Shown: one piece after another, positions 1 to 64,000 of the stretch
Layout of the letters: each line of letters begins with the position of its first letter
How positions within the stretch are numbered: position 1 is the first letter of the stretch
Assembly: GCF_000949635.1 (NCBI RefSeq)
Contig: NZ_BAFN01000001.1
Span: forward strand, 1,178,001 to 1,242,000
From: Candidatus Brocadia sinica JPN1
Lineage (GTDB): Bacteria; Planctomycetota; Brocadiia; Brocadiales; Brocadiaceae
Reading direction: 5' to 3'
Length of the DNA stretch: 64,000 nucleotides
Notes under the pieces: generated by a model
Told to the model about the DNA's origin: nothing
What the model saw: the letters and a program-made list of their open reading frames with translations, nothing else
Databases searched by the model: none
Program-made: the position numbers and the translations under genes

Positions 1-2121
1 TTTCTGGTTATCAACCCGCGAGAAAAAATATTCAAGGTTAATGCCGCCGCACACGGGGGCAACGGCATTTAAAATATTGAGCAGATATTTTCCCTCCGGA
101 TCGACCCGGTAATCAAATGAGTTAAAAAATGCCCGCCTGTCCAAAAACAGGTGCGAGGTCAGTGACCTTCTGCCCACAACGCACAGGGCGTTCGTGGCAT
201 GGTTTAGCTCCGGGCGCGGTTCAAACAGAGATACCGAACGCCGGAGAATTTTTTTATGAATGGTTTTTGGTTTTTGTCTGGTATTAATGGAAACAAACCT
301 TCTCGATCGTTCCTTGGCATTAAGGTCCAGTGCCTTTTCAAAGGTTTTCAGGTTGATTTGATGTCTTTTCTGGTTGCCAAGCGATAGAATGCCTTCATCA
401 AAAAAGATAATTTCATCTCGGGTGGTATCATGCAGACCGCCCACAAACTGGGTCTCAGGCGGAATGGCAATTCCCCGCGTGCTCAGAATCTTTCTCACCC
501 CGGAATGATTAAGGATATGGCACATAACGCGTGAGTTGGCAGAGCCGGCCTTTCCGGAACAAGCACCGCAATCATATGCTGCAAAGTGGGGATTGTTCAC
601 ACTGCTCGCTCCATGTCCTAAGATATACACAATCGGGGAAAAATCTTTCACCAGTCCAATCATTTTCAGAAGCCCTTCAGCGCGGTTTGCCATCTCCTCA
701 ATGGTGTACCCTATTTGCAGGCCATTTTCCGTATCACCCGGATGGATATTTTCGATGGTGAGCTTTGAAAACTTGTCCATATGGCGGAAGGAATATGACG
801 CAGCAGGTCCCATGGTTGGCCTGAAAATGTTGAAAAATAAACGAACTGCCGACCAGAACCCGATCGTATGGGCGATCAATGCTCCGCCAAAAAAAGAGTG
901 GGCATGTTTAGAGAAATGCACATCCTTTTTCCGTTCGCTTTTGCTCTCGACCTGCTTGATTAAATGTTTGGGCGTCACAGGCCAGGGGCACAGCTTCGTA
1001 TAAAACTTTCCTCCTTCGGGCTGGTAGAAAAACTCCGCACTAAAGAATCCGGGCGCACCGAAGGTTTCACTGTCGGGATCCAATTCTTCAACGTAACGAC
1101 GGAACGAACATTCCCGGTCGTCAATGCAAAAAACCGCCTGGAAACTGGCGTAATGTATCTTCTTTACTTCTTGTTTTTTTGCAATGAGACCTGCGAGAAC
1201 TTCATCATAATAGCTCCATTCAAACGCCTCCTGCCAAATCTGTCTCATTGCATGCAGCTCCCGTTCCGGAATCTCTGCGAATAGGTCAACAGGTTTTTCC
1301 GTAAGACTTTTGCAGAGCGGCTGCCAGTTTTTGCCAAAACGAAAATCGAGCGCATCTATTTCCAGCAGGAGTTCAAATATAATCAGTTCCTGGAGGGTAA
1401 TTTTCTTTCGGTCCAGTAGGGTTTGTGGTATGTCCTCCACCAGGGAAGCCATCCCTGACCAGCCCTGGTGGGCAAACTGCTGGTCAAACAAGTATTGCTT
1501 ATAGAGAGATTTATTTCCAATCAAGATGTCCAGCAACGCTTCGATTTTACAGTCGCTTTTCAGTAAAAGCCTTCTTGGCCAGTCTGTTCTGAAAAAGCTG
1601 GTGAAACTGAGTCGTTCCATTTCTCTGATTGAGGTGAGAAAGCCCTCATTCCGGACGGGAAAACTCCATATGGAAATGCCCTGGTCCAGATAACTGCAAA
1701 GGACACGGAAGAGCAGTGGATGCACCAGCGAATCCAGATCAATCTTATAATGCCTTTTCCAGTTGGCGCGCAAGGAACCTATCCGGGGTGACGGGAGTTC
1801 GCCGTATTGCTTGAAAATCGCATTCTCCTTCCATTCTTGCATAAGGGCAGGACTCTTTCGCTCGACAATAACTTTTTCAAGTATATCTTCCCGGATGCGG
1901 CCCGATTTGTAAAGGGAGCGGAATTCATCAATGGAGAAACTCACGCTATAACCAAAGATTTCTGAGGCGCGGCTGAGGCCGTTGTGAAATTTCAGATTCT
2001 GAAATGCATGTAACGTGTTGTGATGGATAAAGTCTTTTAAAGGATTCTGGACGGGTAAATAGTGCTTCAGCTCATGGATCACTGCGTGTTCATCGAAAGA
2101 AGAATCATGTGTTTTCGTCAT
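1..2121 (-). CDS. dabA: DabA-type inorganic carbon transporter subunit (DUF2309), 3' end outside window
   Basis: The minus-strand reading frame is open for 707 codons from an ATG at 2121 to the window edge, so the C-terminus (perhaps 170-180 residues by comparison with the full-length paralogue at 2945) is missing. The N-terminal motif FIHHNTLHAF matches FVHHNTIHHF of that paralogue. The four zinc-site residues known for DabA are present: C332 and D334 in CIDDRE, H503 in GHGASSVNNPH and C518 in DCGAC. DabA is a beta-carbonic-anhydrase-like subunit that works with the membrane protein DabB to accumulate bicarbonate. Its own DabB, if any, would lie to the left. Divergent from the second dabA across an 823-bp spacer. 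No strong ribosome binding site is seen before the chosen start. Confidence 0.88.
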   Translation of the reverse strand, partial: MTKTHDSSFDEHAVIHELKHYLPVQNPLKDFIHHNTLHAFQNLKFHNGLSRASEIFGYSVSFSIDEFRSLYKSGRIREDILEKVIVERKSPALMQEWKENAIFKQYGELPSPRIGSLRANWKRHYKIDLDSLVHPLLFRVLCSYLDQGISIWSFPVRNEGFLTSIREMERLSFTSFFRTDWPRRLLLKSDCKIEALLDILIGNKSLYKQYLFDQQFAHQGWSGMASLVEDIPQTLLDRKKITLQELIIFELLLEIDALDFRFGKNWQPLCKSLTEKPVDLFAEIPERELHAMRQIWQEAFEWSYYDEVLAGLIAKKQEVKKIHYASFQAVFCIDDRECSFRRYVEELDPDSETFGAPGFFSAEFFYQPEGGKFYTKLCPWPVTPKHLIKQVESKSERKKDVHFSKHAHSFFGGALIAHTIGFWSAVRLFFNIFRPTMGPAASYSFRHMDKFSKLTIENIHPGDTENGLQIGYTIEEMANRAEGLLKMIGLVKDFSPIVYILGHGASSVNNPHFAAYDCGACSGKAGSANSRVMCHILNHSGVRKILSTRGIAIPPETQFVGGLHDTTRDEIIFFDEGILSLGNQKRHQINLKTFEKALDLNAKERSRRFVSINTRQKPKTIHKKILRRSVSLFEPRPELNHATNALCVVGRRSLTSHLFLDRRAFFNSFDYRVDPEGKYLLNILNAVAPVCGGINLEYFFSRVDNQK

Positions 2122-2944
2122 GCTGGCAGGCAATTTTTTCGGTTTATAAGAAGATGAATAATGGCTAATTGAGACAGAAATACGTTTTTCAAGGTATCTA
2201 TTCTAAAAAGGGCATTCCAATGAAAAATCGGGAAACGCATAGGGTAAAGAGAATCATAGTGTATTATTCTGATACCGTTCACCACAATTAAATTTCCTAC
2301 TATAGCAAAAAAAGAAATAATTACAAGTTTTTTATGGGAATTGCAGGGTAAAGGTAACTGAGTGCAAGTGAAACTGTGCGATTAAACACAAAACGAATGA
2401 AATCTCCGCCTTTCTGACCCTCATTGGTCTGTATAAAGGCTATAAATCTTAATCTTCGACTACCTCGATTTTCTTTATGCCGGATAAACAGATCTAAATA
2501 CATCAGAAGATTTTCAATTGAGTGAATCCGATTAATAGCCCGAATGGGGTATTGCCAAGCAATTTATCAAAAATAAAATATTTACTCAGAATAAACTTGC
2601 TTTTTAGAGAACAATCCCTATAATATTTCGCTTTTTTTAAATAGCACTTGCATTTCAAGATATTTTCTGTATCATATTTACCTGAGTTTACTGCGTAAAG
2701 TAGTTCATTGATAGTTAATCTGGGTGGGTTTTTCATTGAGACATTTCATTCCTCGTAGACACAGGTTATGCGATTTTTGGCTGCCATTACTGCCATACCA
2801 TCATTTAGAAACGTCTAAATGAATTTATCATAAATGAGTAAATCTATCTCTATTGTTCCCCTTTACCAAATTCTGCGGGGAATTGTTTATCCTTAATTTT
2901 TTATTTTTTACTTATGGTGTTTTTCTCTTTCATCAGCGGAAACG
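2122..2944. other. Spacer between divergent dabA genes
   Basis: This 823-bp AT-rich stretch separates two divergent dabA genes and must hold both promoters. Two short minus-strand reading frames (2503-2736, 77 codons; 2321-2503, 60 codons) overlap as TGATG, as translationally coupled genes would. Neither resembles a known family, and both are Lys/Phe/Ile-rich as expected from AT-rich noncoding DNA. I therefore do not call them genes. The right end, nearest the second dabA, contains two inverted repeats that are listed separately. Confidence 0.4.
2802..2835. promoter_or_regulatory. Paired inverted repeats upstream of dabA (possible operator)
   Basis: CATTTAGA-AACG-TCTAAATG (2802-2821) is a perfect 8-bp-arm palindrome. 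It is followed at once by ATTTAT-C-ATAAAT (2823-2835). They lie about 110-140 bp before the dabA start at 2945, where a LysR-type or similar dimeric regulator could bind. No regulator gene is adjacent, so function is inference from symmetry and position only. Confidence 0.3.
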
Positions 2945-5593
2945 ATGTCTGACAAGATTAATCACGCAATCGAACACGCAAAGCACCTGATGCCTGATCA
3001 AGGCCCGCTTCCATTCTTTGTTCATCACAACACCATTCACCACTTTGAGGCATACGACTTTTTTGAAGGCGTCAAGCAGGCGGGGCGTGCGTATGGCGCC
3101 AAGGCCTTTATGTCCGAAGAGGAGTTTCACCTCGCGTTTGAACGGGGGCGCATCACCGCAAATGCCCTTCTCAAGAATATCCGGGAATATATTGAACGTC
3201 ATCAGCTTGCGATTCAGCCTGAAATGCTGTTTGACCTCATGACGGAGAAGCCTCATACCCGTCCCACGCCGGACGTCCGGATCGTGCAGTTTGTAAAGAA
3301 TACGGCTTATCAGCGGCCCGGCTATTACCGGGAGGCAATTCGAACTGCCCACAATATAGATATTGACGAATTGATGGGACCTATTTTCTTCAAGTTTATG
3401 GCATCCTATTTTGACTTTGGTCTTGCCTACTGGCCCATGCCGCACCGGGAGAAGGGGCTATGGCATTGCTTTTGTGACATTTACTCGAAGGGTGGTTTCT
3501 TAAGCACGAAATTTCTCAAAACCTTAAAACAAATCATCGCTTTGGTGAAGCAGTATCAATGCAGTGATGCCACGTCTTTTCTGATTAAAGTGCTGGCTAT
3601 TCCCGATGAACATCTTGATGATTATATATTCCGTACCCTCTACCGGTACAAGGGATGGGCAGGCACCATAAAAGCGCTGGAAACCACGGTGGAGTGGGTC
3701 CCAAAGCATGATGTAAAAGCTGTGTTCGAGGAGGCCGTTTCCATCATTCTCGCGCTGGAGTTAGCCGCCATAGAATCCATACGTGAGATATCAACTTTTA
3801 AAATACCCGTCTATGAGCCGGAACCGTTGTATGACCCGTATTTTGTTGCTGCTATCGTGAATGCACTGGGTATTTACACGAGCGCTCCGTTTCCCAAAGA
3901 GGTTGCCCAGATCACCGATGAAAATCGCCAGGAGATTTGGCAGCGCGCCTATGAGGATACCTTTTACAACCAGTTCCTTTCCGCATACCGGCAGTGCGCC
4001 ATTATCGAGAAACCACAGTACAGGCCCAGGAACTATCAGGTCCTCTGCTGCATCGACGACCGTGAAGAATCTTTCCGTCGCCATCTGGAGCAGATAGATC
4101 AGGGAGCAGAAACCCTTGGTGCGGCGGGTCATTTTGGCCTTGATATGAGATTTAAGGCGGCGCCGGAGAAGCACTACCGCAAGATGTGTCCTCATCCTTT
4201 GGTTAAGCCATCCGTGCAAATTTACGAAAAGGCGGTAAAGCCTGAAGATGCAATGCCCAAAAAACTCCAGTTCTACGGCAGAGTGCAGTGGGCGATTACG
4301 CAGGCGTCCAAGACCCTTTTCGGGAGTTTTGTTCACACGATTTTCAGCGGCCTGGTTAATCTCCTTCCCTATATAATGGATATCCTTTTTCCCCAGTACA
4401 GCTCCAGGCTGCGACGGTATCTGGCCGCCCAAGAACCCAAAACTCAGTTGATCTACAAAAAGGAAACCGGTGAAAACAAAAACGGGTGGAGCCTGGAAGA
4501 CCGCATTGTCCGCGCTACGGCTATCCTCAAGGGCGCCGGATTTTCAGATAACTTTTCACCCTATGTATTTGTTCTGGGACATGGATCGAGTAGTCTTAAT
4601 AACCCTCACGAGGCTGCTCATGATTGTGGGGCATGCGCCGGGGGACGCGGCGCGCCTAACGGACGTCTTTTTGCGACTATCTGCAACGAGCCGGAAGTGC
4701 GTGCCGGGCTGGCAAAAAATGGTGTAAACATCCCGGATTCAACAAGGTTCATCGGTGGATATCACAACACCTGCAGCGATGATGTTATCCTGTTCGATCT
4801 TCCCAACCCTATTGAGCCGCGCCTGAAAAAGTATATAAATGCCATTCGACGTGCGGCTGCGCTGGATGCAAAGGAGCGGTGCAGGCGCTTTGATGAAGTA
4901 AAAACGGAATTGTCAGAAGAGGCATTCGCCGATTATGCCCACGGACGGGCGATGGATTTTACCCAGCCGAGACCCGAGTACGGGCACTGCACCAATGCCA
5001 TTGCTATCGTAGGTCCGCGGTATCTGACGAGAAACCTTTTCCTGGACAGGCGCTCCTTTTTGATTTCCTATAATTATACGGTTGATCCTGCCGGAAAATC
5101 CCTGAGAAACATCCTCGGAGCGGTTGGGCCGGTATGCTCGGGAATTAACCTTGAGTACTATTTTAGCTTCATTGATAACGAACATTACGGCTGCGGCACC
5201 AAATTGCCCCATAACATTACCTCACTGTTAGGGGTAATGAACGGACATCTCAGCGACCTGCAGCTGGGGCTGCCCTGGCAGATGGTTGAGGTACATGAGC
5301 CTGTCAGACTGATCCTGCTCGTTTGCTGTAAGGTGGAGATGATGGAAACCATCCTTGGAGAGACATTCGGATATACTGCCCAACCCGGACACTTTCAGTG
5401 TCTCGTAAAACACAACTGGATTACCCTTGCCGTTCACGATCAGGATCAGGAAAAGATATTCTTGTGGAAGGGCGGAAAAGAAGGCAGGTTCGAAGAGTTT
5501 GAAGAAACGGCGGATGTGCCTGTATACCAGGGTGACGATCCGCGGTTTTTCCTTGAACAGGAGCATCTCTTGTTTGGACACATTACTACCTAG
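2945..5593 (+). CDS. dabA: DabA-type inorganic carbon transporter subunit (DUF2309)
   Basis: An 882-residue cytoplasmic or peripheral membrane protein of the DUF2309/DabA family, full length for the family. Putative zinc ligands are all present: C369 and D371 in CCIDDREES, H546 in GHGSSSLNNPH and C561 in DCGACAGG. The H-to-C spacing of 15 matches characterised DabA. The ATG at 2945 directly precedes a conserved N-terminus with the FVHHNTIHHF motif. DabA with DabB forms an energy-coupled bicarbonate-accumulating complex. The dabB-like gene follows 9 bp downstream, so the two are surely co-transcribed. In an anammox bacterium it would supply inorganic carbon for fixation, which is inference. 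Confidence 0.92.
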   Translation: MSDKINHAIEHAKHLMPDQGPLPFFVHHNTIHHFEAYDFFEGVKQAGRAYGAKAFMSEEEFHLAFERGRITANALLKNIREYIERHQLAIQPEMLFDLMTEKPHTRPTPDVRIVQFVKNTAYQRPGYYREAIRTAHNIDIDELMGPIFFKFMASYFDFGLAYWPMPHREKGLWHCFCDIYSKGGFLSTKFLKTLKQIIALVKQYQCSDATSFLIKVLAIPDEHLDDYIFRTLYRYKGWAGTIKALETTVEWVPKHDVKAVFEEAVSIILALELAAIESIREISTFKIPVYEPEPLYDPYFVAAIVNALGIYTSAPFPKEVAQITDENRQEIWQRAYEDTFYNQFLSAYRQCAIIEKPQYRPRNYQVLCCIDDREESFRRHLEQIDQGAETLGAAGHFGLDMRFKAAPEKHYRKMCPHPLVKPSVQIYEKAVKPEDAMPKKLQFYGRVQWAITQASKTLFGSFVHTIFSGLVNLLPYIMDILFPQYSSRLRRYLAAQEPKTQLIYKKETGENKNGWSLEDRIVRATAILKGAGFSDNFSPYVFVLGHGSSSLNNPHEAAHDCGACAGGRGAPNGRLFATICNEPEVRAGLAKNGVNIPDSTRFIGGYHNTCSDDVILFDLPNPIEPRLKKYINAIRRAAALDAKERCRRFDEVKTELSEEAFADYAHGRAMDFTQPRPEYGHCTNAIAIVGPRYLTRNLFLDRRSFLISYNYTVDPAGKSLRNILGAVGPVCSGINLEYYFSFIDNEHYGCGTKLPHNITSLLGVMNGHLSDLQLGLPWQMVEVHEPVRLILLVCCKVEMMETILGETFGYTAQPGHFQCLVKHNWITLAVHDQDQEKIFLWKGGKEGRFEEFEETADVPVYQGDDPRFFLEQEHLLFGHITT

Positions 5594-5602
5594 GAGCGCC
5601 GT

Positions 5603-7600
5603 GTGGAAGAAACATCTCTGGTTCCCTATCTCATTTATTATTTCATACTGTCCCCGATTGCCAAGATATTTTTTGTAAATATCCACTATTTTACCAGCCA
5701 GCAGAAACGCAACGAATATTTAATTCGCAAGCTGGTCAAATGGGGAAACGTCACTGACTATATCCATGTCGCAGTTGCCCTGTATTTCCTTGGATTTCGT
5801 GAGGTTACGGTGCGGATCGAATCTTTCGGCTTCCTTGGCTGGCCATTCATTGTGCATTGGAACACCATCACGTTTGTCTTTCTGTCCTTTGCGACGATCA
5901 TTATTGGAGTCATAGGCCACTTTTCCCTCTTTTACCTGCACCGCGATGCGTATTATCATAAATTCTTTTCCCTCTATTTCATCTTCCATCTGGCCATAAA
6001 ACTTATCGTTCTCAGTTCAGACACCGTCTTTTTCTTTATGGGTTGGGAATTGCTGGGCTTTTCCTCAGTGCTTCTTATTGCTTTCTATGAACATCGTACC
6101 AATCCACTTAAAAATGCTATGCGGGTGCTGTTTATTTACGAGGCTGGCGATATCTTCCTGTTCGCTCTCATAGCGCTCCTTACCTTTTTACACACCGATG
6201 ACATGGCCCGCCTCGCGGTGCTTCAGGAACGCAGCTACGCATGGGCAATGGTCTTGTTGATTATCGCATGCTTCTTTAAGTCCGGTATTTTTCCCTGGAC
6301 ATGGCTCCCGCGGGCGATGGAGGGCCCCACACCGTCTAGCGCTGCTTTCTACGGTTCATTGTCAACGCATATTCCCATCTTCCTTCTCTTGCGCTTCTGG
6401 CCCAGCGAGTGGTCTCTTCCCGCGTATTGGCCTGAAGTATGGACGATCTCGCATCCGGCAAATGCCATTGCCGCTGCTGTTGGCATTTGCGCATTTTCGG
6501 CCTTTATTACGACCCACATGAGCAGGCAGCATGCCGACGCAAAGAATACCATTGCATATGCCACCATGACACAGTTAGCCATTATCTACATCGAAATATT
6601 CTTTGGATTACGGACACTGGCGCTGGTTCACGTAGTGTCACATGGCATCTATCGCACCTTTGAATTCCTGCGCACCCCGTCATTGTTACATTTTTATCAT
6701 ACTATGGAGACACGGCTACCCCAAATGACCAACACCGGGAAACACTTCATCAGGCTGCTTCCCGAGTGGTTACGAACCTGGCTCTATGCGCTCTCGTTCA
6801 AAGAGTTCGGTTTTTTCCTGCGGACATTCGACTTTATTGACGGGTTTCTTGGTTTAAAATTCCTCCGCTTCGACGGGAAAACGGCGAGACGTTTTGCCGG
6901 TATCATTGCTGTGACATGGGTAGCCTTTAGTATCGTAATGTTTATTCTCGATAGAAACTTATTTAATCTGGAATCTGCTGCTTATGCCAGTGGAGATGCC
7001 GTTACGGCCTTCATTATCAATTGGAAATATGTTAACGCAAAAGATGAGATACTGTTTGCGTTGGCGGTTGGTTTCAACGTGCTAACGTTCTGCAATATTA
7101 GAAAAGTGGGGATGTTCTTTGTAACCCTTACATGCTCAGCGACCACGGTTGGAATAGAACACACCCTGCTCCTGTTGAGGCATCTGGACGCATCAAACCT
7201 GCTTTACGGAATTGCAATGACGGCCTTAGCTGTTGCCTTTGCGGGGCTTGCCTTCTACTCGGTATACCGTTTTACAACTGGCAGTGAGGGTTCTGCAAGC
7301 TACACCGCAAGGCTTTCCCGTTCGCCCCTTGCGAATTTATTGCTGTTTATAGCCGGTCTTTCCATTGTAGGCGTGCCTGGACTAGGCATCGTCCTGGCAT
7401 GGGAATACCTTCTTCACTATACGTCACTGGTTGCGCCGTTTATGGTGATAAAGGGATTTTTTATCGTTAAATTAGACACTCTGCTGGTCTTCCTCTTTTA
7501 CTTCAGCAACTTCCTTGGCTTCCCCGAACACAAGGTACAGGTGTTGCATCATTACAAACTCGATACCCTGCACTTGCGCTGGGCACAGAAACACACATAG
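5603..7600 (+). CDS. dabB: DabB-type membrane subunit (NuoL/antiporter family)
   Basis: A 665-residue polytopic membrane protein related to the NuoL/MrpA proton-translocating subunits. It has many hydrophobic helices and the family region FFMGWELLGFSSVLLIAF, followed by a KSGIFPWTWLPRAMEGPTPS stretch typical of the proton-channel core. It starts at GTG 5603 with a TAGGAG ribosome binding site 6 bp upstream, 9 bp after dabA. DabB is thought to couple cation flux to bicarbonate hydration by DabA. No complex I genes are nearby, which favours the DAB role over NADH dehydrogenase. Confidence 0.88.
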   Translation: MEETSLVPYLIYYFILSPIAKIFFVNIHYFTSQQKRNEYLIRKLVKWGNVTDYIHVAVALYFLGFREVTVRIESFGFLGWPFIVHWNTITFVFLSFATIIIGVIGHFSLFYLHRDAYYHKFFSLYFIFHLAIKLIVLSSDTVFFFMGWELLGFSSVLLIAFYEHRTNPLKNAMRVLFIYEAGDIFLFALIALLTFLHTDDMARLAVLQERSYAWAMVLLIIACFFKSGIFPWTWLPRAMEGPTPSSAAFYGSLSTHIPIFLLLRFWPSEWSLPAYWPEVWTISHPANAIAAAVGICAFSAFITTHMSRQHADAKNTIAYATMTQLAIIYIEIFFGLRTLALVHVVSHGIYRTFEFLRTPSLLHFYHTMETRLPQMTNTGKHFIRLLPEWLRTWLYALSFKEFGFFLRTFDFIDGFLGLKFLRFDGKTARRFAGIIAVTWVAFSIVMFILDRNLFNLESAAYASGDAVTAFIINWKYVNAKDEILFALAVGFNVLTFCNIRKVGMFFVTLTCSATTVGIEHTLLLLRHLDASNLLYGIAMTALAVAFAGLAFYSVYRFTTGSEGSASYTARLSRSPLANLLLFIAGLSIVGVPGLGIVLAWEYLLHYTSLVAPFMVIKGFFIVKLDTLLVFLFYFSNFLGFPEHKVQVLHHYKLDTLHLRWAQKHT

Positions 7601-7697
7601 CATGCCTCATTTTTAACTTACATGGGGATCCGGCGAGAGAACCGGTGGACTTCATGTAAACATTGGGATTTCATGTGGAAAAGTGGAGAATATCCGA

Positions 7698-7717
7698 ATT
7701 CCTGCTTTCGCAGGAAT
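7698..7717. repeat. Short hairpin repeat between convergent genes
   Basis: ATTCCTGC-TTTC-GCAGGAAT is a perfect hairpin in the 151-bp gap between dabB (rightward) and the radical SAM gene (leftward). It resembles the dispersed TTCCTGC/GCAGGAA hairpins scattered through many bacterial genomes, and a TTTTTT run follows at 7731. It may end transcription from dabB, although the T-run is 13 bp beyond the stem. Confidence 0.4.
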
Positions 7718-7751
7718 GAGAGCCGAGTTTTTTCGTTACCATCCATTGGCA

Positions 7752-10700
7752 TTACATCATTTTCCTGTCAATGCTGCAAACAAGGCATCGGTGTTCTCCA
7801 AAGGGTTGACCAAAGAGAAACGTTTCACTGATAGAGTCGTTACACGACGCACATCTTTCAACATTTTGCAAAACAGGATTTTTCCCGTAATATCCCAGGG
7901 CCTCTATCTGCGTACGAACGATTTCCTTTTTCCTCCCGAATCCGTAGCAAGTCATTAAAAATTCCTGGATATGAAAACGTTTTGATACTACCATGAAAAT
8001 TGAAAATTCGGCATCCGGCTCTTTCATTTGCTGGGTTTTGTAAATCCTCGCATACAGGACAACGGCATTCTTTTTATATCTTGTATCTACCTTGAATATC
8101 GTCTGACCTTCCCTTTTTAACAACGTATGCTTTACATAATTTGCGTGAAGGTATTCTCCCAGTTTTTGCTGTAGAAAAGATGCTGTAAATTCTTTCGTGA
8201 AACATATCTTATAAAGGATATAGTGCACATCCGGCATATCACCAGGATCTAAAACAAATTCCTTGATCCTGAATCCACGACAATATGTCTGTATTCCAGT
8301 GAGCTTTTGGGAAAGAGTCCCATTATTCAGCAGGTCTTTTGTTCTGTCGTTTGATAAAAAAGCCAGGTGATAAACATTGATACCATGAGTAAAATCAACC
8401 GCGGCCTTTTCTTCTCCAAAATCTCTTAAATGTGTAAACAATGATTGATAATAGGATACAACTTCGGGCATGGCAAGCATAAGGGCACGTGCAATGGCCA
8501 CTCCTATAAATCGTTTTTGAACTAAACGCAGGGTGGGCTCGACCTCCACAACAGCTCTTAATATGAGCAAGTTTTGTTTGCTTTTTGCAATTTTGTAAAG
8601 TTCTTCCAAAAGAAAGGGTTGAGAAATCGTATGGTGTGTGATCTTTTTTCTCTGGGCAGCCGTTGGGCAAGCCCCGCATCCCAGGCATTGTGCTTCGACC
8701 TGTGGACGACCCAGGCAGTACTCACGCTCGGTAAAATGGATTGAACGCTCATATTCTTCCCACAAAAATTTCTTGGAAATGCCCAAATCGATATCATCCC
8801 AGGGGAAAATTGTGTCTTTCCCCTTTGCACGAAAGTAATTTTCTTCGGATAATCCCAATTCCATCAGATAATTCCGCCAATTCCTGAGTATCTGTTTGGG
8901 TATGGTATTATAGTAGACAAAACTATCCGTAAGGGATGAGCGGATAAGGGCGGACGTTAGCCTTCTATCGCCCATTGCCAGCAGTTGCGTCAGCCATATC
9001 TCTTCATGTGATGCGCTTTCCCGGAATTCCATGCCATTCAATTTACAGATACGCTCGATTTCCCTTCGCATCTGCTTTTTCTCTTCAATAGCCGTTAAAC
9101 ACTCATGGAATTGCAGAGGTGTATACGGTGGATAATAGAGGGGCGTCAGGCTAAAGATAATGCGTACGTTGCTATCCAACATACTTTTCAAATCCCCAAT
9201 ATGCTTTACAAATCTCCCAAATTCCCCAAAATCTTCCGCTTGTTCCAATCCTGTGCTAATTAAAAATATCTTCAGTTCTCTGATGCCCCTCTCAAACAAG
9301 AACTCGCAGGCCTTATAGATCTGTTCTTCCGTAAGATTCTTGTGCAGGTAACGTCGTAGACGCTCGCTGATACCTTCCATTCCACAGCTAACCGTTGTCT
9401 TTCCGATTATCTGTTGTACCCCGACAAGGAACCGGTCGGTGGACAGCAAATCAAACCGCTGGCTCTTGAGGCTGACGCTGGCCATTTCCCTATAAAATGA
9501 TAGGATCATGGGATACAGTTCCGCATGGGTGTTGAAGTTAAAACTCAGGAGATTGACGGTATCAAGTCCTTGCTGTGCTTTTGCTGCCTTCATCGATTCC
9601 AAAAGCTTCGATAATGACCGTTCCCGGTACGGTTTTCTCTCCCAGCTTTCAGCGCAGAAGGCACAAAAGCATGGGCATCCGTTACTGATTTGCAAACTTC
9701 CGATACCGAGGCTTTCTGTCTCGTACCACAGGGGACCTGATTCCAGCGTTCTCGCCTGATCAAGATCATAGACGGTCGCACTTTTTACCGGATATGAAAC
9801 ATAAGGTTCTTTCGGTTTAACTTCTACTAAAACACTTTCCTCTGAAAAGAGATTCTTTACTGCCTCTTTGCGGGGTGGATATGGGAATATGTTTTGATTT
9901 ACCCCCCCTACGTTCCCCCCTTGCGAAGGGGGGGATAGAGTGGGGGTATTTTCATCTCCCAGATCGGAATCAAGGGAGGACTTTTTTGTGAATCTTTGGT
10001 CAACGTGGGTTTCTTTTTGTTCGCTACATATTTTTTCTGGTATCGTTTGTATCTCTGGTGGATTCTGCACAACCACTTTATACCGATGCTCGTATTTATC
10101 CGGTTCGTAGAATCCATCAACCTTTCCATGACATGTATTGAGAATTTCAGTTTTACGGAGTCCCTGCGCCTTCCCTTTTTTCACAATTTCCAGAAATTGT
10201 TTTATGGAATATTCTCCTTCACCAATAAACACGGCATCTACAAGACCATGATTATTTTCAAATCCCTGCTCTTTAATAGGTCCGTGCAGTACTGAAGTGA
10301 CTGCCGAACTGGCGCCCCCCAGCACAATAAGCGGGATGTCCTGACATATCATGCGTTCGTTTTTAAAGAGAGGGATGCCCGAAAAATGAAGAAGTTTCGG
10401 GAGGTTCAGCAATTCCAGTACAAAGGAGTTGCTAATACCAAGGACATCGAACGAACAGGGAGGTTCTTTCGTGGTGGTACCTACCCAAAGGGGAATTTTC
10501 GAGGCAGTCATCACCTCCAGATCTTTAGGGGGCGGGAGGAATGCAAAATCCGTGAAAACGCCTTCAACCTCTTGTGCAATCTGGGCTATCAGTGGGTGAG
10601 AGATAGAAATGGATACATCACGATATGTTGACAGCCTGCAAATCAGAAATCGTAGCCCTGCCTCATGAAACAAGGCAGGGTCCATGGTATTGGGTTCTCC

Positions 10701-10808
10701 CCCCCTTAACCATAATCCAGCCAGTGAAAGTAAGTGATAATTATTTTCATACCATTGCCTGATCTCCTGTGAAGATTTCAGGCAATCATAAGGTTTGATA
10801 TTAATCAT
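7752..10808 (-). CDS. B12-binding-domain radical SAM protein (1018 aa)
   Basis: Residues about 1-230 look like a cobalamin-binding Rossmann-type domain, with VDAVFIGEGEYSI as in B12-radical SAM proteins. The radical SAM core starts near residue 375 with the cluster motif CPCFCAFC (CX3CX2C). The C-terminal part has a Cys cluster (CLGCGACPTAAQ) and a final CASC...CLVC pair that may bind zinc or another cluster. The substrate is unknown; homologues are usually annotated only as radical SAM proteins. Residues about 287-303 are encoded by a GC-rich palindromic repeat (9901-9948) inserted in frame into a linker rich in low-complexity sequence. The gene stands alone, convergent with dabB. Confidence 0.85.
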   Translation of the reverse strand: MINIKPYDCLKSSQEIRQWYENNYHLLSLAGLWLRGGEPNTMDPALFHEAGLRFLICRLSTYRDVSISISHPLIAQIAQEVEGVFTDFAFLPPPKDLEVMTASKIPLWVGTTTKEPPCSFDVLGISNSFVLELLNLPKLLHFSGIPLFKNERMICQDIPLIVLGGASSAVTSVLHGPIKEQGFENNHGLVDAVFIGEGEYSIKQFLEIVKKGKAQGLRKTEILNTCHGKVDGFYEPDKYEHRYKVVVQNPPEIQTIPEKICSEQKETHVDQRFTKKSSLDSDLGDENTPTLSPPSQGGNVGGVNQNIFPYPPRKEAVKNLFSEESVLVEVKPKEPYVSYPVKSATVYDLDQARTLESGPLWYETESLGIGSLQISNGCPCFCAFCAESWERKPYRERSLSKLLESMKAAKAQQGLDTVNLLSFNFNTHAELYPMILSFYREMASVSLKSQRFDLLSTDRFLVGVQQIIGKTTVSCGMEGISERLRRYLHKNLTEEQIYKACEFLFERGIRELKIFLISTGLEQAEDFGEFGRFVKHIGDLKSMLDSNVRIIFSLTPLYYPPYTPLQFHECLTAIEEKKQMRREIERICKLNGMEFRESASHEEIWLTQLLAMGDRRLTSALIRSSLTDSFVYYNTIPKQILRNWRNYLMELGLSEENYFRAKGKDTIFPWDDIDLGISKKFLWEEYERSIHFTEREYCLGRPQVEAQCLGCGACPTAAQRKKITHHTISQPFLLEELYKIAKSKQNLLILRAVVEVEPTLRLVQKRFIGVAIARALMLAMPEVVSYYQSLFTHLRDFGEEKAAVDFTHGINVYHLAFLSNDRTKDLLNNGTLSQKLTGIQTYCRGFRIKEFVLDPGDMPDVHYILYKICFTKEFTASFLQQKLGEYLHANYVKHTLLKREGQTIFKVDTRYKKNAVVLYARIYKTQQMKEPDAEFSIFMVVSKRFHIQEFLMTCYGFGRKKEIVRTQIEALGYYGKNPVLQNVERCASCNDSISETFLFGQPFGEHRCLVCSIDRKMM
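9901..9948. repeat. GC-rich palindromic repeat inside a coding region
   Basis: A nested inverted repeat (outer ACCCCC/GGGGGT, inner CCCCCCTT-GCG-AAGGGGGG) lies inside the radical SAM gene. In the coding frame it reads TPTLSPPSQGGNVGG, the usual translation of such elements. A degenerate relative lies at about 18658-18770 in an intergenic region. The insertion keeps the frame and falls between the B12 and radical SAM domains. Confidence 0.7.
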
Positions 10809-11154
10809 ATTTATTTTTTAGAAATGCATGAGCGAAACGTGCTATCGCCTGTGCATTGTAATTGCAGTATACTTTGAAGAATATTATAATATATAAATAG
10901 GAACTTTTATTTATTATACATAAAATTTCCAAATTAACCACAGCGCTGCGAAGCCACAACCAAAAAGATTTTAACCACGAAGAACACGAAGTTCACGAAA
11001 AAAACCTGAAAAGGTAGATTTTATAAATTCTGTATTGCAGTGAACACGTAGTGTAACAAGAAAAAATTGTAAGGGCGAACGGTCTTTCACCCTAACAGTG
11101 CGCGCTGTGGCCTGAAGTAGCTGGAGTTCTGATTTAAGTCCGGGAGGTCTGAAT
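10809..11154. other. Spacer with degenerate CACGAAG repeat
   Basis: This 346-bp stretch between divergent genes holds no convincing reading frame. Around 10976-11000 it contains ACCACGAAGAACACGAAG-type sequence, a motif common as dispersed repeats in many bacterial genomes. Upstream of the following gene, GGGAGG at about 11140-11145 sits before the ATG at 11155 and may act as its ribosome binding site. Confidence 0.35.
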
Positions 11155-11715
11155 ATGACATCAATTACTGATAAAAAAAGGTATACCTATAAAGATTATC
11201 TCAATATGCCAGACGATAAGAGATATGAATTGATAGGAGGTGAACTAATACTGATGGCACCATCGCCGATTCCTTATCATCAATGGATATCAAAAAATAT
11301 AGAGTATGAAATAGAACGCTTTGTGAGAGAAAAGAAGCTCGGCAGGGTGTTTGATGCCCCGTGTGATGTCTATCTTGATGAGGAAAATGTCGTCCAGCCC
11401 GACATCCTTTTCATTTCTCAAGAAAGAACCCATATTATTGGCAAAAACAATATTCAGGGTGCCCCTGACCTTGTGATTGAAATACTTTCAGAATCTACCG
11501 CATATAACGATTTAATGAAAAAAAAGAGACTCTATGCAAAATTTGGAGTTAAAGAATACTGGATTGTTGACCCTGAAGGAAAAACGATAGAAATATATTG
11601 TCTGAAAGAAGGGGTACTTGTACCTGTAAAAAGCTTTTCTGAAAACAATGAGCTGGAGTCATCGCTGCTTCCAGGGTTAAAGATAAGACTTTCTCCGGTT
11701 TTTGCTTTTCTATAA
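11155..11715 (+). CDS. Uma2-family (DUF820) putative endonuclease
   Basis: A 186-residue protein of the Uma2/DUF820 family, which has a PD-(D/E)XK nuclease-like fold. Visible family marks are YELIGGELILM near residues 24-34, VQPDILFIS, APDLVIEILS and the C-terminal KEYWIVDPEGKTIEIY. The D in QPD, the E in VIEIL and the following K-rich stretch fit the nuclease core. These proteins are abundant in cyanobacteria, Chloroflexi and planctomycetes, and their biological role is not established. It converges on a DUF433 gene ending 12 bp away, so the two may travel together as an accessory pair. Confidence 0.85.
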   Translation: MTSITDKKRYTYKDYLNMPDDKRYELIGGELILMAPSPIPYHQWISKNIEYEIERFVREKKLGRVFDAPCDVYLDEENVVQPDILFISQERTHIIGKNNIQGAPDLVIEILSESTAYNDLMKKKRLYAKFGVKEYWIVDPEGKTIEIYCLKEGVLVPVKSFSENNELESSLLPGLKIRLSPVFAFL

Positions 11716-11727
11716 AAAGCAAAAACT

Positions 11728-11940
11728 TTATAGTACTGATTTTTCAGTAGCCAGATATGCTGCGTACTCTAAACAGGCAATTATATCTTTCTTCTGAATG
11801 CGGGGAAGCTGTTTCACGATTGTGGCGCAATCTTTCCCTGCAGCAATGTGACTTAATATTATACGTATAGGGATGCGGGTTCCCTTGATACAGGGTTCAC
11901 CACCACAAACCTGAGGATCGGACGTAATGCGTTCAGTCAT
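11728..11940 (-). CDS. DUF433 antitoxin-like protein
   Basis: A 70-residue protein starting at ATG 11940. The DUF433 signature is clear: ITSDPQVCGGEPCIKGTRIP then a helical DNA-binding-like region ending LEYAAYLATE. Such proteins are often the antitoxin partner of DUF5615 PIN-like toxins, but no toxin follows downstream here, so it may be an orphan. An in-frame TTG at 12072 would add 44 residues (YNNRFNSDTCSKY...) that do not match the family. I prefer the ATG, although its upstream sequence lacks a good ribosome binding site. Confidence 0.8.
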   Translation of the reverse strand: MTERITSDPQVCGGEPCIKGTRIPIRIILSHIAAGKDCATIVKQLPRIQKKDIIACLEYAAYLATEKSVL

Positions 11941-12084
11941 TATTTTTCCCAAATTGTGTTTTTTATAATGTGATAATAATTCATTTACTTTTGGATATTT
12001 TGAGCATGTATCACTATTAAATCGATTGTTATAAACAAAATTACGGAATTCCTCTTTTTGTTTAGGCGACAAAGAATTATATAA

Positions 12085-12127
12085 CCTAAATCCTGCAACA
12101 AGGCTAAGCCTTGTTGCAGGATTTAGG
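12085..12127. repeat. 43-bp perfect palindrome
   Basis: Two 21-bp arms beginning CCTAAATCCTGCAACAAGG are exact reverse complements, separated by a single A at 12106. There is no T-run on either side, so it is not an ordinary intrinsic terminator. It lies in the gap between the DUF433 gene (leftward) and uridine phosphorylase (rightward). It could be a REP/MITE-like element or a cruciform-forming site. Confidence 0.75.
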
Positions 12128-12242
12128 AAGAATATAATTTGAGAGGTACTTAATACCGCATTTAGCTGCCAATCGGACCGTTTTAATATATTTATCCTTT
12201 AGACTAAACCTATCAAAAGCAATTCTTAAAGGTTTTAATGGT

Positions 12243-13010
12243 ATGAACTCCGTATATCACTTAGATCTTGATAGCGAAAAGATACAAGGCGCAAAAATTG
12301 CATTACTGCCCGGCGACCCTTTCAGGTCACAGGTTATTGCGGAGACAATTTCCGGGATTTACGGAACGTACAACAGAAAATTAGCATGGAAAAGGGAGTT
12401 TTGTACATATCTTGCTGAGATAAAAGGCAAACGGCTTCTTATTACTTCAACGGGTATTGGTGGTCCCTCTGCATCCATAGCAATTGATGAGCTGGCACAA
12501 CTGGGAATTGACACATTCATTCGGGTGGGAACAACGGGCGCCATTCAAGAGCATATCAATATTGGAGATGTTATTATCACCTCTGGTTCTGTGCGTCTTG
12601 ACGGGGCATCAACTCATTATGCGCCCATTGAATATCCCGCAGTTGCCCATTATGAGATTCTCAATGCCCTTGTTGAAGGTGCAAAAAAAGCAACAGTGCG
12701 ATATCATGTGGGTGTAACAGCGTCTTCAGATACATTTTATCCCGGTGAGGAGCGATACGATTCATTCTCAAAATATGTACTCAGAAGATTTCAGGGAGCA
12801 ACGAAAGAATGGCAGAGACTGCATGTGTTAAATTATGAGATGGAATCATCAACTATCTTAACTCTTACGGCTTCCTTGGGTCTCAGAGGGGGGTGTATAA
12901 CAGGTGTGGTGAACGAGGGTGGCACAGGGAAGATAACAAAAGAGTCGCTTAAGGCTGGGGAGGAAAACGTGATAAAGGTTGCCATAGCCGCTGTAGAGTG
13001 CTTGATATAG
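12243..13010 (+). CDS. udp: Uridine phosphorylase
   Basis: A 255-residue enzyme of the nucleoside phosphorylase family, catalysing phosphorolysis of uridine to uracil and ribose-1-phosphate in pyrimidine salvage. Diagnostic stretches are ALLPGDPFRS (phosphate loop, residues about 21-30), ITSTGIGGPSASIAIDEL, FIRVGTTGAIQ, GVTASSDTFYPGEERYD and NYEMESSTILTL, which holds the ribose-binding Met-Glu. The length and motif order match E. coli Udp. It starts at ATG 12243 and stands alone. Confidence 0.93.
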   Translation: MNSVYHLDLDSEKIQGAKIALLPGDPFRSQVIAETISGIYGTYNRKLAWKREFCTYLAEIKGKRLLITSTGIGGPSASIAIDELAQLGIDTFIRVGTTGAIQEHINIGDVIITSGSVRLDGASTHYAPIEYPAVAHYEILNALVEGAKKATVRYHVGVTASSDTFYPGEERYDSFSKYVLRRFQGATKEWQRLHVLNYEMESSTILTLTASLGLRGGCITGVVNEGGTGKITKESLKAGEENVIKVAIAAVECLI

Positions 13011-13072
13011 TATTTCGAGTTACTCTTTTTGATTGCGGCATAGCACATAGTGAATTATAATAGAGCCAATTG

Positions 13073-14221
13073 CTATCCCTTCCCAAAGCGCTTAGAGTAT
13101 GTTGCCTGATAAAGGTCTCCAATTCGCTTCGTCATTTTTTCTGCAGTAAAGTTATCAGATATCGTGGTTTTCATAGAAGCTGAAAGGTAGTTTCTTAGTC
13201 CGGTATCTTCGATCAGTCTCATCATTGCAGCCGCAAGGGCATTCGGGTCTTTTGCCGGCACCAAGAGCGCATTTTTTTCGTTAACCAAAATGTCTGCTAT
13301 GCCATCAATGTTCGTGGCAATCACGGGTTTTCCGGCTGCACCTGCCTCCAGGATTGAGATGGGTTGTCCCTCCCATAAAGATGACAAAACAAAGACATCT
13401 ATGGCAGGCAAAAGCTCATGAACATCCGTTCTTGCACCGAAAAAGTGAACCGAGCCATGAATATCCAATTCCTGCGCTAGTTTTTCCAACTCGCATTTAA
13501 GTTCACCTTCTCCGATAATCCATAGCCGGGCGTGAGGTTGCCTGCTCTTTACTGCCTGAAATGCCTCAAGAAGATAACGTTGTCCCTTTTGCATATGAAG
13601 ACGTCCCACGTTTCCAAACACTATGGCGGATCCGTCAAGTCCGTATTGAGTTCTCAATGCTTTTCTTTCCTTGAGATTCTGGAATCTTTTTATCTCAATT
13701 CCATTGTGAATTATGACGCCTTTCTTTTTGCTTACGATTCCTGCCTCTAACCCTTTCCGGTAATCGGATGGGCAAACGCAAATGACCTTGTCGGTCAGGC
13801 AGAGAAGAAGTCGGTCTATCACCCGCAAATGGCGGGGGAATGCATGGTTTTTACTCAGGTAATGCATGCCGTGATAACTATGGATACGCCCAATGGGTCT
13901 GCCCGCAACAAAGGCACCTATTCGTCCCCAAAAACCAGCCGTACCGCCGTGGGTATGGAGGATATCAAAATTTGACCGGCGAAACATTTGTGCAACTTCA
14001 CGAAGGGTTTTCAAACTAATATGATTATCCATGGAGACGGAAATGGTATCGATGTCCAGCTTGCCGGCTTCATCTACCAGAAAACCTTGACCTTTACATG
14101 CTATACCGACTTCAAATTTCCCACGGTCAAGATACTTTGCAAGCATCAACACGTGAACTTGACCGCCACCAATGCTTGCATCATCAATCATTTCCAAAAC
14201 ACGGATTTTCTTTACAGACAT
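13073..14221 (-). CDS. Glycosyltransferase family 4
   Basis: A 382-residue GT-B glycosyltransferase. The N-terminal glycine loop ASIGGGQVHVLMLA and the C-terminal EX7E nucleotide-sugar motif in LWEGQPISILEAGAAGKPVI are clear. HTHGGTAGFWGRIGA is the acceptor-side region common in GT4. It probably adds a sugar in LPS or exopolysaccharide assembly; the sugar cannot be told from sequence. It is the last gene of a leftward cluster and overlaps the upstream gene by 10 bp. Confidence 0.88.
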   Translation of the reverse strand: MSVKKIRVLEMIDDASIGGGQVHVLMLAKYLDRGKFEVGIACKGQGFLVDEAGKLDIDTISVSMDNHISLKTLREVAQMFRRSNFDILHTHGGTAGFWGRIGAFVAGRPIGRIHSYHGMHYLSKNHAFPRHLRVIDRLLLCLTDKVICVCPSDYRKGLEAGIVSKKKGVIIHNGIEIKRFQNLKERKALRTQYGLDGSAIVFGNVGRLHMQKGQRYLLEAFQAVKSRQPHARLWIIGEGELKCELEKLAQELDIHGSVHFFGARTDVHELLPAIDVFVLSSLWEGQPISILEAGAAGKPVIATNIDGIADILVNEKNALLVPAKDPNALAAAMMRLIEDTGLRNYLSASMKTTISDNFTAEKMTKRIGDLYQATYSKRFGKG

Positions 14222-15036
14222 TGCAGCTTTCCCGTTGCGCGGAGATACAATCGGAGTATTTCAGACTGTAACCATCCCAGGTGCTTGTGATAGTAGTAGA
14301 TCTGGCTGGTGCGATAGAATTCGTTGATTTTTTGCTTATCAACAGTACCGGAGCTTCCCGCGAGCAAGTGGACAATAGATGTCAATGGGTAGTACATAAT
14401 TTGCCATCCGGATAAGCTGATCCGTTTGCAGAGATCTTTATCTTCGAAGTACATGAATATCTTTTCATCGAAGCCGTTGACCTGCACAAAGGCCTTTTGA
14501 CGAACCATGAAGCATGCGCCGGTTAACCAACCAACGGCCTTTGTTTTGTTAAATCGCCGCTCCAATAAAGGGCACATAACTGTGTGCCATCTGCGAGCGA
14601 GGGAATATATAATTTTGTCAAAAAATTCTCCCAAAAGGTTGGGGAGCCGGCCAGCGGAAAGCTGGAAGTATCTATCCTCAAAAAGGATCTTGGGACCCAC
14701 TGCCCCAACCTCCGGATATGTATCAAGAAAACCTGCTAGTACTTTGATTGAATTCTCAAAAAGAATCGTATCTGTATTGAGAAACAAAAGATATGTACCT
14801 TTTGCCAGGCTCGCGCCAAGGTTGTTTCCCCGGCTGAAGCCAAGATTTCCTGAACTTTCGATAAGTTGAGCGGTGGGAAACTCCGAACGGACAACCTGCC
14901 TGCTGTTATCAGAAGATGCATTATCAACAACAATAATCTCGAAGGAAATTTCCTTTGTTTGTTCGTAAATCGATTTCAAACACTGCCGGAGAAGCACAGC
15001 GGAATTGTAATTTACCAGAATAACGGATACCTTCAT
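14212..15036 (-). CDS. Glycosyltransferase family 2 (rhamnosyltransferase-like)
   Basis: A 274-residue GT-A enzyme. SVILVNYNS at the start, IIVVDNASSDNS, LFLNTDTIL (the metal-binding DXD position reads NTDT, as in WbbL-type rhamnosyltransferases) and MYFEDKDLCKRI (catalytic ED) are visible. A short hydrophobic/aromatic C-terminus follows. It starts 4 bp inside the end of the O-antigen ligase gene and its own end overlaps the next gene, so these are translationally coupled. Likely inner-membrane-associated, acting on lipid-linked glycans. Confidence 0.87.
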   Translation of the reverse strand: MKVSVILVNYNSAVLLRQCLKSIYEQTKEISFEIIVVDNASSDNSRQVVRSEFPTAQLIESSGNLGFSRGNNLGASLAKGTYLLFLNTDTILFENSIKVLAGFLDTYPEVGAVGPKILFEDRYFQLSAGRLPNLLGEFFDKIIYSLARRWHTVMCPLLERRFNKTKAVGWLTGACFMVRQKAFVQVNGFDEKIFMYFEDKDLCKRISLSGWQIMYYPLTSIVHLLAGSSGTVDKQKINEFYRTSQIYYYHKHLGWLQSEILRLYLRATGKLQCL

Positions 15037-16358
15037 ACTTCTTTATTATAGCAATTATTTGTTTGTTCACAGTTTGACGCATGATGAATAACAACGAATA
15101 ATATTCCAATGATATGCCAGAGAAACAGCGCATCGGGTTTCTTCCAGAAGCTATCGGTAAAACCGTGCAAAAAGATGGAAATGAGACTTGCCGCGATACC
15201 CATCAAAAGCGCCTTTTCATATTCTGATCTTGAAAGCCGCCATGATCTTATCGCTGTATAAAATACCATTGCAAACAGCCACAGGAATGTCAGCAAACCA
15301 AGGATACCTGATTCTACCAGGAGATGAAGAAAGACATTATGCGGATGGGATAATCTTTCAATATTCTTTATTCTGGCCTTTCTTTTGACCTTTGTTTCCT
15401 GGGATTGGCCAACCGTTTCGTTTTTTTGCTGTTTTTCCGTATTTCTTATTTTTTCTGCGTACTGTTGATATACGTCTCGAAAATTCCTTTTGCCTGGCCC
15501 TATGCCTAACACAGGATGATCTTTAACTATGGCGATTGATGCCTTCCAGCATAACAACCGTTCGCCCAGGATTTCTTCGGATGTGAAAAATTTATTAACC
15601 TGTGCAACGGTTTTTACCTGCGTGATAAACCTGGAGGGTAAGATGAAGATACATAAGGTACACATGCCAATCAATAGAAATATCAGGTACCTCTTTTGAG
15701 CGGCAAAACAGATAAAAAACGTTGTAACTAAAATAGCCACCCAGCTTGTCCTGTTCATGGTTAAGATTAAAGAAAAGCTGCATAGGAAAATGAGAACGGT
15801 TACACACAGGCGGCTTACTCTCTTTTTGTAATAGAAAAATAAGCAGACAGCAATAGGCAATACTAACGATATATATTTTGCAATCCGGGAATGATATTCA
15901 AAGGTGGCCACAAGTCTTTCGTCACGGATAGCTATTCCCGTGTAATATCCATACAATCCGTATGTGCACACGAGGCCACAGGTAATGAGCATGGCTGTTA
16001 CGATGCGTTTTATCTGCTCCTGACTTTGAATGGTATTCACCATGCAAAAAAAGATAATAAAGTATGTGAGATAATCATGGAATATCGTTCCAAGGCTGTA
16101 TTGGATACGAACCGAATGAAATGAGGCCGCCAACGAACACAAAAGGAATGAAAAGATAGGCACTGTGAGCTCTGTTTTCATGAAAAGCACCTTCTTTTCG
16201 GACAGCATCTTCGCCGTCCAGCACCCGATAACAGTCAAAAGGCACAATAATTTCAGGATATCTGCACTGAATGGAAAAAAAGAGATGACAAAAAAATAAG
16301 CAATAAAAGTATACTCTGCAATGAGGCTTGTATAGGATGTAATATGCTTATTATCCAT
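15033..16358 (-). CDS. O-antigen ligase family protein (WaaL/Wzy-like)
   Basis: A 441-residue polytopic membrane protein with about ten to eleven hydrophobic helices and a long periplasmic loop around residues 230-330. The loop carries PVLGIGPGKRNF and RLSHPHNVFLHLLVESG, the conserved R/H-bearing region of the O-antigen ligase (Wzy_C) family. Such proteins transfer O-antigen from undecaprenyl diphosphate to lipid A core, or polymerise repeat units; these cannot be separated by sequence alone. Genes for LPS-core enzymes on both sides favour a ligase or polymerase of surface glycan. Confidence 0.85.
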   Translation of the reverse strand: MDNKHITSYTSLIAEYTFIAYFFVISFFPFSADILKLLCLLTVIGCWTAKMLSEKKVLFMKTELTVPIFSFLLCSLAASFHSVRIQYSLGTIFHDYLTYFIIFFCMVNTIQSQEQIKRIVTAMLITCGLVCTYGLYGYYTGIAIRDERLVATFEYHSRIAKYISLVLPIAVCLFFYYKKRVSRLCVTVLIFLCSFSLILTMNRTSWVAILVTTFFICFAAQKRYLIFLLIGMCTLCIFILPSRFITQVKTVAQVNKFFTSEEILGERLLCWKASIAIVKDHPVLGIGPGKRNFRDVYQQYAEKIRNTEKQQKNETVGQSQETKVKRKARIKNIERLSHPHNVFLHLLVESGILGLLTFLWLFAMVFYTAIRSWRLSRSEYEKALLMGIAASLISIFLHGFTDSFWKKPDALFLWHIIGILFVVIHHASNCEQTNNCYNKEV

Positions 16359-16372
16359 GATGAATTCTTAAA

Positions 16373-17344
16373 TTAGTTTTTCTTATCTCTTTTTTTACCA
16401 GGTTTTAAACCCATCCAATCAGGGCATAAGAAAAGATGCCACAGAAAAAGCTTCGTGTATATTGATAGCCGATAGCGCAATTTTTCATTTTGAAAGAATA
16501 CGAACACATTGCCAATGATATTTGTGGCTAAATTCAGAGTAATTTTTGCCAGATAGAATGTCCGAAGCATGATATACGAAAAGGCGGACCTGTTTTTCCT
16601 GAAAAAAGTATACAGCGAACGGCAATACTCTACCTGTGATTGCCATGGCGCCCTCTTCTTGCTCTGTCCTCCCAGATGAATGACCCTGGCATCCGGTACA
16701 TGATACACCTTCCAACCTCCCTTTTGCATGCGATAGCACCAATCGGTTTCCTCGAGAAAAAAGAAGTAATCTTCATTCAATTTCCCAACATCCTCTATTG
16801 CCTTGTTCCTTATCATCATACATGCTCCAATAACTGATTCCACCTCTACAGGTTGTGTTGCCTGCATCTTTTTACTGGGATATCTCTTAGGAAAGAGCCA
16901 CCGCAATACACTTTTATTGAAAAGTTCTGTTGCCAGGGTAGGATGATTATCATAGCTATGCTGCCTTGTGCCATCAGGTTTTTGCAGTTGTGCGCCAACG
17001 ATTCCAGTGTCTTTATGCTGTTCCATGAATGAATACATTGCCTGTATGGCGCCTTTCTGTAAGAGAGTGTCAGTGTTGAGCAATACACTATAGGTATATC
17101 TGGCGACATTTTTCTCCAATGCCTGGTTCACAGCGGCAGCAAATCCCCTGTTCTCCCGGTTTTCTATGACGAAAATCTGCGGAAATTGGTTATGCAAGGC
17201 TTTTACACTGTCATCCCCGGAACCATTATCGACTACAGATATTCGGTAACTCAGACCGGTAACCGTTGTATAAATTGAGTCTATGCAATGTATTAATAGA
17301 TCCCTGGTATTCCAGTTTACAATGATAAAATTCAGGGCAATCAT
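16373..17344 (-). CDS. Glycosyltransferase family 2
   Basis: A 323-residue GT-A glycosyltransferase with NFIIVNWNTRDLLIHCIDS at the N-terminus, ISVVDNGSGDDSV, SVLLNTDTLL (the DXD position) and FFFLEETDWCYRMQ (the ED base). It is similar in plan to the 14212-15036 enzyme and may add a related deoxyhexose. A C-terminal hydrophobic segment (KITLNLATNIIGNVFVFF) suggests peripheral membrane association. It lies 14 bp upstream of the O-antigen ligase gene. Confidence 0.87.
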   Translation of the reverse strand: MIALNFIIVNWNTRDLLIHCIDSIYTTVTGLSYRISVVDNGSGDDSVKALHNQFPQIFVIENRENRGFAAAVNQALEKNVARYTYSVLLNTDTLLQKGAIQAMYSFMEQHKDTGIVGAQLQKPDGTRQHSYDNHPTLATELFNKSVLRWLFPKRYPSKKMQATQPVEVESVIGACMMIRNKAIEDVGKLNEDYFFFLEETDWCYRMQKGGWKVYHVPDARVIHLGGQSKKRAPWQSQVEYCRSLYTFFRKNRSAFSYIMLRTFYLAKITLNLATNIIGNVFVFFQNEKLRYRLSIYTKLFLWHLFLCPDWMGLKPGKKRDKKN

Positions 17345-17453
17345 AGAAAAAAGTGAAAAATGGAAATTAAGCTTTACAGCCGCAGGATAACCTGATCATC
17401 GAAACAGCAACATTGAAATGCAAACATTTTTCATTTTAACCACATTTGGTGAA

Positions 17454-18569
17454 TCAGAAAAGTGAGATGTTACATAACTCTTCATCAGCAACTTTCAGGA
17501 CATCTTCAACCAGGATTCCTTCAGAATTGTAAATGATTTGCGCAATATCCGGCGGGGGACCCCAGCGGTTAAAATTACGCTTGAGAAATAGTGCAATGGT
17601 ACGCACACCCAATGCACAGGAAAGGTGCATCGGGCCACTATCACAAGTAATGAAGAGATTGCAATGTGAAACCATAGATGCAAACGTTCTCAATGAAGGT
17701 TCAAGGATGAGGGGGACATCCTTACCCAATGATTGTCCAAAAAACCCCATCAATTTTTTTTCATCAGGCCCAAAAAAAACGATAACGTGTATTCCCTGAG
17801 CACGAAGGGTTGTAATCAGTTTCAGGAAATTCTCCGCAGGCCATTTTTTCCCTTTCGATTTCCTGCCACCAACAAAAACCCCAACAACAGGAACCTGATT
17901 CACTCCAATCAATGCCGTTACTTTCCTCTTCCCTTCATCCCTTTCTTCGGAAGACAATATCAGTTGTGGAAATACCTGTTGTGTTTCCATTCTCATGGCA
18001 TGGAAAAATACCGGCAGGACTTTATACTTGTTGTTTTCCGCCGGCCTCGGAATGGAAATGTTAAACCAACGGTCCCATTTCCCCTGAGATCCGGCGCGAA
18101 AGCGCGCCCCGGAAAATCCCACGATAAATGAACTCGTCATTGACTGTGAACAACTCACATCAACTGCCAGATCATACTTCATGGATCTGATTTTACTCAC
18201 GAGAGAGAAATAAGCCCATAAAATACCCGGGAAACGGCGGGTTATGCTATAGTGGTGATCAATAGGCAGATGTTTATAAAGTAATCCTGATGCAGGAGAC
18301 CCAACAAAATCAATAGTGGCATGGGGGAAATTTTTCCGGAATATATTTATGGCCGGTATTGCAAGGATGGCATTTCCTATGCGAAAGTTGGCACGCGCCA
18401 GCAAGATCTTTTTTATTTGTTCTTTTGGAAGATTGATTTGCTCCTTCTTTACCTCGCGCGGGAACAGGTTTGTCGTCCTCATAATCAGATGGCGGATTTT
18501 CTTATTCAAAAAATATGGGAGTGGATGCTTCAGCAGACCTTCCCTACTCTCTTTCTTTGTTTTAACCAT
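17454..18569 (-). CDS. Glycosyltransferase family 9 (heptosyltransferase-like)
   Basis: A 371-residue GT9 protein of the ADP-heptose:LPS heptosyltransferase type. It shows the N-terminal ILLARANFRIGNAILAIPAI with the family's G-D/N-A pattern, YDLAVDVSCSQ, VGVFVGGRKSKGKKWPAENF (the nucleotide-sugar-binding turn) and FITCDSGPMHLSCALGV near the C-terminus. It most likely adds a heptose to the LPS inner core in the cytoplasm. A basic, Lys-rich N-terminal extension of about 45 residues precedes the domain, and the true start may be internal. Confidence 0.87.
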   Translation of the reverse strand: MVKTKKESREGLLKHPLPYFLNKKIRHLIMRTTNLFPREVKKEQINLPKEQIKKILLARANFRIGNAILAIPAINIFRKNFPHATIDFVGSPASGLLYKHLPIDHHYSITRRFPGILWAYFSLVSKIRSMKYDLAVDVSCSQSMTSSFIVGFSGARFRAGSQGKWDRWFNISIPRPAENNKYKVLPVFFHAMRMETQQVFPQLILSSEERDEGKRKVTALIGVNQVPVVGVFVGGRKSKGKKWPAENFLKLITTLRAQGIHVIVFFGPDEKKLMGFFGQSLGKDVPLILEPSLRTFASMVSHCNLFITCDSGPMHLSCALGVRTIALFLKRNFNRWGPPPDIAQIIYNSEGILVEDVLKVADEELCNISLF

Positions 18570-18657
18570 ATATTTCTAACTATTTATCGTGAATAACAAA
18601 GTAACTTGATTATATAGAAATTTTTATTTATGCGATTTTTATGGCGATAAGAGCATA

Positions 18658-18770
18658 AAAATCCCCCCAAGAAAAGGGTGACAGCGGGGGTTGTATATAG
18701 CACTCATTCGGGAAAAATCACAACCCCCCTGTTTCCCCCTAGTTTGGTAAGGGAGATTAACGTGATCGTT
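18658..18770. repeat. Degenerate GC-rich palindromic repeat pair
   Basis: The 250-bp gap between two leftward genes contains C-runs and G-runs arranged as ATCCCCCC...GGGGGTTGT then CAACCCCCC...CCCCCTAG. These look like decayed copies of the element inserted in the radical SAM gene at 9901-9948. No gene is present in the gap. Confidence 0.45.
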
Positions 18771-18819
18771 TGTTTTTTCAGTTTCCATTTTACACTTCTG
18801 ACTCGTTCGGGTTGGGTGA

Positions 18820-19707
18820 TTACCATAACCGGAAATAGTATCTTAGCGTTCTAAAATGTAATGGATCATATTTCAAAGACAGACGGAAACTTTCATTTGC
18901 CAGGCGTTTATTCCCTATCCGTAAATAATATCGACCGGCCTTTGCATAATGCAAAGCCAGCCGCTTTTTATAAAGTCTTTCACTGATTCCGCACATCGTA
19001 TCTTTGAATGCAGTGTAGGTTTTATCTATGACCTGTTTTTGATATTTTAAGACATTATCCCTATTTTTGCTCAAAGAACGTGGATTATGTCTATATTTAA
19101 CCAGCGGTTTATCGATCCCTGAGATTTTAAAATAAAATGCAATGCGTAGCCACATATCCCAATCCTGGCAATTAAAAAGTTGTTCATCGAAAAAACCGGT
19201 TGTCTCAAATACCTCTTTTCGTACTACCGCAGATGAGCATATGATAAAATTCTGTTCGGAAAATAACTGGATAAAAATATTACCGGATGGCAATCGTCTC
19301 TTCTGATACCCATCAAGCGCATATCCTTTTTCATCGATATTTATGTGTTTTGAATATACCATACTGACCTCCGGGTGTTTGTCAAAATGTTCCATGTCTG
19401 CCTGTAATTTTTCCGGCAACCATAGATCATCTGCATCAAGAAAGGCTACATACTTGCCTTGAGCTGATTGAATGCCGACATTTCTTGCCGTAGGGAGCCC
19501 TCTGTTTTGTTCCAGATGTATGTACTTGATCTTTTGCATGAACGGAATCAATACTTCTTTTGTATTATCTGTAGAACCATCATCAACTACAATAATCTCG
19601 TACAGATCATACGTTTGCAATAAAACAGACCCCAGAGAGTCCGGCAAGAACTGCGCACAGTTATATGTGGGCAATATTACACTAACGAGAGAACGATTGT
19701 CATTCAT
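18820..19707 (-). CDS. Glycosyltransferase family 2
   Basis: A 295-residue GT-A glycosyltransferase with SVILPTYNCAQFLPDSLGS, EIIVVDDGSTDNT, AFLDADDLWLPEKL (the DXD motif) and FNCQDWDMWLRIA (ED-type region). The order and spacing are textbook for GT2 enzymes that use UDP- or dTDP-sugars. The last 50 residues look like a TPR-type helix pair (LALHYAKAGRYYLRIG), which may mediate protein contacts. The donor sugar is unknown. It belongs to the same leftward surface-glycan cluster. Confidence 0.88.
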   Translation of the reverse strand: MNDNRSLVSVILPTYNCAQFLPDSLGSVLLQTYDLYEIIVVDDGSTDNTKEVLIPFMQKIKYIHLEQNRGLPTARNVGIQSAQGKYVAFLDADDLWLPEKLQADMEHFDKHPEVSMVYSKHINIDEKGYALDGYQKRRLPSGNIFIQLFSEQNFIICSSAVVRKEVFETTGFFDEQLFNCQDWDMWLRIAFYFKISGIDKPLVKYRHNPRSLSKNRDNVLKYQKQVIDKTYTAFKDTMCGISERLYKKRLALHYAKAGRYYLRIGNKRLANESFRLSLKYDPLHFRTLRYYFRLW

Positions 19708-19737
19708 GGTTATACATTCAGAAGCGCTGATTTTCGG

Positions 19738-20724
19738 TTACAGTTCTTTTATGATGCTGATAAATTTCGGTATATTTGCTTTCAGGGAATAAGAAAATTC
19801 CACCGTTTTCTTTCCTTCCAGTCCGATACGTTCCCGAAGGGCCTTATCCTTTATGAGAAGACTCACCTTTTCGATCCATTCTTGTGTGGAGGCAGCAAAT
19901 AAGCCGTTCATCCCTTCCTGTATAATCTCATTATGCACCCCTACAGGAGAACATACAACAGGAATTCCCACAGAGAGATATTGGAGTAATTTGGTCGCGC
20001 ATTTACCTTTTGTCCATTCATGATCAGGCAAAGGCGCCAGACCAATATCAATGTCCTGTAAATCCGCATTTTCATCCTTGAGTGCCCACCTTTTTTTTAT
20101 AACCGACATCCGTTTGCACTCGAAAAAATCGTTACAAATAATCTTTAGTTCTACAGATTTGTATTGGCTTGCTACATGATCAAAGGCAGGGGTTAACTCC
20201 TTTAAGAACGGGAGAGAAGACTTGCTTCCTATCCAGCCAATGGTAATCTTTTCTTTGCTTCTGCGATAATCTTTTGTCGTATATTTCCTTGTGTCAATTG
20301 CAGTTGGTAAGATAGCTATATTTTTGTTATAGGGTATAGCTTTTGATTTCAGGTACTGATTTCCGGCTATAATCTGGTCACTGCACCGTACCATCCTGGC
20401 AAATGTCCTTTGCCTTTTAAAAGACCGTCCACCGCCATCTACCGGGCTTTTAAACATAATGGCATCATCGAAATCGTATATGATCCTGATGCGCTTCCTT
20501 CTCAGATACCAGAGTTGCCAGTGCCACAGCCGTTTCTTCTGGATAAATATGGTATGATAGTCTTTGAGTTCTGAAAACAGTTTCATCCATTGAAAGAAGG
20601 AATTCGGAAATAATGCAACGTGCATCACTATCTGTGCTTCTTGAAGAGAAGGGAGGTATTGCAATACCCTGTATCTACTTGCAGGGTGGTCCCATCCTTG
20701 TATAAGAAAATAGACCTTTTTCAT
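19738..20724 (-). CDS. Glycosyltransferase (GT-B, family 4-like)
   Basis: A 328-residue GT-B protein. The C-terminal domain has ITIGWIGSKSSLPFLKEL, DIGLAPLPDHEWTKGKCATK and LQYLSVGIPVVCSPVG, typical of GT4-like enzymes that carry the KxxxKLLEYMA-type motif. The N-terminal domain begins MKKVYFLIQGWDHPASRYRV, the usual start of this subgroup. Its gene start overlaps the end of the double-kinase gene by 4 bp, implying translational coupling. The donor and acceptor are unknown. Confidence 0.83.
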   Translation of the reverse strand: MKKVYFLIQGWDHPASRYRVLQYLPSLQEAQIVMHVALFPNSFFQWMKLFSELKDYHTIFIQKKRLWHWQLWYLRRKRIRIIYDFDDAIMFKSPVDGGGRSFKRQRTFARMVRCSDQIIAGNQYLKSKAIPYNKNIAILPTAIDTRKYTTKDYRRSKEKITIGWIGSKSSLPFLKELTPAFDHVASQYKSVELKIICNDFFECKRMSVIKKRWALKDENADLQDIDIGLAPLPDHEWTKGKCATKLLQYLSVGIPVVCSPVGVHNEIIQEGMNGLFAASTQEWIEKVSLLIKDKALRERIGLEGKKTVEFSYSLKANIPKFISIIKEL

Positions 20725-22391
20725 TTTTGATTATTATTTATTTGCGAAATCTGCACAATCTGTGTTTTTGGATTCCATACATGTTTCCGCCGTATGCTTA
20801 ATCGAACAATTGCCCGTACTATTTCTTTGTCATCTTTCGTAAGATTATTTATGCCTGCATACACCCGATAAAATCGTAATCTATCGGTATACGTAATACA
20901 ATGGGGAATAGATGCATTTAATTGGGATAAATTTTTCACCGTTTTTTTGATGGTTATTTTTTTTTGAAAAGATACCCGATCCAGATCCAGATAAAAAAAA
21001 TCCCAGCTATCTGGTAGTTCCATAATCATGATATTATTCGCCTTTAAATCACAGTGATATATGCCTGTGTCGTGGAGTTGCTGAAAAGACCTTGCTAAGC
21101 AGGAAATAAACCTTCGTTTCTTCCCGGATGCAGCATTCTTACAGGGGTCATGAAACTTTTCACTCACATATTTGTTACACGGAAGACAAGCAGAAATATC
21201 TTCCATAAGAATAAAACTTTTTTTGAGTATACCCGCTCTTTTTTCCTCAAATAGTGCAATGGGTTTGGGAGTCCGAAAGTTTGCCGCCATTAAACCATGA
21301 GCAGCAACCCATGCCCTTCGTGCAGGAGAACTCCAGAAGGAATACAAGCATCTCTTCACTGCAATTGGATATCGGTATTCTTTGATGCACACGCTTTTAA
21401 TGCCTTCGTGAGATACAGGAATAAGCGTGATGCCTGTTTTTGCGGATGATTTTACAATAGTACCGAGCCGTTCCTTGAAAGAAAGCATATGTTTCTTGAT
21501 CAAAGAAGCCAGTGTGCTAACTTCCCATTCATTTCGCATGTTTACTGTATAACTGGCATGGGTAGTAACCTTGAATACATTATTCGTTTTTAAACATTTT
21601 TTTGTTCTACTGTGCCAGAGTCTGTACTTAATCTTGTAAATTTCTTTCAAGACAGCCCTGCGAAAAATTTCCCTGTCTTTGGAAACCAACAACTGACTTG
21701 CATAATTATCTATCAGCCTTGTTATTTCTTCATTGGTACATGTCTCTGTGACAGAATATAATAACCTCGATAGTTCTCGAATCCGTAACGATAATGGAGG
21801 TCTCTTTTTAAATGCTACTCGTCCGAGGTCTAGCAAGTAAAATAACGTGGTATTATCCCGATCTACCAATATATTTTCAGCATGGAGTTCTCCATGAAAA
21901 ATACCGTGATCATGTACCGTTTTAACGTAAGAAATAAGATTGTTCAGGAATGTATTTTTCTTTGACAAATGTACGGGTGATTGTTGGATAGCAAGTAATA
22001 ATTCCTTTGCCGTCGTGCTGTTTGGTACTGCCTTTGAGATGATATAACAATCCTTCAGCATCCCGAAGCGTCTCTTCTCTCCCACCGCGACAGGTTCTGC
22101 TGCCAGCAACTGATTTCGGAGCAGTTGATGACTGTAGTTCCATTCCCTCCGTGCCTTTGATAAAGAAAATAATGATTTCACGCCTTCCAGCCAATTTCTG
22201 GCCGTGTATTGCTTTAGGTAAAAGGACCCTTGATTATGCGTGTATCGTAATACTTTTTTACAATATCCATTACGGACAATCTCACACTGTTTATCTTCAT
22301 GAATAGCCTGAAACATTTCTCTTAATACATCCGGTGATACCTCTTTTGCCGACCATCGAATGCCATCGCTGATAAAAGTATTTACAACCAT
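20721..22391 (-). CDS. Fused tandem LPS kinase (two WaaP/Kdo-kinase-like domains)
   Basis: A 556-residue protein made of two successive RIO/WaaP-type kinase domains. The C-terminal domain has an intact catalytic loop, HDTGIYHCDLKANNIMI near residue 445, and a DLDR metal site (FYLDLDRVSFQKK). The N-terminal domain has HDHGIFHGELHAENILV near residue 168 and DLGR (LLDLGRVAFKKR), so the catalytic Asp is replaced by Glu. WaaP-type enzymes phosphorylate heptose of the LPS inner core. Adjacent WaaG-like and heptosyltransferase genes fit that role. The first domain may be a weak kinase or a regulatory pseudokinase. Confidence 0.82.
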   Translation of the reverse strand: MVVNTFISDGIRWSAKEVSPDVLREMFQAIHEDKQCEIVRNGYCKKVLRYTHNQGSFYLKQYTARNWLEGVKSLFSLSKARREWNYSHQLLRNQLLAAEPVAVGEKRRFGMLKDCYIISKAVPNSTTAKELLLAIQQSPVHLSKKNTFLNNLISYVKTVHDHGIFHGELHAENILVDRDNTTLFYLLDLGRVAFKKRPPLSLRIRELSRLLYSVTETCTNEEITRLIDNYASQLLVSKDREIFRRAVLKEIYKIKYRLWHSRTKKCLKTNNVFKVTTHASYTVNMRNEWEVSTLASLIKKHMLSFKERLGTIVKSSAKTGITLIPVSHEGIKSVCIKEYRYPIAVKRCLYSFWSSPARRAWVAAHGLMAANFRTPKPIALFEEKRAGILKKSFILMEDISACLPCNKYVSEKFHDPCKNAASGKKRRFISCLARSFQQLHDTGIYHCDLKANNIMIMELPDSWDFFYLDLDRVSFQKKITIKKTVKNLSQLNASIPHCITYTDRLRFYRVYAGINNLTKDDKEIVRAIVRLSIRRKHVWNPKTQIVQISQINNNQK

Positions 22392-23552
22392 CTATTCTCT
22401 TGGATTGGTATCCAGCACCTTACGATAAATCCGGAGCGTTTTTTCGATATTTGCTTCAAAGGAATACCTTTCTGCCTTTTGTCTTGCAGCTAGGCCGATT
22501 TGTTCCCTTTTTTCCTTTTCCAGAAGTACGTTAATATAATTTGCTATGTCCTTTGCATCGATGGGGTGGCTAATAACGAAACCATCTTGCCTGTGGGTAA
22601 TAATCTCTGATACGCCACTGGTATTGCTGGCAATAACCGGAAGTCCTGATGCCATTGCCTCAAGACAGGCAGTACCAAAGGCATCATACTCGCTGGGAAA
22701 AACAAAAATATCTCCCCCCCCGTATATCTCTTCAATTTGTTTGGATACCCCCGCAAAGACCACCTTGTCGAGAACGTCTTTTTCATCTGCGAGCCGTTGA
22801 TATTCCCGAACGTTTCCTTTCCCCACAACAAGCAATTTTACTTTTTGAGATTTATTAACCAGGGGCAATGATTCGATGACATATTTCAGTCCTTTTCTCT
22901 TGAAACCGGAACCAACAAATAACAGGAGAACTTCATCTGGTGCAATTCCGTATTTAGCCCTTACTGCATCTCTGTATCTTATTCTGTTTTGGGGCGTAAA
23001 TATACTGATATCTACCCCATTATAAATAACCTCTATGTCGCCTGGAGATAATTGATAATGGTGTATAATTTCTTCCCTGCATTGTTCGGAGATACAGGTA
23101 ATCTGCTTATAGTGTTTCCTTTTAAAAATAGCTCTTTCTAAAAACAGAAGGCTAAAGTGTCTTGGATTCAGGCATAGGAGAATCTTGCCAAACAGAGATT
23201 GCATCAAGGGGTAGGTATGCATCATATAGTCCCAGTGGCATCCCCCACCAACCCGGTAAATATCCTGAAACAAAGTCTGGGTAAATCCGTGAACAAGATC
23301 AAATTTTACCTGTGTTTTTTTAATAATCTTAGGGGCATTTACTGCAAATGTCCAGTATTTTAATGGTGACCAGAAGGTAATAGCTGGAACAGGATGGCAA
23401 ATTAATTCCCTATACCGGCCTTTACCAAATCGATGTGCAAATATATGAACTTCATGACCGCGACTGAGGAGTTGTTTGGATAAATGAAATACATAACTCT
23501 CCACACCACCTTTTTCCCTGATAAACTGATACACCACCAATGCAATTTTCAT
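22392..23552 (-). CDS. Glycosyltransferase family 4 (WaaG-like LPS core transferase)
   Basis: A 386-residue GT-B enzyme resembling WaaG, which adds the first glucose to heptose II of the LPS core. It shows YQFIREKGGVESYVFHLSK (glycine-rich acceptor loop), VEVIYNGVD-type sequence, LLFVGSGFKRKGL and FPSEYDAFGTACLEAMASGLP with the nucleotide-binding E residues. Its stop codon directly abuts the start of the double-kinase gene. As the first gene of the leftward cluster, its promoter should lie in 23553-23650, back to back with the candidate RNA promoter. Confidence 0.85.
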   Translation of the reverse strand: MKIALVVYQFIREKGGVESYVFHLSKQLLSRGHEVHIFAHRFGKGRYRELICHPVPAITFWSPLKYWTFAVNAPKIIKKTQVKFDLVHGFTQTLFQDIYRVGGGCHWDYMMHTYPLMQSLFGKILLCLNPRHFSLLFLERAIFKRKHYKQITCISEQCREEIIHHYQLSPGDIEVIYNGVDISIFTPQNRIRYRDAVRAKYGIAPDEVLLLFVGSGFKRKGLKYVIESLPLVNKSQKVKLLVVGKGNVREYQRLADEKDVLDKVVFAGVSKQIEEIYGGGDIFVFPSEYDAFGTACLEAMASGLPVIASNTSGVSEIITHRQDGFVISHPIDAKDIANYINVLLEKEKREQIGLAARQKAERYSFEANIEKTLRIYRKVLDTNPRE

Positions 23553-23628
23553 CGTAAATGCTGTGAGTATTCCGGAATATAATTTTTACAAAATTTGCTT
23601 ATAATACCATAAAAATCCGAAAGTTAAA

Positions 23629-23657
23629 TTAGCAAAAATTAAATAATGTGATATAAT
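23629..23657 (+). promoter_or_regulatory. Sigma-70-like promoter for candidate RNA
   Basis: TTAGCA (23629-23634), a 17-bp spacer and a perfect TATAAT (23652-23657) precede the structured RNA. Transcription would begin near 23664 at GGAGAGG. Confidence 0.5.
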
Positions 23658-23663
23658 AAAAAT

Positions 23664-23970
23664 GGAGAGGAAAGAAGATGTGGGAGGTATGAGGTTAAAC
23701 ATCTCAGGATACAAAAGGGTTCAATAATGTATCTAAAAGTAACCACCTTCAATCCTCTCCAGCAAGTTCTTTGAAAAGTATCAGTAGCGTTTAAAACAGA
23801 CACGTGCAACAAAAAAAGAAAAGTTCAATAAAGGGCGTCGAGGTCTTTAAAGCGCTACTGTTAACTATAGAGCTTCCTTAACCCGATGGAAAAACAGAAA
23901 GGGGTATACGTAATGAGGAAGTCAGACAGGTAGCCTGATACATCAAGAATGATGTATCAGGCTATTTTTA
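23664..23970 (+). ncRNA. Candidate structured noncoding RNA with promoter and terminator
   Basis: About 305 nt between a good -10 box and a perfect intrinsic terminator, with no reading frame. Four helices can be paired by eye. (1) GGAGAGGA (23664-23671) pairs with TCCTCTCC (23753-23760) and is extended inward by GAAG/CTTC and GTGG/CCAC, enclosing a GATACA/TGTATC hairpin. (2) CAGTAGCG (near 23781-23788) pairs with CGCTACTG (near 23853-23860), continued by TTTAAA/TTTAAA with one bulged G. (3) CTTCCT pairs with AGGAAG (about 23872-23920), enclosing CCC/GGG. (4) The terminator stem. It lacks the conserved cores of RNase P, tmRNA, SRP RNA and 6S RNA. It lies alone between the LPS cluster and the cytochrome operon. 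Confidence 0.6.
23931..23969 (+). terminator. Intrinsic terminator of candidate RNA
   Basis: A perfect 14-bp stem, TAGCCTGATACATC (23931-23944) with GATGTATCAGGCTA (23951-23964) and loop AAGAAT, is followed by a T-run. The T-run exists only on the plus strand, which fixes the direction of transcription. Confidence 0.8.
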
Positions 23971-24035
23971 TTTATGATTGTCAAATTTTTGGTTATTCTA
24001 TTCGGGAGAATAAAAGTATCGGGAGGATGAGCAAT

Positions 24036-24160
24036 TTGCGTTATGCATAAATATCGGTTACAATTAAAACTACATATCTGTCAGGGCGCATCCAAAAAGA
24101 TTTAGGGTTGTTTTGTTGACCCTTTACAATACCTAAGCACTTTGCGGATGCGTCTTTTTT
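24036..24160 (+). ncRNA. Candidate small RNA with own promoter and terminator
   Basis: TTGCGT (24036-24041), a 17-bp spacer and TACAAT (24059-24064) form a good promoter. About 15-20 bp further, GCGCATCC pairs with GGATGCGT over 8 bp (one G-U) just before CTTTTTT near 24154-24160. Inside lie the nested pairs TTAGGGT...ACCC and CCTAA. The transcript would be about 90 nt. There is no reading frame. The T-run is on the plus strand only, so it is not the terminator of the leftward cytochrome operon. It could also be a read-through terminator of the preceding RNA. Confidence 0.45.
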
Positions 24161-24236
24161 GTTTCTGCATTAATGATCTACCGTAAAAGCATTGATCAAA
24201 CTTGTGTTTTTACAGCGCAATGCTCTAAAATGGCAA

Positions 24237-25286
24237 TTACCGATTGTGGCAAACCGTACAATGAATACCCATAGGTTTTGGATGCGGCGGTTCGCCGGAC
24301 CTGCCCGGCGGATGGCAACCTAATTGGGTACAATTTCCAGCAAAGGGCGGGTGGGGGGAATCTATCGCCGAAGGATGCGCTGGATTGGGATGACATGCCG
24401 TACAATTGACCATTGACACGGGGAAATGGCAATTGAGACAATGGCGGTTCCTCGTATTTACACCGCCCCACGAAGCATTATGGCTTAAAGGAGTTGTGTT
24501 CTCATGACATCGAATACAAAAATCCTCCTGATGGCATACACTGCATTTCTTCCTGTCCCATGATGCCACAAAACCATGGGTCTTTCTGCGCCATGCATTG
24601 TTATGACTTTTCGGTTTTTGGTCCTGATGGCAATTTACACACCAGTAATTGTCATTGTGGCATCGCTTACAATAGTCTTGATTGTAATAGAACTCGCTAC
24701 CGTGTTTTTGTATCCAGTGTGGGTCATCATGTTTGACCCATCGGTCTTCGTGATACAGTGGCATACGATTCTTTTTGATATGCTTGTGGCAAACATCGCA
24801 TGCAATCTTGTCTTCCCCCTGTTCTTTGTGACATGGAATGCAGGCGCCAAACATATCCGGGATAAGATCCGGGGTAATTGCATCACTCTGTTCGATACCC
24901 GCATGACATTGATTGCACTCTACTTTGTTTTCGAGGTGTACCTTATGGGTAAATTTTAAATCCCGGTATTTTTTCGGGATATTGTGCTTAACCTTTATTT
25001 CCATGCCCGGCTTTGTATGGCACAACAGACAGGATTGAGGATTAGCGGTATCAAAATTTTTCATATGGCAGCTAAGACATTTTGCCATCTTGGGCCATTT
25101 TGGTTCGAGGTCATCTTTATAGGCATGACAAATATTACAATCCTTTAAACCCCTCTCCATATGCCTGGCATGGCTGTAATGGATTTCAGACTCTTTACAG
25201 CCTCCCAGCATCGTAAGAGTAACAAAAGTTACGATGGAAATTAGATAATAGAATTTTCTCATCCTAAATACCGGTAATTTAGGCAT
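24237..25286 (-). CDS. Multihaem c-type cytochrome lipoprotein (13 CXXCH plus one CX4CH)
   Basis: A 349-residue exported cytochrome. I count thirteen CXXCH sites from CNICH to the final CTVCH, and one unusual CX4CH (CTQLGCH) near residue 325, giving up to 14 haems. Many extra His residues can serve as distal ligands. The N-terminus (FYYLISIVTFVTLTMLGGC) is a lipoprotein signal with a plausible lipobox Cys, so the protein is likely membrane anchored on the periplasmic or outer side. ATG 25286 is used here; ATG 25262 gives a more typical signal peptide. With the upstream beta-barrel gene it resembles a porin-cytochrome electron conduit, which is inference. Confidence 0.9.
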   Translation of the reverse strand: MPKLPVFRMRKFYYLISIVTFVTLTMLGGCKESEIHYSHARHMERGLKDCNICHAYKDDLEPKWPKMAKCLSCHMKNFDTANPQSCLLCHTKPGMEIKVKHNIPKKYRDLKFTHKVHLENKVECNQCHAGIEQSDAITPDLIPDMFGACIPCHKEQGEDKIACDVCHKHIKKNRMPLYHEDRWVKHDDPHWIQKHGSEFYYNQDYCKRCHNDNYWCVNCHQDQKPKSHNNAWRRKTHGFVASWDRKKCSVCHQEDFCIRCHENTTPLSHNASWGGVNTRNRHCLNCHFPVSMVNCTACHPNPAHPSAIDSPHPPFAGNCTQLGCHPPGRSGEPPHPKPMGIHCTVCHNR

Positions 25287-25411
25287 TCAAGCCTGACAAA
25301 GTTTGAAATTAGGCCCTAGGCTACTTCCCAACTGTAGAGCGAAGAGCCTCTTCGCTCTACAAATGCAGCTTTGAAATTCTAAACGTCAAGACTAAGATAC
25401 TATGTACATCT

Positions 25412-26812
25412 TCAGAAATTCGTACTATAAGTAATCAATAGCTGATGAAAGGTATCTGGCTTTGTGTCGCTTATTTCAGACGACCAACGCATACTTATAT
25501 CAGAATGTTTCGATAATAAATACTTCAGCCTCAGATAATACGTACGCACATCGATCTTTTGCTCAATATCCCTTGTGTACTCACTATCCAGGATAGTCTG
25601 CAGATCATTGCTTCCAACAAAATTATATTTATACAGTGAATAGCTCGTGCCAACACCCACATCAAATTTTCCAATTTTTTTATCATAGTCAACACCAAGG
25701 TCTACCGTATGATCAATACCCTTTACGTTCCAATATTCTACCGTAAAGGATGCTTTGGATTCCTGTAAAAGGACATTATTCACGTTGAATGATAAAAAGG
25801 TTCTGTTATAGTCACGATTGAAGGTATCTTCGTCATCTTTGTCTATCACACTCCTGTAATCAACACCGCTGGATATGCCAAATTTTTCACCCAAACCCTT
25901 ATACCCTGTCACGCTGATGAGTTCGAAAGACTCTAAAGTTCCCAGGAGTTGAAAAAAAGGAGAAATGTTGTTGCTTTGTTCGCCTAATGAGTGAATGAAT
26001 CGGTAATATGATACCTGGATGTTTGCATCCCAGTCAATCTTATCCCAGGACAATTTGACCAGGAAATCCTTCGGTAGCGTATTCAGGAGGGTATATCTTC
26101 CATAAAAATTAAAGTCTTCATAAATTTTTTGCCACAGGTTAAGTCCCACCTCATCATCAACAAAATCATCGTCTATAATACGAATGTAGTCAAGAGTTGT
26201 ACGGGTATCCACAAACGGCCGGAAAGCCACCCCGCTTCCTGTCACGGTATCAAAATAGGTGCTGGAGTATTGTGAAACCCTGAGACCACCGAAGACGTAG
26301 CTTTCAACAGGCCCAATTTGTTGTTCGTACTTTGCTCCATCAAAGAGAATGTTTTCGAGAGAGTATAAATACTGACGTCCGAGGCGTAGATTTGACTTAT
26401 CAATGACAGGGTTCTTGATATCTGCATATAAATAGTAAAGACGCCCGTTGTATTGGTGGTCGTAACTGTCAAGGATGTCTCTGAATGCCCCTGATTTTGA
26501 CTCTCTTCCGTCGAGGTCTGCCGTAAACCTCCCTGAACCTGATATTGTTACCTTGTCACGGAAAAAAGGTCTTGTGGTAAAGCGCAGATAATCATACGTG
26601 TCGTGGTCTTCTTCCCCCCCTTCCGCCCAACGGCCTTCATATTGAGCCCGAAAATTTCCGGATATAAAGTCTTTGTACGTAAAACCACTTTCGCTTACGC
26701 CTGTTATTATATCGGTGGTATTCCCGGTTTGAGCAAAAAGAATAGTTGAAAACGTGAGGACACTCACAAAGGAAATTACGACTATTCTTGATATAGAGAA
26801 ACACAGGCGCAT
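25412..26812 (-). CDS. Outer-membrane beta-barrel protein, candidate porin of electron conduit
   Basis: A 466-residue protein with a cleavable signal (MRLCFSISRIVVISFVSVLTF, then LFAQ) and then alternating aromatic/polar beta-strands throughout, e.g. DYLRFTTRPFFRDKVTISGS, and a terminal aromatic residue (LITYSTNF). This is the plan of an outer-membrane porin. The segment GRLYYLYADI...LRLGRQYL resembles alginate-export/porin-type barrels. It is flanked in the same operon by haem proteins on both sides. Its role as the sheath for the 14-haem cytochrome is inference from context, by analogy with MtrB/PioB or Geobacter OmbB-type barrels. Confidence 0.75.
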   Translation of the reverse strand: MRLCFSISRIVVISFVSVLTFSTILFAQTGNTTDIITGVSESGFTYKDFISGNFRAQYEGRWAEGGEEDHDTYDYLRFTTRPFFRDKVTISGSGRFTADLDGRESKSGAFRDILDSYDHQYNGRLYYLYADIKNPVIDKSNLRLGRQYLYSLENILFDGAKYEQQIGPVESYVFGGLRVSQYSSTYFDTVTGSGVAFRPFVDTRTTLDYIRIIDDDFVDDEVGLNLWQKIYEDFNFYGRYTLLNTLPKDFLVKLSWDKIDWDANIQVSYYRFIHSLGEQSNNISPFFQLLGTLESFELISVTGYKGLGEKFGISSGVDYRSVIDKDDEDTFNRDYNRTFLSFNVNNVLLQESKASFTVEYWNVKGIDHTVDLGVDYDKKIGKFDVGVGTSYSLYKYNFVGSNDLQTILDSEYTRDIEQKIDVRTYYLRLKYLLSKHSDISMRWSSEISDTKPDTFHQLLITYSTNF

Positions 26813-26826
26813 TACAATGGTATGTA

Positions 26827-27438
26827 TTAGTTATGGCCAAAATCGGAGGTCTTTACAGAAGACACCGCATTCATTTCCTTTGTAGTTGTATAGATGAAAT
26901 CGCCGGTGGGGTTATCGTTACCGTTTGCATCGTTTCCAGCGGCATAAAATGTTATTGGATCGGTTGCGTCAGCGGGGGCCTTCCACTTGACCCTCCATTT
27001 CGCCTTTTTATTACCGGCAGCGGTATGTTCTATATATTTGCCCTTATCTGCCGCATCAAGCCCCCGAAAATCATTTGGACGAATTACTTGCGTTTTGCTA
27101 TTTATTCTCTTGAACTTTCCAACCCTGTTATTATTGGCATCCAGCGCCGTCATCTCAAACCCGTGCAATTCCCCGCTTGACCCCGTAAATGAAATCTCTA
27201 TTTTGACGAACTTGCCCGGAATGTACGTGTCAGGCCCCATAATTGAAAATACAGCCTCTCCTGAATTGAGTTCAAAGGAATTATGACAGCCTATGTCATT
27301 ACAGGTGCCTATGTCGTTTGGCGCACCTGTCCGGTAAGCTGGGGGTCCCCCAGACCAGGCATAGAGGGTATGTACGCACAAGCTGTAAAAAACAATGCTC
27401 AACACAAGACCTGATATAGATTTTTTGATCATTCTCAT
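26827..27438 (-). CDS. Secreted Reeler/choice-of-anchor-V-like protein with CX4CH haem motif
   Basis: A 203-residue exported protein. The signal peptide runs to about residue 27 (LCVHTLYA/WSGG). The mature N-terminus has RTGAPNDIGTCNDIGCHNSF, which matches the TGAPGE-xCxxCH opening of Reeler-like "choice-of-anchor V" proteins, except that the haem motif is CX4CH (CNDIGCH). A beta-sandwich region follows (VKIEISFTGSSGELHGFEMTA). A strong ribosome binding site (GGAGG) lies 7 bp before the ATG at 27438. It is the first gene of the operon, 14 bp before the barrel gene. It may be a monohaem outer-surface component. Confidence 0.75.
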   Translation of the reverse strand: MRMIKKSISGLVLSIVFYSLCVHTLYAWSGGPPAYRTGAPNDIGTCNDIGCHNSFELNSGEAVFSIMGPDTYIPGKFVKIEISFTGSSGELHGFEMTALDANNNRVGKFKRINSKTQVIRPNDFRGLDAADKGKYIEHTAAGNKKAKWRVKWKAPADATDPITFYAAGNDANGNDNPTGDFIYTTTKEMNAVSSVKTSDFGHN

Positions 27439-27608
27439 CAGCGCGCCTCCTTTTTTCGTTAAAGCTACACAAAGCAGGTGTTTTTTTCAATAAAATTATT
27501 TTGGGGTGCTTTTTATGAAACGGTGTAGTAGTAATCATTCGTGGGTTATGATATAATATGGCATATTTCATGAATAAAATACAACGCATGGGTAGGCAAA
27601 AGGAAAAA

Positions 27609-28457
27609 ATGAAAGCGGGCAAGTTCGTAATTTATCCTGTAACCGATGTCAACATTTACCTGGATGGAGGGGCGGTCTTTGGAATTGTGCCCCGCGTCTT
27701 GTGGGAGAAGGTCTATCCGCCTGATGACAGAAACAGGATACAACTATCTCTCCACTGTCCCCTGGTCGTGACAGGGAGATATAACATCCTGATTGATTCG
27801 GGAGTTGGAACAAAGCATAACGAGAAATTTTGCCGAATTTATGGTATTGATAAAAAATCAAACCTGCTGGAATCCTTACATCGTTTTGGTTATCAGCCCA
27901 AAGATATCGACCTGATTATCAATACCCACCTCCACTTTGACCATGCCGGTGGAAATACCACTGTGAATGAGAAAGGCAAGATTGTTCCGGCATTCCCAAA
28001 TGCAAGGTATTTTGTCCAGAAAGGAGAGATGGAGGCGGCAACGAATTCAAATGAAAGGACAAGGGCAAGTTACCTGACTGAAGACTTTTTGCCTATAGAT
28101 GACCAGAAGCGTCTCTCCATCGTAAACGAAGAAATTATAGAACTGGATAAAGGCGTCTCCCTCATAAAAATTGGGGGTCACACCCAACATCATCAATGTG
28201 TAAAAATCGAATCTGAGGGACACGTGGCCTTTTTCCTGGGCGACCTGGTTCCCACCGTTGCCCATCTTCATTATCCTTATATCTCCGGATATGACTTATT
28301 CCCTTTGGAAACCCTGGAAAACAAAAAGAAGGTATTAAAACAGGCATACGAAGAACACTGGCTCCTGATCTTTCAACACGACCCTAAAGTGCGCATGGGT
28401 TACCTTAAGAAGGTAGATGGGCGGTTTGAGGTTGAGGAAGTAAAAATATACCTATAG
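27609..28457 (+). CDS. MBL-fold metallo-hydrolase
   Basis: A 282-residue metallo-beta-lactamase-fold enzyme. The metal motif HLHFDHAGG (HXHXDH) is near residue 110. Further ligands are H in IGGHTQHHQ, D in FFLGDLVPT and H in LIFQHDPKV. This arrangement is that of quorum-quenching lactonase-like or general MBL hydrolases; the substrate is unknown. I chose ATG 27609 because AGGA lies 5-6 bp upstream and the conserved YPVTDVNIYLDGG follows soon after. ATG 27558 would add 17 residues. Confidence 0.87.
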   Translation: MKAGKFVIYPVTDVNIYLDGGAVFGIVPRVLWEKVYPPDDRNRIQLSLHCPLVVTGRYNILIDSGVGTKHNEKFCRIYGIDKKSNLLESLHRFGYQPKDIDLIINTHLHFDHAGGNTTVNEKGKIVPAFPNARYFVQKGEMEAATNSNERTRASYLTEDFLPIDDQKRLSIVNEEIIELDKGVSLIKIGGHTQHHQCVKIESEGHVAFFLGDLVPTVAHLHYPYISGYDLFPLETLENKKKVLKQAYEEHWLLIFQHDPKVRMGYLKKVDGRFEVEEVKIYL

Positions 28458-28459
28458 TA

Positions 28460-29380
28460 ATGGGGGAGCAAGAGCATATTAATCTCTTAAAAGAGAAAGG
28501 CTTACCTGTTCAACCAAAAATACAAATCCAAAAATTGTTATTCAAAATGAAGAAACAAGCGCCATCTCTGTATAAAGTCCTTTCCATTGCCGGTTCTGAT
28601 TCCGGCGGTGGGGCTGGAATACAGGCGGACATTAAGACGATTACGTCCATTGGTGGCTATGCAACAACGGTCATTACTGCTCTGACCGCACAGAATTCCC
28701 TGGGTGTCCATTCCATCTTTGAGGTACCGGCATCCTTTGTCGGTCAACAAATAGATGCCGTAATGACGGATATTGGTACTGATGCCGTTAAAACGGGGAT
28801 GCTGCTGTGCAGGGATATCGTAGATGTGGTAAGTCTGAAAATCAAGGAGTATAACATCAAACGTATTGTTGTCGACCCGGTCATGCTCTCCAAAAATGAA
28901 AAGAGCTTGTTATCCACTGATGCGGTTAATGCCCTCACCTCCCAATTATTTCCTCTTTCTATTGTCGTCACACCAAATATCCCGGAAGCAGAATATATCA
29001 GTGGTTTACAGATAAAAAATGTATCCCATGCAGAAGAAGCCGCTAAATGTATCTATCAATTAGGTGCTTCGCATGTACTCATAAAAGGCGGACATGCCGG
29101 GAAATTATGGGATACGAACAAAAAAAATAAGGTTATCGATATTTTCTATGATGGAAAATCCTTTGAGTATATTGAAGGTGAATACATACCGACAAAAAAC
29201 ACCCATGGCACAGGTTGCACCTATGCCTCAGCGATAGCTACCTATTTGGCAAGGGGAAATGGGCTAAGAGAGGCCATTATTCAGGCAAAGAGATTTGTTA
29301 CCACCTCTATTCGGAAGTCCTTTAATCCTGGGAAGGGATACGGCACTTTGGATCAGTTCGGGGCGGTACAATTCCCTTGA
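28460..29380 (+). CDS. thiD: Hydroxymethylpyrimidine/phosphomethylpyrimidine kinase
   Basis: A 306-residue ribokinase-fold enzyme that phosphorylates HMP and HMP-P for thiamine synthesis. Conserved stretches are VLSIAGSDSGGGAGIQADIK near the N-terminus, TALTAQNSLGV, VDPVMLSKN, VTPNIPEAE, VLIKGGHAG and the anion-hole motif NTHGTGCTYASAIATYLA with the catalytic Asp region. The first 29 residues are not conserved, and ATG 28547 (MKKQAPSLYKVLS) gives a more usual length. It follows the MBL gene by 2 bp, so it is probably co-transcribed. No TPP riboswitch is visible upstream. Confidence 0.93.
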   Translation: MGEQEHINLLKEKGLPVQPKIQIQKLLFKMKKQAPSLYKVLSIAGSDSGGGAGIQADIKTITSIGGYATTVITALTAQNSLGVHSIFEVPASFVGQQIDAVMTDIGTDAVKTGMLLCRDIVDVVSLKIKEYNIKRIVVDPVMLSKNEKSLLSTDAVNALTSQLFPLSIVVTPNIPEAEYISGLQIKNVSHAEEAAKCIYQLGASHVLIKGGHAGKLWDTNKKNKVIDIFYDGKSFEYIEGEYIPTKNTHGTGCTYASAIATYLARGNGLREAIIQAKRFVTTSIRKSFNPGKGYGTLDQFGAVQFP

Positions 29381-29540
29381 ATTACTTAGGCTTTATTGAT
29401 ATACTTTTGGTAATAGTATTCTGGAAATCAATCTTTTTAAAAATTCCCTGGGGCTATTCCTGCTATGTGTCTATGCGATAAATTATTTTAATTGCGGCTT
29501 CTCGCAATAAATATTTGTTTTATAGTGAGGATGTACTAAT

Positions 29541-30173
29541 ATGCAACAAATTGCTTCTTTAGAATCAAGCGTATTGGTATTAAACAAATTTTTCATGGCC
29601 CTTCATGTAATTTCGGCAAAGAGGGCATTTGTTTTATTATGCAAGGAAGCCGCAGAGGTCGTTTCTGTAGATGACGGAAAATTCAACTCCTATAATTTTG
29701 AAAGTTGGAAAGACGTTTCTCTCTATAAGGCTAAATTAGGTTTACCCGATGAAGACACCAGTTGGATCAGGACTGTCTCTTTTGAAATCGAAGTGCCAAA
29801 AATTATCCGTCTTTTATTCTATGACAAGCACCCGCAATCCAACGTAAAATTCAATAGACGGAACATCTTTGCCCGTGATGAAAACAGGTGCCAATACTGC
29901 GGTCAGCGGTTTCCGACATCGGAACTTAGCTTAGACCATATTGTACCGAAGGCGTATAATGGGAAAACTACCTGGACAAATATCGTATGCGCCTGTACGG
30001 AATGTAATAAATTGAAAGGTGGAAGAACCCCTGAAGAGGCGAGAATGAAGTTAATACGTAAACCAGTCAAGCCAAAGCATAGTCCCATCTTAAGCCTTAA
30101 ACTTCGTTCAGATAGATATCGCTCATGGAAGCAATTTTTAGACGAGGCATATTGGTCTGTTCCGTTGAAATAA
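29541..30173 (+). CDS. HNH endonuclease family protein
   Basis: A 210-residue protein with a C-terminal HNH domain: FARDENRCQYCGQRFPTSEL, then LDHIVPKAYNGKTTWTNIVC (the first His and the Asn position) and CTECNKLKGGRTPEEA. The two CXXC pairs would bind structural zinc. The N-terminal 90 residues (VLNKFFMALHVISAKRAFVLL) match the standalone HNH proteins found widely in bacteria, often as housekeeping genes of unknown function rather than as phage or restriction genes. It lies alone before lpxK. Confidence 0.88.
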   Translation: MQQIASLESSVLVLNKFFMALHVISAKRAFVLLCKEAAEVVSVDDGKFNSYNFESWKDVSLYKAKLGLPDEDTSWIRTVSFEIEVPKIIRLLFYDKHPQSNVKFNRRNIFARDENRCQYCGQRFPTSELSLDHIVPKAYNGKTTWTNIVCACTECNKLKGGRTPEEARMKLIRKPVKPKHSPILSLKLRSDRYRSWKQFLDEAYWSVPLK

Positions 30174-30263
30174 AATCTGCTCCAGACAGGTTCAGGTATT
30201 TGAGAAATTTTCCTTTTCCAGTATTTACCCATAACTATTTTTAGGGAATATTATTTAAAAGTC

Positions 30264-31316
30264 TTGAAAGAGGAGCCTTCTGATATATGCTCCCAGGCGG
30301 TTCTGAAGGCACTTTATCCCCTCTCCAAAATATACGGGTTTGTGGTTAAAACTCGTATTTTTTTTTATGAGAAAGGCATTCTGAAAAGCGTTCGTCTTCC
30401 CGTTCCTGTAATCAGCGTGGGAAATATCACGATGGGGGGAACCGGCAAGACACCGGTAGTGGAATATATAGCAAAATATTTACAAGAGAAGGGAAAAAGG
30501 GTTGCTATCCTCAGCAGGGGTTACGCAGCTACCATAAAACAGGAAAACAGTTCTTTGGCTGAAAATGTTTGCAATGATGAGTATCTCTTGTTTCAGGAAA
30601 ATATCCCGAATATTCCTCATCTGTTAAATAAAAACAGGGTGAAAAGTGGATTAGAGGCGATCAGGCGCTTTCAGGCTGAATATTTATTACTGGATGATGG
30701 ATTCCAGCACATCCACCTGGCAAAGGATTTGAATATTGTAACTATTGATGCACTAAATCCATTTGGGCATGAGCATATAGTCCCGCGGGGGATGTTGCGT
30801 GAACCTTTAGAAGAACTAAGACGGGCCGACATGATTATGCTAACCCGCGTAAACCAATGCAGCCACGATGAAATTCAATCAATCATTGATCGGTTGCGTG
30901 AGGTTGCAAGACATGTTCCGGTAGTAGAAACAGTTCATAAACCTATTTGTTTAGAATCATTAGCGGACGCGGCGAGGTTGGATATTCACTGTTTGCATGG
31001 AAAAAAGGTCTTTGCATTTTGCGCCATAGGCAACCCTGTATCATTCAGGAAAAGCATTGAAAGCTTAGGGGGAGAATTGCTCGGTTTTCGGGTATTTCCA
31101 GACCATCATGTGTATACCTCATCTGAATTGAGAGGACTAAATACAGAGGCGCTGCGTATCAGGCCGGATGCAATTATTATTACTCAAAAAGACAAGGTAA
31201 AAATAAAAAATGTTCGTAATCTATGGGATTTCCCATTGTGGACATTAAAGATGGGAGTTCGTATTGTAAAAGGATATGAAATTTTTGAAAATAAGATCAA
31301 TGCCATTCTACATTGA
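30264..31316 (+). CDS. lpxK: Tetraacyldisaccharide 4'-kinase
   Basis: A 350-residue inner-membrane-associated kinase that phosphorylates the lipid A disaccharide at the 4' position. The P-loop lies in [20 protein letters not shown]. Family stretches include [45 protein letters not shown] and [20 protein letters not shown]. The start codon is TTG at 30264, since no ATG precedes the conserved [12 protein letters not shown] region. Its presence supports a lipid-A-containing outer membrane, in keeping with the LPS cluster at 13-23.6 kb. Confidence 0.92.
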
Positions 31317-31329
31317 AAGGAGAAATATA

Positions 31330-31500
31330 ATGGCTCATAAAATCACGGATGATTGTATAAATTGTGGCGCATGTGAGAGCGAATGCCCTGTCAATGCCAT
31401 ATCCGAGTCCGGGGATAAGAGGGTGATTAGCGCAGACACCTGTACTGATTGTGGCAATTGCGTGGCCGTATGTCCAGTCGAAGCAATTCTTGCCCCATAG
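31330..31500 (+). CDS. 2[4Fe-4S] ferredoxin
   Basis: A 56-residue bacterial ferredoxin carrying two CX2CX2CX3CP cluster motifs, CINCGACESECP and CTDCGNCVAVCP. The ATG at 31330 is preceded by AAAGGAG 7-8 bp upstream; longer in-frame starts overlap lpxK and are unlikely. It would be a small soluble low-potential electron carrier. The neighbours do not show which enzyme it serves. Confidence 0.92.
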   Translation: MAHKITDDCINCGACESECPVNAISESGDKRVISADTCTDCGNCVAVCPVEAILAP

Positions 31501-31527
31501 AGATATTCCTGTAAGGAAGAAATTGGA

Positions 31528-32499
31528 ATGGTGAGACAACGTGAAGATAGGACTAATTTTTTCGAGCCATTAGACCTTAGCAAAATCAAGACATACTCAA
31601 TAAAGGAACGAAAAAATCTCTCAAATATCAAACTATTCGCCAGGCCTGTCTTACCCACTGATGGAATACATGCCTTTTTCGAATCCCTGCCAGAGATCCT
31701 GGCTTCTGCCAATTTGCGGAAGGTAATTGATGCAATAGTCCTGGCGTATCAGAACAAACATCCCGTAGTAATGGCCATTGGTGCACATGTCATAAAGTGC
31801 GGGTTGTCGCCATTAATCATAGATCTCATGAACCGGCGCATAATAACCGCCCTTGCCATGAATGGCGCCGCAGCTATTCATGATTATGAAGTTGCGCTCA
31901 TCGGGGCGACCTCTGAGGATGTGGCACTCAGTCTAAAAGACGGCAGTTTTGGTATGGCAAAGGAGACTGCAGAGGCATTTCAAGCTGCCTCTGCTCAAGG
32001 AATAAAAGAGGGCAGGGGTCTCGGACGGGCACTGGGAGATAAAGTAATTGAAGAAAAAAATCCGTATAATGACCTAAGTCTGATGGCCTGGGGTGCAAAA
32101 CTGAATATACCAACCACGGTCCATGTTGCTTTGGGCACCGACACAATACACATGCACCCGAACATTTCAGGAAGGGATTTGGGAGAAGCCAGTCATATCG
32201 ATTTTAAAATTCTTTCCTCTGTGGTTTCAAAACTCGAGGAAGGGGTTTGGCTCAATGTGGGCTCTGCCGTCATTATGCCAGAGGTTTTTCTTAAAGCACT
32301 TTGTATTGCAAGGAATGTTGGTCACAAGGTTGAGAATTTTGTAACGGTAAATATGGACATGATTCAGCACTACAGACCACAGACCAATGTCTTAAAAAGG
32401 CCAACCCAGCGCGGATATGCGATTACAGGCCATCACGAAATTATGCTACCTTTACTGAGGATGGGGATTCTTTCAAAACTTGGTACAGGAGATGAATAA
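31528..32499 (+). CDS. Conserved Rossmann-type protein, deoxyhypusine-synthase-like
   Basis: A 323-residue protein with long recognisable stretches: VVMAIGAHVIKCGLSPLIIDL, ALAMNGAAAIHDYEVALIG, DLSLMAWGAKLNIPTTVHVALGTD and HMHPNISGRDLGEASHIDF. The overall pattern recalls the deoxyhypusine synthase fold (NAD-binding), but the catalytic Lys region of true DHS is not evident. Bacterial homologues are generally called conserved hypothetical. Its function is unknown. It overlaps the following nuclease gene, so both are translated from one mRNA. Confidence 0.55.
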   Translation: MVRQREDRTNFFEPLDLSKIKTYSIKERKNLSNIKLFARPVLPTDGIHAFFESLPEILASANLRKVIDAIVLAYQNKHPVVMAIGAHVIKCGLSPLIIDLMNRRIITALAMNGAAAIHDYEVALIGATSEDVALSLKDGSFGMAKETAEAFQAASAQGIKEGRGLGRALGDKVIEEKNPYNDLSLMAWGAKLNIPTTVHVALGTDTIHMHPNISGRDLGEASHIDFKILSSVVSKLEEGVWLNVGSAVIMPEVFLKALCIARNVGHKVENFVTVNMDMIQHYRPQTNVLKRPTQRGYAITGHHEIMLPLLRMGILSKLGTGDE

Positions 32500-33109
32500 A
32501 GCCAAAACTATTTTCAAAATATACCAAAAGATGTTCGCTGCTTTGGGTCCACAGCAATGGTGGCCGGGAGAAACACCTTTTGAGATAATCATTGGCGCCA
32601 TATTAACACAGAATACCAACTGGTCTAACGTTGAAAAGGCCATCAGAAACCTCAGGACAGCCGGAAAGCTTTCTCCGGAAGGCATTCATGAATTGAGTGT
32701 AACAGAACTGGCACAGCTTATTCGCCCTTCCGGCTTTTTTAACGTCAAAGCAAGGCGTGTTAAAACATTTATCAACTGGCTATTTTCAAGATACGGAGGC
32801 AATCTCTCCGGGATGTTCAACCAGGATCTGCAAATACTCCGAGATGAACTGCTTTCCGTAAAAGGCATTGGGCCAGAAACAGCAGATTCTATTTTGTTAT
32901 ATGCAGGAAATTTACCTACATTTGTTGTGGATGCTTATACACACAGGATTTTTTCAAGGCATGGTTTTGTTTCTGAAGAAAGCACCTATGACGAGATGAA
33001 GTCTTTCTTTGAAGAAAACCTCCCCAAAGATGTAAAATTATATAATGAATACCATGCCTTATTGGTAAATATCGGCAAAATGTTTTGTAGACCAAAAAAA
33101 AGCCTGTGA
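32492..33109 (+). CDS. Endonuclease III-like DNA glycosylase, C-terminus cut by frameshift at A8
   Basis: A HhH-GPD DNA glycosylase of the endonuclease III/MagIII group (205 residues as read). GAILTQNTNWSNVEKAI, the hairpin LLSVKGIGPETADSILLYA with its Lys/Gly turn, and FVVDAYTHRIFSRHG with the catalytic Asp are all present. It stops at 33109 after CRPKKSL. Removing one A from the A8 run at 33094-33101 continues the frame to 33137 as CRPKKACEQCPLKDFL, restoring a C-x5-C-x2-C tail like the iron-sulfur tail of the family. So the end shown is probably a sequencing error, a true mutation or a slippage site. The start at ATG 32492 overlaps the preceding gene by 8 bp. Confidence 0.85.
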   Translation: MNKAKTIFKIYQKMFAALGPQQWWPGETPFEIIIGAILTQNTNWSNVEKAIRNLRTAGKLSPEGIHELSVTELAQLIRPSGFFNVKARRVKTFINWLFSRYGGNLSGMFNQDLQILRDELLSVKGIGPETADSILLYAGNLPTFVVDAYTHRIFSRHGFVSEESTYDEMKSFFEENLPKDVKLYNEYHALLVNIGKMFCRPKKSL

Positions 33110-33277
33110 ACAATGCCCCTTAAAAGATTTCTTGTAATTTTGGTTCAAGCAGGATACTGTAAAAATACCTGATGTATGGAAAATAGAGTCAGAGAGGGCA
33201 CGATAAAATATTTTCAATCTTCTCCTTTTTCCCCGTTTCTCCTTAATCTTTTTATATTTTTGGAGCGAATAAATACA

Positions 33278-34564
33278 ATGATATGTAACGAGGTGTTAAT
33301 AAAAGGCGGGCATGTCGTCGACCCGTCAACCGGGCTTGATGGTTGTGCAGACATCCTTATCAAGGATGGCAAGATTAAAACAATTTCAAACGATATTAAA
33401 ACGAATAACAATACAAAGGTTATTGATGCTACTTCTCACTATGTAATTCCGGGTTTAATCGATTGCCATGTTCATCTTCGCGAACCCGGCCTGGAATACA
33501 AAGAAACCATAGAAACAGGTTCACGGGCTGCAGCAATGGGTGGTTATACAACCCTGATATGCGAACCGAACACCATTCCCCCCATTGATTCATTAGAAAT
33601 GGTGGAATCCTTCATGGAAAGAGTTTGTCAGAAAAGCATAGTGAACATCTATACAAAGGCATGCATCACAAAGGGATTATTGGGAGAGGAATTAACAGAT
33701 ATTGATAAGCTGGCAACGGACAAGCGGGTACGCGCACTCTCGGATGATGGAAATCCGGTATTTTACGAAACCTTAATGAAAAAGGCGTGTGAGCTAGCTG
33801 CAAGAAACAAACTTATCATAAGTCCTCATTGTGAAGATTCTCAAGTCTCTTTAGATAAGGCCAAAAAAGATACCCATGTAGCACACTTTCCCGGCAAACC
33901 ATTTTGTCATGAAACGGACTTTGTCCTCCGGGAGATCAAATATACTGAACAGGCCAGGGGATGGCTCCATGTCTCGCATGTTAGCCTGAAAAGTACCCTG
34001 GAGGTTATTCAACAAGCGAAAGAAAGACACATTGCAAATATCTCCTGTGAAGTTACACCTCATCATTTACTGTTGGATGAAACCTTCAGAGATTCAAGTG
34101 GAAATGTACCGAAAACCAACCCCCCTTTACGTTCCCGGGAAGACAGAGAGGCACTCCAGAAAAGTTTATCAAATGGTCTCGTTGATGTCATTGCTACAGA
34201 TCACGCTCCACATACCCATGATGATATAAAAAAGGGGGCTTCGGGTTTTGTTGGACTTGAGAATGCACTTGGCGTCATTCTTACAAAATTAGTCCATCCT
34301 GGCATCCTGTCATTGAAAGAGATTGTCCAAAAAATGTCCACCAATCCCGCACGGATATTTAATGTAACCGGAGGCCGTCTCGCTGTGGGCATGCCGGCAG
34401 ATATTGCTATTATTGATTTGACAAAAGAATGGACAGTTGAAGTCGAAAAATTTGAGTCAAAGGCCAGAAACTGTCCCTTTAATGGTTGGAAATTAAAGGG
34501 ACAGGTCGTAACCACTATTGTTGGTGGAAAGGTAATCGTTGAAAATTGCCAAATGGTATGTTAA
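33278..34564 (+). CDS. pyrC: Dihydroorotase (class I)
   Basis: A 428-residue amidohydrolase that closes carbamoyl-aspartate to dihydroorotate in pyrimidine synthesis. The metal motif DCHVHLREPG is near residue 62. Other zinc ligands are in ISPHCEDSQ, LHVSHVSLK and IATDHAPHTHDDI, and the end motif is ARIFNVTGGRLAVGMPADIAIID. The ATG at 33278 (IKGGHVVDPSTG follows) with GGAG upstream is preferred over an upstream ATG at 33176 that would add 34 non-conserved residues. The downstream NYN gene starts inside its last codons. Confidence 0.93.
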   Translation: MICNEVLIKGGHVVDPSTGLDGCADILIKDGKIKTISNDIKTNNNTKVIDATSHYVIPGLIDCHVHLREPGLEYKETIETGSRAAAMGGYTTLICEPNTIPPIDSLEMVESFMERVCQKSIVNIYTKACITKGLLGEELTDIDKLATDKRVRALSDDGNPVFYETLMKKACELAARNKLIISPHCEDSQVSLDKAKKDTHVAHFPGKPFCHETDFVLREIKYTEQARGWLHVSHVSLKSTLEVIQQAKERHIANISCEVTPHHLLLDETFRDSSGNVPKTNPPLRSREDREALQKSLSNGLVDVIATDHAPHTHDDIKKGASGFVGLENALGVILTKLVHPGILSLKEIVQKMSTNPARIFNVTGGRLAVGMPADIAIIDLTKEWTVEVEKFESKARNCPFNGWKLKGQVVTTIVGGKVIVENCQMVC

Positions 34565-35231
34565 TCATCATCGATGGCTATAACTTTATATTTACAGTAC
34601 CAGCTCTCGAAAAGCACGTTGGAGTAAACCAAATTGAACACGTACGGGACTATATAATATCCCTGTTTGTAAAATATAAAGAAAAAAACATTACGATGTC
34701 ATTGTGGTGTTTGATGGTAATTATACTCAGGCCGCTTTACCAAAAAAACAAACCTGTTCTGGTATCACCGTAATTTATTCAAAATCAGGTATAAATGCGG
34801 ACACAGAAATCAAAAACATCACAAACCTTTGTCAAAACCCAGGAGATGTTTCCATTGTAACCTATGACAACGATATAAAACGGCACGTCAGAAAATGCGG
34901 TTGTCATATTATTGAACCAAAGGCAATGTACAAAGAAATCCTGGAGATTCTGAATAAAGATAAAAAAAATACCTCTGATGAGCCAGAGAGTAAACGGGAA
35001 GGCCCTTCGGAAGACGATGCAAAATACTGGAAAGACATTTTCAAAAATCTTCCCAACGAAGAGGTAAAACCTTCCGTAATAAAAACAGAACTACCAAGGA
35101 CGAAGGCAAAAAAGAAACTGCCGCATACTGTGGATGACCCGATCTACAAATACCTGGGACCCGCTGCCGATGAGACACAATACTGGCTCCGTATCTTTCA
35201 AGAAACTGAAAAGAATGAACATCAAGATTAG
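34558..35231 (+). pseudogene. NYN/YacP-like ribonuclease gene, split by a one-base frameshift
   Basis: ATG 34558 begins MLIIIDGYNFIF, the NYN/PIN-like nuclease N-terminus with its first catalytic Asp. The frame then meets an A7 run (34682-34688); one extra A would give EKKHYDVIVVFDGNYTQ and continue without stop to 35231. The restored protein has about 224 residues with VFDGNYTQ, GINADTEIKNIT and VTYDNDIKRHV, as in YacP-type RNases. The C-terminal 90 residues are Lys-rich and carry two similar repeats (EDDAKYWKDIFKNL and DETQYWLRIFQET). As written, the gene is broken. Given a second A-run frameshift 1.6 kb upstream, a base-calling error is plausible. Confidence 0.75.
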
Positions 35232-35652
35232 AGTACCTTGGATTTTTAAATGTCTGTTAACACTTGCATATGCCTATCTTATCTTTGCCGCATCTTCGGA
35301 GGACACCTCTTCTATCAACCTTCCACCTTACACAGATAAGCTTATTCATTTTATGTTGTTTGGTTTCTTATGCCTCATGATCTGCTGGTCGCTTTCTTCC
35401 GTCACAGTAGGAAGCAAGTGGATATATAAGATTATTCTCGCAATTAGCATCACTTCCCTCTACGGAGCGTCGGATGAGTTCCACCAATTTTTCACACCGA
35501 ACCGTTCAGTAGATATCCTTGACTGGTTAGCAGATACGGCTGGTGCAGCGACTGCCGGTTTCTTATGGCATATAGTAACTTCCAAACGACAAATAAAGAA
35601 GAAATTCCTTGCAATGGAAAAAACTCCTATTACTGATGTAGGGGGAAATTAA
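35215..35652 (+). CDS. VanZ-like family membrane protein
   Basis: A 145-residue protein with four hydrophobic helices and the VanZ-family signature: PYTDKLIHFMLFGFLCLMI then LYGASDEFHQFFTPNRSVDI, DWLADTAGAATAGFL. The acidic/His residues between helices are the conserved feature. Homologues include teicoplanin-resistance VanZ, but most are of unknown role. ATG 35215 overlaps the NYN reading frame by 17 bp, suggesting translational coupling. An upstream start would give a non-family N-terminus. Confidence 0.85.
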   Translation: MNIKIRVPWIFKCLLTLAYAYLIFAASSEDTSSINLPPYTDKLIHFMLFGFLCLMICWSLSSVTVGSKWIYKIILAISITSLYGASDEFHQFFTPNRSVDILDWLADTAGAATAGFLWHIVTSKRQIKKKFLAMEKTPITDVGGN

Positions 35653-36005
35653 ATCCCCAAATTCTGCAACCGACTTAAAAAATATGAATCAGAAATATAG
35701 TCAAAGAAATGTATTTTTCGGTCTTTATTCCGCTCCAACAAACTCATTTTTAAAAAGTTCTGACTGTAGTCAAATTGTAGTCAACCACAGCGTAATTCTA
35801 CGGAATTAATCGGAATTGACAGGAAAACTTGAAATCTATAACACGTTACAATACAATTAGTTGCGGTCATAACAAACACAGTACCAGCCAGTTATGAAAA
35901 ATACAAAAAACACTATGTTCTTGAATATTGATGAAAATGTTGTAGAATTCACCGTAAGTTCTTTATAACATTGGAATTTACAGTATTCTAGAGGGATATT
36001 CTTCC
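35653..36005. other. Spacer before UXS-like gene
   Basis: A 353-bp AT-rich stretch with no supported gene. A 24-codon reading frame at 35894-35968 (MKNTKNTMFLNIDENVVEF...) lacks a ribosome binding site and is probably chance or a remnant. TTGACA at about 35816 and TATAAC 15 bp further could be a weak promoter for the exopolysaccharide-type genes. AGAGGG near 35990 is the likely ribosome binding site of the next gene. Confidence 0.3.
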
Positions 36006-36956
36006 ATGAGAACGGTAATTACCGGTGGCGCTGGGTTTATTGGTTCGCATCTGTGTGATTATTTAATTGAGAAGGGACATCAGGTTATCTGTATCGACAG
36101 CTTGCTGACGGGCAAGGTGGAGAATATAGTCCACTTGATGGGAAATAGCCAATTCCGTTTTATAAAACACAATGTAAGCGATTACATTTATGTAGATGGA
36201 CAGGTGGATAATGTGCTGCATTTTGCTTCACCAGCCAGTCCCTTTGACTACCTGGAATTCCCTATACAAACCTTAAAGGTTGGTTCCCTGGGTACCTTAA
36301 ACAGCCTGGGGTTGGCCAAGACAAAGAAGGCAAAATTCCTGTTGGCATCTACCTCGGAAGTGTATGGAGACCCGCAAATCCATCCTCAACGGGAAGATTA
36401 TTGGGGTCATGTGAACCCTGTTGGCCCGAGGGGGGTCTATGACGAGGCAAAACGATTTGCGGAAGCAATGACTATGGCATATCATCGATACCATCACATG
36501 GATACCAGAATCGTGAGAATATTCAATACCTACGGACCCCGGATGCGGGTAAAAGACGGCCGTGCGCTCCCGAATTTTATATGCCAGGCGCTCAGGGGTG
36601 AGGATATTACGGTGTTCGGGAACGGTTTGCAGACGAGGAGCTTCTGCTACGTCTCCGATCTTGTCGAAGGTATCTATCGGTTACTTCTTTCAAATGAGTA
36701 TGATCCTGTAAATATTGGTAATCCTGAGGAGATAACCATTCACCAGTTGGCAAAGGAGATACTTGCCCTAACCGGAAGCAAAAGCAGGATTATATTCAAA
36801 ACCCTTCCGGTTGATGACCCCAAGATTCGGCAGCCCGACATTTCCAGGGCAAAGAAGGTTTTAGGCTGGGAACCAAAGATTGTTCGTGAAGAAGGTCTGC
36901 GTAAGACGCTTCGATATTTTAAAGATACGTTATCTTCTTTTGAAAAAAATCGATGA
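36006..36956 (+). CDS. NAD-dependent SDR, UDP-glucuronate decarboxylase-like
   Basis: A 316-residue extended short-chain dehydrogenase. It has the NAD motif [28 protein letters not shown], the catalytic Y-x3-K in [11 protein letters not shown], and [28 protein letters not shown] and [18 protein letters not shown] are typical of UDP-xylose synthase (UXS/ArnA-decarboxylase type). It would convert UDP-glucuronate to UDP-xylose for surface glycans. It overlaps the next gene by 4 bp and heads an apparent rightward operon to 39966. Confidence 0.88.
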
Positions 36957-37531
36957 AAAAAGTGATTGGCATTTTCGGTAGCCCGCGTCCCCATGGTAAC
37001 TCAGACATATTGCTCGATCAAGCCATGAAGGGATCTATGGCATGTAATACCGAAGTCCAGAAGATCATTGTTCGTGATTTACAGATTGCCCCATGTAATT
37101 CTTGCGGCGGCTGTTTTGAAAAAGGTGTGTGTGTTATCAATGATGATATGCAAAAAATTTATTCCCAGCTCGTGGATGCTGACGCTATTATTGTTGCCAC
37201 TCCCATTTACTTTATGAGTGTAAGTGCTCAACTGAAGGCGCTTATCGACCGTTGCCAGGCCTTTTGGGCCCGGAAATATATTTTAAACTTACCCATCAGG
37301 GAAGATGGAAGATTTGCAAGGGGTTTTTTTATCGCAACTGCGGCGCGCGATGCCAAAGAAGGGTTGTTCATCGGTGCTATAAAAACAATAAAGTCTTTTT
37401 TCCATGTATTAGACACGAAATATGCGGGAGACATATTGTGTGCCGGATTGGAAGAGAAAGGCTCCGTAAATAAGAGGCAGGAGCTATTACAACAGGCATT
37501 TGATGCAGGCAGACAGTTGTTGAAACTGTAA
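36953..37531 (+). CDS. Flavodoxin-fold NAD(P)H-dependent reductase / iron-sulfur flavoprotein
   Basis: A 192-residue FMN-binding protein. [20 protein letters not shown] is the FMN phosphate loop, and [19 protein letters not shown] is the second FMN-contact region. [13 protein letters not shown] is a CX2CX2CX5C cluster, as in iron-sulfur flavoproteins that carry a [4Fe-4S] centre. Such proteins shuttle electrons or reduce small molecules; no partner is evident. It is coupled by 4-bp overlap to the UXS-like gene and followed 12 bp later by the phosphomannomutase gene. Confidence 0.85.
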
Positions 37532-37543
37532 GGAGCAGCATGT

Positions 37544-39076
37544 ATGAAAAAAGGACAGATTATCGAAAGGGGTGAAGAACGTCAACGCCGTTGTCCGGGT
37601 GAGTCGTATACCATTAGCGATTCCGTATGTAAGGGCAGACAGAGGGTGAATTACCCGAAATGCAATGTATGTCTGGAGAAGGTCGAACCAGCGATTTTTA
37701 ACCAGTCACATGCTGAGTCTAAACTTTCTATGAATATCTTTAAAAGTTACGATATCCGTGGGAAATATCCATCAGAGATTAATGATCAGACGGCACACAA
37801 GATCGGAACGGCCCTCTGCCAGTTTTTTAAGGAAGAAAATCCGGACGTGAAAAACATTGTTGTAGGCAGGGATATGAGGCCATCTTCGAAACCACTTGCC
37901 AATGCCTTGATCGATGGCTTATGCACAGCGGGGCTGAATGTTGTTAATGTGGGCGTCGTTTCAACGGAGATGACCTATTTCGCTGTGGGACATTACAAGT
38001 ACGACGGAAGTGTCATGGTTACCGCCTCTCATAATCCCGCCGGGTATAACGGATTAAAAATATGCAGGAAACAGGCCATTCCACTCAGTTACGAGACGGG
38101 GATAGAGCGGATTGCAAAACTGACAAAGCAGTATCATCCCTTACGCGGGGAGCAACTTGGCAAGGTCATTCAGGGCGATATCTTTGGAGATTATAAGAAG
38201 CATGTCTTAAAATTTGCCAGCAACCTCAGACACCTCCGTATAGTAATCGATGCGGGAAATGGGATGGCAGGCAAAACGGTTCCCGTTGTTTGTGGAGGGC
38301 TTCCCATCGAAATTATTCCATTGTATTTTGAACTGGACGGAAATTTCCCCAATCACGAAGCCAATCCATTAAAGCCTGAAAATCTTGTTGATTTGCAAAA
38401 GAAGGTGCGCGAGACACGGGCCCATCTGGGGGTTGCATTCGACGGAGATGCCGACCGGTGTGTCTTTATCGATGAGATGGGACGGACAGTTGGATGCGAT
38501 ATCATTACGGCGTTGATTGCAAGGCAATTTCTTGAACGGGAAAAAGGGGCAACGATTTTGTATGACCTCCGATCGAGTTGGGTCGTTCCCGAAGAGATAA
38601 AGGCTGCAGGTGGTGTCCCTTATCGTGAGCGGGTTGGTCATGCCTATATGAAGGCTACACTGCGGGAAAAGAAGGCAGTTTTTGGAGGTGAACTCTCGGG
38701 GCATTACTATTTCAGGGATAATTACTACTCGGATTCTGGGATGATCGCTTTTCTCATGGTTTTGGACATCTTGAGTTCAAAACGCATTCCATTTTCAAAC
38801 ATCGTGGCGCCACTGAAGAGGTACTATTCTACCGGTGAAATAAATTTTGAGGTAGACGATAAGGATGCGAAGATTGCGGAAATTACCAATAAATTTTCCA
38901 ACGGAAAGGTAGACCATCTGGACGGAATTACCGTAGAATACCATGACTGGTGGTTTAACGTGAGAAAATCCAATACCGAACCCCTGCTCCGTTTAAATCT
39001 GGAGGGAAGAACACATGAAATTATGGAGAAGGGGAAAAGGCTGTTAATCAACATTATTCAAGGGAAATCCTTCTAG
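37544..39076 (+). CDS. Phosphomannomutase/phosphoglucomutase with Cys-rich N-terminal extension
   Basis: A 510-residue alpha-D-phosphohexomutase. FKSYDIRGKYPSEIND begins the enzyme at about residue 65. The catalytic Ser is in TASHNPAGYNGLK, the metal loop is FDGDADRC, the sugar-binding loop is GGELSGHYYFRD and the phosphate-binding loop is RKSNTEPLLRLNLEG. It makes mannose-1-P or glucose-1-P for glycan synthesis. The first 60 residues are unusual: Cys 17, 29, 40 and 43 (CPGE...VCKG...CNVC) could form a zinc site absent from typical enzymes. The start at 37544 has AAGGAG upstream; the overlapping ATG at 37541 is closed by an early stop. Confidence 0.92.
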   Translation: MKKGQIIERGEERQRRCPGESYTISDSVCKGRQRVNYPKCNVCLEKVEPAIFNQSHAESKLSMNIFKSYDIRGKYPSEINDQTAHKIGTALCQFFKEENPDVKNIVVGRDMRPSSKPLANALIDGLCTAGLNVVNVGVVSTEMTYFAVGHYKYDGSVMVTASHNPAGYNGLKICRKQAIPLSYETGIERIAKLTKQYHPLRGEQLGKVIQGDIFGDYKKHVLKFASNLRHLRIVIDAGNGMAGKTVPVVCGGLPIEIIPLYFELDGNFPNHEANPLKPENLVDLQKKVRETRAHLGVAFDGDADRCVFIDEMGRTVGCDIITALIARQFLEREKGATILYDLRSSWVVPEEIKAAGGVPYRERVGHAYMKATLREKKAVFGGELSGHYYFRDNYYSDSGMIAFLMVLDILSSKRIPFSNIVAPLKRYYSTGEINFEVDDKDAKIAEITNKFSNGKVDHLDGITVEYHDWWFNVRKSNTEPLLRLNLEGRTHEIMEKGKRLLINIIQGKSF

Positions 39077-39087
39077 AATGATTATTT

Positions 39088-39966
39088 ATGTTTCCTTTTA
39101 TCAACACAATGTATAAATATACGCGAATTGGCTTACTTACCGGCATGGTATCTTCGCTTGTTTTCACAGCCAACATAAGGCATGCCCTTTGGGCTAATGT
39201 GTCAACAGGCGGAGAAGTCCTCGATATCAAATTCAGTAATGGCCAATTATCGGTAAAGATAAAAAATTCTCCTTTGGAAAAGGTCTTAAAAGAAATCATG
39301 TCACAGAGTGGCGCCAGAATATGGCTCAACGATTCAATTGACGGGATTGTTACCGTAGAATTCCAAAACATACCTATCGGAGAAGGGGTGCGCCGGATCC
39401 TGAAAGATAAGAATTATGCCTTTGCCTATGCCCTCCACGAGGTGAAAGAAGGGAAACTTTCTATTGTTCGTGCTAGTAAGTCCAAAGAAATTTTTACAAA
39501 AGTAAAGAACGAGCCTCCGAAAAAAGCCACTCCCAAGCCAGGGATGCCAGTTGCCAAAAAAGAAAAACCAAAAAAGGAAAAACCCTCCTTTGAATCCTTA
39601 GTAAAAGATGCCCTGGAAAATGAAGATCCTGGGAAGAGAGAAGATGCAATTACCGCTCTGGGGGAAAGCAAAGATCCAAGGGCAATAGAAATTATCTCAA
39701 AGGCGCTGACGAATGACCCCACCGAAGACGTGCGATTAAGCGCTATTGATGCCTTACTGGATATGGGCGACAAAAGCATTGTCGACCCCCTTTCTATAGC
39801 ACTCAAAGATCGGGACCCATGGGTGCGTGAAAGTGCCGTAGAAGCATTAGGAGAAGTGGGTGGAGAGGCTGCTATCGAATTTATAAAGAGCGCCCTCAAT
39901 GATGAAGACGGTTCTGTGCGGGAGCTGGCGCAGGAAACATTAGAAGAACTTAATACCGGAAAATAA
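39088..39966 (+). CDS. Exported STN-domain plus HEAT-repeat protein
   Basis: A 292-residue exported protein. After a hydrophobic signal (GLLTGMVSSLVFTANIRHALWA), residues about 45-125 read like a secretin/TonB short N-terminal domain (KIKNSPLEKVLKEIMSQSGA, VTVEFQNIPIGEGVRRIL). A Pro/Lys-rich linker (residues about 140-170) leads to three or four HEAT/PBS-type repeats, e.g. REDAITALGESKDPRAIEII and VRESAVEALGEVGGEAAIEF. Both domains are protein-interaction modules, so it may be a periplasmic scaffold. A start at ATG 39109 is equally possible. It is the last gene of the rightward operon. Confidence 0.8.
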   Translation: MFPFINTMYKYTRIGLLTGMVSSLVFTANIRHALWANVSTGGEVLDIKFSNGQLSVKIKNSPLEKVLKEIMSQSGARIWLNDSIDGIVTVEFQNIPIGEGVRRILKDKNYAFAYALHEVKEGKLSIVRASKSKEIFTKVKNEPPKKATPKPGMPVAKKEKPKKEKPSFESLVKDALENEDPGKREDAITALGESKDPRAIEIISKALTNDPTEDVRLSAIDALLDMGDKSIVDPLSIALKDRDPWVRESAVEALGEVGGEAAIEFIKSALNDEDGSVRELAQETLEELNTGK

Positions 39967-39984
39967 AAGTTTTTTACTTTTGTG

Positions 39985-40117
39985 TTGACATTTTCTCAAA
40001 AAACGTTTTAAATAACAAACGTTTAAAAAAATAAACGTTTATTCTTGTAAACACAATCTCTCACATCACCCAATTGAGAGACCCCGTTCCTCCCGTAGCG
40101 AACGAAACTGCGGGAGG
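39985..40117 (+). promoter_or_regulatory. Promoter with three phased AAACGTTT sites and two-hairpin leader (copy 1)
   Basis: TTGACA (39985-39990), a 17-bp spacer and TTAAAT (40008-40013) are overlaid by AAACGTTT at 40001, 40017 and 40033, exactly 16 bp apart. The leader then has hairpin 1 (CTCTCA 40058-40063 with TGAGAG 40075-40080), the sequence GAGAGACCCC, and hairpin 2 (CCTCCCGTAG 40089-40098 with CTGCGGGAGG 40108-40117). A second copy lies at 63834-63968 with the same order and spacing. It precedes the HTH regulator gene by about 200 bp, so autoregulation is possible. Confidence 0.75.
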
Positions 40118-40312
40118 AATATCTAGAAAGTCGCAAATCGAATATTTGCTTACTGACTTCCCATTCATACGCAAGCTCTTCATGGAAAATAAGTTGTTTC
40201 AAAAAGAAAGCGTGTTGATTCATTCCCTCTACGTACTAAGATTCGTGGAATTTACTCAGGATTACAGAGGAACTCAAGGGATTTGCGCCTGATTTTGAGT
40301 AATTAACGCTTT

Positions 40313-40882
40313 ATGTCTAACCAGGAAGAAATCACCCAATATAACATCCTCCAATCAATTGAAAATGGAGAGCAGATCTCCCAGCGCCAGCTTTCTTTGC
40401 AGTTGGGCATTAATGTAGCTTCCATAAATTTTGCTTTAAAAAAACTCACGAAGAGGGGTTTGGTGAAAATGCTGGGTGTAAACCCCAGAAGGATCCGGTA
40501 CATTCTGACTCCCAAAGGGATTGCTGAAAAAACACAGCTTGCCTATAAATTTTTTGACAGGAATTTTCATTTCTATAAGGCTGTGAGAAAAAATGTTGAA
40601 AATAAGATTGATAGCATCTCCTTTCAGGATAAAGACTCCGTTGCCATTTATGGTGTCACAGACCTCATGGAGATGGCCTACCTCGTTATCCAGGATAAAG
40701 AAATAGACCTTGTTGCGATTGTTGATAATGAAAAAAAAATCAGGATATTTGGCTATCAGGTGGTAGGAATCGAAGAAATACACAAGCACTCCCCCCGATT
40801 CCTCTTAATAACGAAAGAATTGGACGTTCATTTAGCAAAACTCATACCTGACTCTGTAGAAATTGTCGATATCAGAATTTAG
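40313..40882 (+). CDS. Winged-helix (EPS-associated MarR-like) regulator with C-terminal sensor-like domain
   Basis: A 189-residue DNA-binding protein. Residues 1-75 form a winged helix of the type called EPS-associated MarR-family regulator: YNILQSIENGEQISQRQLSL, INFALKKLTKRGLVKM, RRIRYILTPKGIAEK. The C-terminal half (VAIYGVTDLMEMAYLVI, then DLVAIVDNEKK and GYQVVGIEEI) looks like a small Rossmann-type nucleotide- or sugar-binding domain. It follows the leader module at 39985-40117 by about 200 bp. It may control exopolysaccharide or nearby sugar-nucleotide genes, possibly by binding the AAACGTTT sites, which is inference. Confidence 0.83.
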   Translation: MSNQEEITQYNILQSIENGEQISQRQLSLQLGINVASINFALKKLTKRGLVKMLGVNPRRIRYILTPKGIAEKTQLAYKFFDRNFHFYKAVRKNVENKIDSISFQDKDSVAIYGVTDLMEMAYLVIQDKEIDLVAIVDNEKKIRIFGYQVVGIEEIHKHSPRFLLITKELDVHLAKLIPDSVEIVDIRI

Positions 40883-40912
40883 CAAAAATTTAAAAAATTG
40901 AGAATAAAAAGT

Positions 40913-41713
40913 ATGTTTTATAGTTTCAGTGTCTCCGTGCTGCGGTGGTCTATTATTTCCAGGAATCTCAGGTTCTTTATCTTTGTCATCTGTACAATCT
41001 GTGGTTTCAATTTTTTCTCCTTCAGCATTTTCGCCATGGGTGAGGTTTCAAAATTCACCTTCGCCCAATTGGAATATTCCGGAGGAAACTGGAATCCCAG
41101 ACCCAATGCAGGAAAACGCCTGATGTGGGAGCTTATCAAACGAACCAGCGCTGAGGCACGTATCGACACCGTAATCCTTCATGCAGACGATATCAATATC
41201 TTTGAATACCCCTTTCTGTACATGTCAGGTGATCAGGAATTCCCACCGCTCAGTGAGAAAGAGATTAGCAATTTAAAGTTATACCTGGAATTTGGGGGAA
41301 CGCTTTTAATTGACGACTGCATCGGAAAGAGCGATTTTGGGTTTGATATATCTGTCCGGCGGGAGATTAAACGGCTATTTCCCCATAAATCCCTGGAAAA
41401 GCTGCCTGCTGATCATACCATTTTCAAATCTTTTTATTTGCTGAATCAGGCTTATGGCAGAATTATGGAAAAAACTTACTTGGAAGGCATAACGATAGAA
41501 AACCGAGCGGCTATCATCTATTCCCAGAACGACCTTGGTGGCGCTTGGGCAAAAGATCCGCTGGGAAGCTGGGAATATGAAGTAATTCCTGGCGGTGAGA
41601 CGCAAAGGGCTATGGCTTTCCGTCTTGGTATCAATATTATCATGTACGCCCTGACAGGTAACTATAAACAAGATCAGGTACATCTGCCTTTTATCTTAAA
41701 AAGGCAGATGTAA
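40913..41713 (+). CDS. DUF4159-domain exported protein
   Basis: A 266-residue protein with an N-terminal hydrophobic segment (FFIFVICTICGFNFFSFSIFA, about residues 25-45) that acts as signal or anchor. A DUF4159-type domain follows: FTFAQLEYSGGNWNPRPNAG, FLYMSGDQEFPPLSEKEISN, YLEFGGTLLIDDCIGKSDFGF and RLGINIIMYALTGNYK. DUF4159 proteins are often linked to von Willebrand-type or MoxR operons and have a glutamine-amidotransferase-like fold; their function is unknown. ATG 40913 is chosen over TTG 40898; neither has a strong ribosome binding site. The 3' end is inside an inverted repeat. Confidence 0.8.
   Translation: MFYSFSVSVLRWSIISRNLRFFIFVICTICGFNFFSFSIFAMGEVSKFTFAQLEYSGGNWNPRPNAGKRLMWELIKRTSAEARIDTVILHADDINIFEYPFLYMSGDQEFPPLSEKEISNLKLYLEFGGTLLIDDCIGKSDFGFDISVRREIKRLFPHKSLEKLPADHTIFKSFYLLNQAYGRIMEKTYLEGITIENRAAIIYSQNDLGGAWAKDPLGSWEYEVIPGGETQRAMAFRLGINIIMYALTGNYKQDQVHLPFILKRQM
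41681..41710. repeat. Inverted repeat overlapping gene end
   Basis: CATCTGCCTTTT (41681-41692) pairs with AAAAGGCAGATG (41699-41710) around a 6-nt loop; it lies in the last codons of the DUF4159 gene. No T-run follows on the plus strand. It could slow transcription or protect the mRNA end. Confidence 0.5.
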
Positions 41714-41860
41714 TATCCAAAACGGGCAAGCCAGAACCAAACAGGCCTAATACATGACAAAATTACCGTTCACATCGCAAAATATCAAATTTCAACTCTT
41801 CAAAATTCCAAGCATCTTACCTATTACAGTCGTGCGCATTTTTTCCTGAAGTTCAGATTA

Positions 41861-43084
41861 TTAAACAGTTACCTTTTGCCTTGTTTTTTTTGGAGATCCG
41901 GATTCAATTCCTATTTCTTCGTCGGTAAGGTAACAGGCAGGATCATGTTCCCACATATCACCATAGTATGCCTCTGCCCTGGCCCTGAAATTTCCACTGC
42001 AGATATTAAGCCATCTGCATTTAGCGCAACGCCCTTTGATATATGGGTTTTTGTTCTTCAGTTTAGCCATTAACTCATTGGAAGTGTCCTCCCATATCAC
42101 GCTAAACTTCCTTTTCCTGACATTTCCGAAGGAGTATTGCCTCCAGAATTGATCAGCGTGTACCTCTCCATCCCAGCTAATACAGGCAAGTCCCTTACCG
42201 GAGCTATTCCCTTCATTCATCTGGAGGAGCTCATAGACCTCTTTTGCCCTTTTGGGGTTTTCTTTTAATAGTCGTAAATACACGTACGGACCGTCGGCAT
42301 GATTATCTACGGTGAGCACCTCTATTTTTCTGCCTTTGTCATGCGCCTCTTTGGTCTTATTGATAATAAGATCGACAACCTCACGGGTTTCTTTGTGAGA
42401 AAGGTCTTCCTCGATCAGATTGGATCCTCTCCCTGAATAGACCAGGTGATAGAAACAGACCCTTGGAATATTTTCTTTTTCAATCAATTGAAATATACCA
42501 GGGATATCATGTGCGTTCCTCTTATTAATCGTAAAACGTAAACCCACTTTAATGCCCACCGACATGCAATTTCGAATACCTTCCAATGCAGCGTCAAATG
42601 CGCCTGGAATACCACGGAAACGGTCATTCGTCTCTTTAAGACCGTCCAGACTGATCCCCACGTAGGAGAGCCCGAATTTTTTCAATTCATTTGCCTTTTC
42701 TCTGGTAATTAAAGTGCCATTCGTACTAATGACCGCCCGCAAACCCTTCTCTTTGGCATAGCCAATTAACTCAAGGAGGTCTGCCCGCATAAGGGGTTCT
42801 CCTCCAGAAAACAGAATCACAGGAGCCCCATAATCTGCAAGGTCATCTAACATTGCCTTTGCCTCATCCGTAGTCAATTCATTGGGATATTCAATATCCT
42901 TTGATTGAGAATAGCAATGAATGCATTTCAAGTTGCAGCGTTGCCCGACGTTCCATACTACAACAGGTTTTTTATCATGAGAAAATTGTAACAGATGGGA
43001 TGGCAGTTTCCTGGATTCTCTCCCATAACGTAATGCATCTGACGGTTCTACGGTGCCACAGTATAATTTTGATATACCAATCAT
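41861..43084 (-). CDS. ahbC: Radical SAM/SPASM haem-synthesis enzyme, AhbC-like (12,18-didecarboxysiroheme deacetylase)
   Basis: A 407-residue radical SAM protein. The start MIGISKLYCGTVEPSDALRY and VVVWNVGQRCNLKCIHCYSQ (CX3CX2C cluster) match AhbC/NirJ of the siroheme-dependent haem pathway. A C-terminal SPASM region follows (CAKCRWLNICSGNFRARAEA then DPACYLTDEE) with auxiliary-cluster cysteines. AhbC removes acetate side chains from didecarboxysiroheme on the way to haem b. NirJ (haem d1) is a close alternative. ATG 43084 has GGAG just upstream and suits the family; an in-frame start at 43129 is longer. Haem demand fits the multihaem cytochrome here. Confidence 0.85.
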   Translation of the reverse strand: MIGISKLYCGTVEPSDALRYGRESRKLPSHLLQFSHDKKPVVVWNVGQRCNLKCIHCYSQSKDIEYPNELTTDEAKAMLDDLADYGAPVILFSGGEPLMRADLLELIGYAKEKGLRAVISTNGTLITREKANELKKFGLSYVGISLDGLKETNDRFRGIPGAFDAALEGIRNCMSVGIKVGLRFTINKRNAHDIPGIFQLIEKENIPRVCFYHLVYSGRGSNLIEEDLSHKETREVVDLIINKTKEAHDKGRKIEVLTVDNHADGPYVYLRLLKENPKRAKEVYELLQMNEGNSSGKGLACISWDGEVHADQFWRQYSFGNVRKRKFSVIWEDTSNELMAKLKNKNPYIKGRCAKCRWLNICSGNFRARAEAYYGDMWEHDPACYLTDEEIGIESGSPKKTRQKVTV

Positions 43085-43259
43085 GTTACTCCATCTCCTG
43101 CACAGGGTATATGTGCCAAAGTAACACATGGTTACTCACCACATGTACGATTATAATGAACGGTGTAAATGCGTTAGCATAGTGCCACAGATAAAATTAT
43201 GTTAATAATTATAACTGAAAATGATTATTAAGTAAAAAAGATTTTGTGACTCCAAAAAC

Positions 43260-44399
43260 TCATTGCCCTATTGCATAGAGTTTCCAATCTACACAACCAA
43301 CATAGAGCGTATTTTTGGGATCAATCGCAGGGGAAGAAAGTAATGGGTCACCAATTGTTGCAATCCACTTGAGAGTACCGTCACTATTCATGGCATATAA
43401 CTTACCATCCCATGAGCCGACATAAATAACGCCATTCGCATCGATAACAGGTGTGGCCGTAATAGAATTTCCGGTTTTGAATTCCCACTTCACAGTACCA
43501 TCTCTTTTTACAGCAAATAAGCTACCAGCCTGGGTACCAATATAGGCTACTCCATCAGCGTCTACAGATGGAGAAGAATGTGTTCGGCTGCCTAAGTCAA
43601 ACCCCCACTTTAGCGTCCCATCTAAATTTACAGCATATAATTTCCCATTCATATCCGCGACATAAACAACATCATCAGTTATAGCAGGCGTAGAATCTAT
43701 TTTACCTTCGGTTTCAAGACTCCACTTCAAAGTTCCATCCTGGTTTATGGCATGCAAATGTTTATCCCAGGAACCGATATAAATGGTATTATCGCGACCT
43801 ACGGCAGGAGAAGAAATCATAATAGGCGCCCCGGTTTTATAGCTCCACAAGAGTTTTCCGTTTGCGCCTAAGGCATAGAGTTTCCCGTCATAGGAACCGA
43901 CATACACCGTGCCTTTATCGTCAACAGCAGGAGACGAATGTATCGCCCCGGCAGCCTGGAACTTCCATTTCATCTTTCCATCAGGATTGATCACATAGAG
44001 CCTTCCGCTAACTGTACCAAAACAAACAACACCATCCAGGCCAATTGCCGGAGAACCAAATATCTCATCACCGCTCTTAAATGCCCATAACACCTTTCCC
44101 TTTGGAGTCATGGATAACAAACTGCCATCAGTGCTTCCTGCGTAAACAACTCCATCGGCATCCACCACAGGGGACGACCATATTTCACCAGAGCTGGAAA
44201 TACTCCATTTTACATTGTTATTGGAAGGCCCTGCAAAAGGCACACAACCAGTCCTCTGCAAATTATATTTATACATGGGAAACGTGTCAGCTGTGCCCTG
44301 AGCATGAATAGAAGAAATCCGTGACGTGCTATAGAGCAAAAGAATATTCATCACCACAATGAGGGTTACAATACACGGGAAAACTCTTTTCATTTTCAT
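43260..44399 (-). CDS. Exported PQQ-binding-like beta-propeller protein
   Basis: A 379-residue exported protein. After a signal peptide (VTLIVVMNILLLYSTSRISS) come eight repeats of about 40 residues, each with a W-x-(F/Y/L)...SSPAV-D...VYVGS-DGKLYA core. These form an eight-bladed propeller of the PQQ/quinoprotein type, as in YfgL/BamB-like or outer-membrane assembly proteins. Catalytic PQQ-binding residues are not evident, so it is probably a structural or binding protein. It lies downstream of the LysM gene in the same direction, 21 bp apart. Confidence 0.87.
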   Translation of the reverse strand: MKMKRVFPCIVTLIVVMNILLLYSTSRISSIHAQGTADTFPMYKYNLQRTGCVPFAGPSNNNVKWSISSSGEIWSSPVVDADGVVYAGSTDGSLLSMTPKGKVLWAFKSGDEIFGSPAIGLDGVVCFGTVSGRLYVINPDGKMKWKFQAAGAIHSSPAVDDKGTVYVGSYDGKLYALGANGKLLWSYKTGAPIMISSPAVGRDNTIYIGSWDKHLHAINQDGTLKWSLETEGKIDSTPAITDDVVYVADMNGKLYAVNLDGTLKWGFDLGSRTHSSPSVDADGVAYIGTQAGSLFAVKRDGTVKWEFKTGNSITATPVIDANGVIYVGSWDGKLYAMNSDGTLKWIATIGDPLLSSPAIDPKNTLYVGCVDWKLYAIGQ

Positions 44400-44420
44400 T
44401 AATTTGCTCCTTCCAAAGCG

Positions 44421-45287
44421 TTAAAGATCTGGAATAACCAGTTCTTGCCCAATTTTCAAAGATTTTTGGTCCTTCAGGGTCTTTCTGTTGGCGTCAAATA
44501 TTTTATTCCACTTTGAGCCGTCGCTGTAATACTTTGTGGCTAACGTATACAGCGAATCACCCTGCTGAATTATGTGTTTCCTAACGGTTGGTTTTGCATC
44601 TTCCACTTCGATTACCTGGGAAAGAGTCGGCGTAGTTATCTCTGTCTTTATTTCTGCCTTTGTTTTTTGTATCGCGGTCTTTTCTGCGGGTATAACAAGT
44701 TCTGTTCCAATCCTAAGGCTGTTGCGATCCTGAATTTTATCCTGATTTGCATTGAAAATCAGCAACCACTTGGACTCATCCCCATAGTATTTTCTTGCTA
44801 TTTTACGAAGGCTGTCACTATATTGCACCTTATGCATCTTGAATTTAGAGATAGTCTTTCCATCGCCAGCGGGAACGTCTTTCCAATCTTCCTGATCTGA
44901 GACTGCTTCTGCTTTTGTATCATTTGCGGCTACATTTACGGGTTCTTTTTCCTTTGCCTTCTTCCATTCCCCCTCGACGATATTGTCTTCTTTTTCCGCC
45001 GTTTGCTCATCGATTTTCATTGTATTCGTAACGACGGATGCCTTTTGTTCTGTCCTTTCATCCGTACCTTGCAAGGAGGTCGTAGTCTCCTGAAGAGATT
45101 CCCGGGATGCGCTTTGTAGTTCTGGTGATAATTCGCTTATGTCCAATGCGCCAATTTGTGCTTCTTCCTCTGCTTCTGGAATAGGAATAGACGGTTCTTT
45201 CACACTCGTTCTTGTGCTCAGAAAGACGCCAATAATTGCCAGAATAATCACTCCTAAAGTTACGCCAACTTGCACATCTCTTTTCAT
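44421..45287 (-). CDS. Membrane-anchored double LysM protein
   Basis: A 288-residue protein with an N-terminal membrane anchor (VGVTLGVIILAIIGVFLST, residues about 6-24), a long acidic/low-complexity linker (residues 30-140), and two LysM domains: HKVQYSDSLRKIARKYYGDE (about 150-200) and HIIQQGDSLYTLATKYYSDG (about 235-286), each ending in LVIP. LysM binds N-acetylglucosamine of peptidoglycan, so it probably anchors or organises the cell wall, consistent with a peptidoglycan-containing envelope. It lies between the PQQ propeller and secDF. Confidence 0.88.
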   Translation of the reverse strand: MKRDVQVGVTLGVIILAIIGVFLSTRTSVKEPSIPIPEAEEEAQIGALDISELSPELQSASRESLQETTTSLQGTDERTEQKASVVTNTMKIDEQTAEKEDNIVEGEWKKAKEKEPVNVAANDTKAEAVSDQEDWKDVPAGDGKTISKFKMHKVQYSDSLRKIARKYYGDESKWLLIFNANQDKIQDRNSLRIGTELVIPAEKTAIQKTKAEIKTEITTPTLSQVIEVEDAKPTVRKHIIQQGDSLYTLATKYYSDGSKWNKIFDANRKTLKDQKSLKIGQELVIPDL

Positions 45288-45461
45288 CGTTTTTTATTCC
45301 TTTCGAAGGTTTTAAAGGAACGAAGAACCCAATAGAACACTTCCGATATTTTCGTGTTTTTATGAATCAATATTTATATGTATTTCCGCAAAAAATCCTA
45401 CTCATACCCAATAGTTATTTACATAATGGGAATTGAACGATTGTTATCCTTCAAGTGTTTT

Positions 45462-48400
45462 TTATTTTGTCTCCTTTCCCTGAGTTGGATAATTTTGTCT
45501 TGGCGATACTTGACTTGTGGCAGAAAGGCCTTTCCAGTTAAGCAACATTGGACATGCAATGAATAAGGTAGAATAGGTACCCACAATAATTCCTACTAGC
45601 ATAACAAATGCAAATCCATGAACCTCAGCCCCACCCAGGAAAAATAAGGCACACAATACTCCAATAGTCGTGACGCCTGTCAAGAGGGTACGGCTCAGGG
45701 TCTGGTTAATGCTATCGTTAACCAGCTGCGGAGTCAATATCTTGCCCCGTCCTCCCATATTTTCCCTAATCCTGTCAAATACCACAATCGTATCATTCAG
45801 AGAATAACCCACTACGGTAAGAAATGCTGCTACCATGGCGCTGTCAATCTTCATATTCCCAAATAAGTAGTCAGCAACAGCCACGGCACCAAGGGTAATC
45901 AGAATATCGTGAATAACGGCAATAATTGCAGCGGACCCAAATTTAAAGTCACCAAAGCGAAACCACACATAAAATATTGTTGCAATGCAGGAAAAGATTA
46001 CCGCCAGGATAGCACGACCCTTCATTTCACCTGCGACAGTAGCGCCGATACTCACAATCCTTTTTAGTGGCTGAGGTATTTCAAATGCACTTTTTATAGT
46101 CTTTTCCACGGTTTCTGCGTTTTGGGAGCCAAGAACAATCTTGACAGTTTGATATTCACGTCCTTCTTCCAAACCTTGTTCAAGAATATTGGGGTATCCT
46201 GCCGCGGTCAGCACCTCTTCAATAACCTCTTTTTTCAAGGGTTTTGATAACATCATACGAAATTGTGCCTGATTTGTCTTCATTATTTGAGGTGTTTCAA
46301 CGCCTGCTGTATCTCCAGAGCCCTCTTTCATCAACTCAAAGGAAACATCAACCTTTTCTTTATACCAGTTATCTTTAAATGTACGAATGATATCTTCCTT
46401 AATCTTTTCCTGAACTTTTCCTGCGCTCAGGGGCTCCATACGAATTACAAATAGTGGTGCCGGGGCATTTGTTGAATAAACATTTTTTATGGCACCTTTT
46501 ACAGACTTAATCCCACGAATCATCGTCACAAAATTTTCTTTACCGATACCCTCTTTCAATTCTATCCGAATCGCTTCATTTCCGATAATACCAACGCTCG
46601 GACGGGAGATCGTTTCCTTCAAAGTCTGCTTTATTTCCTGCAAACTCGTTCTTGTACCTTCAATTTTAAGCTTACTTGTAAGTCCCATGGGGGTTTCTTT
46701 TGACTGCCCCGTTACAGAAACATTACTAAACCCCTGCTTATTCAGTTCAAAATTGAGAATAGCAGGATCTATGGGCTCACTTGCTTCCACATCCATGAAA
46801 GGCTTAGGCGTCTGCATACCTGCGTCCTGAGCCTGTAATGTTTCAGTAATTTCACCCAAGGTTATTTTAACCTCGTGGAAAACCAGGTTGTCTTTTAGTC
46901 CATCCACAACAGAGCCAACCAGTTGCGGGCGTTTTTTAGCGTCTTCCAAACCTGAAATATTCACAATATATTCTCTGGCTTGCTGATTAGCAGGTGTTAT
47001 CGATACCACATCATCTTCACTATAACCTGCATCTTTCAAGCTTTTTTGAATGGCCACTTCATCCACTGGTTTTTGTAATTCAAGATTAAAAACCAAAGGT
47101 TCAATAAAATCAATCCTTCCAAACAGGCCTGCCTTATCCAGAACACTTTTTACATCCTCTGTAATTTTCTGTTTTACCTTTTCCTCGTGAAGCTCTTTTA
47201 TCCTGATGCCAAATTCATTTGCTGTCGATGCGAACTGAGTCAGATTTTCCTCAGACCAGATACTTTGTACCTCAGCCTCTTCATAGCCCGTCTCTGCCAA
47301 TGCAGCCCTTATAAATCCAGGTGGTGTTGGATTGTTGAGGTGTAAATGCACAAGAGTGCCACCGGTGAAATCAATATCATATTTCTTATTCCCGCGAAGA
47401 ACAAATATGGTAAGTCCCGTGATAATACATGCACCAGAAACAGCTACCAGAATAAAACGATAATTCAGAAATCTTATGTGAGGAATCCCAATCAGCTTGA
47501 ACATGGAAAAATTCCTGATCCAGCTTAAATCCATGAACAAATCATAGATAACCCTTGTCACGAAAATGGCAGTAAACAGGTTGATAATCAAACCCAGGAT
47601 TAACGTCCATGCAAATCCTTTTACAGGACCGGTACCTACAGCGGCGAGTATTACCCCGGTAATCAAGGTGGTAATATTAGAGTCGAAGATAGCAGAAAAT
47701 GCCTTTTCATATCCTGCCTTAACGGCTGCCCGGATAGGTTTCCCTTTGGCTTTTTCCTCGCGGATCCTTTCAAAAATAAGCACATTGGCATCGATTCCCA
47801 TACCAATCATGAGCACCAAACCTGCAATACCCGGAAGTGTCATAGTAGCGTCAAGCAGCGCCATTGCAGCAACTATGAGGAAGATATTTAATGCGTTTGC
47901 ACAGTTGGCAACCCAACCTATTCCCATGTAATAAATGCCGATGAAGAGAATGGCAAAAATGCCACCTATTGCTCCTGCAATCAAGCCTCTGTTAATGGAA
48001 TCCCTCCCCAAACTTGGTCCAACCATTGTTTCCATTTCAAGTTCAAGGTCAGCAGGTAAGCTTCCTGCCCGCATTATAGCAATAAGTTCATTCACTTCAT
48101 CCTGCGTGAAATTCCCTTCAATAATCCCCGCCCCGGGGATGCGGTCGCGTATAACAGGAGCCGAATACAGAATACCATCCAAGATAATCGCCAGGGGTTT
48201 GCCAATATTACGTTCTGTAATCTGCCCGAACTTGGACTTACCGATAGCGTCAAATTCAAACCCCACAACCGGTTCAATCCCTTTGCGGTCAGCATATATC
48301 CTGGATAAATGTTCTCCGGAAATTGCTATTTTATTTTGAACAAGGAACCACTTACCAGCCTCACCCTCTTCACCCTTTTTCTTTCTTAACCAGTGTTTAT

Positions 48401-48998
48401 AAAAACCGGGGACTTGTTTTCCCTCCATGGCCTCCGCATATTCCGGACCGTCACTGCTGGCTGCCAGCCTGAACTCAAGCTTGCCAAGCCGCGTAATTCG
48501 GTTCTTCAGTCCTTCTATTTCCATCCTTGTTGCCCCAGGGACCTGGATAAGTATCCGATGGCTACCCTGCTCTTGTATTCGGTACTCTATGACCCCCTGA
48601 GGGTCTATCCTCTTCTTTAGCACCTCGATAATTTCTTTTGTAATGCCCGGACGATCTTCCTTTTCATCCACCCTTACCTTATAGAGTAATTCGGAGCCAC
48701 CTTTGAGATCTAATCCAAGTTTAATTTTACCCTTTGACACATATTCAACAACCTTGCTCCGGATATTCTTGCCGTCTTTGTCTGTTTCCTCGCCGACAAT
48801 CGTTTCCCGGATAACGGGATTTGTTATGAAAAACTGTGTCCATGATTTTTCCAATGTAGTCCGTTCTACGATCTTGCCATCAATCTCTTTGACACGCTCT
48901 CTCTTCAAAACCTTTTCTGCCGGTGGATACAAAACCATGGTGCCAATAGCAATGACTACCGCAACGAGAGGTATCCTCCACCTTAAGTTTTTAATCAT
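45462..48998 (-). CDS. secDF: SecDF fusion protein translocase subunit, with enlarged periplasmic domain
   Basis: A 1178-residue fusion of SecD and SecF, which use proton motive force to pull secreted proteins through SecYEG. SecD features are GLDLKGGSELLYKV near residue 100, DEVNELIAIMRAGSLPADLELE, and the helices GIAGLVLMIGMGIDANVLIFERIREE with the DxxxxFERI motif. SecF features are GNKKYDIDFTGGTLVHLHLN near 530 and the helices from about 980, ending GYSLNDTIVVFDRIRENM. The periplasmic stretch between SecF helices 1 and 2 is about 430 residues, several times the usual P4 domain, and contains three or four copies of a P-x-I-x-L-x-GY motif. It is followed downstream by the LysM gene and preceded by yajC. 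Confidence 0.92.
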   Translation of the reverse strand: MIKNLRWRIPLVAVVIAIGTMVLYPPAEKVLKRERVKEIDGKIVERTTLEKSWTQFFITNPVIRETIVGEETDKDGKNIRSKVVEYVSKGKIKLGLDLKGGSELLYKVRVDEKEDRPGITKEIIEVLKKRIDPQGVIEYRIQEQGSHRILIQVPGATRMEIEGLKNRITRLGKLEFRLAASSDGPEYAEAMEGKQVPGFYKHWLRKKKGEEGEAGKWFLVQNKIAISGEHLSRIYADRKGIEPVVGFEFDAIGKSKFGQITERNIGKPLAIILDGILYSAPVIRDRIPGAGIIEGNFTQDEVNELIAIMRAGSLPADLELEMETMVGPSLGRDSINRGLIAGAIGGIFAILFIGIYYMGIGWVANCANALNIFLIVAAMALLDATMTLPGIAGLVLMIGMGIDANVLIFERIREEKAKGKPIRAAVKAGYEKAFSAIFDSNITTLITGVILAAVGTGPVKGFAWTLILGLIINLFTAIFVTRVIYDLFMDLSWIRNFSMFKLIGIPHIRFLNYRFILVAVSGACIITGLTIFVLRGNKKYDIDFTGGTLVHLHLNNPTPPGFIRAALAETGYEEAEVQSIWSEENLTQFASTANEFGIRIKELHEEKVKQKITEDVKSVLDKAGLFGRIDFIEPLVFNLELQKPVDEVAIQKSLKDAGYSEDDVVSITPANQQAREYIVNISGLEDAKKRPQLVGSVVDGLKDNLVFHEVKITLGEITETLQAQDAGMQTPKPFMDVEASEPIDPAILNFELNKQGFSNVSVTGQSKETPMGLTSKLKIEGTRTSLQEIKQTLKETISRPSVGIIGNEAIRIELKEGIGKENFVTMIRGIKSVKGAIKNVYSTNAPAPLFVIRMEPLSAGKVQEKIKEDIIRTFKDNWYKEKVDVSFELMKEGSGDTAGVETPQIMKTNQAQFRMMLSKPLKKEVIEEVLTAAGYPNILEQGLEEGREYQTVKIVLGSQNAETVEKTIKSAFEIPQPLKRIVSIGATVAGEMKGRAILAVIFSCIATIFYVWFRFGDFKFGSAAIIAVIHDILITLGAVAVADYLFGNMKIDSAMVAAFLTVVGYSLNDTIVVFDRIRENMGGRGKILTPQLVNDSINQTLSRTLLTGVTTIGVLCALFFLGGAEVHGFAFVMLVGIIVGTYSTLFIACPMLLNWKGLSATSQVSPRQNYPTQGKETK

Positions 48999-49067
48999 TT
49001 CTTTCTCCTCAACAGGCTCCCTTTCCGCTGTTTATTATAAACCGCCGATTCATGAAATATTATACCC

Positions 49068-49442
49068 TTATTTTGCTTCTTTGCTTCCCTTTATCTCCTC
49101 TTTAGACTCTTCAGTATCTTCTACATCGTGAGCAACCTCTAATACCGTGACAATCGCACTCCTATCGACCTTGATCTTTACATCTTTGGCATCATCTACA
49201 CGGAGGATAATTTCATTCTCTCTGACAGATGTAATAACCCCATGGACTCCACCAGCCGTTACAACCCGATCGTTCTTTTTGATTCTGGACAACAGCGCCT
49301 TACGCTCTCTTTCTTTTTTCTTCTGCGGTCTCAGTATCAAGAAATACATCACGACAAACATGAGTATAAATGGAAGCAACATCGACAGCATGCCACCTGG
49401 TGATGATTGTTTTCCTGCCGCTTGTAATAAAAAAAGCATCAT
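49068..49442 (-). CDS. yajC: Preprotein translocase subunit YajC
   Basis: A 124-residue inner-membrane protein with one N-terminal helix (LPFILMFVVMYFLILRPQKK) and the YajC motif RKALLSRIKKNDRVVTAGGV followed by VTSVRENEIILRVDDAKDVKI. It associates with SecDF in the Sec translocon. The gene is 69 bp upstream of secDF in the same direction, the usual order. Its C-terminal tail is acidic and Lys/Glu-rich. Confidence 0.93.
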   Translation of the reverse strand: MMLFLLQAAGKQSSPGGMLSMLLPFILMFVVMYFLILRPQKKKERERKALLSRIKKNDRVVTAGGVHGVITSVRENEIILRVDDAKDVKIKVDRSAIVTVLEVAHDVEDTEESKEEIKGSKEAK

Positions 49443-49517
49443 ATTCCTCCTAACCGTGGTTAAAGATTTTCACCCGAAAGTACGATTTCTCAATCTGAGT
49501 TGTATCGCTAGCGCTGG

Positions 49518-50642
<1,125 letters not shown>

Positions 50643-51830
50643 TTAATATACCCGAACCAATTCTATCTTTGGATAGTAATGTTTTAAAATGGCAGTCCAC
50701 TGAAAACCTTTTTGGGCCATGGCTTGAGCACCGTACTGGCAAAGTCCCACGCCATGTCCCCACCCTTTACCAGAAAAGGTAATATTCTTTCCATTGCTTC
50801 TAGAATGAAATGCCGTGCTAAACAAATAATTTGGACCAACCAATAACCGAAAATCATTAGCATTCAATTCTTTACTTCCATTAGCGGAAGTAATTGAAAC
50901 TTTCGACCCATGATCGCCAGCCCCGGGATTTATTGCCGTTACGGTACTGATATTCGAGACGAAGATATTAGCTTCTCGTAATTTTGTCTCTATTGCTGCT
51001 TTACTAATGTCTGTACTCCAGTTGGAATGTTTAGAGTTATTACAATAATTACATGACACTCCACTGAGGGGTGGTATACTATCTCTCCCAAATACATGGT
51101 TGATATCTTCCGTATGTCCCCCGCAGGTACTGTGGAAATAGGCAGGGAAAATATTCCAGTTGTATACCATGACAACACCTTTAGTTTCTTGTACAATTCT
51201 ATTGAGTCGTGCTGTTTCTCCGGCCACGCCTTTATAAGCAAGCTCCAGCATATCCAGGTGATATACCTCATCCCGCCTTACCTTTTTTTTATACATCGCA
51301 TAGGTCCTTGCCGTTACCGCCTGAGCACGCAAAGCGTCTTCGTCCCAGCTCGGCGGCATTTCACTGCCAAGTACACCACCAATAAAACTTTCAAGGTCTA
51401 TTTCTTCGATTACCGAAAATTTGTTATTAAATTGCTGCATTATCCTGATTTCACCGCGATATCGTATGTTATTTAACTCAATTTCTCCATCTCGCTGACT
51501 GGTGATCCTTAGTTCGCTGTTTTTATAACGCTTATTTCCTATATTGATACCGCCGTTATTTACCGATATTATACACTTCTGGAGTCCTTGCCCCTGATCT
51601 ATAATATTCGTCAGGCTGCCGGTAATCTGGTAACATCCACTGATGGCTAATTGTGCCTCCTGCTTGTCATTCACCAGGAGGACACGCACAACAGGCGTTT
51701 TATCCAGAAGGGGACCGTAATCAAGAACCTCATTTTGAACCACAGGGACTCCCCTCTGGCATGAAAGGGGTAATCCTGCGGAAATAGTCGGTAATATCGC
51801 AGCAATCATTAAGAATAATACCCTACCCAT
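50643..51830 (-). CDS. SpoIID/LytB-domain exported protein
   Basis: A 395-residue exported protein with a hydrophobic N-terminus (LFLMIAAILPTISAGLPLSC) and a SpoIID domain: VIEEIDLESFIGGVLGSEMP, RAQAVTARTYAMYKK, YFHSTCGGHTEDINHVFG and WGHGVGLCQYGAQAMAQKG. In spore formers SpoIID trims peptidoglycan, and in non-sporulating bacteria relatives are envelope hydrolases (lytic transglycosylase). It lies between queH and tgt, 15 bp from tgt, and is probably co-transcribed. Confidence 0.87.
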   Translation of the reverse strand: MGRVLFLMIAAILPTISAGLPLSCQRGVPVVQNEVLDYGPLLDKTPVVRVLLVNDKQEAQLAISGCYQITGSLTNIIDQGQGLQKCIISVNNGGINIGNKRYKNSELRITSQRDGEIELNNIRYRGEIRIMQQFNNKFSVIEEIDLESFIGGVLGSEMPPSWDEDALRAQAVTARTYAMYKKKVRRDEVYHLDMLELAYKGVAGETARLNRIVQETKGVVMVYNWNIFPAYFHSTCGGHTEDINHVFGRDSIPPLSGVSCNYCNNSKHSNWSTDISKAAIETKLREANIFVSNISTVTAINPGAGDHGSKVSITSANGSKELNANDFRLLVGPNYLFSTAFHSRSNGKNITFSGKGWGHGVGLCQYGAQAMAQKGFQWTAILKHYYPKIELVRVY

Positions 51831-51863
51831 ATCGTCTTGTATTCACAGTTACTCTCAAAATAT

Positions 51864-52499
51864 CTATCCAAAACAATCGCATCTTTGCAACACATCTTTC
51901 GTATTTAAAACTTTACGAGTACTTTCCTTGTCCTTGCTATGCGGGTTGTTACCTTTATACAATTCCCGGGTGGTGTCTTTATACCTTTCATATTCACTGA
52001 ATATGCATCCACAATAGCCTTGCCGGTAAATCATTTTTTTCCTGGCGATATCATGGCTACATTCAGACAAATGACGGTAATCACGATAGATAAAATCAAT
52101 CCCGTATTCTTTTGATAAATTTTCCGAAAACATCTTTAACTGCTCGTGATTCTGATAGACGCTAAACAACATTGTGGATGTAAAGGCGTCAAATCCGTTT
52201 TCCCGCGCATAGGCAGCCGTAAATTCTAGTCTCATAGTGTAACAATCGGCGCATCGGTCATCTCCCTCATAATTAACTTTCTTCAGATATTCCCTCAAGC
52301 CATAATCCTCACAATAAATTACGGAAATGGGATCGCTTTCCTGGAATACGCGCAGCGCTTTCAGCCTTCGCCTGAACTCAAGCAATGGATGTATATTTGG
52401 ATTGTAAAAGAGCCCGGTTACTTTAAAACCTTCTTTTCTCAGTTCATTGAGTGGCGCACATAAACAACATGCACAACAAATATGAAGCAATAGATTCAT
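51864..52499 (-). CDS. queH: Epoxyqueuosine reductase QueH
   Basis: A 211-residue iron-sulfur enzyme for the last step of queuosine synthesis. MNLLLHICCACCLCAPLNEL has the tandem Cys pair for the cluster. Further conserved residues are in FYNPNIHPLLEFRRRL, DDRCADCYTMRLEFTAAYAREN (two further Cys) and YRQGYCGCIFSEY. ATG 52499 is chosen because GAGGGG lies 6 bp upstream and the conserved sequence begins there. It overlaps nothing and is 11 bp after ruvB. Confidence 0.93.
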   Translation of the reverse strand: MNLLLHICCACCLCAPLNELRKEGFKVTGLFYNPNIHPLLEFRRRLKALRVFQESDPISVIYCEDYGLREYLKKVNYEGDDRCADCYTMRLEFTAAYARENGFDAFTSTMLFSVYQNHEQLKMFSENLSKEYGIDFIYRDYRHLSECSHDIARKKMIYRQGYCGCIFSEYERYKDTTRELYKGNNPHSKDKESTRKVLNTKDVLQRCDCFG

Positions 52500-52510
52500 A
52501 AAACGACCCC

Positions 52511-53536
52511 TCAAAATAGTTTTTTTTGGAGTCCGGCTTCAGTGCGGTACCGATATCCTAAATGTTCATAAGCCTGCTTCGTGACAACTCTTCCCCGGGG
52601 TGTTTTATCAAGGTACCCCCTTTGAATCAAAAACGATTCATACACCTCTTCAATGGTATCCTCCTCTTCGCTTACCGAAACCGCAATGGTCTTCAAACCG
52701 ACAGGACCTCCGCCATACCGAATGACGGTTTCCAGTATTTTCCGATCCATGTCTCCCAAACCATTCTCATCCACCCCCAACATCCCTAATCCCATATTGG
52801 CCACCTCTTCGTTAATAACGTCGTTTCCACGCACCTGGGCAACATCCCGAATCCGTCTTAAAAATCTATTGGCTATTCTTGGGGTACCCCTGGATCTTTT
52901 TGCAATAATTTCAGCCCCCTTCTCTTCTATGTGAATGGAAAGAATGCGGGCAGAATTACACACGATCTTGTAAAGGTCATCCCAGGGATAAAACTCCAGC
53001 TTCTCAAGTACGCCAAAACGCGAACGAAGGGGTGCTGTAAGCAACCCTTCCCGGGTGGTTGACCCAACAAGTGTAAACTTTGGCAATTTAATTTTCACCG
53101 ACCGCGCCTTGGGTCCCTGATCAATAATGATATCAATGAAAAAATCTTCCATCGCCGAATACAGATATTCCTCTACCGTGGTATTTAATCTGTGAATTTC
53201 ATCAATAAAAAGGATATCCCCATATTGCAAATTCGTAAGGATACCTGCAAGGTCTGCCGGTTTATCTAAGATGGGACCAGAAGTCGTTTTAATCGTTGTG
53301 TTAATTTCGTTGGCGATAATTTGTGACAACGTTGTTTTCCCTACACCGGGAGGTCCGGAAAACAAGATATGATCTAATGGTTCTCCTCTTTTCTTTGCAG
53401 CTTCGATGTAAATGAGCAGATTTTCTTTTATGCGATTTTGTCCAATAAAATCACTGAATCGTTTTGGCCTCAGCGTAAGATCGAGATTTTTATCATCGAC
53501 AATTGCCGTAGAAGATAAGATATCTTCATTTACCAT
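52511..53536 (-). CDS. ruvB: Holliday junction DNA helicase RuvB
   Basis: A 341-residue AAA+ ATPase that drives branch migration with RuvA. Walker A is in [21 protein letters not shown], Walker B in [12 protein letters not shown], sensor 1 in [19 protein letters not shown], and the winged-helix C-terminus ends in [24 protein letters not shown]. Length and motif order are typical. It follows ruvA by 43 bp in the same direction. Confidence 0.97.
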
Positions 53537-53579
53537 GTTTCAATCCTGCAATTGGTTTAAAATCGCACACGAGGATAAA

Positions 53580-54176
53580 TCAGGCTTTATACTTCAGCGC
53601 TTCCCTTACAAGCATTTCAACATTATCAACGGTTCTCAATTTTTTTATTGCCTCGCTTACTGCATTTTCAGCTACTGATCGTCCGTAACCCAAAGAAACA
53701 AGCGCCATAACAGCATCCGATACAAGCGCCTTTTGCCGGACATCTCTGTTGCCGGGCGGGGACGTTGTAATTTCCTTTATAATTCCCTTTAACTCCAGGA
53801 TAATCCTCTCAGCTGTCTTCTTTCCCACCCCTTTGATCTTTTCCAGTGCCTTTGCATCTTCATGGGCAACTGCATACTTGACGTCCTCAACGGTAGTGCC
53901 AGAGAGTATCATGATTGCTGTATTGGGTCCTATGCCATTCACGGAGAGTAGCAATTGAAACAAATCTCTTTCTTCAGCTGTTGCAAACCCAAATACCTTT
54001 ATCTGGTCTTCCCTTATAAATAACTGGGTGAGAATTGTAATCTCTCCATGGTTAGGTATCTTCTCGAAGGTAGATAGCGGAATGTGTAATAGATAACCGA
54101 TGCCTGCTACTTCCAGGATAAGTCTGGTGGGAGATTTACCAACCACCTGTCCTCTGATGTAATCTAGCATGTACAC
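53580..54176 (-). CDS. ruvA: Holliday junction DNA helicase RuvA
   Basis: A 198-residue protein of the tetrameric DNA-binding core of RuvAB. It has IRGQVVGKSPTRLILEVAG (OB-fold N-terminus), the two helix-hairpin-helix motifs LLLSVNGIGPNTAIMIL and LEKIKGVGKKTAERIILELK, and a C-terminal UBA-like domain (AVMALVSLGYGRSVAENAVS). ATG 54176 is used; ATG 54170 is equally possible. It precedes ruvB in the usual order. Confidence 0.96.
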   Translation of the reverse strand: MYMLDYIRGQVVGKSPTRLILEVAGIGYLLHIPLSTFEKIPNHGEITILTQLFIREDQIKVFGFATAEERDLFQLLLSVNGIGPNTAIMILSGTTVEDVKYAVAHEDAKALEKIKGVGKKTAERIILELKGIIKEITTSPPGNRDVRQKALVSDAVMALVSLGYGRSVAENAVSEAIKKLRTVDNVEMLVREALKYKA

Positions 54177-54226
54177 ATCATCCCCAGATCATTGTACTTG
54201 TGGCATCAGGACATTGTCCAAATAGA

Positions 54227-55597
54227 CTATTCGGTAGCGTTCCTTTCCATCTCTGCCTCAGAATTATCACCGGTTCTAAGGCTAAGGCCAAACTTGGAGA
54301 GATTCTCCTTAATCTCATCTAGATAATTTTCTTTGACGCCTTTTTGGCTCAACTCTACGTCGGTCATTTTTAGAAGATCCTCAACTCTTTCAATGCCTGC
54401 CTTGCTAAGGACATTTCTACAACGAGCAGAAAGATTAAGTTCCGAAATATCCTCAATTGCATCACCCTCTTCTTCCATTGTCATTTTTGCGCTAAACAAC
54501 TCTGATTCCGTATCACTTTCTAACGCCTGGCCTAAACGCAATCCCTTTTGCGCTAAAATAGCCTTTATCTCATTTAGTGAAGTTTCGCCAAAATTTTTAA
54601 ATGAAAGCAATTCGGCCTCTGTAATCTTTGTAAGATCCTTTAAAGTACGGATATTCATTTTTTCTAAGCAATTTTTACTTCTTACAGAGAGCTCAAAATC
54701 CGAAATTGGGATATTCAACACTTCGCTTTCCTTCCCCTGTTTTTTTGAAATCTCCTCATCGTAATACATTGAAATCGAGGCTTTTGCATCTTTTAAAAAC
54801 AACAATGCTCGTGCATTGGTTGGCTCAGCATCCAAAACCATCTCAAAACAATATGCCGCTTCATCATAGTTGCCTCTATCTTCATGTAATATTCCCAGGT
54901 TGATAAACGCATTCTTATGGTTAGGGCTTAAATTGATACATCTCTCGTAGTATTCAAGAGCCTTTTCATCTTCTCCATTCATGTCGTAATTAAAAGCCAT
55001 ACGGAAAAGGGCCTTTGCATAATTCGGGTCAATTTGAAGCGCCTGCTCATAATGCTTGAATGCTTCCTGATACTCGCCCAGTTCATCCAGACAACACCCC
55101 CATTGGCAATGCAATTCGGCGCTATTGCCATGCGCTTGTAAAAAACCCTTGATAATTTTCAAAGCATCTTCAATATCACCGGACATTCTTTTGGTTTCGG
55201 CAATATCCATATGAATATCAAACTCTTCCATATCCGTTTTTTTCGCACGTTCAAAACACTCCAGGGCTTGGTTATAATCACCCAACTCTTGATAACACTT
55301 TCCTAAATAATACGCCCCTGTCTTCCTTGACTTCACCTCTTTCAGAAGCTCCGATGCCTCTTTTACCTTTCCGACTATCCATTCGCATATTCCCAATATG
55401 AGTATTAAATCCTTCACTTTGACACTATCGTGCTCCTTTTTTATATCAAGCTTTAACGATTCAATCTTTGCATCCAGTTTTTCCCTATTTTCTTTGGAAC
55501 TGTACACTTGATCCTTTATGTATGTAACAGCTTCCCTGGATATCGTTTCTCCTTCAAGCAGTTTATCAAAATCAATATCTGCAATGGCTTTGATCAT
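54227..55597 (-). CDS. TPR protein with two RNA-polymerase alpha-CTD-like domains
   Basis: A 456-residue protein with a clear two-part plan. Residues about 90-280 are six or so TPR repeats, e.g. KCYQELGDYNQALECFERAK and FRMAFNYDMNGEDEKALEYY. Residues about 305-365 and 395-450 are two helix-hairpin-helix domains like the RpoA C-terminal domain: LSVRSKNCLEKMNIRTLKDL, TKITEAELLSFKNFGETSL, and LSARCRNVLSKAGIERVEDL. Alpha-CTD domains bind UP-element DNA and activators, so it may be a transcription-associated adaptor, or simply an HhH module. It lies upstream of ruvA and is likely an independent unit. Confidence 0.85.
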   Translation of the reverse strand: MIKAIADIDFDKLLEGETISREAVTYIKDQVYSSKENREKLDAKIESLKLDIKKEHDSVKVKDLILILGICEWIVGKVKEASELLKEVKSRKTGAYYLGKCYQELGDYNQALECFERAKKTDMEEFDIHMDIAETKRMSGDIEDALKIIKGFLQAHGNSAELHCQWGCCLDELGEYQEAFKHYEQALQIDPNYAKALFRMAFNYDMNGEDEKALEYYERCINLSPNHKNAFINLGILHEDRGNYDEAAYCFEMVLDAEPTNARALLFLKDAKASISMYYDEEISKKQGKESEVLNIPISDFELSVRSKNCLEKMNIRTLKDLTKITEAELLSFKNFGETSLNEIKAILAQKGLRLGQALESDTESELFSAKMTMEEEGDAIEDISELNLSARCRNVLSKAGIERVEDLLKMTDVELSQKGVKENYLDEIKENLSKFGLSLRTGDNSEAEMERNATE

Positions 55598-55840
55598 TCT
55601 ATTATTCAGCCTCCATCACTTCTTAAAATATAGATATCTCTTTTCCCCAAAATATCAATTTTGGGTAACTTTTGAAAGGTGGAGTGTAACAAACACGCAT
55701 CGGAAATTCAAATAAATTTTATTACATAACCTTATGATAATTCTATCATTTTTCCTTGCTTTCGTAATTGTTCTTTGATAATATTATGCCATGTGGTTTG
55801 GTCGTATTGTACAGTTTTATAGTAATTCGGTCGCATAGCA

Positions 55841-55874
55841 AGGCTACGAGGGCTAGAACCTGTAGCCTTTTTTA
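55841..55874 (+). promoter_or_regulatory. Terminator-like hairpin in cold-shock gene leader (possible attenuator)
   Basis: AGGCTAC (55841-55847) and GTAGCCT (55862-55868) form a stem with a 14-nt loop, followed by TTTTTT (55868-55873), about 45 nt before the csp start. It would act as an intrinsic terminator in the leader unless another fold intervenes, in line with temperature-sensitive leaders of cold-shock mRNAs. Confidence 0.5.
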
Positions 55875-55917
55875 TTTTATTACATTCACTGAGAAGCGAG
55901 AGGGGGTGATTTTTAGA

Positions 55918-56118
55918 ATGGCAACTGGAACAGTAAAGTGGTTTAACGACAAAAAGGGATTTGGCTTTATTTCCCAAGATAATGGTCAGGATGTTTTTGT
56001 ACATCAAACTGCAATCCAATGTGAGGGTTTTCGGACACTTGCAGAAGGAGACAAGGTAGAGTTTGAAGTTATAAAAGACCAGAAGGGTTACAAAGCTACA
56101 AAAGTCGTCAAATTATAA
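55918..56118 (+). CDS. Cold-shock protein (CspA family)
   Basis: A 66-residue OB-fold RNA-binding protein. [16 protein letters not shown] holds RNP1 (KGFGFI), and [10 protein letters not shown] holds RNP2 (VFVH). Such proteins melt RNA structure and prevent misfolded transcripts. The ATG at 55918 is preceded by AGGGGG; a longer frame upstream is not conserved. A leader hairpin precedes it and a strong terminator follows at 56223-56256. Confidence 0.94.
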
Positions 56119-56222
56119 ATTTATTAAAACAAGAGCACTCTTATATTTATAGCAAAATCGATGTTAGTTAACTGGTGTATAAAAATATGGAGTTGACACT
56201 TAATTATAATTGCGACATTAAA

Positions 56223-56256
56223 AACCCCAATATCTGAGAAGATATTGGGGTTTTTT
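56223..56256 (+). terminator. Intrinsic terminator after cold-shock gene
   Basis: AACCCCAATATC (56223-56234) pairs exactly with GATATTGGGGTT (56241-56252) around TGAGAA, followed by TTTT. It ends the csp transcript 105 bp after the stop codon. Confidence 0.85.
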
Positions 56257-56386
56257 GTTTCAGTAATCACTTATACATCATGAATCATTGCCTATTCAAA
56301 TCATATCACGATACACATGCAGAATTCTTCATGCAACTCACGTGTGCAATAAGACCTTTACTTCATAATTTATGATATGACATATT

Positions 56387-56590
56387 CTAATAGGTTTTCT
56401 TGCTTACTGTATGTAAAATCTTTTCGTATTTCTTATACACTTTCTTTTCGTGCCTTACGGCATCTTTCACAATCCTATGAAAAAAAGCCTTTACGAAGGG
56501 ATCTGTCTCCTGCTCTGCCAGCTTTAAATATTTTTCTTGCACTTGCCGCTCATCTTTTGCAACCATATCGAGCGCCTGATATAAATCCAT
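56387..56590 (-). CDS. Small helical protein, rubrerythrin/ferritin-like fragment
   Basis: A 67-residue protein, entirely helical and highly charged: MDLYQALDMVAKDERQVQEK, KLAEQETDPFVKAFFHRIVK, DAVRHEKKVYKKYEKIL. The E...E..H pattern (ERQVQEKY, then HEKKVY) resembles half of a rubrerythrin-like diiron helix bundle; two such chains could form a diiron site. ATG 56590 has AAGGAAGG 7 bp upstream. The gene stands alone. Function unknown. Confidence 0.7.
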   Translation of the reverse strand: MDLYQALDMVAKDERQVQEKYLKLAEQETDPFVKAFFHRIVKDAVRHEKKVYKKYEKILHTVSKKTY

Positions 56591-56797
56591 TATCATACCT
56601 TCCTTTCTACGTTTTTAGAGGTAAGATACATTTAGCAGAACTCATATTTACCAAATAGAACAATAAATATCAATGATTCTTTTAACAAACATCAATGAAT
56701 TTTTTTATTGACAATTAACAGTAGAAGAATTTGAATGTGTAAGCGTTGCGTTTTAGAGAAAGCTTGCTTATGCCATTTCCTGAAAGGAGATTAAGCC

Positions 56798-58495
56798 GTG
56801 AAAAATTTGACAAGAGGAGCTGTCCTTTTTTTGGTAACTTTTTGTTATGGTATTGTGATGGGGGGAGAAAGCCCTACCTTAGCAAATGAAGATCAAAAAA
56901 CTGCCATTTCCGAGATACAAAAAACCTCCTCAGGAGATGTGATTATTAAATGGGACGAAAGGAGGGGTGTTGTTAAATATATTTCGGGGCAGCTTTCTAA
57001 ACCTTCTGAGAGTCCTATAGAAGAATCATCAATAGATTTCATTAAACACTACAAGGCGTTATTTGGCGTGAAAGATCCTGAAAAAGAGATAGAATTGGAC
57101 AGTGCCAATACGACACCAAAGGGTTATTTCATCAATTTAAAACAGAAAAAGGACGGATTGGACGTTATAGGTGGAAAGATCACGCTAAGGATAGATAATG
57201 GTATAATAACCACCGTAGCTAACTACTTCGAACCCAATGTCCTTGTTAAAACGACACCCGCTCTTTCCAAGGAAGAAGCAGTGGCTATCGCCAGACGTGA
57301 GGCAAACCTCACGAAAGTGGCTACTGATGTTGCGCTGGTTATTTTTCATTGGGAAGGAAAATTCAGACTTACTTACAAAACAGATTTCCAGTTTAATCCC
57401 AATCCAGAACCTTCAAGGTATCGAGTATATGTTGATGCAAATGACGGCACTGTCGTCCTTGTTGAAAACAGAGTCATGCACGCCGGTTCTGCTGTTGGAT
57501 CAGGTATTGGTGTGGATGGAAAGTTAAAGAGTTTTGACACCTACGAGAAAAATGACATCTTCTATCTCGGCAACGCCCCTCTCCCCAACACAACCTCTAC
57601 AACGATAAAAACTTATACGGCTAATAACATCAAATCTCTCCCGGGAAAAATACTGAAGGACGCAAACAATTCCTGGGAAGACCCGGCAGGAGTGGACGCC
57701 CATTTTTACGGAAACTTTGTCTTTGATTTTTATAAAAACAACTTCAGTAGCTTCTCCTGGTTTGCTGGAAGTGGCTTTGATACATCTCATGGCCTCTTAT
57801 CAACCGTACATTATGGCACGGCATATGACAATGCCTTCTGGAATGGAACACAAATGGTATATGGCGATGGCGGCACAACATTTTTTCCCCTTTCAGGGGC
57901 GCTGGATGTAGTTGCCCATGAGATTACTCATGGTGTTACGGAGGCCATAAATAACCTCATATACAGTCAAGAATCCGGAGCGCTGAATGAGTCGTGGTCT
58001 GATGTCATGGGAATATTTGCATCTATCGACTACGGCGATGACCTCCCTTACTGGCTTGCAGAGGATATTATGAAGATCGCTAAAACCCCGGGAAAAGAAG
58101 CCTACTATGCGCTAAGAAGAATGGATGATCCCCCGTTTAGAACCGATAGTTACCCAGAAAACGACTACGATCCGAAAAATCCATTAAACAGCTGGGGTCA
58201 GCCGGAGCATACTTCTGAACAGTATCATGCAGCGAGCAGACCCTGGACAGACTATGGAGGTGTACATATAAACTCTGGCATCCCCAATAAGGCCGCTTAT
58301 CTGATTATTACAAATACAAGCATCGGCGCCGAAAAGGCAAAACAAATCTATTACCATGCCATGTTCTACCTCTCGCCTAATTCTCAATTTGTAGATGCCA
58401 GGGATGCGGTAGAACAAGCTACTATAGATCTTTATGGCAAAGGACTGGAACTTGCTGGAGTACAGACGGCTTTTACAGCAGTTGGAATTAAATAA
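56798..58495 (+). CDS. Secreted M4-family (thermolysin-like) zinc metalloprotease
   Basis: A 565-residue secreted protease precursor. It has a signal peptide (RGAVLFLVTFCYGIVMGG), an FTP/PepSY propeptide (about residues 40-220), and a catalytic domain with VVAHEITHGVTEAI (HEXXH zinc motif) and GALNESWSDVMG, whose Glu is the third zinc ligand. GGVHINSGIPNKAAYLI carries the substrate-binding His of the family. Only three or four Cys are present overall. It may degrade extracellular proteins or process surface proteins. The AAAGGAG ribosome binding site is 7-8 bp before the start. Confidence 0.93.
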   Translation: MKNLTRGAVLFLVTFCYGIVMGGESPTLANEDQKTAISEIQKTSSGDVIIKWDERRGVVKYISGQLSKPSESPIEESSIDFIKHYKALFGVKDPEKEIELDSANTTPKGYFINLKQKKDGLDVIGGKITLRIDNGIITTVANYFEPNVLVKTTPALSKEEAVAIARREANLTKVATDVALVIFHWEGKFRLTYKTDFQFNPNPEPSRYRVYVDANDGTVVLVENRVMHAGSAVGSGIGVDGKLKSFDTYEKNDIFYLGNAPLPNTTSTTIKTYTANNIKSLPGKILKDANNSWEDPAGVDAHFYGNFVFDFYKNNFSSFSWFAGSGFDTSHGLLSTVHYGTAYDNAFWNGTQMVYGDGGTTFFPLSGALDVVAHEITHGVTEAINNLIYSQESGALNESWSDVMGIFASIDYGDDLPYWLAEDIMKIAKTPGKEAYYALRRMDDPPFRTDSYPENDYDPKNPLNSWGQPEHTSEQYHAASRPWTDYGGVHINSGIPNKAAYLIITNTSIGAEKAKQIYYHAMFYLSPNSQFVDARDAVEQATIDLYGKGLELAGVQTAFTAVGIK

Positions 58496-58807
58496 AGTTT
58501 TATATTTAATTACCAGGCACGTACAGAATATTCCTATAATAACATCTCATTGAGTAAACTTTTGCATAAGGCCTCCTAAAAAGGGTTCCAAAAATTTCTT
58601 TGAAAACTTATTTAAAATTTCATCCAACAATGCCGATATATATATTTGAAAAAGACAACGCCGTATCTTCGCTTGTGAAATAGCGTATCTCTTGTCCGGG
58701 AAAAAGCATTGAGAAAGGAGGTAAGGTGCCATTCTTATCTGAGCGGGAAAAGATGTAAGCAGGGTACAGTAACTCTATTAAATCATTTTTGAAAAGGAGT
58801 AAGGAAT
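58496..58807. other. Leader region with possible 10-codon peptide
   Basis: This 312-bp stretch separates the protease from the small secreted protein. It contains a near-perfect Shine-Dalgarno AAAGGAGG ending at 58721, then GTG at 58726 and a 10-codon frame MPFLSEREKM stopping at 58758. A leader peptide or accidental match cannot be separated. A second ribosome binding site (AAAAGGAG) serves the gene at 58808. Confidence 0.35.
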
Positions 58808-59236
58808 ATGAAGAAGTTCTTAGGTATTTTCTTTGCAATATTTGTTACAATGGCTTTGGTAAGTTCGGCTTATGCAGGACCTGCTGACGATACGGCGCCT
58901 CAAGTTGGCGACGACACAACATTCTTTGGTAAATCAGAAGGACTAACCCTTCCAAACTTATGTGATAATTTTGGATATGTGTGGAGCCTCCAGGTAGCTG
59001 GCCCTGGCAAATTGGTAGGAAAGGTTGATACCGGAACCTGCGGTGTCTGGGACGTAGCAGGTACCTTTGATGCCGTGAACATACAACTTGTAGCAACGAA
59101 CAATACTGGCAACTCGTGTTGTAAACAATTCACCTATACAGGTACCCATACAGGCAAAAGCGGCAGGAGCGCTTCCGGCACCTGGAACAATACCTGCGGT
59201 GGTAAAGGCAGCTGGTCAATGGCTGTTTGCAAATAA
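58808..59236 (+). CDS. Small secreted Cys-containing protein, unknown family
   Basis: A 142-residue secreted protein. The signal peptide is MKKFLGIFFAIFVTMALVSS with AYA before the cut, leaving about 118 residues. Six Cys (in LPNLCDNFGY, GTCGVWD, NSCCKQF, NNTCGGKG and AVCK) could form three disulfides. The body is rich in Gly, Thr and Asn with repeats of TGT/GTW. I do not recognise the family. It has a strong ribosome binding site and a following terminator at 59329-59365. Confidence 0.75.
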   Translation: MKKFLGIFFAIFVTMALVSSAYAGPADDTAPQVGDDTTFFGKSEGLTLPNLCDNFGYVWSLQVAGPGKLVGKVDTGTCGVWDVAGTFDAVNIQLVATNNTGNSCCKQFTYTGTHTGKSGRSASGTWNNTCGGKGSWSMAVCK

Positions 59237-59328
59237 AAAAGTTCAAATACAAGAAATATGCTAATAGTCAATAAGAACAAAGGCATATAATGCCCAATTT
59301 TTCATTTAGTCACTGATTAGGATGTAAC

Positions 59329-59365
59329 AAGGCGCATTTCTCATGAAAAGGGAATGCGCCTTTTT
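59329..59365 (+). terminator. Intrinsic terminator after small secreted protein
   Basis: AAGGCGCATT (59329-59338) pairs with AATGCGCCTT (59353-59362) around a 14-nt loop and runs into TTTTTG. It lies 93 bp after the stop codon and faces the convergent SDR gene. Confidence 0.8.
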
Positions 59366-59414
59366 GTTTGGAACTGGGTATTCTGCCATTCGGCCGCGCT
59401 CAACCTTTTGAGAC

Positions 59415-60335
59415 CTAGCGGTAGTGCCGACCCAACTCAGAGGCATATGTGGTTCCAATATTCTCTGCATTGCAAGTCAGCCAATCACTCAAGCGCATGC
59501 GCCCCGTTGGAGTTTTTTCTGAAATCAGGAGATTTGACATCAATCCATAAACTTCCTCTCGAGTTAACACCACATCATTGACGACATAGCCAACCAGCCT
59601 TGAAAAGAAAAGCGCCAATTCCGGCCAGAGATGAACAATCTTTGCTTTACTATGGATTTTGCTGGCGATAAGTTTAACCATTTCATTAAACGGGTAAATC
59701 TCAGGACCAACCGCATCGATAATCATATTCTCCTCGTGCTGGCCAGCCTTTACCGCTATTTCGGCCACGTCTTCCACAAAGACCGGCTGTAGTTTGTAAT
59801 CACCGGAGCCCAGGATGACAAATATCGGAAGCCGCCTGAGGAGCCAGGCAATATTATTGATAAGGATATCCTCATGCCCAAAGAGCACAGTTGGCCTAAT
59901 GATGGCGTAGGACAGCCTTGACTGGCTTATGGCCTTTTCCAAAATTCCCTTTCCTCTGAAATAAGGAAAAGGCGATGTTTCAGAGGCGTTCGTGATGCTG
60001 ATATGCACAATCCTGCGGATACCTGCCTCTTCAGCCGCTTTCGTAAGGATCTTCGTATTCTCAACTGCCTTATCAAATGTAACTTGTCCGTAAGAAAAGC
60101 GTACCCAGTAGGTATTGTAAAGGATTGTTGCTCCTTGCAAACTCCTGATCAGGTCTTCCGGCTTGTCGAAATTAAATGGAGCAATACTCACCCGGTCGCC
60201 AAAGGGGTTCGGACGGTTGGGATGCCCGGTGAGCGTTTTGACTTTCTTTCCCATGTCCAGGAGTTTTTGGGCTATATATTTGCCCGTATAGCCAAATGCA
60301 CCTGTTACAATATTTAATTCATCAAATGTTTCCAT
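59415..60335 (-). CDS. NAD(P)-binding SDR (NmrA/NDUFA9-like)
   Basis: A 306-residue atypical short-chain dehydrogenase with the Rossmann start NIVTGAFGYTGKYIAQKLLD, ILYNTYWVRF, RRIVHISITNASETSPFPYF (active-site-like but without the usual YXXXK), YAIIRPTVLFG and FVEDVAEIAVKAG. This matches NAD(P)H-binding NmrA/complex I 39-kDa-like proteins that bind cofactor without necessarily catalysing. Its start at ATG 60335 is preferred over GTG 60359. Upstream lies a degraded region. Confidence 0.85.
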   Translation of the reverse strand: METFDELNIVTGAFGYTGKYIAQKLLDMGKKVKTLTGHPNRPNPFGDRVSIAPFNFDKPEDLIRSLQGATILYNTYWVRFSYGQVTFDKAVENTKILTKAAEEAGIRRIVHISITNASETSPFPYFRGKGILEKAISQSRLSYAIIRPTVLFGHEDILINNIAWLLRRLPIFVILGSGDYKLQPVFVEDVAEIAVKAGQHEENMIIDAVGPEIYPFNEMVKLIASKIHSKAKIVHLWPELALFFSRLVGYVVNDVVLTREEVYGLMSNLLISEKTPTGRMRLSDWLTCNAENIGTTYASELGRHYR

Positions 60336-60444
60336 AGAAAAGTAAATCGGAGACCGCACTCTACCAACGCAACTTCACCTGTCGGTTTTATCCGAACAGA
60401 GAATGGCAATGCTACCCCAATTTTTCAAAGGGATACGTCGATAC

Positions 60445-61149
60445 TTAAAAATTATACCCCACGCTCCCTATCATTGTGATATCATCTTTCTGGTTACCCT
60501 CCAGCGGTGTATTATCGTATTGGTTGAGGATTTCAAAGCTTAATGCTATAGATTTTGTCAGGTTGTGCCTGACTCCTACACCTGAATCTAAACGCCAATC
60601 TTCTTGATTTTCAACACTTTGTACATATTCTTGTTTAGCATATAATTTTGTATCCTGCAGGAAGATCCAATCCAAATAATTGCCAAACCTTAGACCCCAA
60701 TAATCATCAGTGATCCCACCATGGAATCTTTCATAGGTATATGCAGGACCAGTTTCTGTTTTATATTTCAGCCTTTCTTTGATGGGTGGTAGTTGACTCT
60801 GTATTTCCGTCTTTAATATTCATACCGGCATCAGTATTTCCCTTCCATGTCTTTCGGGGAGGGGAAACTTTCTTTTCCTCTGATTGGGCAAGTTTTTCTC
60901 CGTTCGTATTCGAAGATTGCTGCAGACTACTTTTTGCTTCGGCTTCCTGTGTACTTGATTGAGATTCTTCTTTATGGGTACTCTGCGCATCGACGGAACT
61001 TGTCTGCGCTTGTTCCGATTCTTTTGTAGCAACCGTGATTGTTTCAGTTCCCGTCTCAGAAGAAGCTAATGTATCCGTAGTATTAATATCGATATCTTTT
61101 AATGTTTAGGGACTTTACCCCATCTATCAACAGACAACTTTCCGGACGC
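60445..61149 (-). pseudogene. Degraded DUF481-type outer-membrane protein gene
   Basis: Parts of a DUF481 protein are readable in different minus-strand frames. GKLSVDRWGKV (near 61130) fits the N-terminal region. After a shift, KDIDINTTDTL leads into a Ser/Gln-rich linker and then WKGNTDAGMNIKDGNTEST, the family's first strand. After another break, RLKYKTETGPAYTYERFHGG runs to the terminal TMIGSVGYNF at 60445. The central part between the first strand and GPAY appears to be missing. Frameshifts and a deletion make it nonfunctional. Confidence 0.65.
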
Positions 61150-61160
61150 ATTATTACACA

Positions 61161-61322
61161 TTACACGATGATTTCAATCTGCGGGAGGGGCACCCTGAGG
61201 CTCAAGCAATTTTTCTCCCAAATGCCCCTATTGTAAATTGCTTCCGGAGGTACCATGCAAAAGAGTCCAGCAAACTTCATCCGTTCCAGAGTTGGCAATA
61301 CTATATCCACATGACCTTCATG
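61161..61322 (-). pseudogene. Fragment resembling polysaccharide deacetylase
   Basis: A 54-codon open stretch bounded by stops reads HEGHVDIVLPTLERMKFAGL then MVPPEAIYNRGIW. This recalls the central part of NodB-type polysaccharide deacetylases (H...VLP.L...G..G.FF.P), but the match is by eye and short. It has no start or ribosome binding site. It lies beside the DUF481 remnant. The stretch 61323-61714 shows nothing further I can support. Confidence 0.3.
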
Positions 61323-61714
61323 TCAAGATTAAAAGGTCTCCGTAAATTGCGTTTTATCCGGTAGAAAAACCTATCTTACTGGGTCTCTTGTTGATTGCAT
61401 TTAGTATCAAAAGGATATGTCCTTAAGGCAAAGGGGAGAAAGATAAGGGCATTTATTCTTCAAATGCTTCGGGGAACGCATTTTTCTCTTCTGTTCAGAA
61501 GCCTGTCAATAATCAGCGTAACGAGCAATACTTCAATTAGAATAAATGCTCTATCTCCTGATCAGAACGAATCAGAAGAGTTTTTATTGTTTTAAGATGG
61601 GTGGGAGTAATATACTATTGATTGAAAACTTATCATAAATCAACCAAAGGCAGACCAAACAAAGTAGTAACAAGCAGTCCTTACAGTAGAACTGTCTTTA
61701 AATGAGAACTATCC

Positions 61715-63739
61715 ATGAATAAAAAGTTTTTCATATCTTTTATTGTACTCTTGGTAAGTCACATAACCTTTTTATCACCACAAAACGCAGGTCTTCAATC
61801 CACAGAGAGCGCTTCAACATCTGTTTCAAATGCCTCAATATACAACGTCGATACTATCGGCACCACCTATAAAGAGGTGTTTGGACAATTTGGTGACAAT
61901 GCTGAACGACTCTACCAACAATATGGCACGTTTGCTCTTGAATTTTTGGAAGAGTATAAAATTGAAGGGCTTGCACTTCTGGAAAAATACGGCAGGGAAA
62001 TGGCCGACTTGTTCCCACTCTTGGATCACAGAGACATCTTTCATCTCTATAACAATCCTCATAATATCATAAATAATCTCCACATATTCTCACCCAAAGC
62101 CCTTGCTGACTTTTATAAATCCGTTGGAGACGAAGGGCTAAAATATATCGCCAGCAACCCGGAAAACTTTTTTCTTATCCGTGAAAATAAAGAGAAGGGG
62201 TTCGACTTAATCAAACTTGCCAATGAAAAGGGCGATATTGTCTTCCCCCTGGCACAAAAACATGGAATCGTTTTTGCAAAACTTTACGACGAAGACGTAT
62301 TAAACATCGTCATGAAGTTTCAGGAGGATGGCCTCCTGGCCTTGAAGGAATATGGGGAAAAGGCAAAGACCTTATTCAATCTTTTCATTGATGACGATAC
62401 CTTTTATCAGGTAATTAAAACGTACGGACACAAACAGACCATTCCCATCATTTACCTTTTTTATAATAATAAAGATTTTAACAGCCAATTATACAACTAC
62501 TTGAAGACAGCAAGCGCCTACGAATGGATAACAACCTGGTGGTATAACACAGGCACATCTACGGCAAATAGACAAGGAGATGTAACCGTACAACGTGAAA
62601 ATGCCAGGAGGGCTATTAGTCTTATTTTTGAGTTGGGAAACGATTTCATGGATAGATTTGAAATCCTCGACATCAATAATGTCAAGGAAGAAGCTATAAC
62701 CACCATTACGAACAAATTAAGGAATTTCTTTATTTCCGATGTCGAGAAGGTCAGCCGGAAAAGAATTCGACAGGAAGACATTACCTTACAGGACAAGTTA
62801 TTTGCAGGACTGGATATCCTGGGACTTGTCCCAGTTGGCAGCGGGATATCCAGGGGAGCAAAACTTGCAGTAAAGGGGGCACGTTTTACAAAGACCACAA
62901 AAGGGTTTAGTGGTCTTGTCCATTTAACCGATGATCTTGTAGCGGCCTATGGCGATGATGTCATTCAGTTTGTAGCAAAATACGGAGACGATGGAATTAA
63001 GACGTTGAAGGCAACGAACGGCAAAATCCTTAACCTCTCACAGCAATATGGAGATGATGTGGTTCGATACGTTTCTCAATATGGTAGTACTGCGGGGGAT
63101 GTAATTGAAAGATATGGTGACGATATTTTAACCCTGGCACATAAATATGGAGATGATGTTATCAAATACACTACAATCTATGGCGAAGATGGCTTCAGGG
63201 TTATCCAGAAGCATGGCAAAGATATTGTGCTTTTAGGCTCAATTTATGGCGACAATGTTATCAAATTATCCGCCCTCTACGGAGACGAAGTTATTTCGTA
63301 TGTATCCAAATATGGTACAAACGGTGTAAAAGTCATTGAAAAATATGGTAACAATGTAATTCAAATGGCAAAAAGTCACGGAGACGATGTCATTAAGTAT
63401 GTTAGTATGTACGGTGATGACGGTCTTAAGCTTGCCGGCAAAGGGAAGGCTGGCCTTCTGGTAATGCGCTTTCTGTCGCCCAGGGTATTTGCAAAATGTG
63501 TGAAGTTTATCAAATATGGCCTGGTTGCATCCATCTTGCTCATTTTTCTTACCCACCCCATTGCATTCCTATCCGGACTAATCAGCTTTCTTGCATGGCT
63601 ATTTTGTACCAGCCCCGTACTTATAATTATCATTTTATGTTTTATAGCGGTTTTTTTCCTTATAAAGTTTTTGAAGAATTTCAAGGTTTTTTTCAGACCA
63701 TTCTCGCTCATTTTACGGGTATTGAAAAGATTTGTATAA
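61715..63739 (+). CDS. Exported membrane protein built of 11-residue repeats
   Basis: A 674-residue protein of no family I recognise. A signal peptide (FFISFIVLLVSHITFLSPQ) precedes degenerate 11-residue repeats (FGDNAERLYQQ, YGTFALEFLEE, YKIEGLALLEK). A central region without clear repeats (residues about 235-405) leads to fifteen tandem units of consensus YGDDVIKYVSK (residues about 410-575). Most units are exactly 11 long and begin Y/H-G. They alternate in three kinds (VIxYVS, GxKVIEK, IxxLA), roughly a 33-residue super-repeat. Two C-terminal hydrophobic segments (LVASILLIFLTHPIAFLSGL and LIIIILCFIAVFFLIKF) anchor it. The repeats suggest amphipathic hendecad helices in a long superhelix. 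Confidence 0.8.
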   Translation: MNKKFFISFIVLLVSHITFLSPQNAGLQSTESASTSVSNASIYNVDTIGTTYKEVFGQFGDNAERLYQQYGTFALEFLEEYKIEGLALLEKYGREMADLFPLLDHRDIFHLYNNPHNIINNLHIFSPKALADFYKSVGDEGLKYIASNPENFFLIRENKEKGFDLIKLANEKGDIVFPLAQKHGIVFAKLYDEDVLNIVMKFQEDGLLALKEYGEKAKTLFNLFIDDDTFYQVIKTYGHKQTIPIIYLFYNNKDFNSQLYNYLKTASAYEWITTWWYNTGTSTANRQGDVTVQRENARRAISLIFELGNDFMDRFEILDINNVKEEAITTITNKLRNFFISDVEKVSRKRIRQEDITLQDKLFAGLDILGLVPVGSGISRGAKLAVKGARFTKTTKGFSGLVHLTDDLVAAYGDDVIQFVAKYGDDGIKTLKATNGKILNLSQQYGDDVVRYVSQYGSTAGDVIERYGDDILTLAHKYGDDVIKYTTIYGEDGFRVIQKHGKDIVLLGSIYGDNVIKLSALYGDEVISYVSKYGTNGVKVIEKYGNNVIQMAKSHGDDVIKYVSMYGDDGLKLAGKGKAGLLVMRFLSPRVFAKCVKFIKYGLVASILLIFLTHPIAFLSGLISFLAWLFCTSPVLIIIILCFIAVFFLIKFLKNFKVFFRPFSLILRVLKRFV

Positions 63740-63833
63740 TTACATGAGAAGCCGTTTTTCACAATAAAGAGAATAAGCCACGGTATAAAACCCTCACAAA
63801 AAACTTTACGAGAAATATTTTTTAAATTTTGTA

Positions 63834-63968
63834 TTGACATTTTAGCCAAAAATGTTTTGAATAATAAACGTTTAGAAAATTAAACGTTTGCCAATATAAA
63901 CAGAAATCTCTCATATCTCCCAACGAGAGACCCCGGTTCTTCCCGCAGGTTAAAACCTGCGGGAAGAA
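63834..63968 (+). promoter_or_regulatory. Promoter with phased operator sites and two-hairpin leader (copy 2)
   Basis: TTGACA (63834-63839), a 17-bp spacer and TTGAAT (63857-63862) carry AAATGTTT at 63850 and AAACGTTT at 63866 and 63882, again 16 bp apart. Hairpin 1 is CTCTC (63908-63912) with GAGAG (63925-63929). Then GAGAGACCCC leads to hairpin 2, TTCTTCCCGCAGGTT with AACCTGCGGGAAGAA (63937-63968). It matches copy 1 at 39985-40117, with compensating changes in stem 2. The gene it serves is beyond the window. Confidence 0.75.
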
Positions 63969-64000
63969 TTTAATGTGCTGCACAACCGCAATCCAATTAC

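Follow-up and report, generated by a model that had tools for sequence, protein, structure and literature searches.

Positions 23664-23967 of the 64,000-nt stretch of DNA analysed here (the window) are, almost beyond doubt, a conserved RNA gene. By kind, it appears to be a bacterial non-coding RNA that stands alone and, unusually, carries a boxA, and on balance we favor a reading in which this untranslated RNA of about 304 nt would present a boxA of the rRNA type, bound by NusB and ribosomal protein S10. The elements that an earlier note had picked out from the letters of this stretch were all present at the places it gave, so that its observation was confirmed. The features, all on the + strand, are as follows.

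23629-23657, +, promoter: TTAGCA, 17-nt spacer, TG-extended TATAAT; start predicted at about 23664
23664-23967, +, RNA gene: about 304 nt, with transcript ends inferred from promoter and terminator
23664-23760, +, domain P1: closing helix 23664-23683 / 23743-23760
23664-23671 / 23753-23760, +, P1 pairing: GGAGAGGA / UCCUCUCC
23674-23677 / 23747-23750, +, P1 extension: GAAG / CUUC
23680-23683 / 23743-23746, +, P1 extension: GUGG / CCAC
23690-23706, +, hairpin P1b: inside P1
23707-23734, +, hairpin P1c: inside P1
23766-23777, +, probable boxA motif: GUUCUUUGAAAA, in the junction between P1 and P2
23782-23860, +, domain P2: CAGUAGCGUUU / AAAGCGCUACUG, with a long, A-rich conserved loop
23782-23789 / 23853-23860, +, P2 pairing: CAGUAGCG / CGCUACUG
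23798-23801 / 23843-23846, +, P2 inner helix
23873-23921, +, domain P3: CUUCCU 23873-23878 / AGGAAG 23916-23921
23897-23933, +, putative Shine-Dalgarno-like stretch and six-codon frame AUG..UAG (MRKSDR)
23928-23967, +, intrinsic terminator: 18 pairs, 4-nt loop, then U tract

The −10 box TATAAT, after which the start had been placed, was found at 23652-23657 and TTAGCA 17 nt before it (10 of 12 positions agree with the consensus, with an extended TG), and TTKGCA-like and TGTGRTATAAT-like elements are kept by almost all copies of the RNA that have an intact 5′ end. At the other end, the terminator and its U tract are present as claimed; its length is 18 pairs and not 14 bp. The fold has an energy of −96 kcal/mol compared to −61.5 kcal/mol (SD 4.5) for 100 dinucleotide shuffles (z = −7.66), none of which was as stable. 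No protein gene covers the RNA, in agreement with the claim that it is noncoding, and the overlapping open reading frames of at least 40 amino acids are all on the opposite strand. The locus thus has its own promoter and terminator and a covarying structure, with neither a co-oriented downstream gene nor a conserved long reading frame. Judged by comparative sequence, promoter, covarying helices and terminator mark it as an independent transcript, which would act in trans or as a particle. By eye, we also observed a second hairpin-like repeat about 120 nt past the terminator (24087-24160, + strand; GCGCATCC ... GGATGCGTC, then TTTTTT).

Every helix that had been named, in four sequential domains including the terminator, was found, and P1, P2 and the terminator covary across copies from the order. 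For P2 (28 sequences), both-sided changes were seen at 12 of 17 pairs, and 92.5% of the cells were paired compared to 83.8% after shuffling and 32 to 56% with the partner slid; although the alignment was sequence-based, the structure had been derived from these copies themselves. We also used an arm-swap test, which is alignment-free for the pairs and compares the duplex energy of each copy's own arms with that of arms exchanged between copies (39 of the 43 copies described below, after removing those at 90% identity). Own arms paired better than swapped arms in P1 (−16.1 versus −10.2 kcal/mol; 38 copies), P2 (−12.4 versus −8.6 kcal/mol; 39 copies) and the terminator (−20.8 versus −14.8 kcal/mol; 38 copies), with 0 of 2000 permutations as good in each case, an outcome that partly reflects kinship among the copies. 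The difference was weak for P3 (−7.1 versus −6.4 kcal/mol; 38 copies), though here, too, 0 of 2000 permutations were as good. The helix CTTCCT/AGGAAG is thus present in the window, but its covariation across the family is not convincing. Since the P3 3′ strand, AUGAGGRAGU, is conserved in sequence while the 5′ strand drifts, P3 is plausible in Brocadia-type copies but less certain for the family as a whole.

At the gathering score, neither the window nor any copy in 24 loci matched a family of Rfam 15, and a permissive search gave nine chance-level matches, all far below the cut-offs. Only two Rfam matches came from those loci, one to a tRNA and one to a c-di-GMP-I riboswitch, apart from the copy in L051; the riboswitch (L051 5510-5606) follows a copy in genome G018 at a distance of about 330 nt. 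The cores of RNase P, tmRNA and 6S RNA had been reported as absent, which holds, as none was matched and each RNA has a separate gene in the genome. RNase P RNA (RF00010) is encoded at C1:3054820-3055231 and tmRNA (RF00023) at C1:2384872-2385227, ARAGORN finding no tmRNA in the window. 6S RNA (RF00013), which had no match in the window or in the 24 loci with copies, is encoded at C1:962736-962915 and scores 41.9 bits against a cut-off of 46.4; this gene (L191) falls under the Rfam cut-off, as it does in many genomes of the family. The RNA described here resembles 6S RNA as a stand-alone, housekeeping-type RNA that might bind a component of transcription, but 6S RNA is one long bulged hairpin, whereas the anammox RNA has four sequential domains. 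OLE, GOLLD and ROOL are large, structured, lineage-limited bacterial RNAs without known function, and the anammox RNA is of similar character; unlike RNAs of that kind, it matches no Rfam family. By Rfam 15 and the literature in open-licence papers, it is a new RNA family.

A DNA search found three copies in the genome itself. The second lies at about C1:3941500-3941842 (82% identity over 206 nt), and the third, which is divergent, at about C1:1113620-1114010 on the minus strand. These paralogues had been missed by the earlier note. Most genomes of the genus, and other genera as well, have full-length copies that are about 70 to 83% identical. A covariance model of the P2 domain (R1) detected the RNA in 32 of the 62 genomes surveyed from the order (27/33 in family f1, 4/17 in f4, 1/2 in f5, 0/9 in f2 and 0/1 in f3), and all 24 matches in a 392-genome sample of the phylum fell inside the order; because both surveys were filtered strictly, weak relatives may be missed. 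An exact P1b pattern occurred in eight stretches in GTDB, from Ca. Brocadia species, B. carolinensis, a Brocadiaceae MAG and a Planctomycetota MAG; as for a phage origin, one exact pattern from P1b had no match in viral contigs. Across these surveys, the RNA appears specific to the anammox order. The suggestion of a new structured RNA, lineage-specific and regulatory or housekeeping, is supported: it withstands the Rfam test, and the candidate is conserved and covaries within one order.

Roughly half of the genomes of the order gave no match to the RNA, and many of these encode hydrazine synthase. Hydrazine synthase alpha was found in 39 genomes out of 61, among them members of family f2 and genus g14, in which the model finds the RNA in none or one, a comparison in which fragmented assemblies also miss the gene. 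The RNA is therefore not simply a marker of anammox, and a link to anammox catabolism was rejected because the occurrence of hydrazine synthase does not match that of the RNA.

For comparisons between copies, we used a set of 43 that span at least 280 nt. Not in this set are L038, which has lost its promoter and 5′ end, L051, and the partial copies L043, L045, L046, L048, L053, L057, L115, L116, L127 and L128; L038 and L019 (the same gene as L051) were included in A1 and A3.

The junction motif, which the earlier note had missed, is probably a boxA, as judged from its sequence and place. The Bacillus rRNA boxA is UGUUCUUUGAAAACU. In gamma-proteobacteria, the rRNA boxA reads GYTCTTTAANA (PMC5725501, in the part consulted). 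Given that GUUCUUUGAAAA resembles the known rRNA boxA, we examined the rRNA operons of the order. The motif is identical to the boxA in the 16S-23S spacers of sister genomes, and the identity between the window and these spacers extends over 14 nt; GYTCTTTRAAAA occurs once in the 64 kb, with 0.11 occurrences expected. When the operons were scored against GTTCTTTGAAAA, all 30 of the 16S loci with a readable spacer reached at least 10/12 (21 were perfect), as did all 29 leaders, and in 27 of these the match falls between about −83 and −139 relative to the estimated start of the 16S; in L152 and L165, the best leader match is outside the usual position and probably due to chance. The genome's own rRNA has GATCTTTGAAAA in the spacer and GTTCTTTTAAAA in the leader. 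Among the 43 RNA copies, 32 scored at least 11/12 (12 in 12 copies, 11 in 20, 10 in eight and 9 in three), these being best matches anywhere in the copy, which lie outside the junction in a few (L044a, L044b, L054, L101). By comparison, 9 of 2150 dinucleotide shuffles scored 11 and none 12, the scoring word having been taken from the rRNA spacer, but chosen after the RNA had been seen. None of three other RNA genes reached 11 in the part of the listed loci that was used (6S RNA, 0/11; tmRNA, 0/5; RNase P RNA, 0/7). Conservation was 1.32 bits per position for the motif, 1.36 for P1b, 0.89 for the P2 loop and 0.69 for P1c with its loops, and the thermodynamically predicted openness of the motif was modest (0.53 versus 0.41 overall).

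The motif agrees with the rRNA boxA of its lineage and is predicted to be unpaired, with exceptions in G021 and g6. Both G021 copies (L044) have lost it while the G021 rRNA spacers keep it, and in g6 copies it reads GUUCUCUAAAAA. Nor does the RNA motif track changes of the rRNA boxA between lineages (g14 spacers, GUUCUUUGGCAA; f4 copies, GUUCUUUGAAAY). Furthermore, the 12-mer occurs 30 times in the genome itself compared to seven times for the reversed control pattern. Eighteen of the 30 occurrences form pairs 2,379 bp apart, and three of the nine pairs were inspected and found to be the ends of insertion elements. This 2.39-kb insertion element has nine paired sites (e.g., C1:295614-298004 in L203, and L204 and L205), and its terminal repeats, GTAACACTTTAGTTCTTTGAAAAATTAACAAG, contain the boxA 12-mer in the three inspected pairs. 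The loss in G021, the change in g6, the lack of tracking, the modest openness and the occurrence of the 12-mer elsewhere all count against the boxA explanation, as does the failure to find the RNA in roughly half of the order.

These observations give some room, at a clearly lower probability, to the alternative that the RNA acts in trans and that GUUCUUUGAAAA serves another tertiary or antisense contact, its likeness to boxA being coincidental. GGUUAAAC in P1b is equally conserved, and the loss, the alteration and the unrelated occurrences of the 12-mer just described are as coincidence would have them. What weighs on the other side is that both the sequence and the position between two helices match the rRNA boxA of the order, together with the excess over shuffles and the lack of such a match in the three other RNA genes of the lineage.

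Comparison with known boxA elements does not extend to their surroundings. The RNA shares with the rRNA operon boxA, or Nus element, the GUUCUUUGAAAA motif in an untranslated, structured transcript, but here the motif is in a short RNA with a separate promoter and terminator. There is no consistent similarity to rRNA leaders or spacers beyond the motif; blastn gave scattered weak matches, the best of which (E = 6e-4) paired one copy with a leader from a different genus. As in the suhB 5′ UTR and other non-rRNA cases described in the consulted part of PMC5725501, boxA occurs outside rRNA, but those transcripts are mRNA leaders, unlike the anammox RNA.

In the reading we favor, that of an RNA presenting boxA, NusB and S10 (NusE) would bind the motif between P1 and P2, and would most likely load on RNA polymerase while the RNA is being synthesized. 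They would keep Rho off the untranslated transcript and help it fold, as on pre-rRNA, and may remain on the finished RNA. For the folded RNA, the role that we consider best supported would be connected with the synthesis of rRNA or the assembly of ribosomes. Because boxA comes about 100 nt into a 304-nt RNA, little would be left to protect from Rho, which counts against this reading.

A finished RNA could instead withhold NusB and S10 from the rRNA operons as a decoy and so tune rRNA antitermination, in the way 6S RNA holds RNA polymerase. We regard this boldest of the readings as rather unlikely, although a promoter close to consensus and a copy number of up to three per genome suggest abundance, and the RNA is terminated and has its motif flanked by stable helices; each RNA has one boxA only, and one lineage has lost it. 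Slightly less probable still is an RNA dedicated to regulating rRNA antitermination: it would be stable, present boxA to NusB and S10 and, in one subtype, also carry GGAGGUGAU, and would so link the supply of S10, NusB or 30S particles to rRNA synthesis. In that subtype, GGAGGUGAU is almost perfectly complementary to the 3′ end of the 16S rRNA. Growth is very slow in anammox bacteria, and if this were true, the RNA would be their antitermination counterpart of 6S RNA.

The Shine-Dalgarno-like stretch, which reads GGAGGUGAU in several copies, and the frame of five to eight codons behind it may be real or a by-product of P3 and the terminator. A dual-function RNA, with its 3′ domain translated from the AUG at 23913 into a peptide of five to eight residues, seems improbable to us. 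Of the 43 copies, 36 have an AUG behind the purine-rich stretch, and in 34 a stop follows within 10 codons, but the AUG is missing in six and replaced by GUG in one. The frame shifts in some copies, changes between K and E at codon 3 preserve pairing and not residue type, and UAGCCUGA of the terminator by itself supplies stops in two frames.

In the window, the RNA is divergent from a glycosyltransferase gene (22392-23552, − strand) and convergent with a multihaem cytochrome gene (24237-25286, − strand), neighbors that are kept in two sister genomes (L097, L099). A second position, which had escaped the earlier note, is the interval between panC and pyrI, occupied by the RNA in 13 loci (13 genomes, four genera). 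There, the RNA is convergent with a 149-amino-acid gene, identified as PyrI by Pfam in the genome's own copy (in L124, the contig holds just part of PyrI), and a divergent PanC homologue lies upstream in 13/13 loci, directly in nine and one or two open reading frames further in four. The remaining copies are in varied genomic places.

Some copies are truncated (L045, L048, L053, L057, L127, L128), which indicates that the family expands and decays. Among the remnants L053, L045, L048, L128, L057, L046 and L127, one is without P2, and several retain only the AUGAGGRAGU stretch and the terminator, preceded by unrelated sequence. The second copy of the genome itself (copy b, L038 5526-5842) has lost the promoter and the 5′ strand of P1; open reading frames upstream of it presumably resemble a transposase. 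Such truncated copies, and copy b without its promoter, would fit a non-functional dispersed repeat that spreads and decays with insertion elements, a reading we consider very improbable in view of the covariation, the conserved promoters and the one position kept in four genera. Weakest of all is a cis-acting leader, attenuator or riboswitch, which would explain the terminal hairpin but can practically be dismissed because no co-oriented gene lies downstream, the neighbors in the window being divergent or convergent and pyrI convergent in all 13 loci.

To our knowledge, anammox bacteria are without routine genetics. In open-licence papers, we found neither an anammox regulatory RNA nor a boxA-bearing regulatory RNA described. 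Kuenenia, anammox, Brocadia and Planctomyc do not occur in the available main text of PMC11109978, PMC8632094 and PMC6429828; in the portions consulted, PMC2864571 has one Planctomycetes entry (Rhodopirellula-1), PMC8058203 names anammox only in a reference, and in PMC7438415 the reads of 53 structural RNA genes were removed before analysis. Separate small RNAs are also the class set aside by the published boxA survey, in the part of PMC5725501 consulted. Existing metatranscriptomes offer a concrete place to look for this RNA, which recurs in several copies across the order with its promoter and structure conserved. Should NusB and S10 bind its boxA, the antitermination factors of rRNA would also serve, or be controlled by, a separate small RNA.

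Follow-up and report, generated by a model that had tools for sequence, protein, structure and literature searches.

What is the arrangement of promoter, operator and two-hairpin leader that stands twice in the window (the whole 64,000-nucleotide stretch of Candidatus Brocadia sinica JPN1 DNA analyzed here), which regulator reads it, and what does the leader RNA do? The initial annotation had placed the same layout at 39985 and 63834 onward, and both copies are indeed found there (Table 1). We consider it rather probable that they belong to a polysaccharide regulon repressed by a MarR-type protein and carrying a leader of the antitermination type, and that this leader, orphaned of its UpxY antiterminator in Brocadia, is still under selection.

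Anatomy of the duplicated module

Counting both strands, the window has 6 occurrences of the spaced AAACGTTT pattern, at 3 places, as against 0.00 expected from 100 shuffles, and GAGAGACCCC is seen 3 times as against 0.06 expected; these counts, together with the folding z-scores of the two leaders given below, rule out a chance origin of the module. The third GAGAGACCCC, at 49901 on the reverse strand, is unrelated to the module and lies inside an ORF (49518-50627) that is tgt-like by inspection. The window genome also carries a third promoter-operator copy (copy C, C1:2029571-2029648, reverse strand), whose leader is degraded, no longer has the hairpins, and continues into a fragment of a NusG-type gene.

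The control sites had been described as AAACGTTT boxes 16 bp apart overlapping the promoter. The spaced pattern is real, but alignment of 35 promoters, by which we defined the operator unit, led us to drop three AAACGTTT boxes in favor of a 16-bp inverted repeat, GTTT-N8-AAAC, mostly present as three units per copy that abut head to tail; the promoter position of copy A is kept across the aligned copies, a few rows of the alignment sitting one unit off (e.g. G003A, G004A, G020A, and G040A). Specifically, i) what is conserved as AAACGTTT boxes corresponds to the two junctions between units inside the array, reading AAAC before the junction and GTTT after it; ii) the apparent first box of copy A is mostly not kept elsewhere, the base before unit 1 being T in 24/35 promoters and C in 7/35; and iii) the array starts without a conserved AAAC and ends in a half-site AAAC without a conserved GTTT. 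Half-sites about one helical turn apart are the usual geometry for a winged-helix dimer, and this is the distance between the half-sites within one GTTT-N8-AAAC unit. The -10 hexamer falls under unit 1 and the expected transcription start under unit 2, so that binding across the array would be expected to prevent initiation; the 5′ ends of the two transcripts are predicted near 40020 and 63869. About two operator units are present in the Kuenenia-like copies that precede upxY. One exact-pattern operator match in G020 (C1:2476652) was set aside, a string search being negative and the locus encoding a transposase-like gene. The AACGTTTGTAGARAAAACGTTT-like repeats found at three places in G004 (one of them L190, C1:666877) are unrelated to the module, and the one examined sits inside an ORF.

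The leader behind the operator folds into two hairpins joined by a short linker, with a folding energy of -29.3 kcal/mol in copy A (z -6.65) and -33.7 kcal/mol in copy B (z -6.91), equaled by no shuffle in either case; both copies match our covariance model R1 (E 3.2e-19 and 5.2e-15, respectively). The hairpin 1 loop, usually 13 nt long, has AUCWCCCAA intact in 27/30 copies, and the linker is kept just as often. A change in stem 2 from CCTCCC/GGGAGG to CTTCCC/GGGAAG had been read as compensatory; it is real when copy B is compared with its relatives, and covariance analysis, which the annotation had proposed as a check, supports RNA pairing. In an alignment of 30 leaders and two antisense palindrome matches, which was fitted to the model and to that extent favors structure, 96.3% of cells pair and six pairs change on both sides; two-sided changes occupy 11 cells compared with 1.8 in shuffles (0/500 shuffles as high), and the covariation score is 0.125 compared with 0.014-0.056 in slid controls. 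The clearest covarying stems are CCUCCAACAG/CUGUUGGAGG in Kuenenia-like second copies, CCUCCCACAG/CUGUGGGGAGG in G018, and CUUCCC/GGGAAG in window copy B. A first small model alignment (A2) had almost no covariation, the signal appearing with the wider set alone; stem 1 has little covariation, and its register is shifted in Kuenenia-like copies.

Covariation alone would be compatible with a DNA palindrome in place of RNA hairpins, but the 38 G-U cells and the variation in loop length favor RNA. A hidden coding sequence over the hairpins was rejected, hairpin 2 loops varying from 7 to 12 nt in no multiple-of-three pattern; so was an alternative fold in which the hairpin 1 loop would pair with hairpin 2 along its 3′ arm, the loop being unchanged where the arm changes. 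An Rfam search of the window gave no match above the gathering score, ruling out a known RNA family as the identity of the leader. An intrinsic-terminator search of the window found none, hairpin 2 included; most leader copies have hairpin 2 without a U-run, and termination at hairpin 2 is thus unpredicted in most copies.

Table 1. Positions, in window coordinates, of the features of copies A and B and of the genes or gene remnants discussed with them
Feature	Position	Strand	Sequence or basis
Copy A promoter (predicted)	39985..40013	+	-35 TTGACA 39985-39990, 17-bp spacer, -10 TTAAAT 40008-40013
Copy A operator, three abutting units	40005-40020, 40021-40036, 40037-40052	+	35-copy profile; co-occurrence with MarR_EPS gene
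Copy A hairpin 1	40057..40081	+	UCUCUC/GAGAGA, loop near-invariant AUC(U/A)CCCAA; fold, covariance model, loop motif
Copy A linker	40082..40085	+	CCCC in 27/30 copies
Copy A hairpin 2	40086..40120	+	GUUCCUCCCGUAG/CUGCGGGAGGAAU, no U-run after; fold, pair counts
Decayed start (about codons 2-34) of UpxY-family nusG paralog	40137..40229	+	nucleotide local alignment
Winged-helix regulator of MarR_EPS kind, candidate repressor	40313..40882	+	TIGR04176, Pfam, predicted fold
Copy B promoter (predicted)	63834..63862	+	TTGACA 63834-63839, 17-bp spacer, TTGAAT 63857-63862
Copy B operator, three abutting units	63854-63869, 63870-63885, 63886-63901	+	35-copy profile
Copy B hairpin 1	63907..63930	+	fold, leader model match
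Copy B linker	63931..63934	+	CCCC; leader alignment
Copy B hairpin 2	63935..63970	+	compensated C-G to U-A pair, extended upper stem; fold, alignment A3

Distribution, target operons, and a candidate repressor

Convincing covariance-model matches to the leader (E below 1e-6) are present in 20/33 Brocadiaceae genomes examined; a 392-genome sample of the phylum held nothing comparable outside the family, and the weak matches in G061, G186, and G200 (all outside the family) and in G012 are taken as chance hairpins. The initial annotation had allowed that the two copies might be the only ones, lying in remnants of a mobile element; instead, about 20 family genomes carry the module, and a search of phage records and viral contigs for module copies found no match in these collections, ruling out a mobile element or phage as the source. 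The genome scan for the signature that it had suggested did recover further copies, and the genes downstream of them include polysaccharide clusters. Copy B is followed on the same strand by genes for a flippase, three sulfotransferase-type proteins (the third named by similarity to the other two), a methyltransferase, and a glycosyltransferase, and in other genomes the module precedes carbamoyltransferase, PseB-like dehydratase, GDP-mannose dehydratase, or flippase gene sets. Because the downstream gene sets differ among genomes, the module is attached to several unrelated polysaccharide clusters, as expected of the transferable operator-leader system that had been postulated.

Three other genes in the window deserve mention. 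A 674-aa protein with many degenerate YGDDVIKYVSxYG-type repeats is encoded just upstream of copy B (61715-63739, forward strand); it has no match in Pfam or NCBIfam, and a protein resembling it is found near copy A in G006. The gene adjoining the copy A operon (41861-43129, reverse strand) encodes a radical SAM protein that matches the model for AhbC (12,18-didecarboxysiroheme deacetylase, TIGR04546) with 740.9 bits, above the cut-off. A 1178-aa ORF (45462-48998, reverse strand) resembles, by inspection only, a translocase in which SecD and SecF are fused, with additional repeated segments in its interior.

The neighboring winged-helix gene had been put forward as a possible controller of the module, and co-occurrence, parallel decay, and operator-only promoters all support it as a candidate. 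Like MarR_EPS proteins, its product matches TIGR04176 over an N-terminal winged helix (E 1.2e-19), and the gene lies in a polysaccharide regulon; unlike them, it scores 70.3 bits against a curated cut-off of 88, and we regard it as related to MarR_EPS rather than file it as a TIGR04176 member. Pfam HTH_24 (34.2 bits) and MarR (26.1 bits) both match above cut-off, and residues 1-93 have fold matches to MarR and PadR chains, placing the predicted winged-helix DNA-binding domain among MarR-type regulators. Also unlike MarR_EPS is the extra C-terminal alpha/beta domain (residues about 100-189) of the 189-aa protein; fold searches are dominated by the N-terminal domain. A CoA_binding hint for the C-terminal domain, which comes from a distant Candidatus Anammoxibacter homolog alone (E 7e-4, below cut-off), suggests that this domain may sense a small ligand.

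Close MarR_EPS homologs are present in 20 family genomes. The exact operator array occurs in module context in 16/20 genomes with the MarR_EPS gene and in 0/13 without it (Fisher P 5e-6, a value that overstates the evidence since the genomes are related and the counts were assembled by hand); the four exceptions are variant arrays in G011 and G043, a contig cut in G016, and a divergent two-unit array in G020. Among Brocadia genomes without an intact MarR_EPS gene, G004 and G007 have a mutated or incomplete array and G010 has none. Two genomes, G018 and G011, have the operator alone, without hairpins, directly before the MarR_EPS gene, and in G018 operator and leader stand before upxY, separately from this operator-only promoter. 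These operator-only promoters indicate that the operator is separable from the leader, and they point to autorepression.

A separate question from that of the leader is whether the 16-bp array might be read by some other regulator, as the score of the MarR_EPS protein below the TIGR04176 cut-off would allow; we think this unlikely, since array and MarR gene co-occur and decay together and operator-only promoters stand where autorepression would put them, directly before the MarR gene. Most likely, then, it is a MarR_EPS-type protein that binds the operator.

UpxY behind the leader, and its loss in Brocadia

In ten genomes of other genera (G017, G018, G019, G020, G023, G040, G041, G043, G045, and G047) an intact NusG paralog of 168-169 aa directly follows hairpin 2, and two representatives match NF033644 (UpxY) with 123.6 and 136.6 bits, above the curated cut-off of 100. 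The MarR_EPS gene follows upxY in 9/10 of these genomes and lies elsewhere in G018. Outside Brocadia the leader is found in 10/12 paralog-bearing genomes compared with 0/10 others (P 1e-4, which again overstates the evidence, the genomes being related and some of them incomplete); G021 has a NusG paralog and lacks this leader, as do the genomes of family f4. Three UpxY-bearing genomes (G040, G041, and G018) have a second leader before an unlinked polysaccharide region, in which a GDP-mannose dehydratase gene comes first in G041 and G018 (with NeuB further on in G018), and which in G040 reaches a flippase.

Two of the three Kuenenia-like (g11) upxY copies, L128 (G020) and L176 (G040), continue from hairpin 2 into a U6 run (TTTTTT) directly before the upxY start; hairpin and U6 together scored terminator-like in G040 and are visible in the sequence of G020. 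They are likely to attenuate expression of the antiterminator gene itself. The published role of UpxY proteins is to keep transcription from ending prematurely in the 5′ leaders ahead of upxY (PMC7819879), and the position of the U6 run in G020 and G040 fits such an action.

Comparison with known systems reveals likenesses and differences in each case: i) as in the capsular polysaccharide operons of Bacteroides, where UpxY acts in the 5′ leader (PMC7819879), upxY follows the leader and often precedes polysaccharide genes, and the intact neighbors in other genera exceed the UpxY cut-off, but here the hosts are anammox Planctomycetes, the partner gene is MarR_EPS instead of an upxZ, the leader is also found at unlinked operons, and the paralog is absent from the genus of the window; ii) as with LoaP and the dfn hairpin of Bacillus velezensis, a small hairpin is followed in two Kuenenia-like genomes by a hairpin with a U-run, and a NusG paralog is linked to long biosynthetic operons (PMC12691694), but there is no UNCG tetraloop, the loop being of the AUCWCCCAA type and usually 13 nt, and the representatives score 73.8 and 89.7 bits, below the LoaP cut-off of 125; and iii) as with RfaH and ops/JUMPStart, a NusG paralog goes with a common leader signal at several unlinked polysaccharide operons, but ops is a signal in non-template DNA whereas RNA pairing covaries here, and the representatives score 94.4 and 97.4 bits, below the RfaH cut-off of 144.5.

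Each of the 11 Brocadia genomes has just one NusG-domain match. The window genome has no intact UpxY paralog, its sole NusG-domain match lying upstream of an L11 (rplK-like) gene. Fragments of upxY stand behind the leader or promoter in six copies, and sister remnants at the same place are clearer than that of the window; the latter aligns with intact genes at local alignment scores of 51-74, reached by 0/300 shuffles in each comparison. Since UpxY is absent from all 11 Brocadia genomes, it cannot be what maintains the window leader. In seven Brocadia A copies, invariant columns number 50/56 in hairpins and linker compared with 26/117 just downstream (P 1.2e-17), and in three B copies 57/60 compared with 50/118 (P 4.3e-13); the leader is degrading in G002B and G007. 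Because the hairpins are conserved after UpxY loss, the leader would appear to be selected for a UpxY-free role, or for one shared with general factors. Leader conservation without UpxY in Brocadia is, as we read these genomes, the least explained and the most interesting point of the analysis.

Proposed mechanism, alternatives, and meaning

We propose that a polysaccharide regulon of the Brocadiaceae has a common control region, a sigma-70-type promoter on which three tandem 16-bp operators are superimposed; that a MarR_EPS-type protein most likely occupies the operators and would keep transcription from starting at its own gene and at polysaccharide operons; that the first roughly 100 nt of the transcript would form the two-hairpin leader (loop AUCWCCCAA, linker CCCC) and act at elongation; that in several genera outside Brocadia this leader is the likely cis-signal of the UpxY-family NusG paralog encoded directly behind it, which would let RNA polymerase traverse long polysaccharide operons; and that in Brocadia, where upxY has been lost, the leader has been kept by selection, probably still serving transcript elongation or stability. 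The anatomy, distribution, and covariation of the module, the linkage to upxY, the loss of that gene, and the conservation of the leader in its absence are observed; binding of the repressor, antitermination, and whatever the leader does in Brocadia are inferred.

The strongest competitor makes the leader a put-like processive antiterminator that depends on no protein, or on general factors only, such as NusA or the housekeeping NusG; UpxY, where present, would have been an added partner. This would account for strong conservation of the leader in a genus without the NusG paralog and for its place before long polysaccharide gene clusters, and the conserved single-stranded loop and linker do resemble a recognition surface; however, outside Brocadia the leader is tied to UpxY-bearing genomes, and G002B demonstrates that it can decay, so that we give this explanation a minor share of our confidence. 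The hairpins might instead only lend stability to the mRNA at its 5′ end or adjust translation, in a manner unrelated to elongation, given that they are strong, lie near the predicted 5′ end, and include a GGGAGG in the 3′ arm of hairpin 2 that resembles a ribosome-binding site. The distance from this GGAGG to the start of upxY is long, however (about 15 nt in G019, among UpxY-bearing copies), and in copy B the first start codon comes about 215 nt past hairpin 2; a pure stabilizer would need neither an invariant loop nor an invariant linker, and Kuenenia-like second copies change the GCGGG of stem 2 while keeping the pairing. We therefore regard a stabilizing or translational role as distinctly improbable. 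Least probable is that the Brocadia leader is a non-functional relic of a recently lost upxY. In favor of a relic, the upxY remnant is still recognizable, the hairpins are gone from copy C, and decay is under way in G002B and G007; against it, conservation of the hairpin columns exceeds that of the adjoining remnant several-fold in the seven species that supplied the A copies, and one pair in copy B is compensated.

We wish to add that the UpxY-orphaned regulon favored here leaves room for a bolder version, which we offer tentatively and think rather unlikely, in which the Brocadia leader works on its own as an RNA for processive antitermination or elongation control of polysaccharide operons, needs no dedicated NusG paralog, and evolved from a UpxY-dependent leader; if true, it would be an RNA antiterminator that has outlived its antiterminator protein.

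How specialized NusG paralogs are recruited when their genes lie within the operons they target has been described as unknown (PMC7593976). A covarying leader tied to a UpxY-family protein, and present at more than one operon per genome, would make recruitment directly testable with short templates. Brocadia would offer a natural case of a leader RNA persisting after loss of the protein, and for anammox bacteria, the granules and biofilms of which are important in wastewater treatment, the module as a whole marks out a concrete candidate regulon of polysaccharide synthesis.
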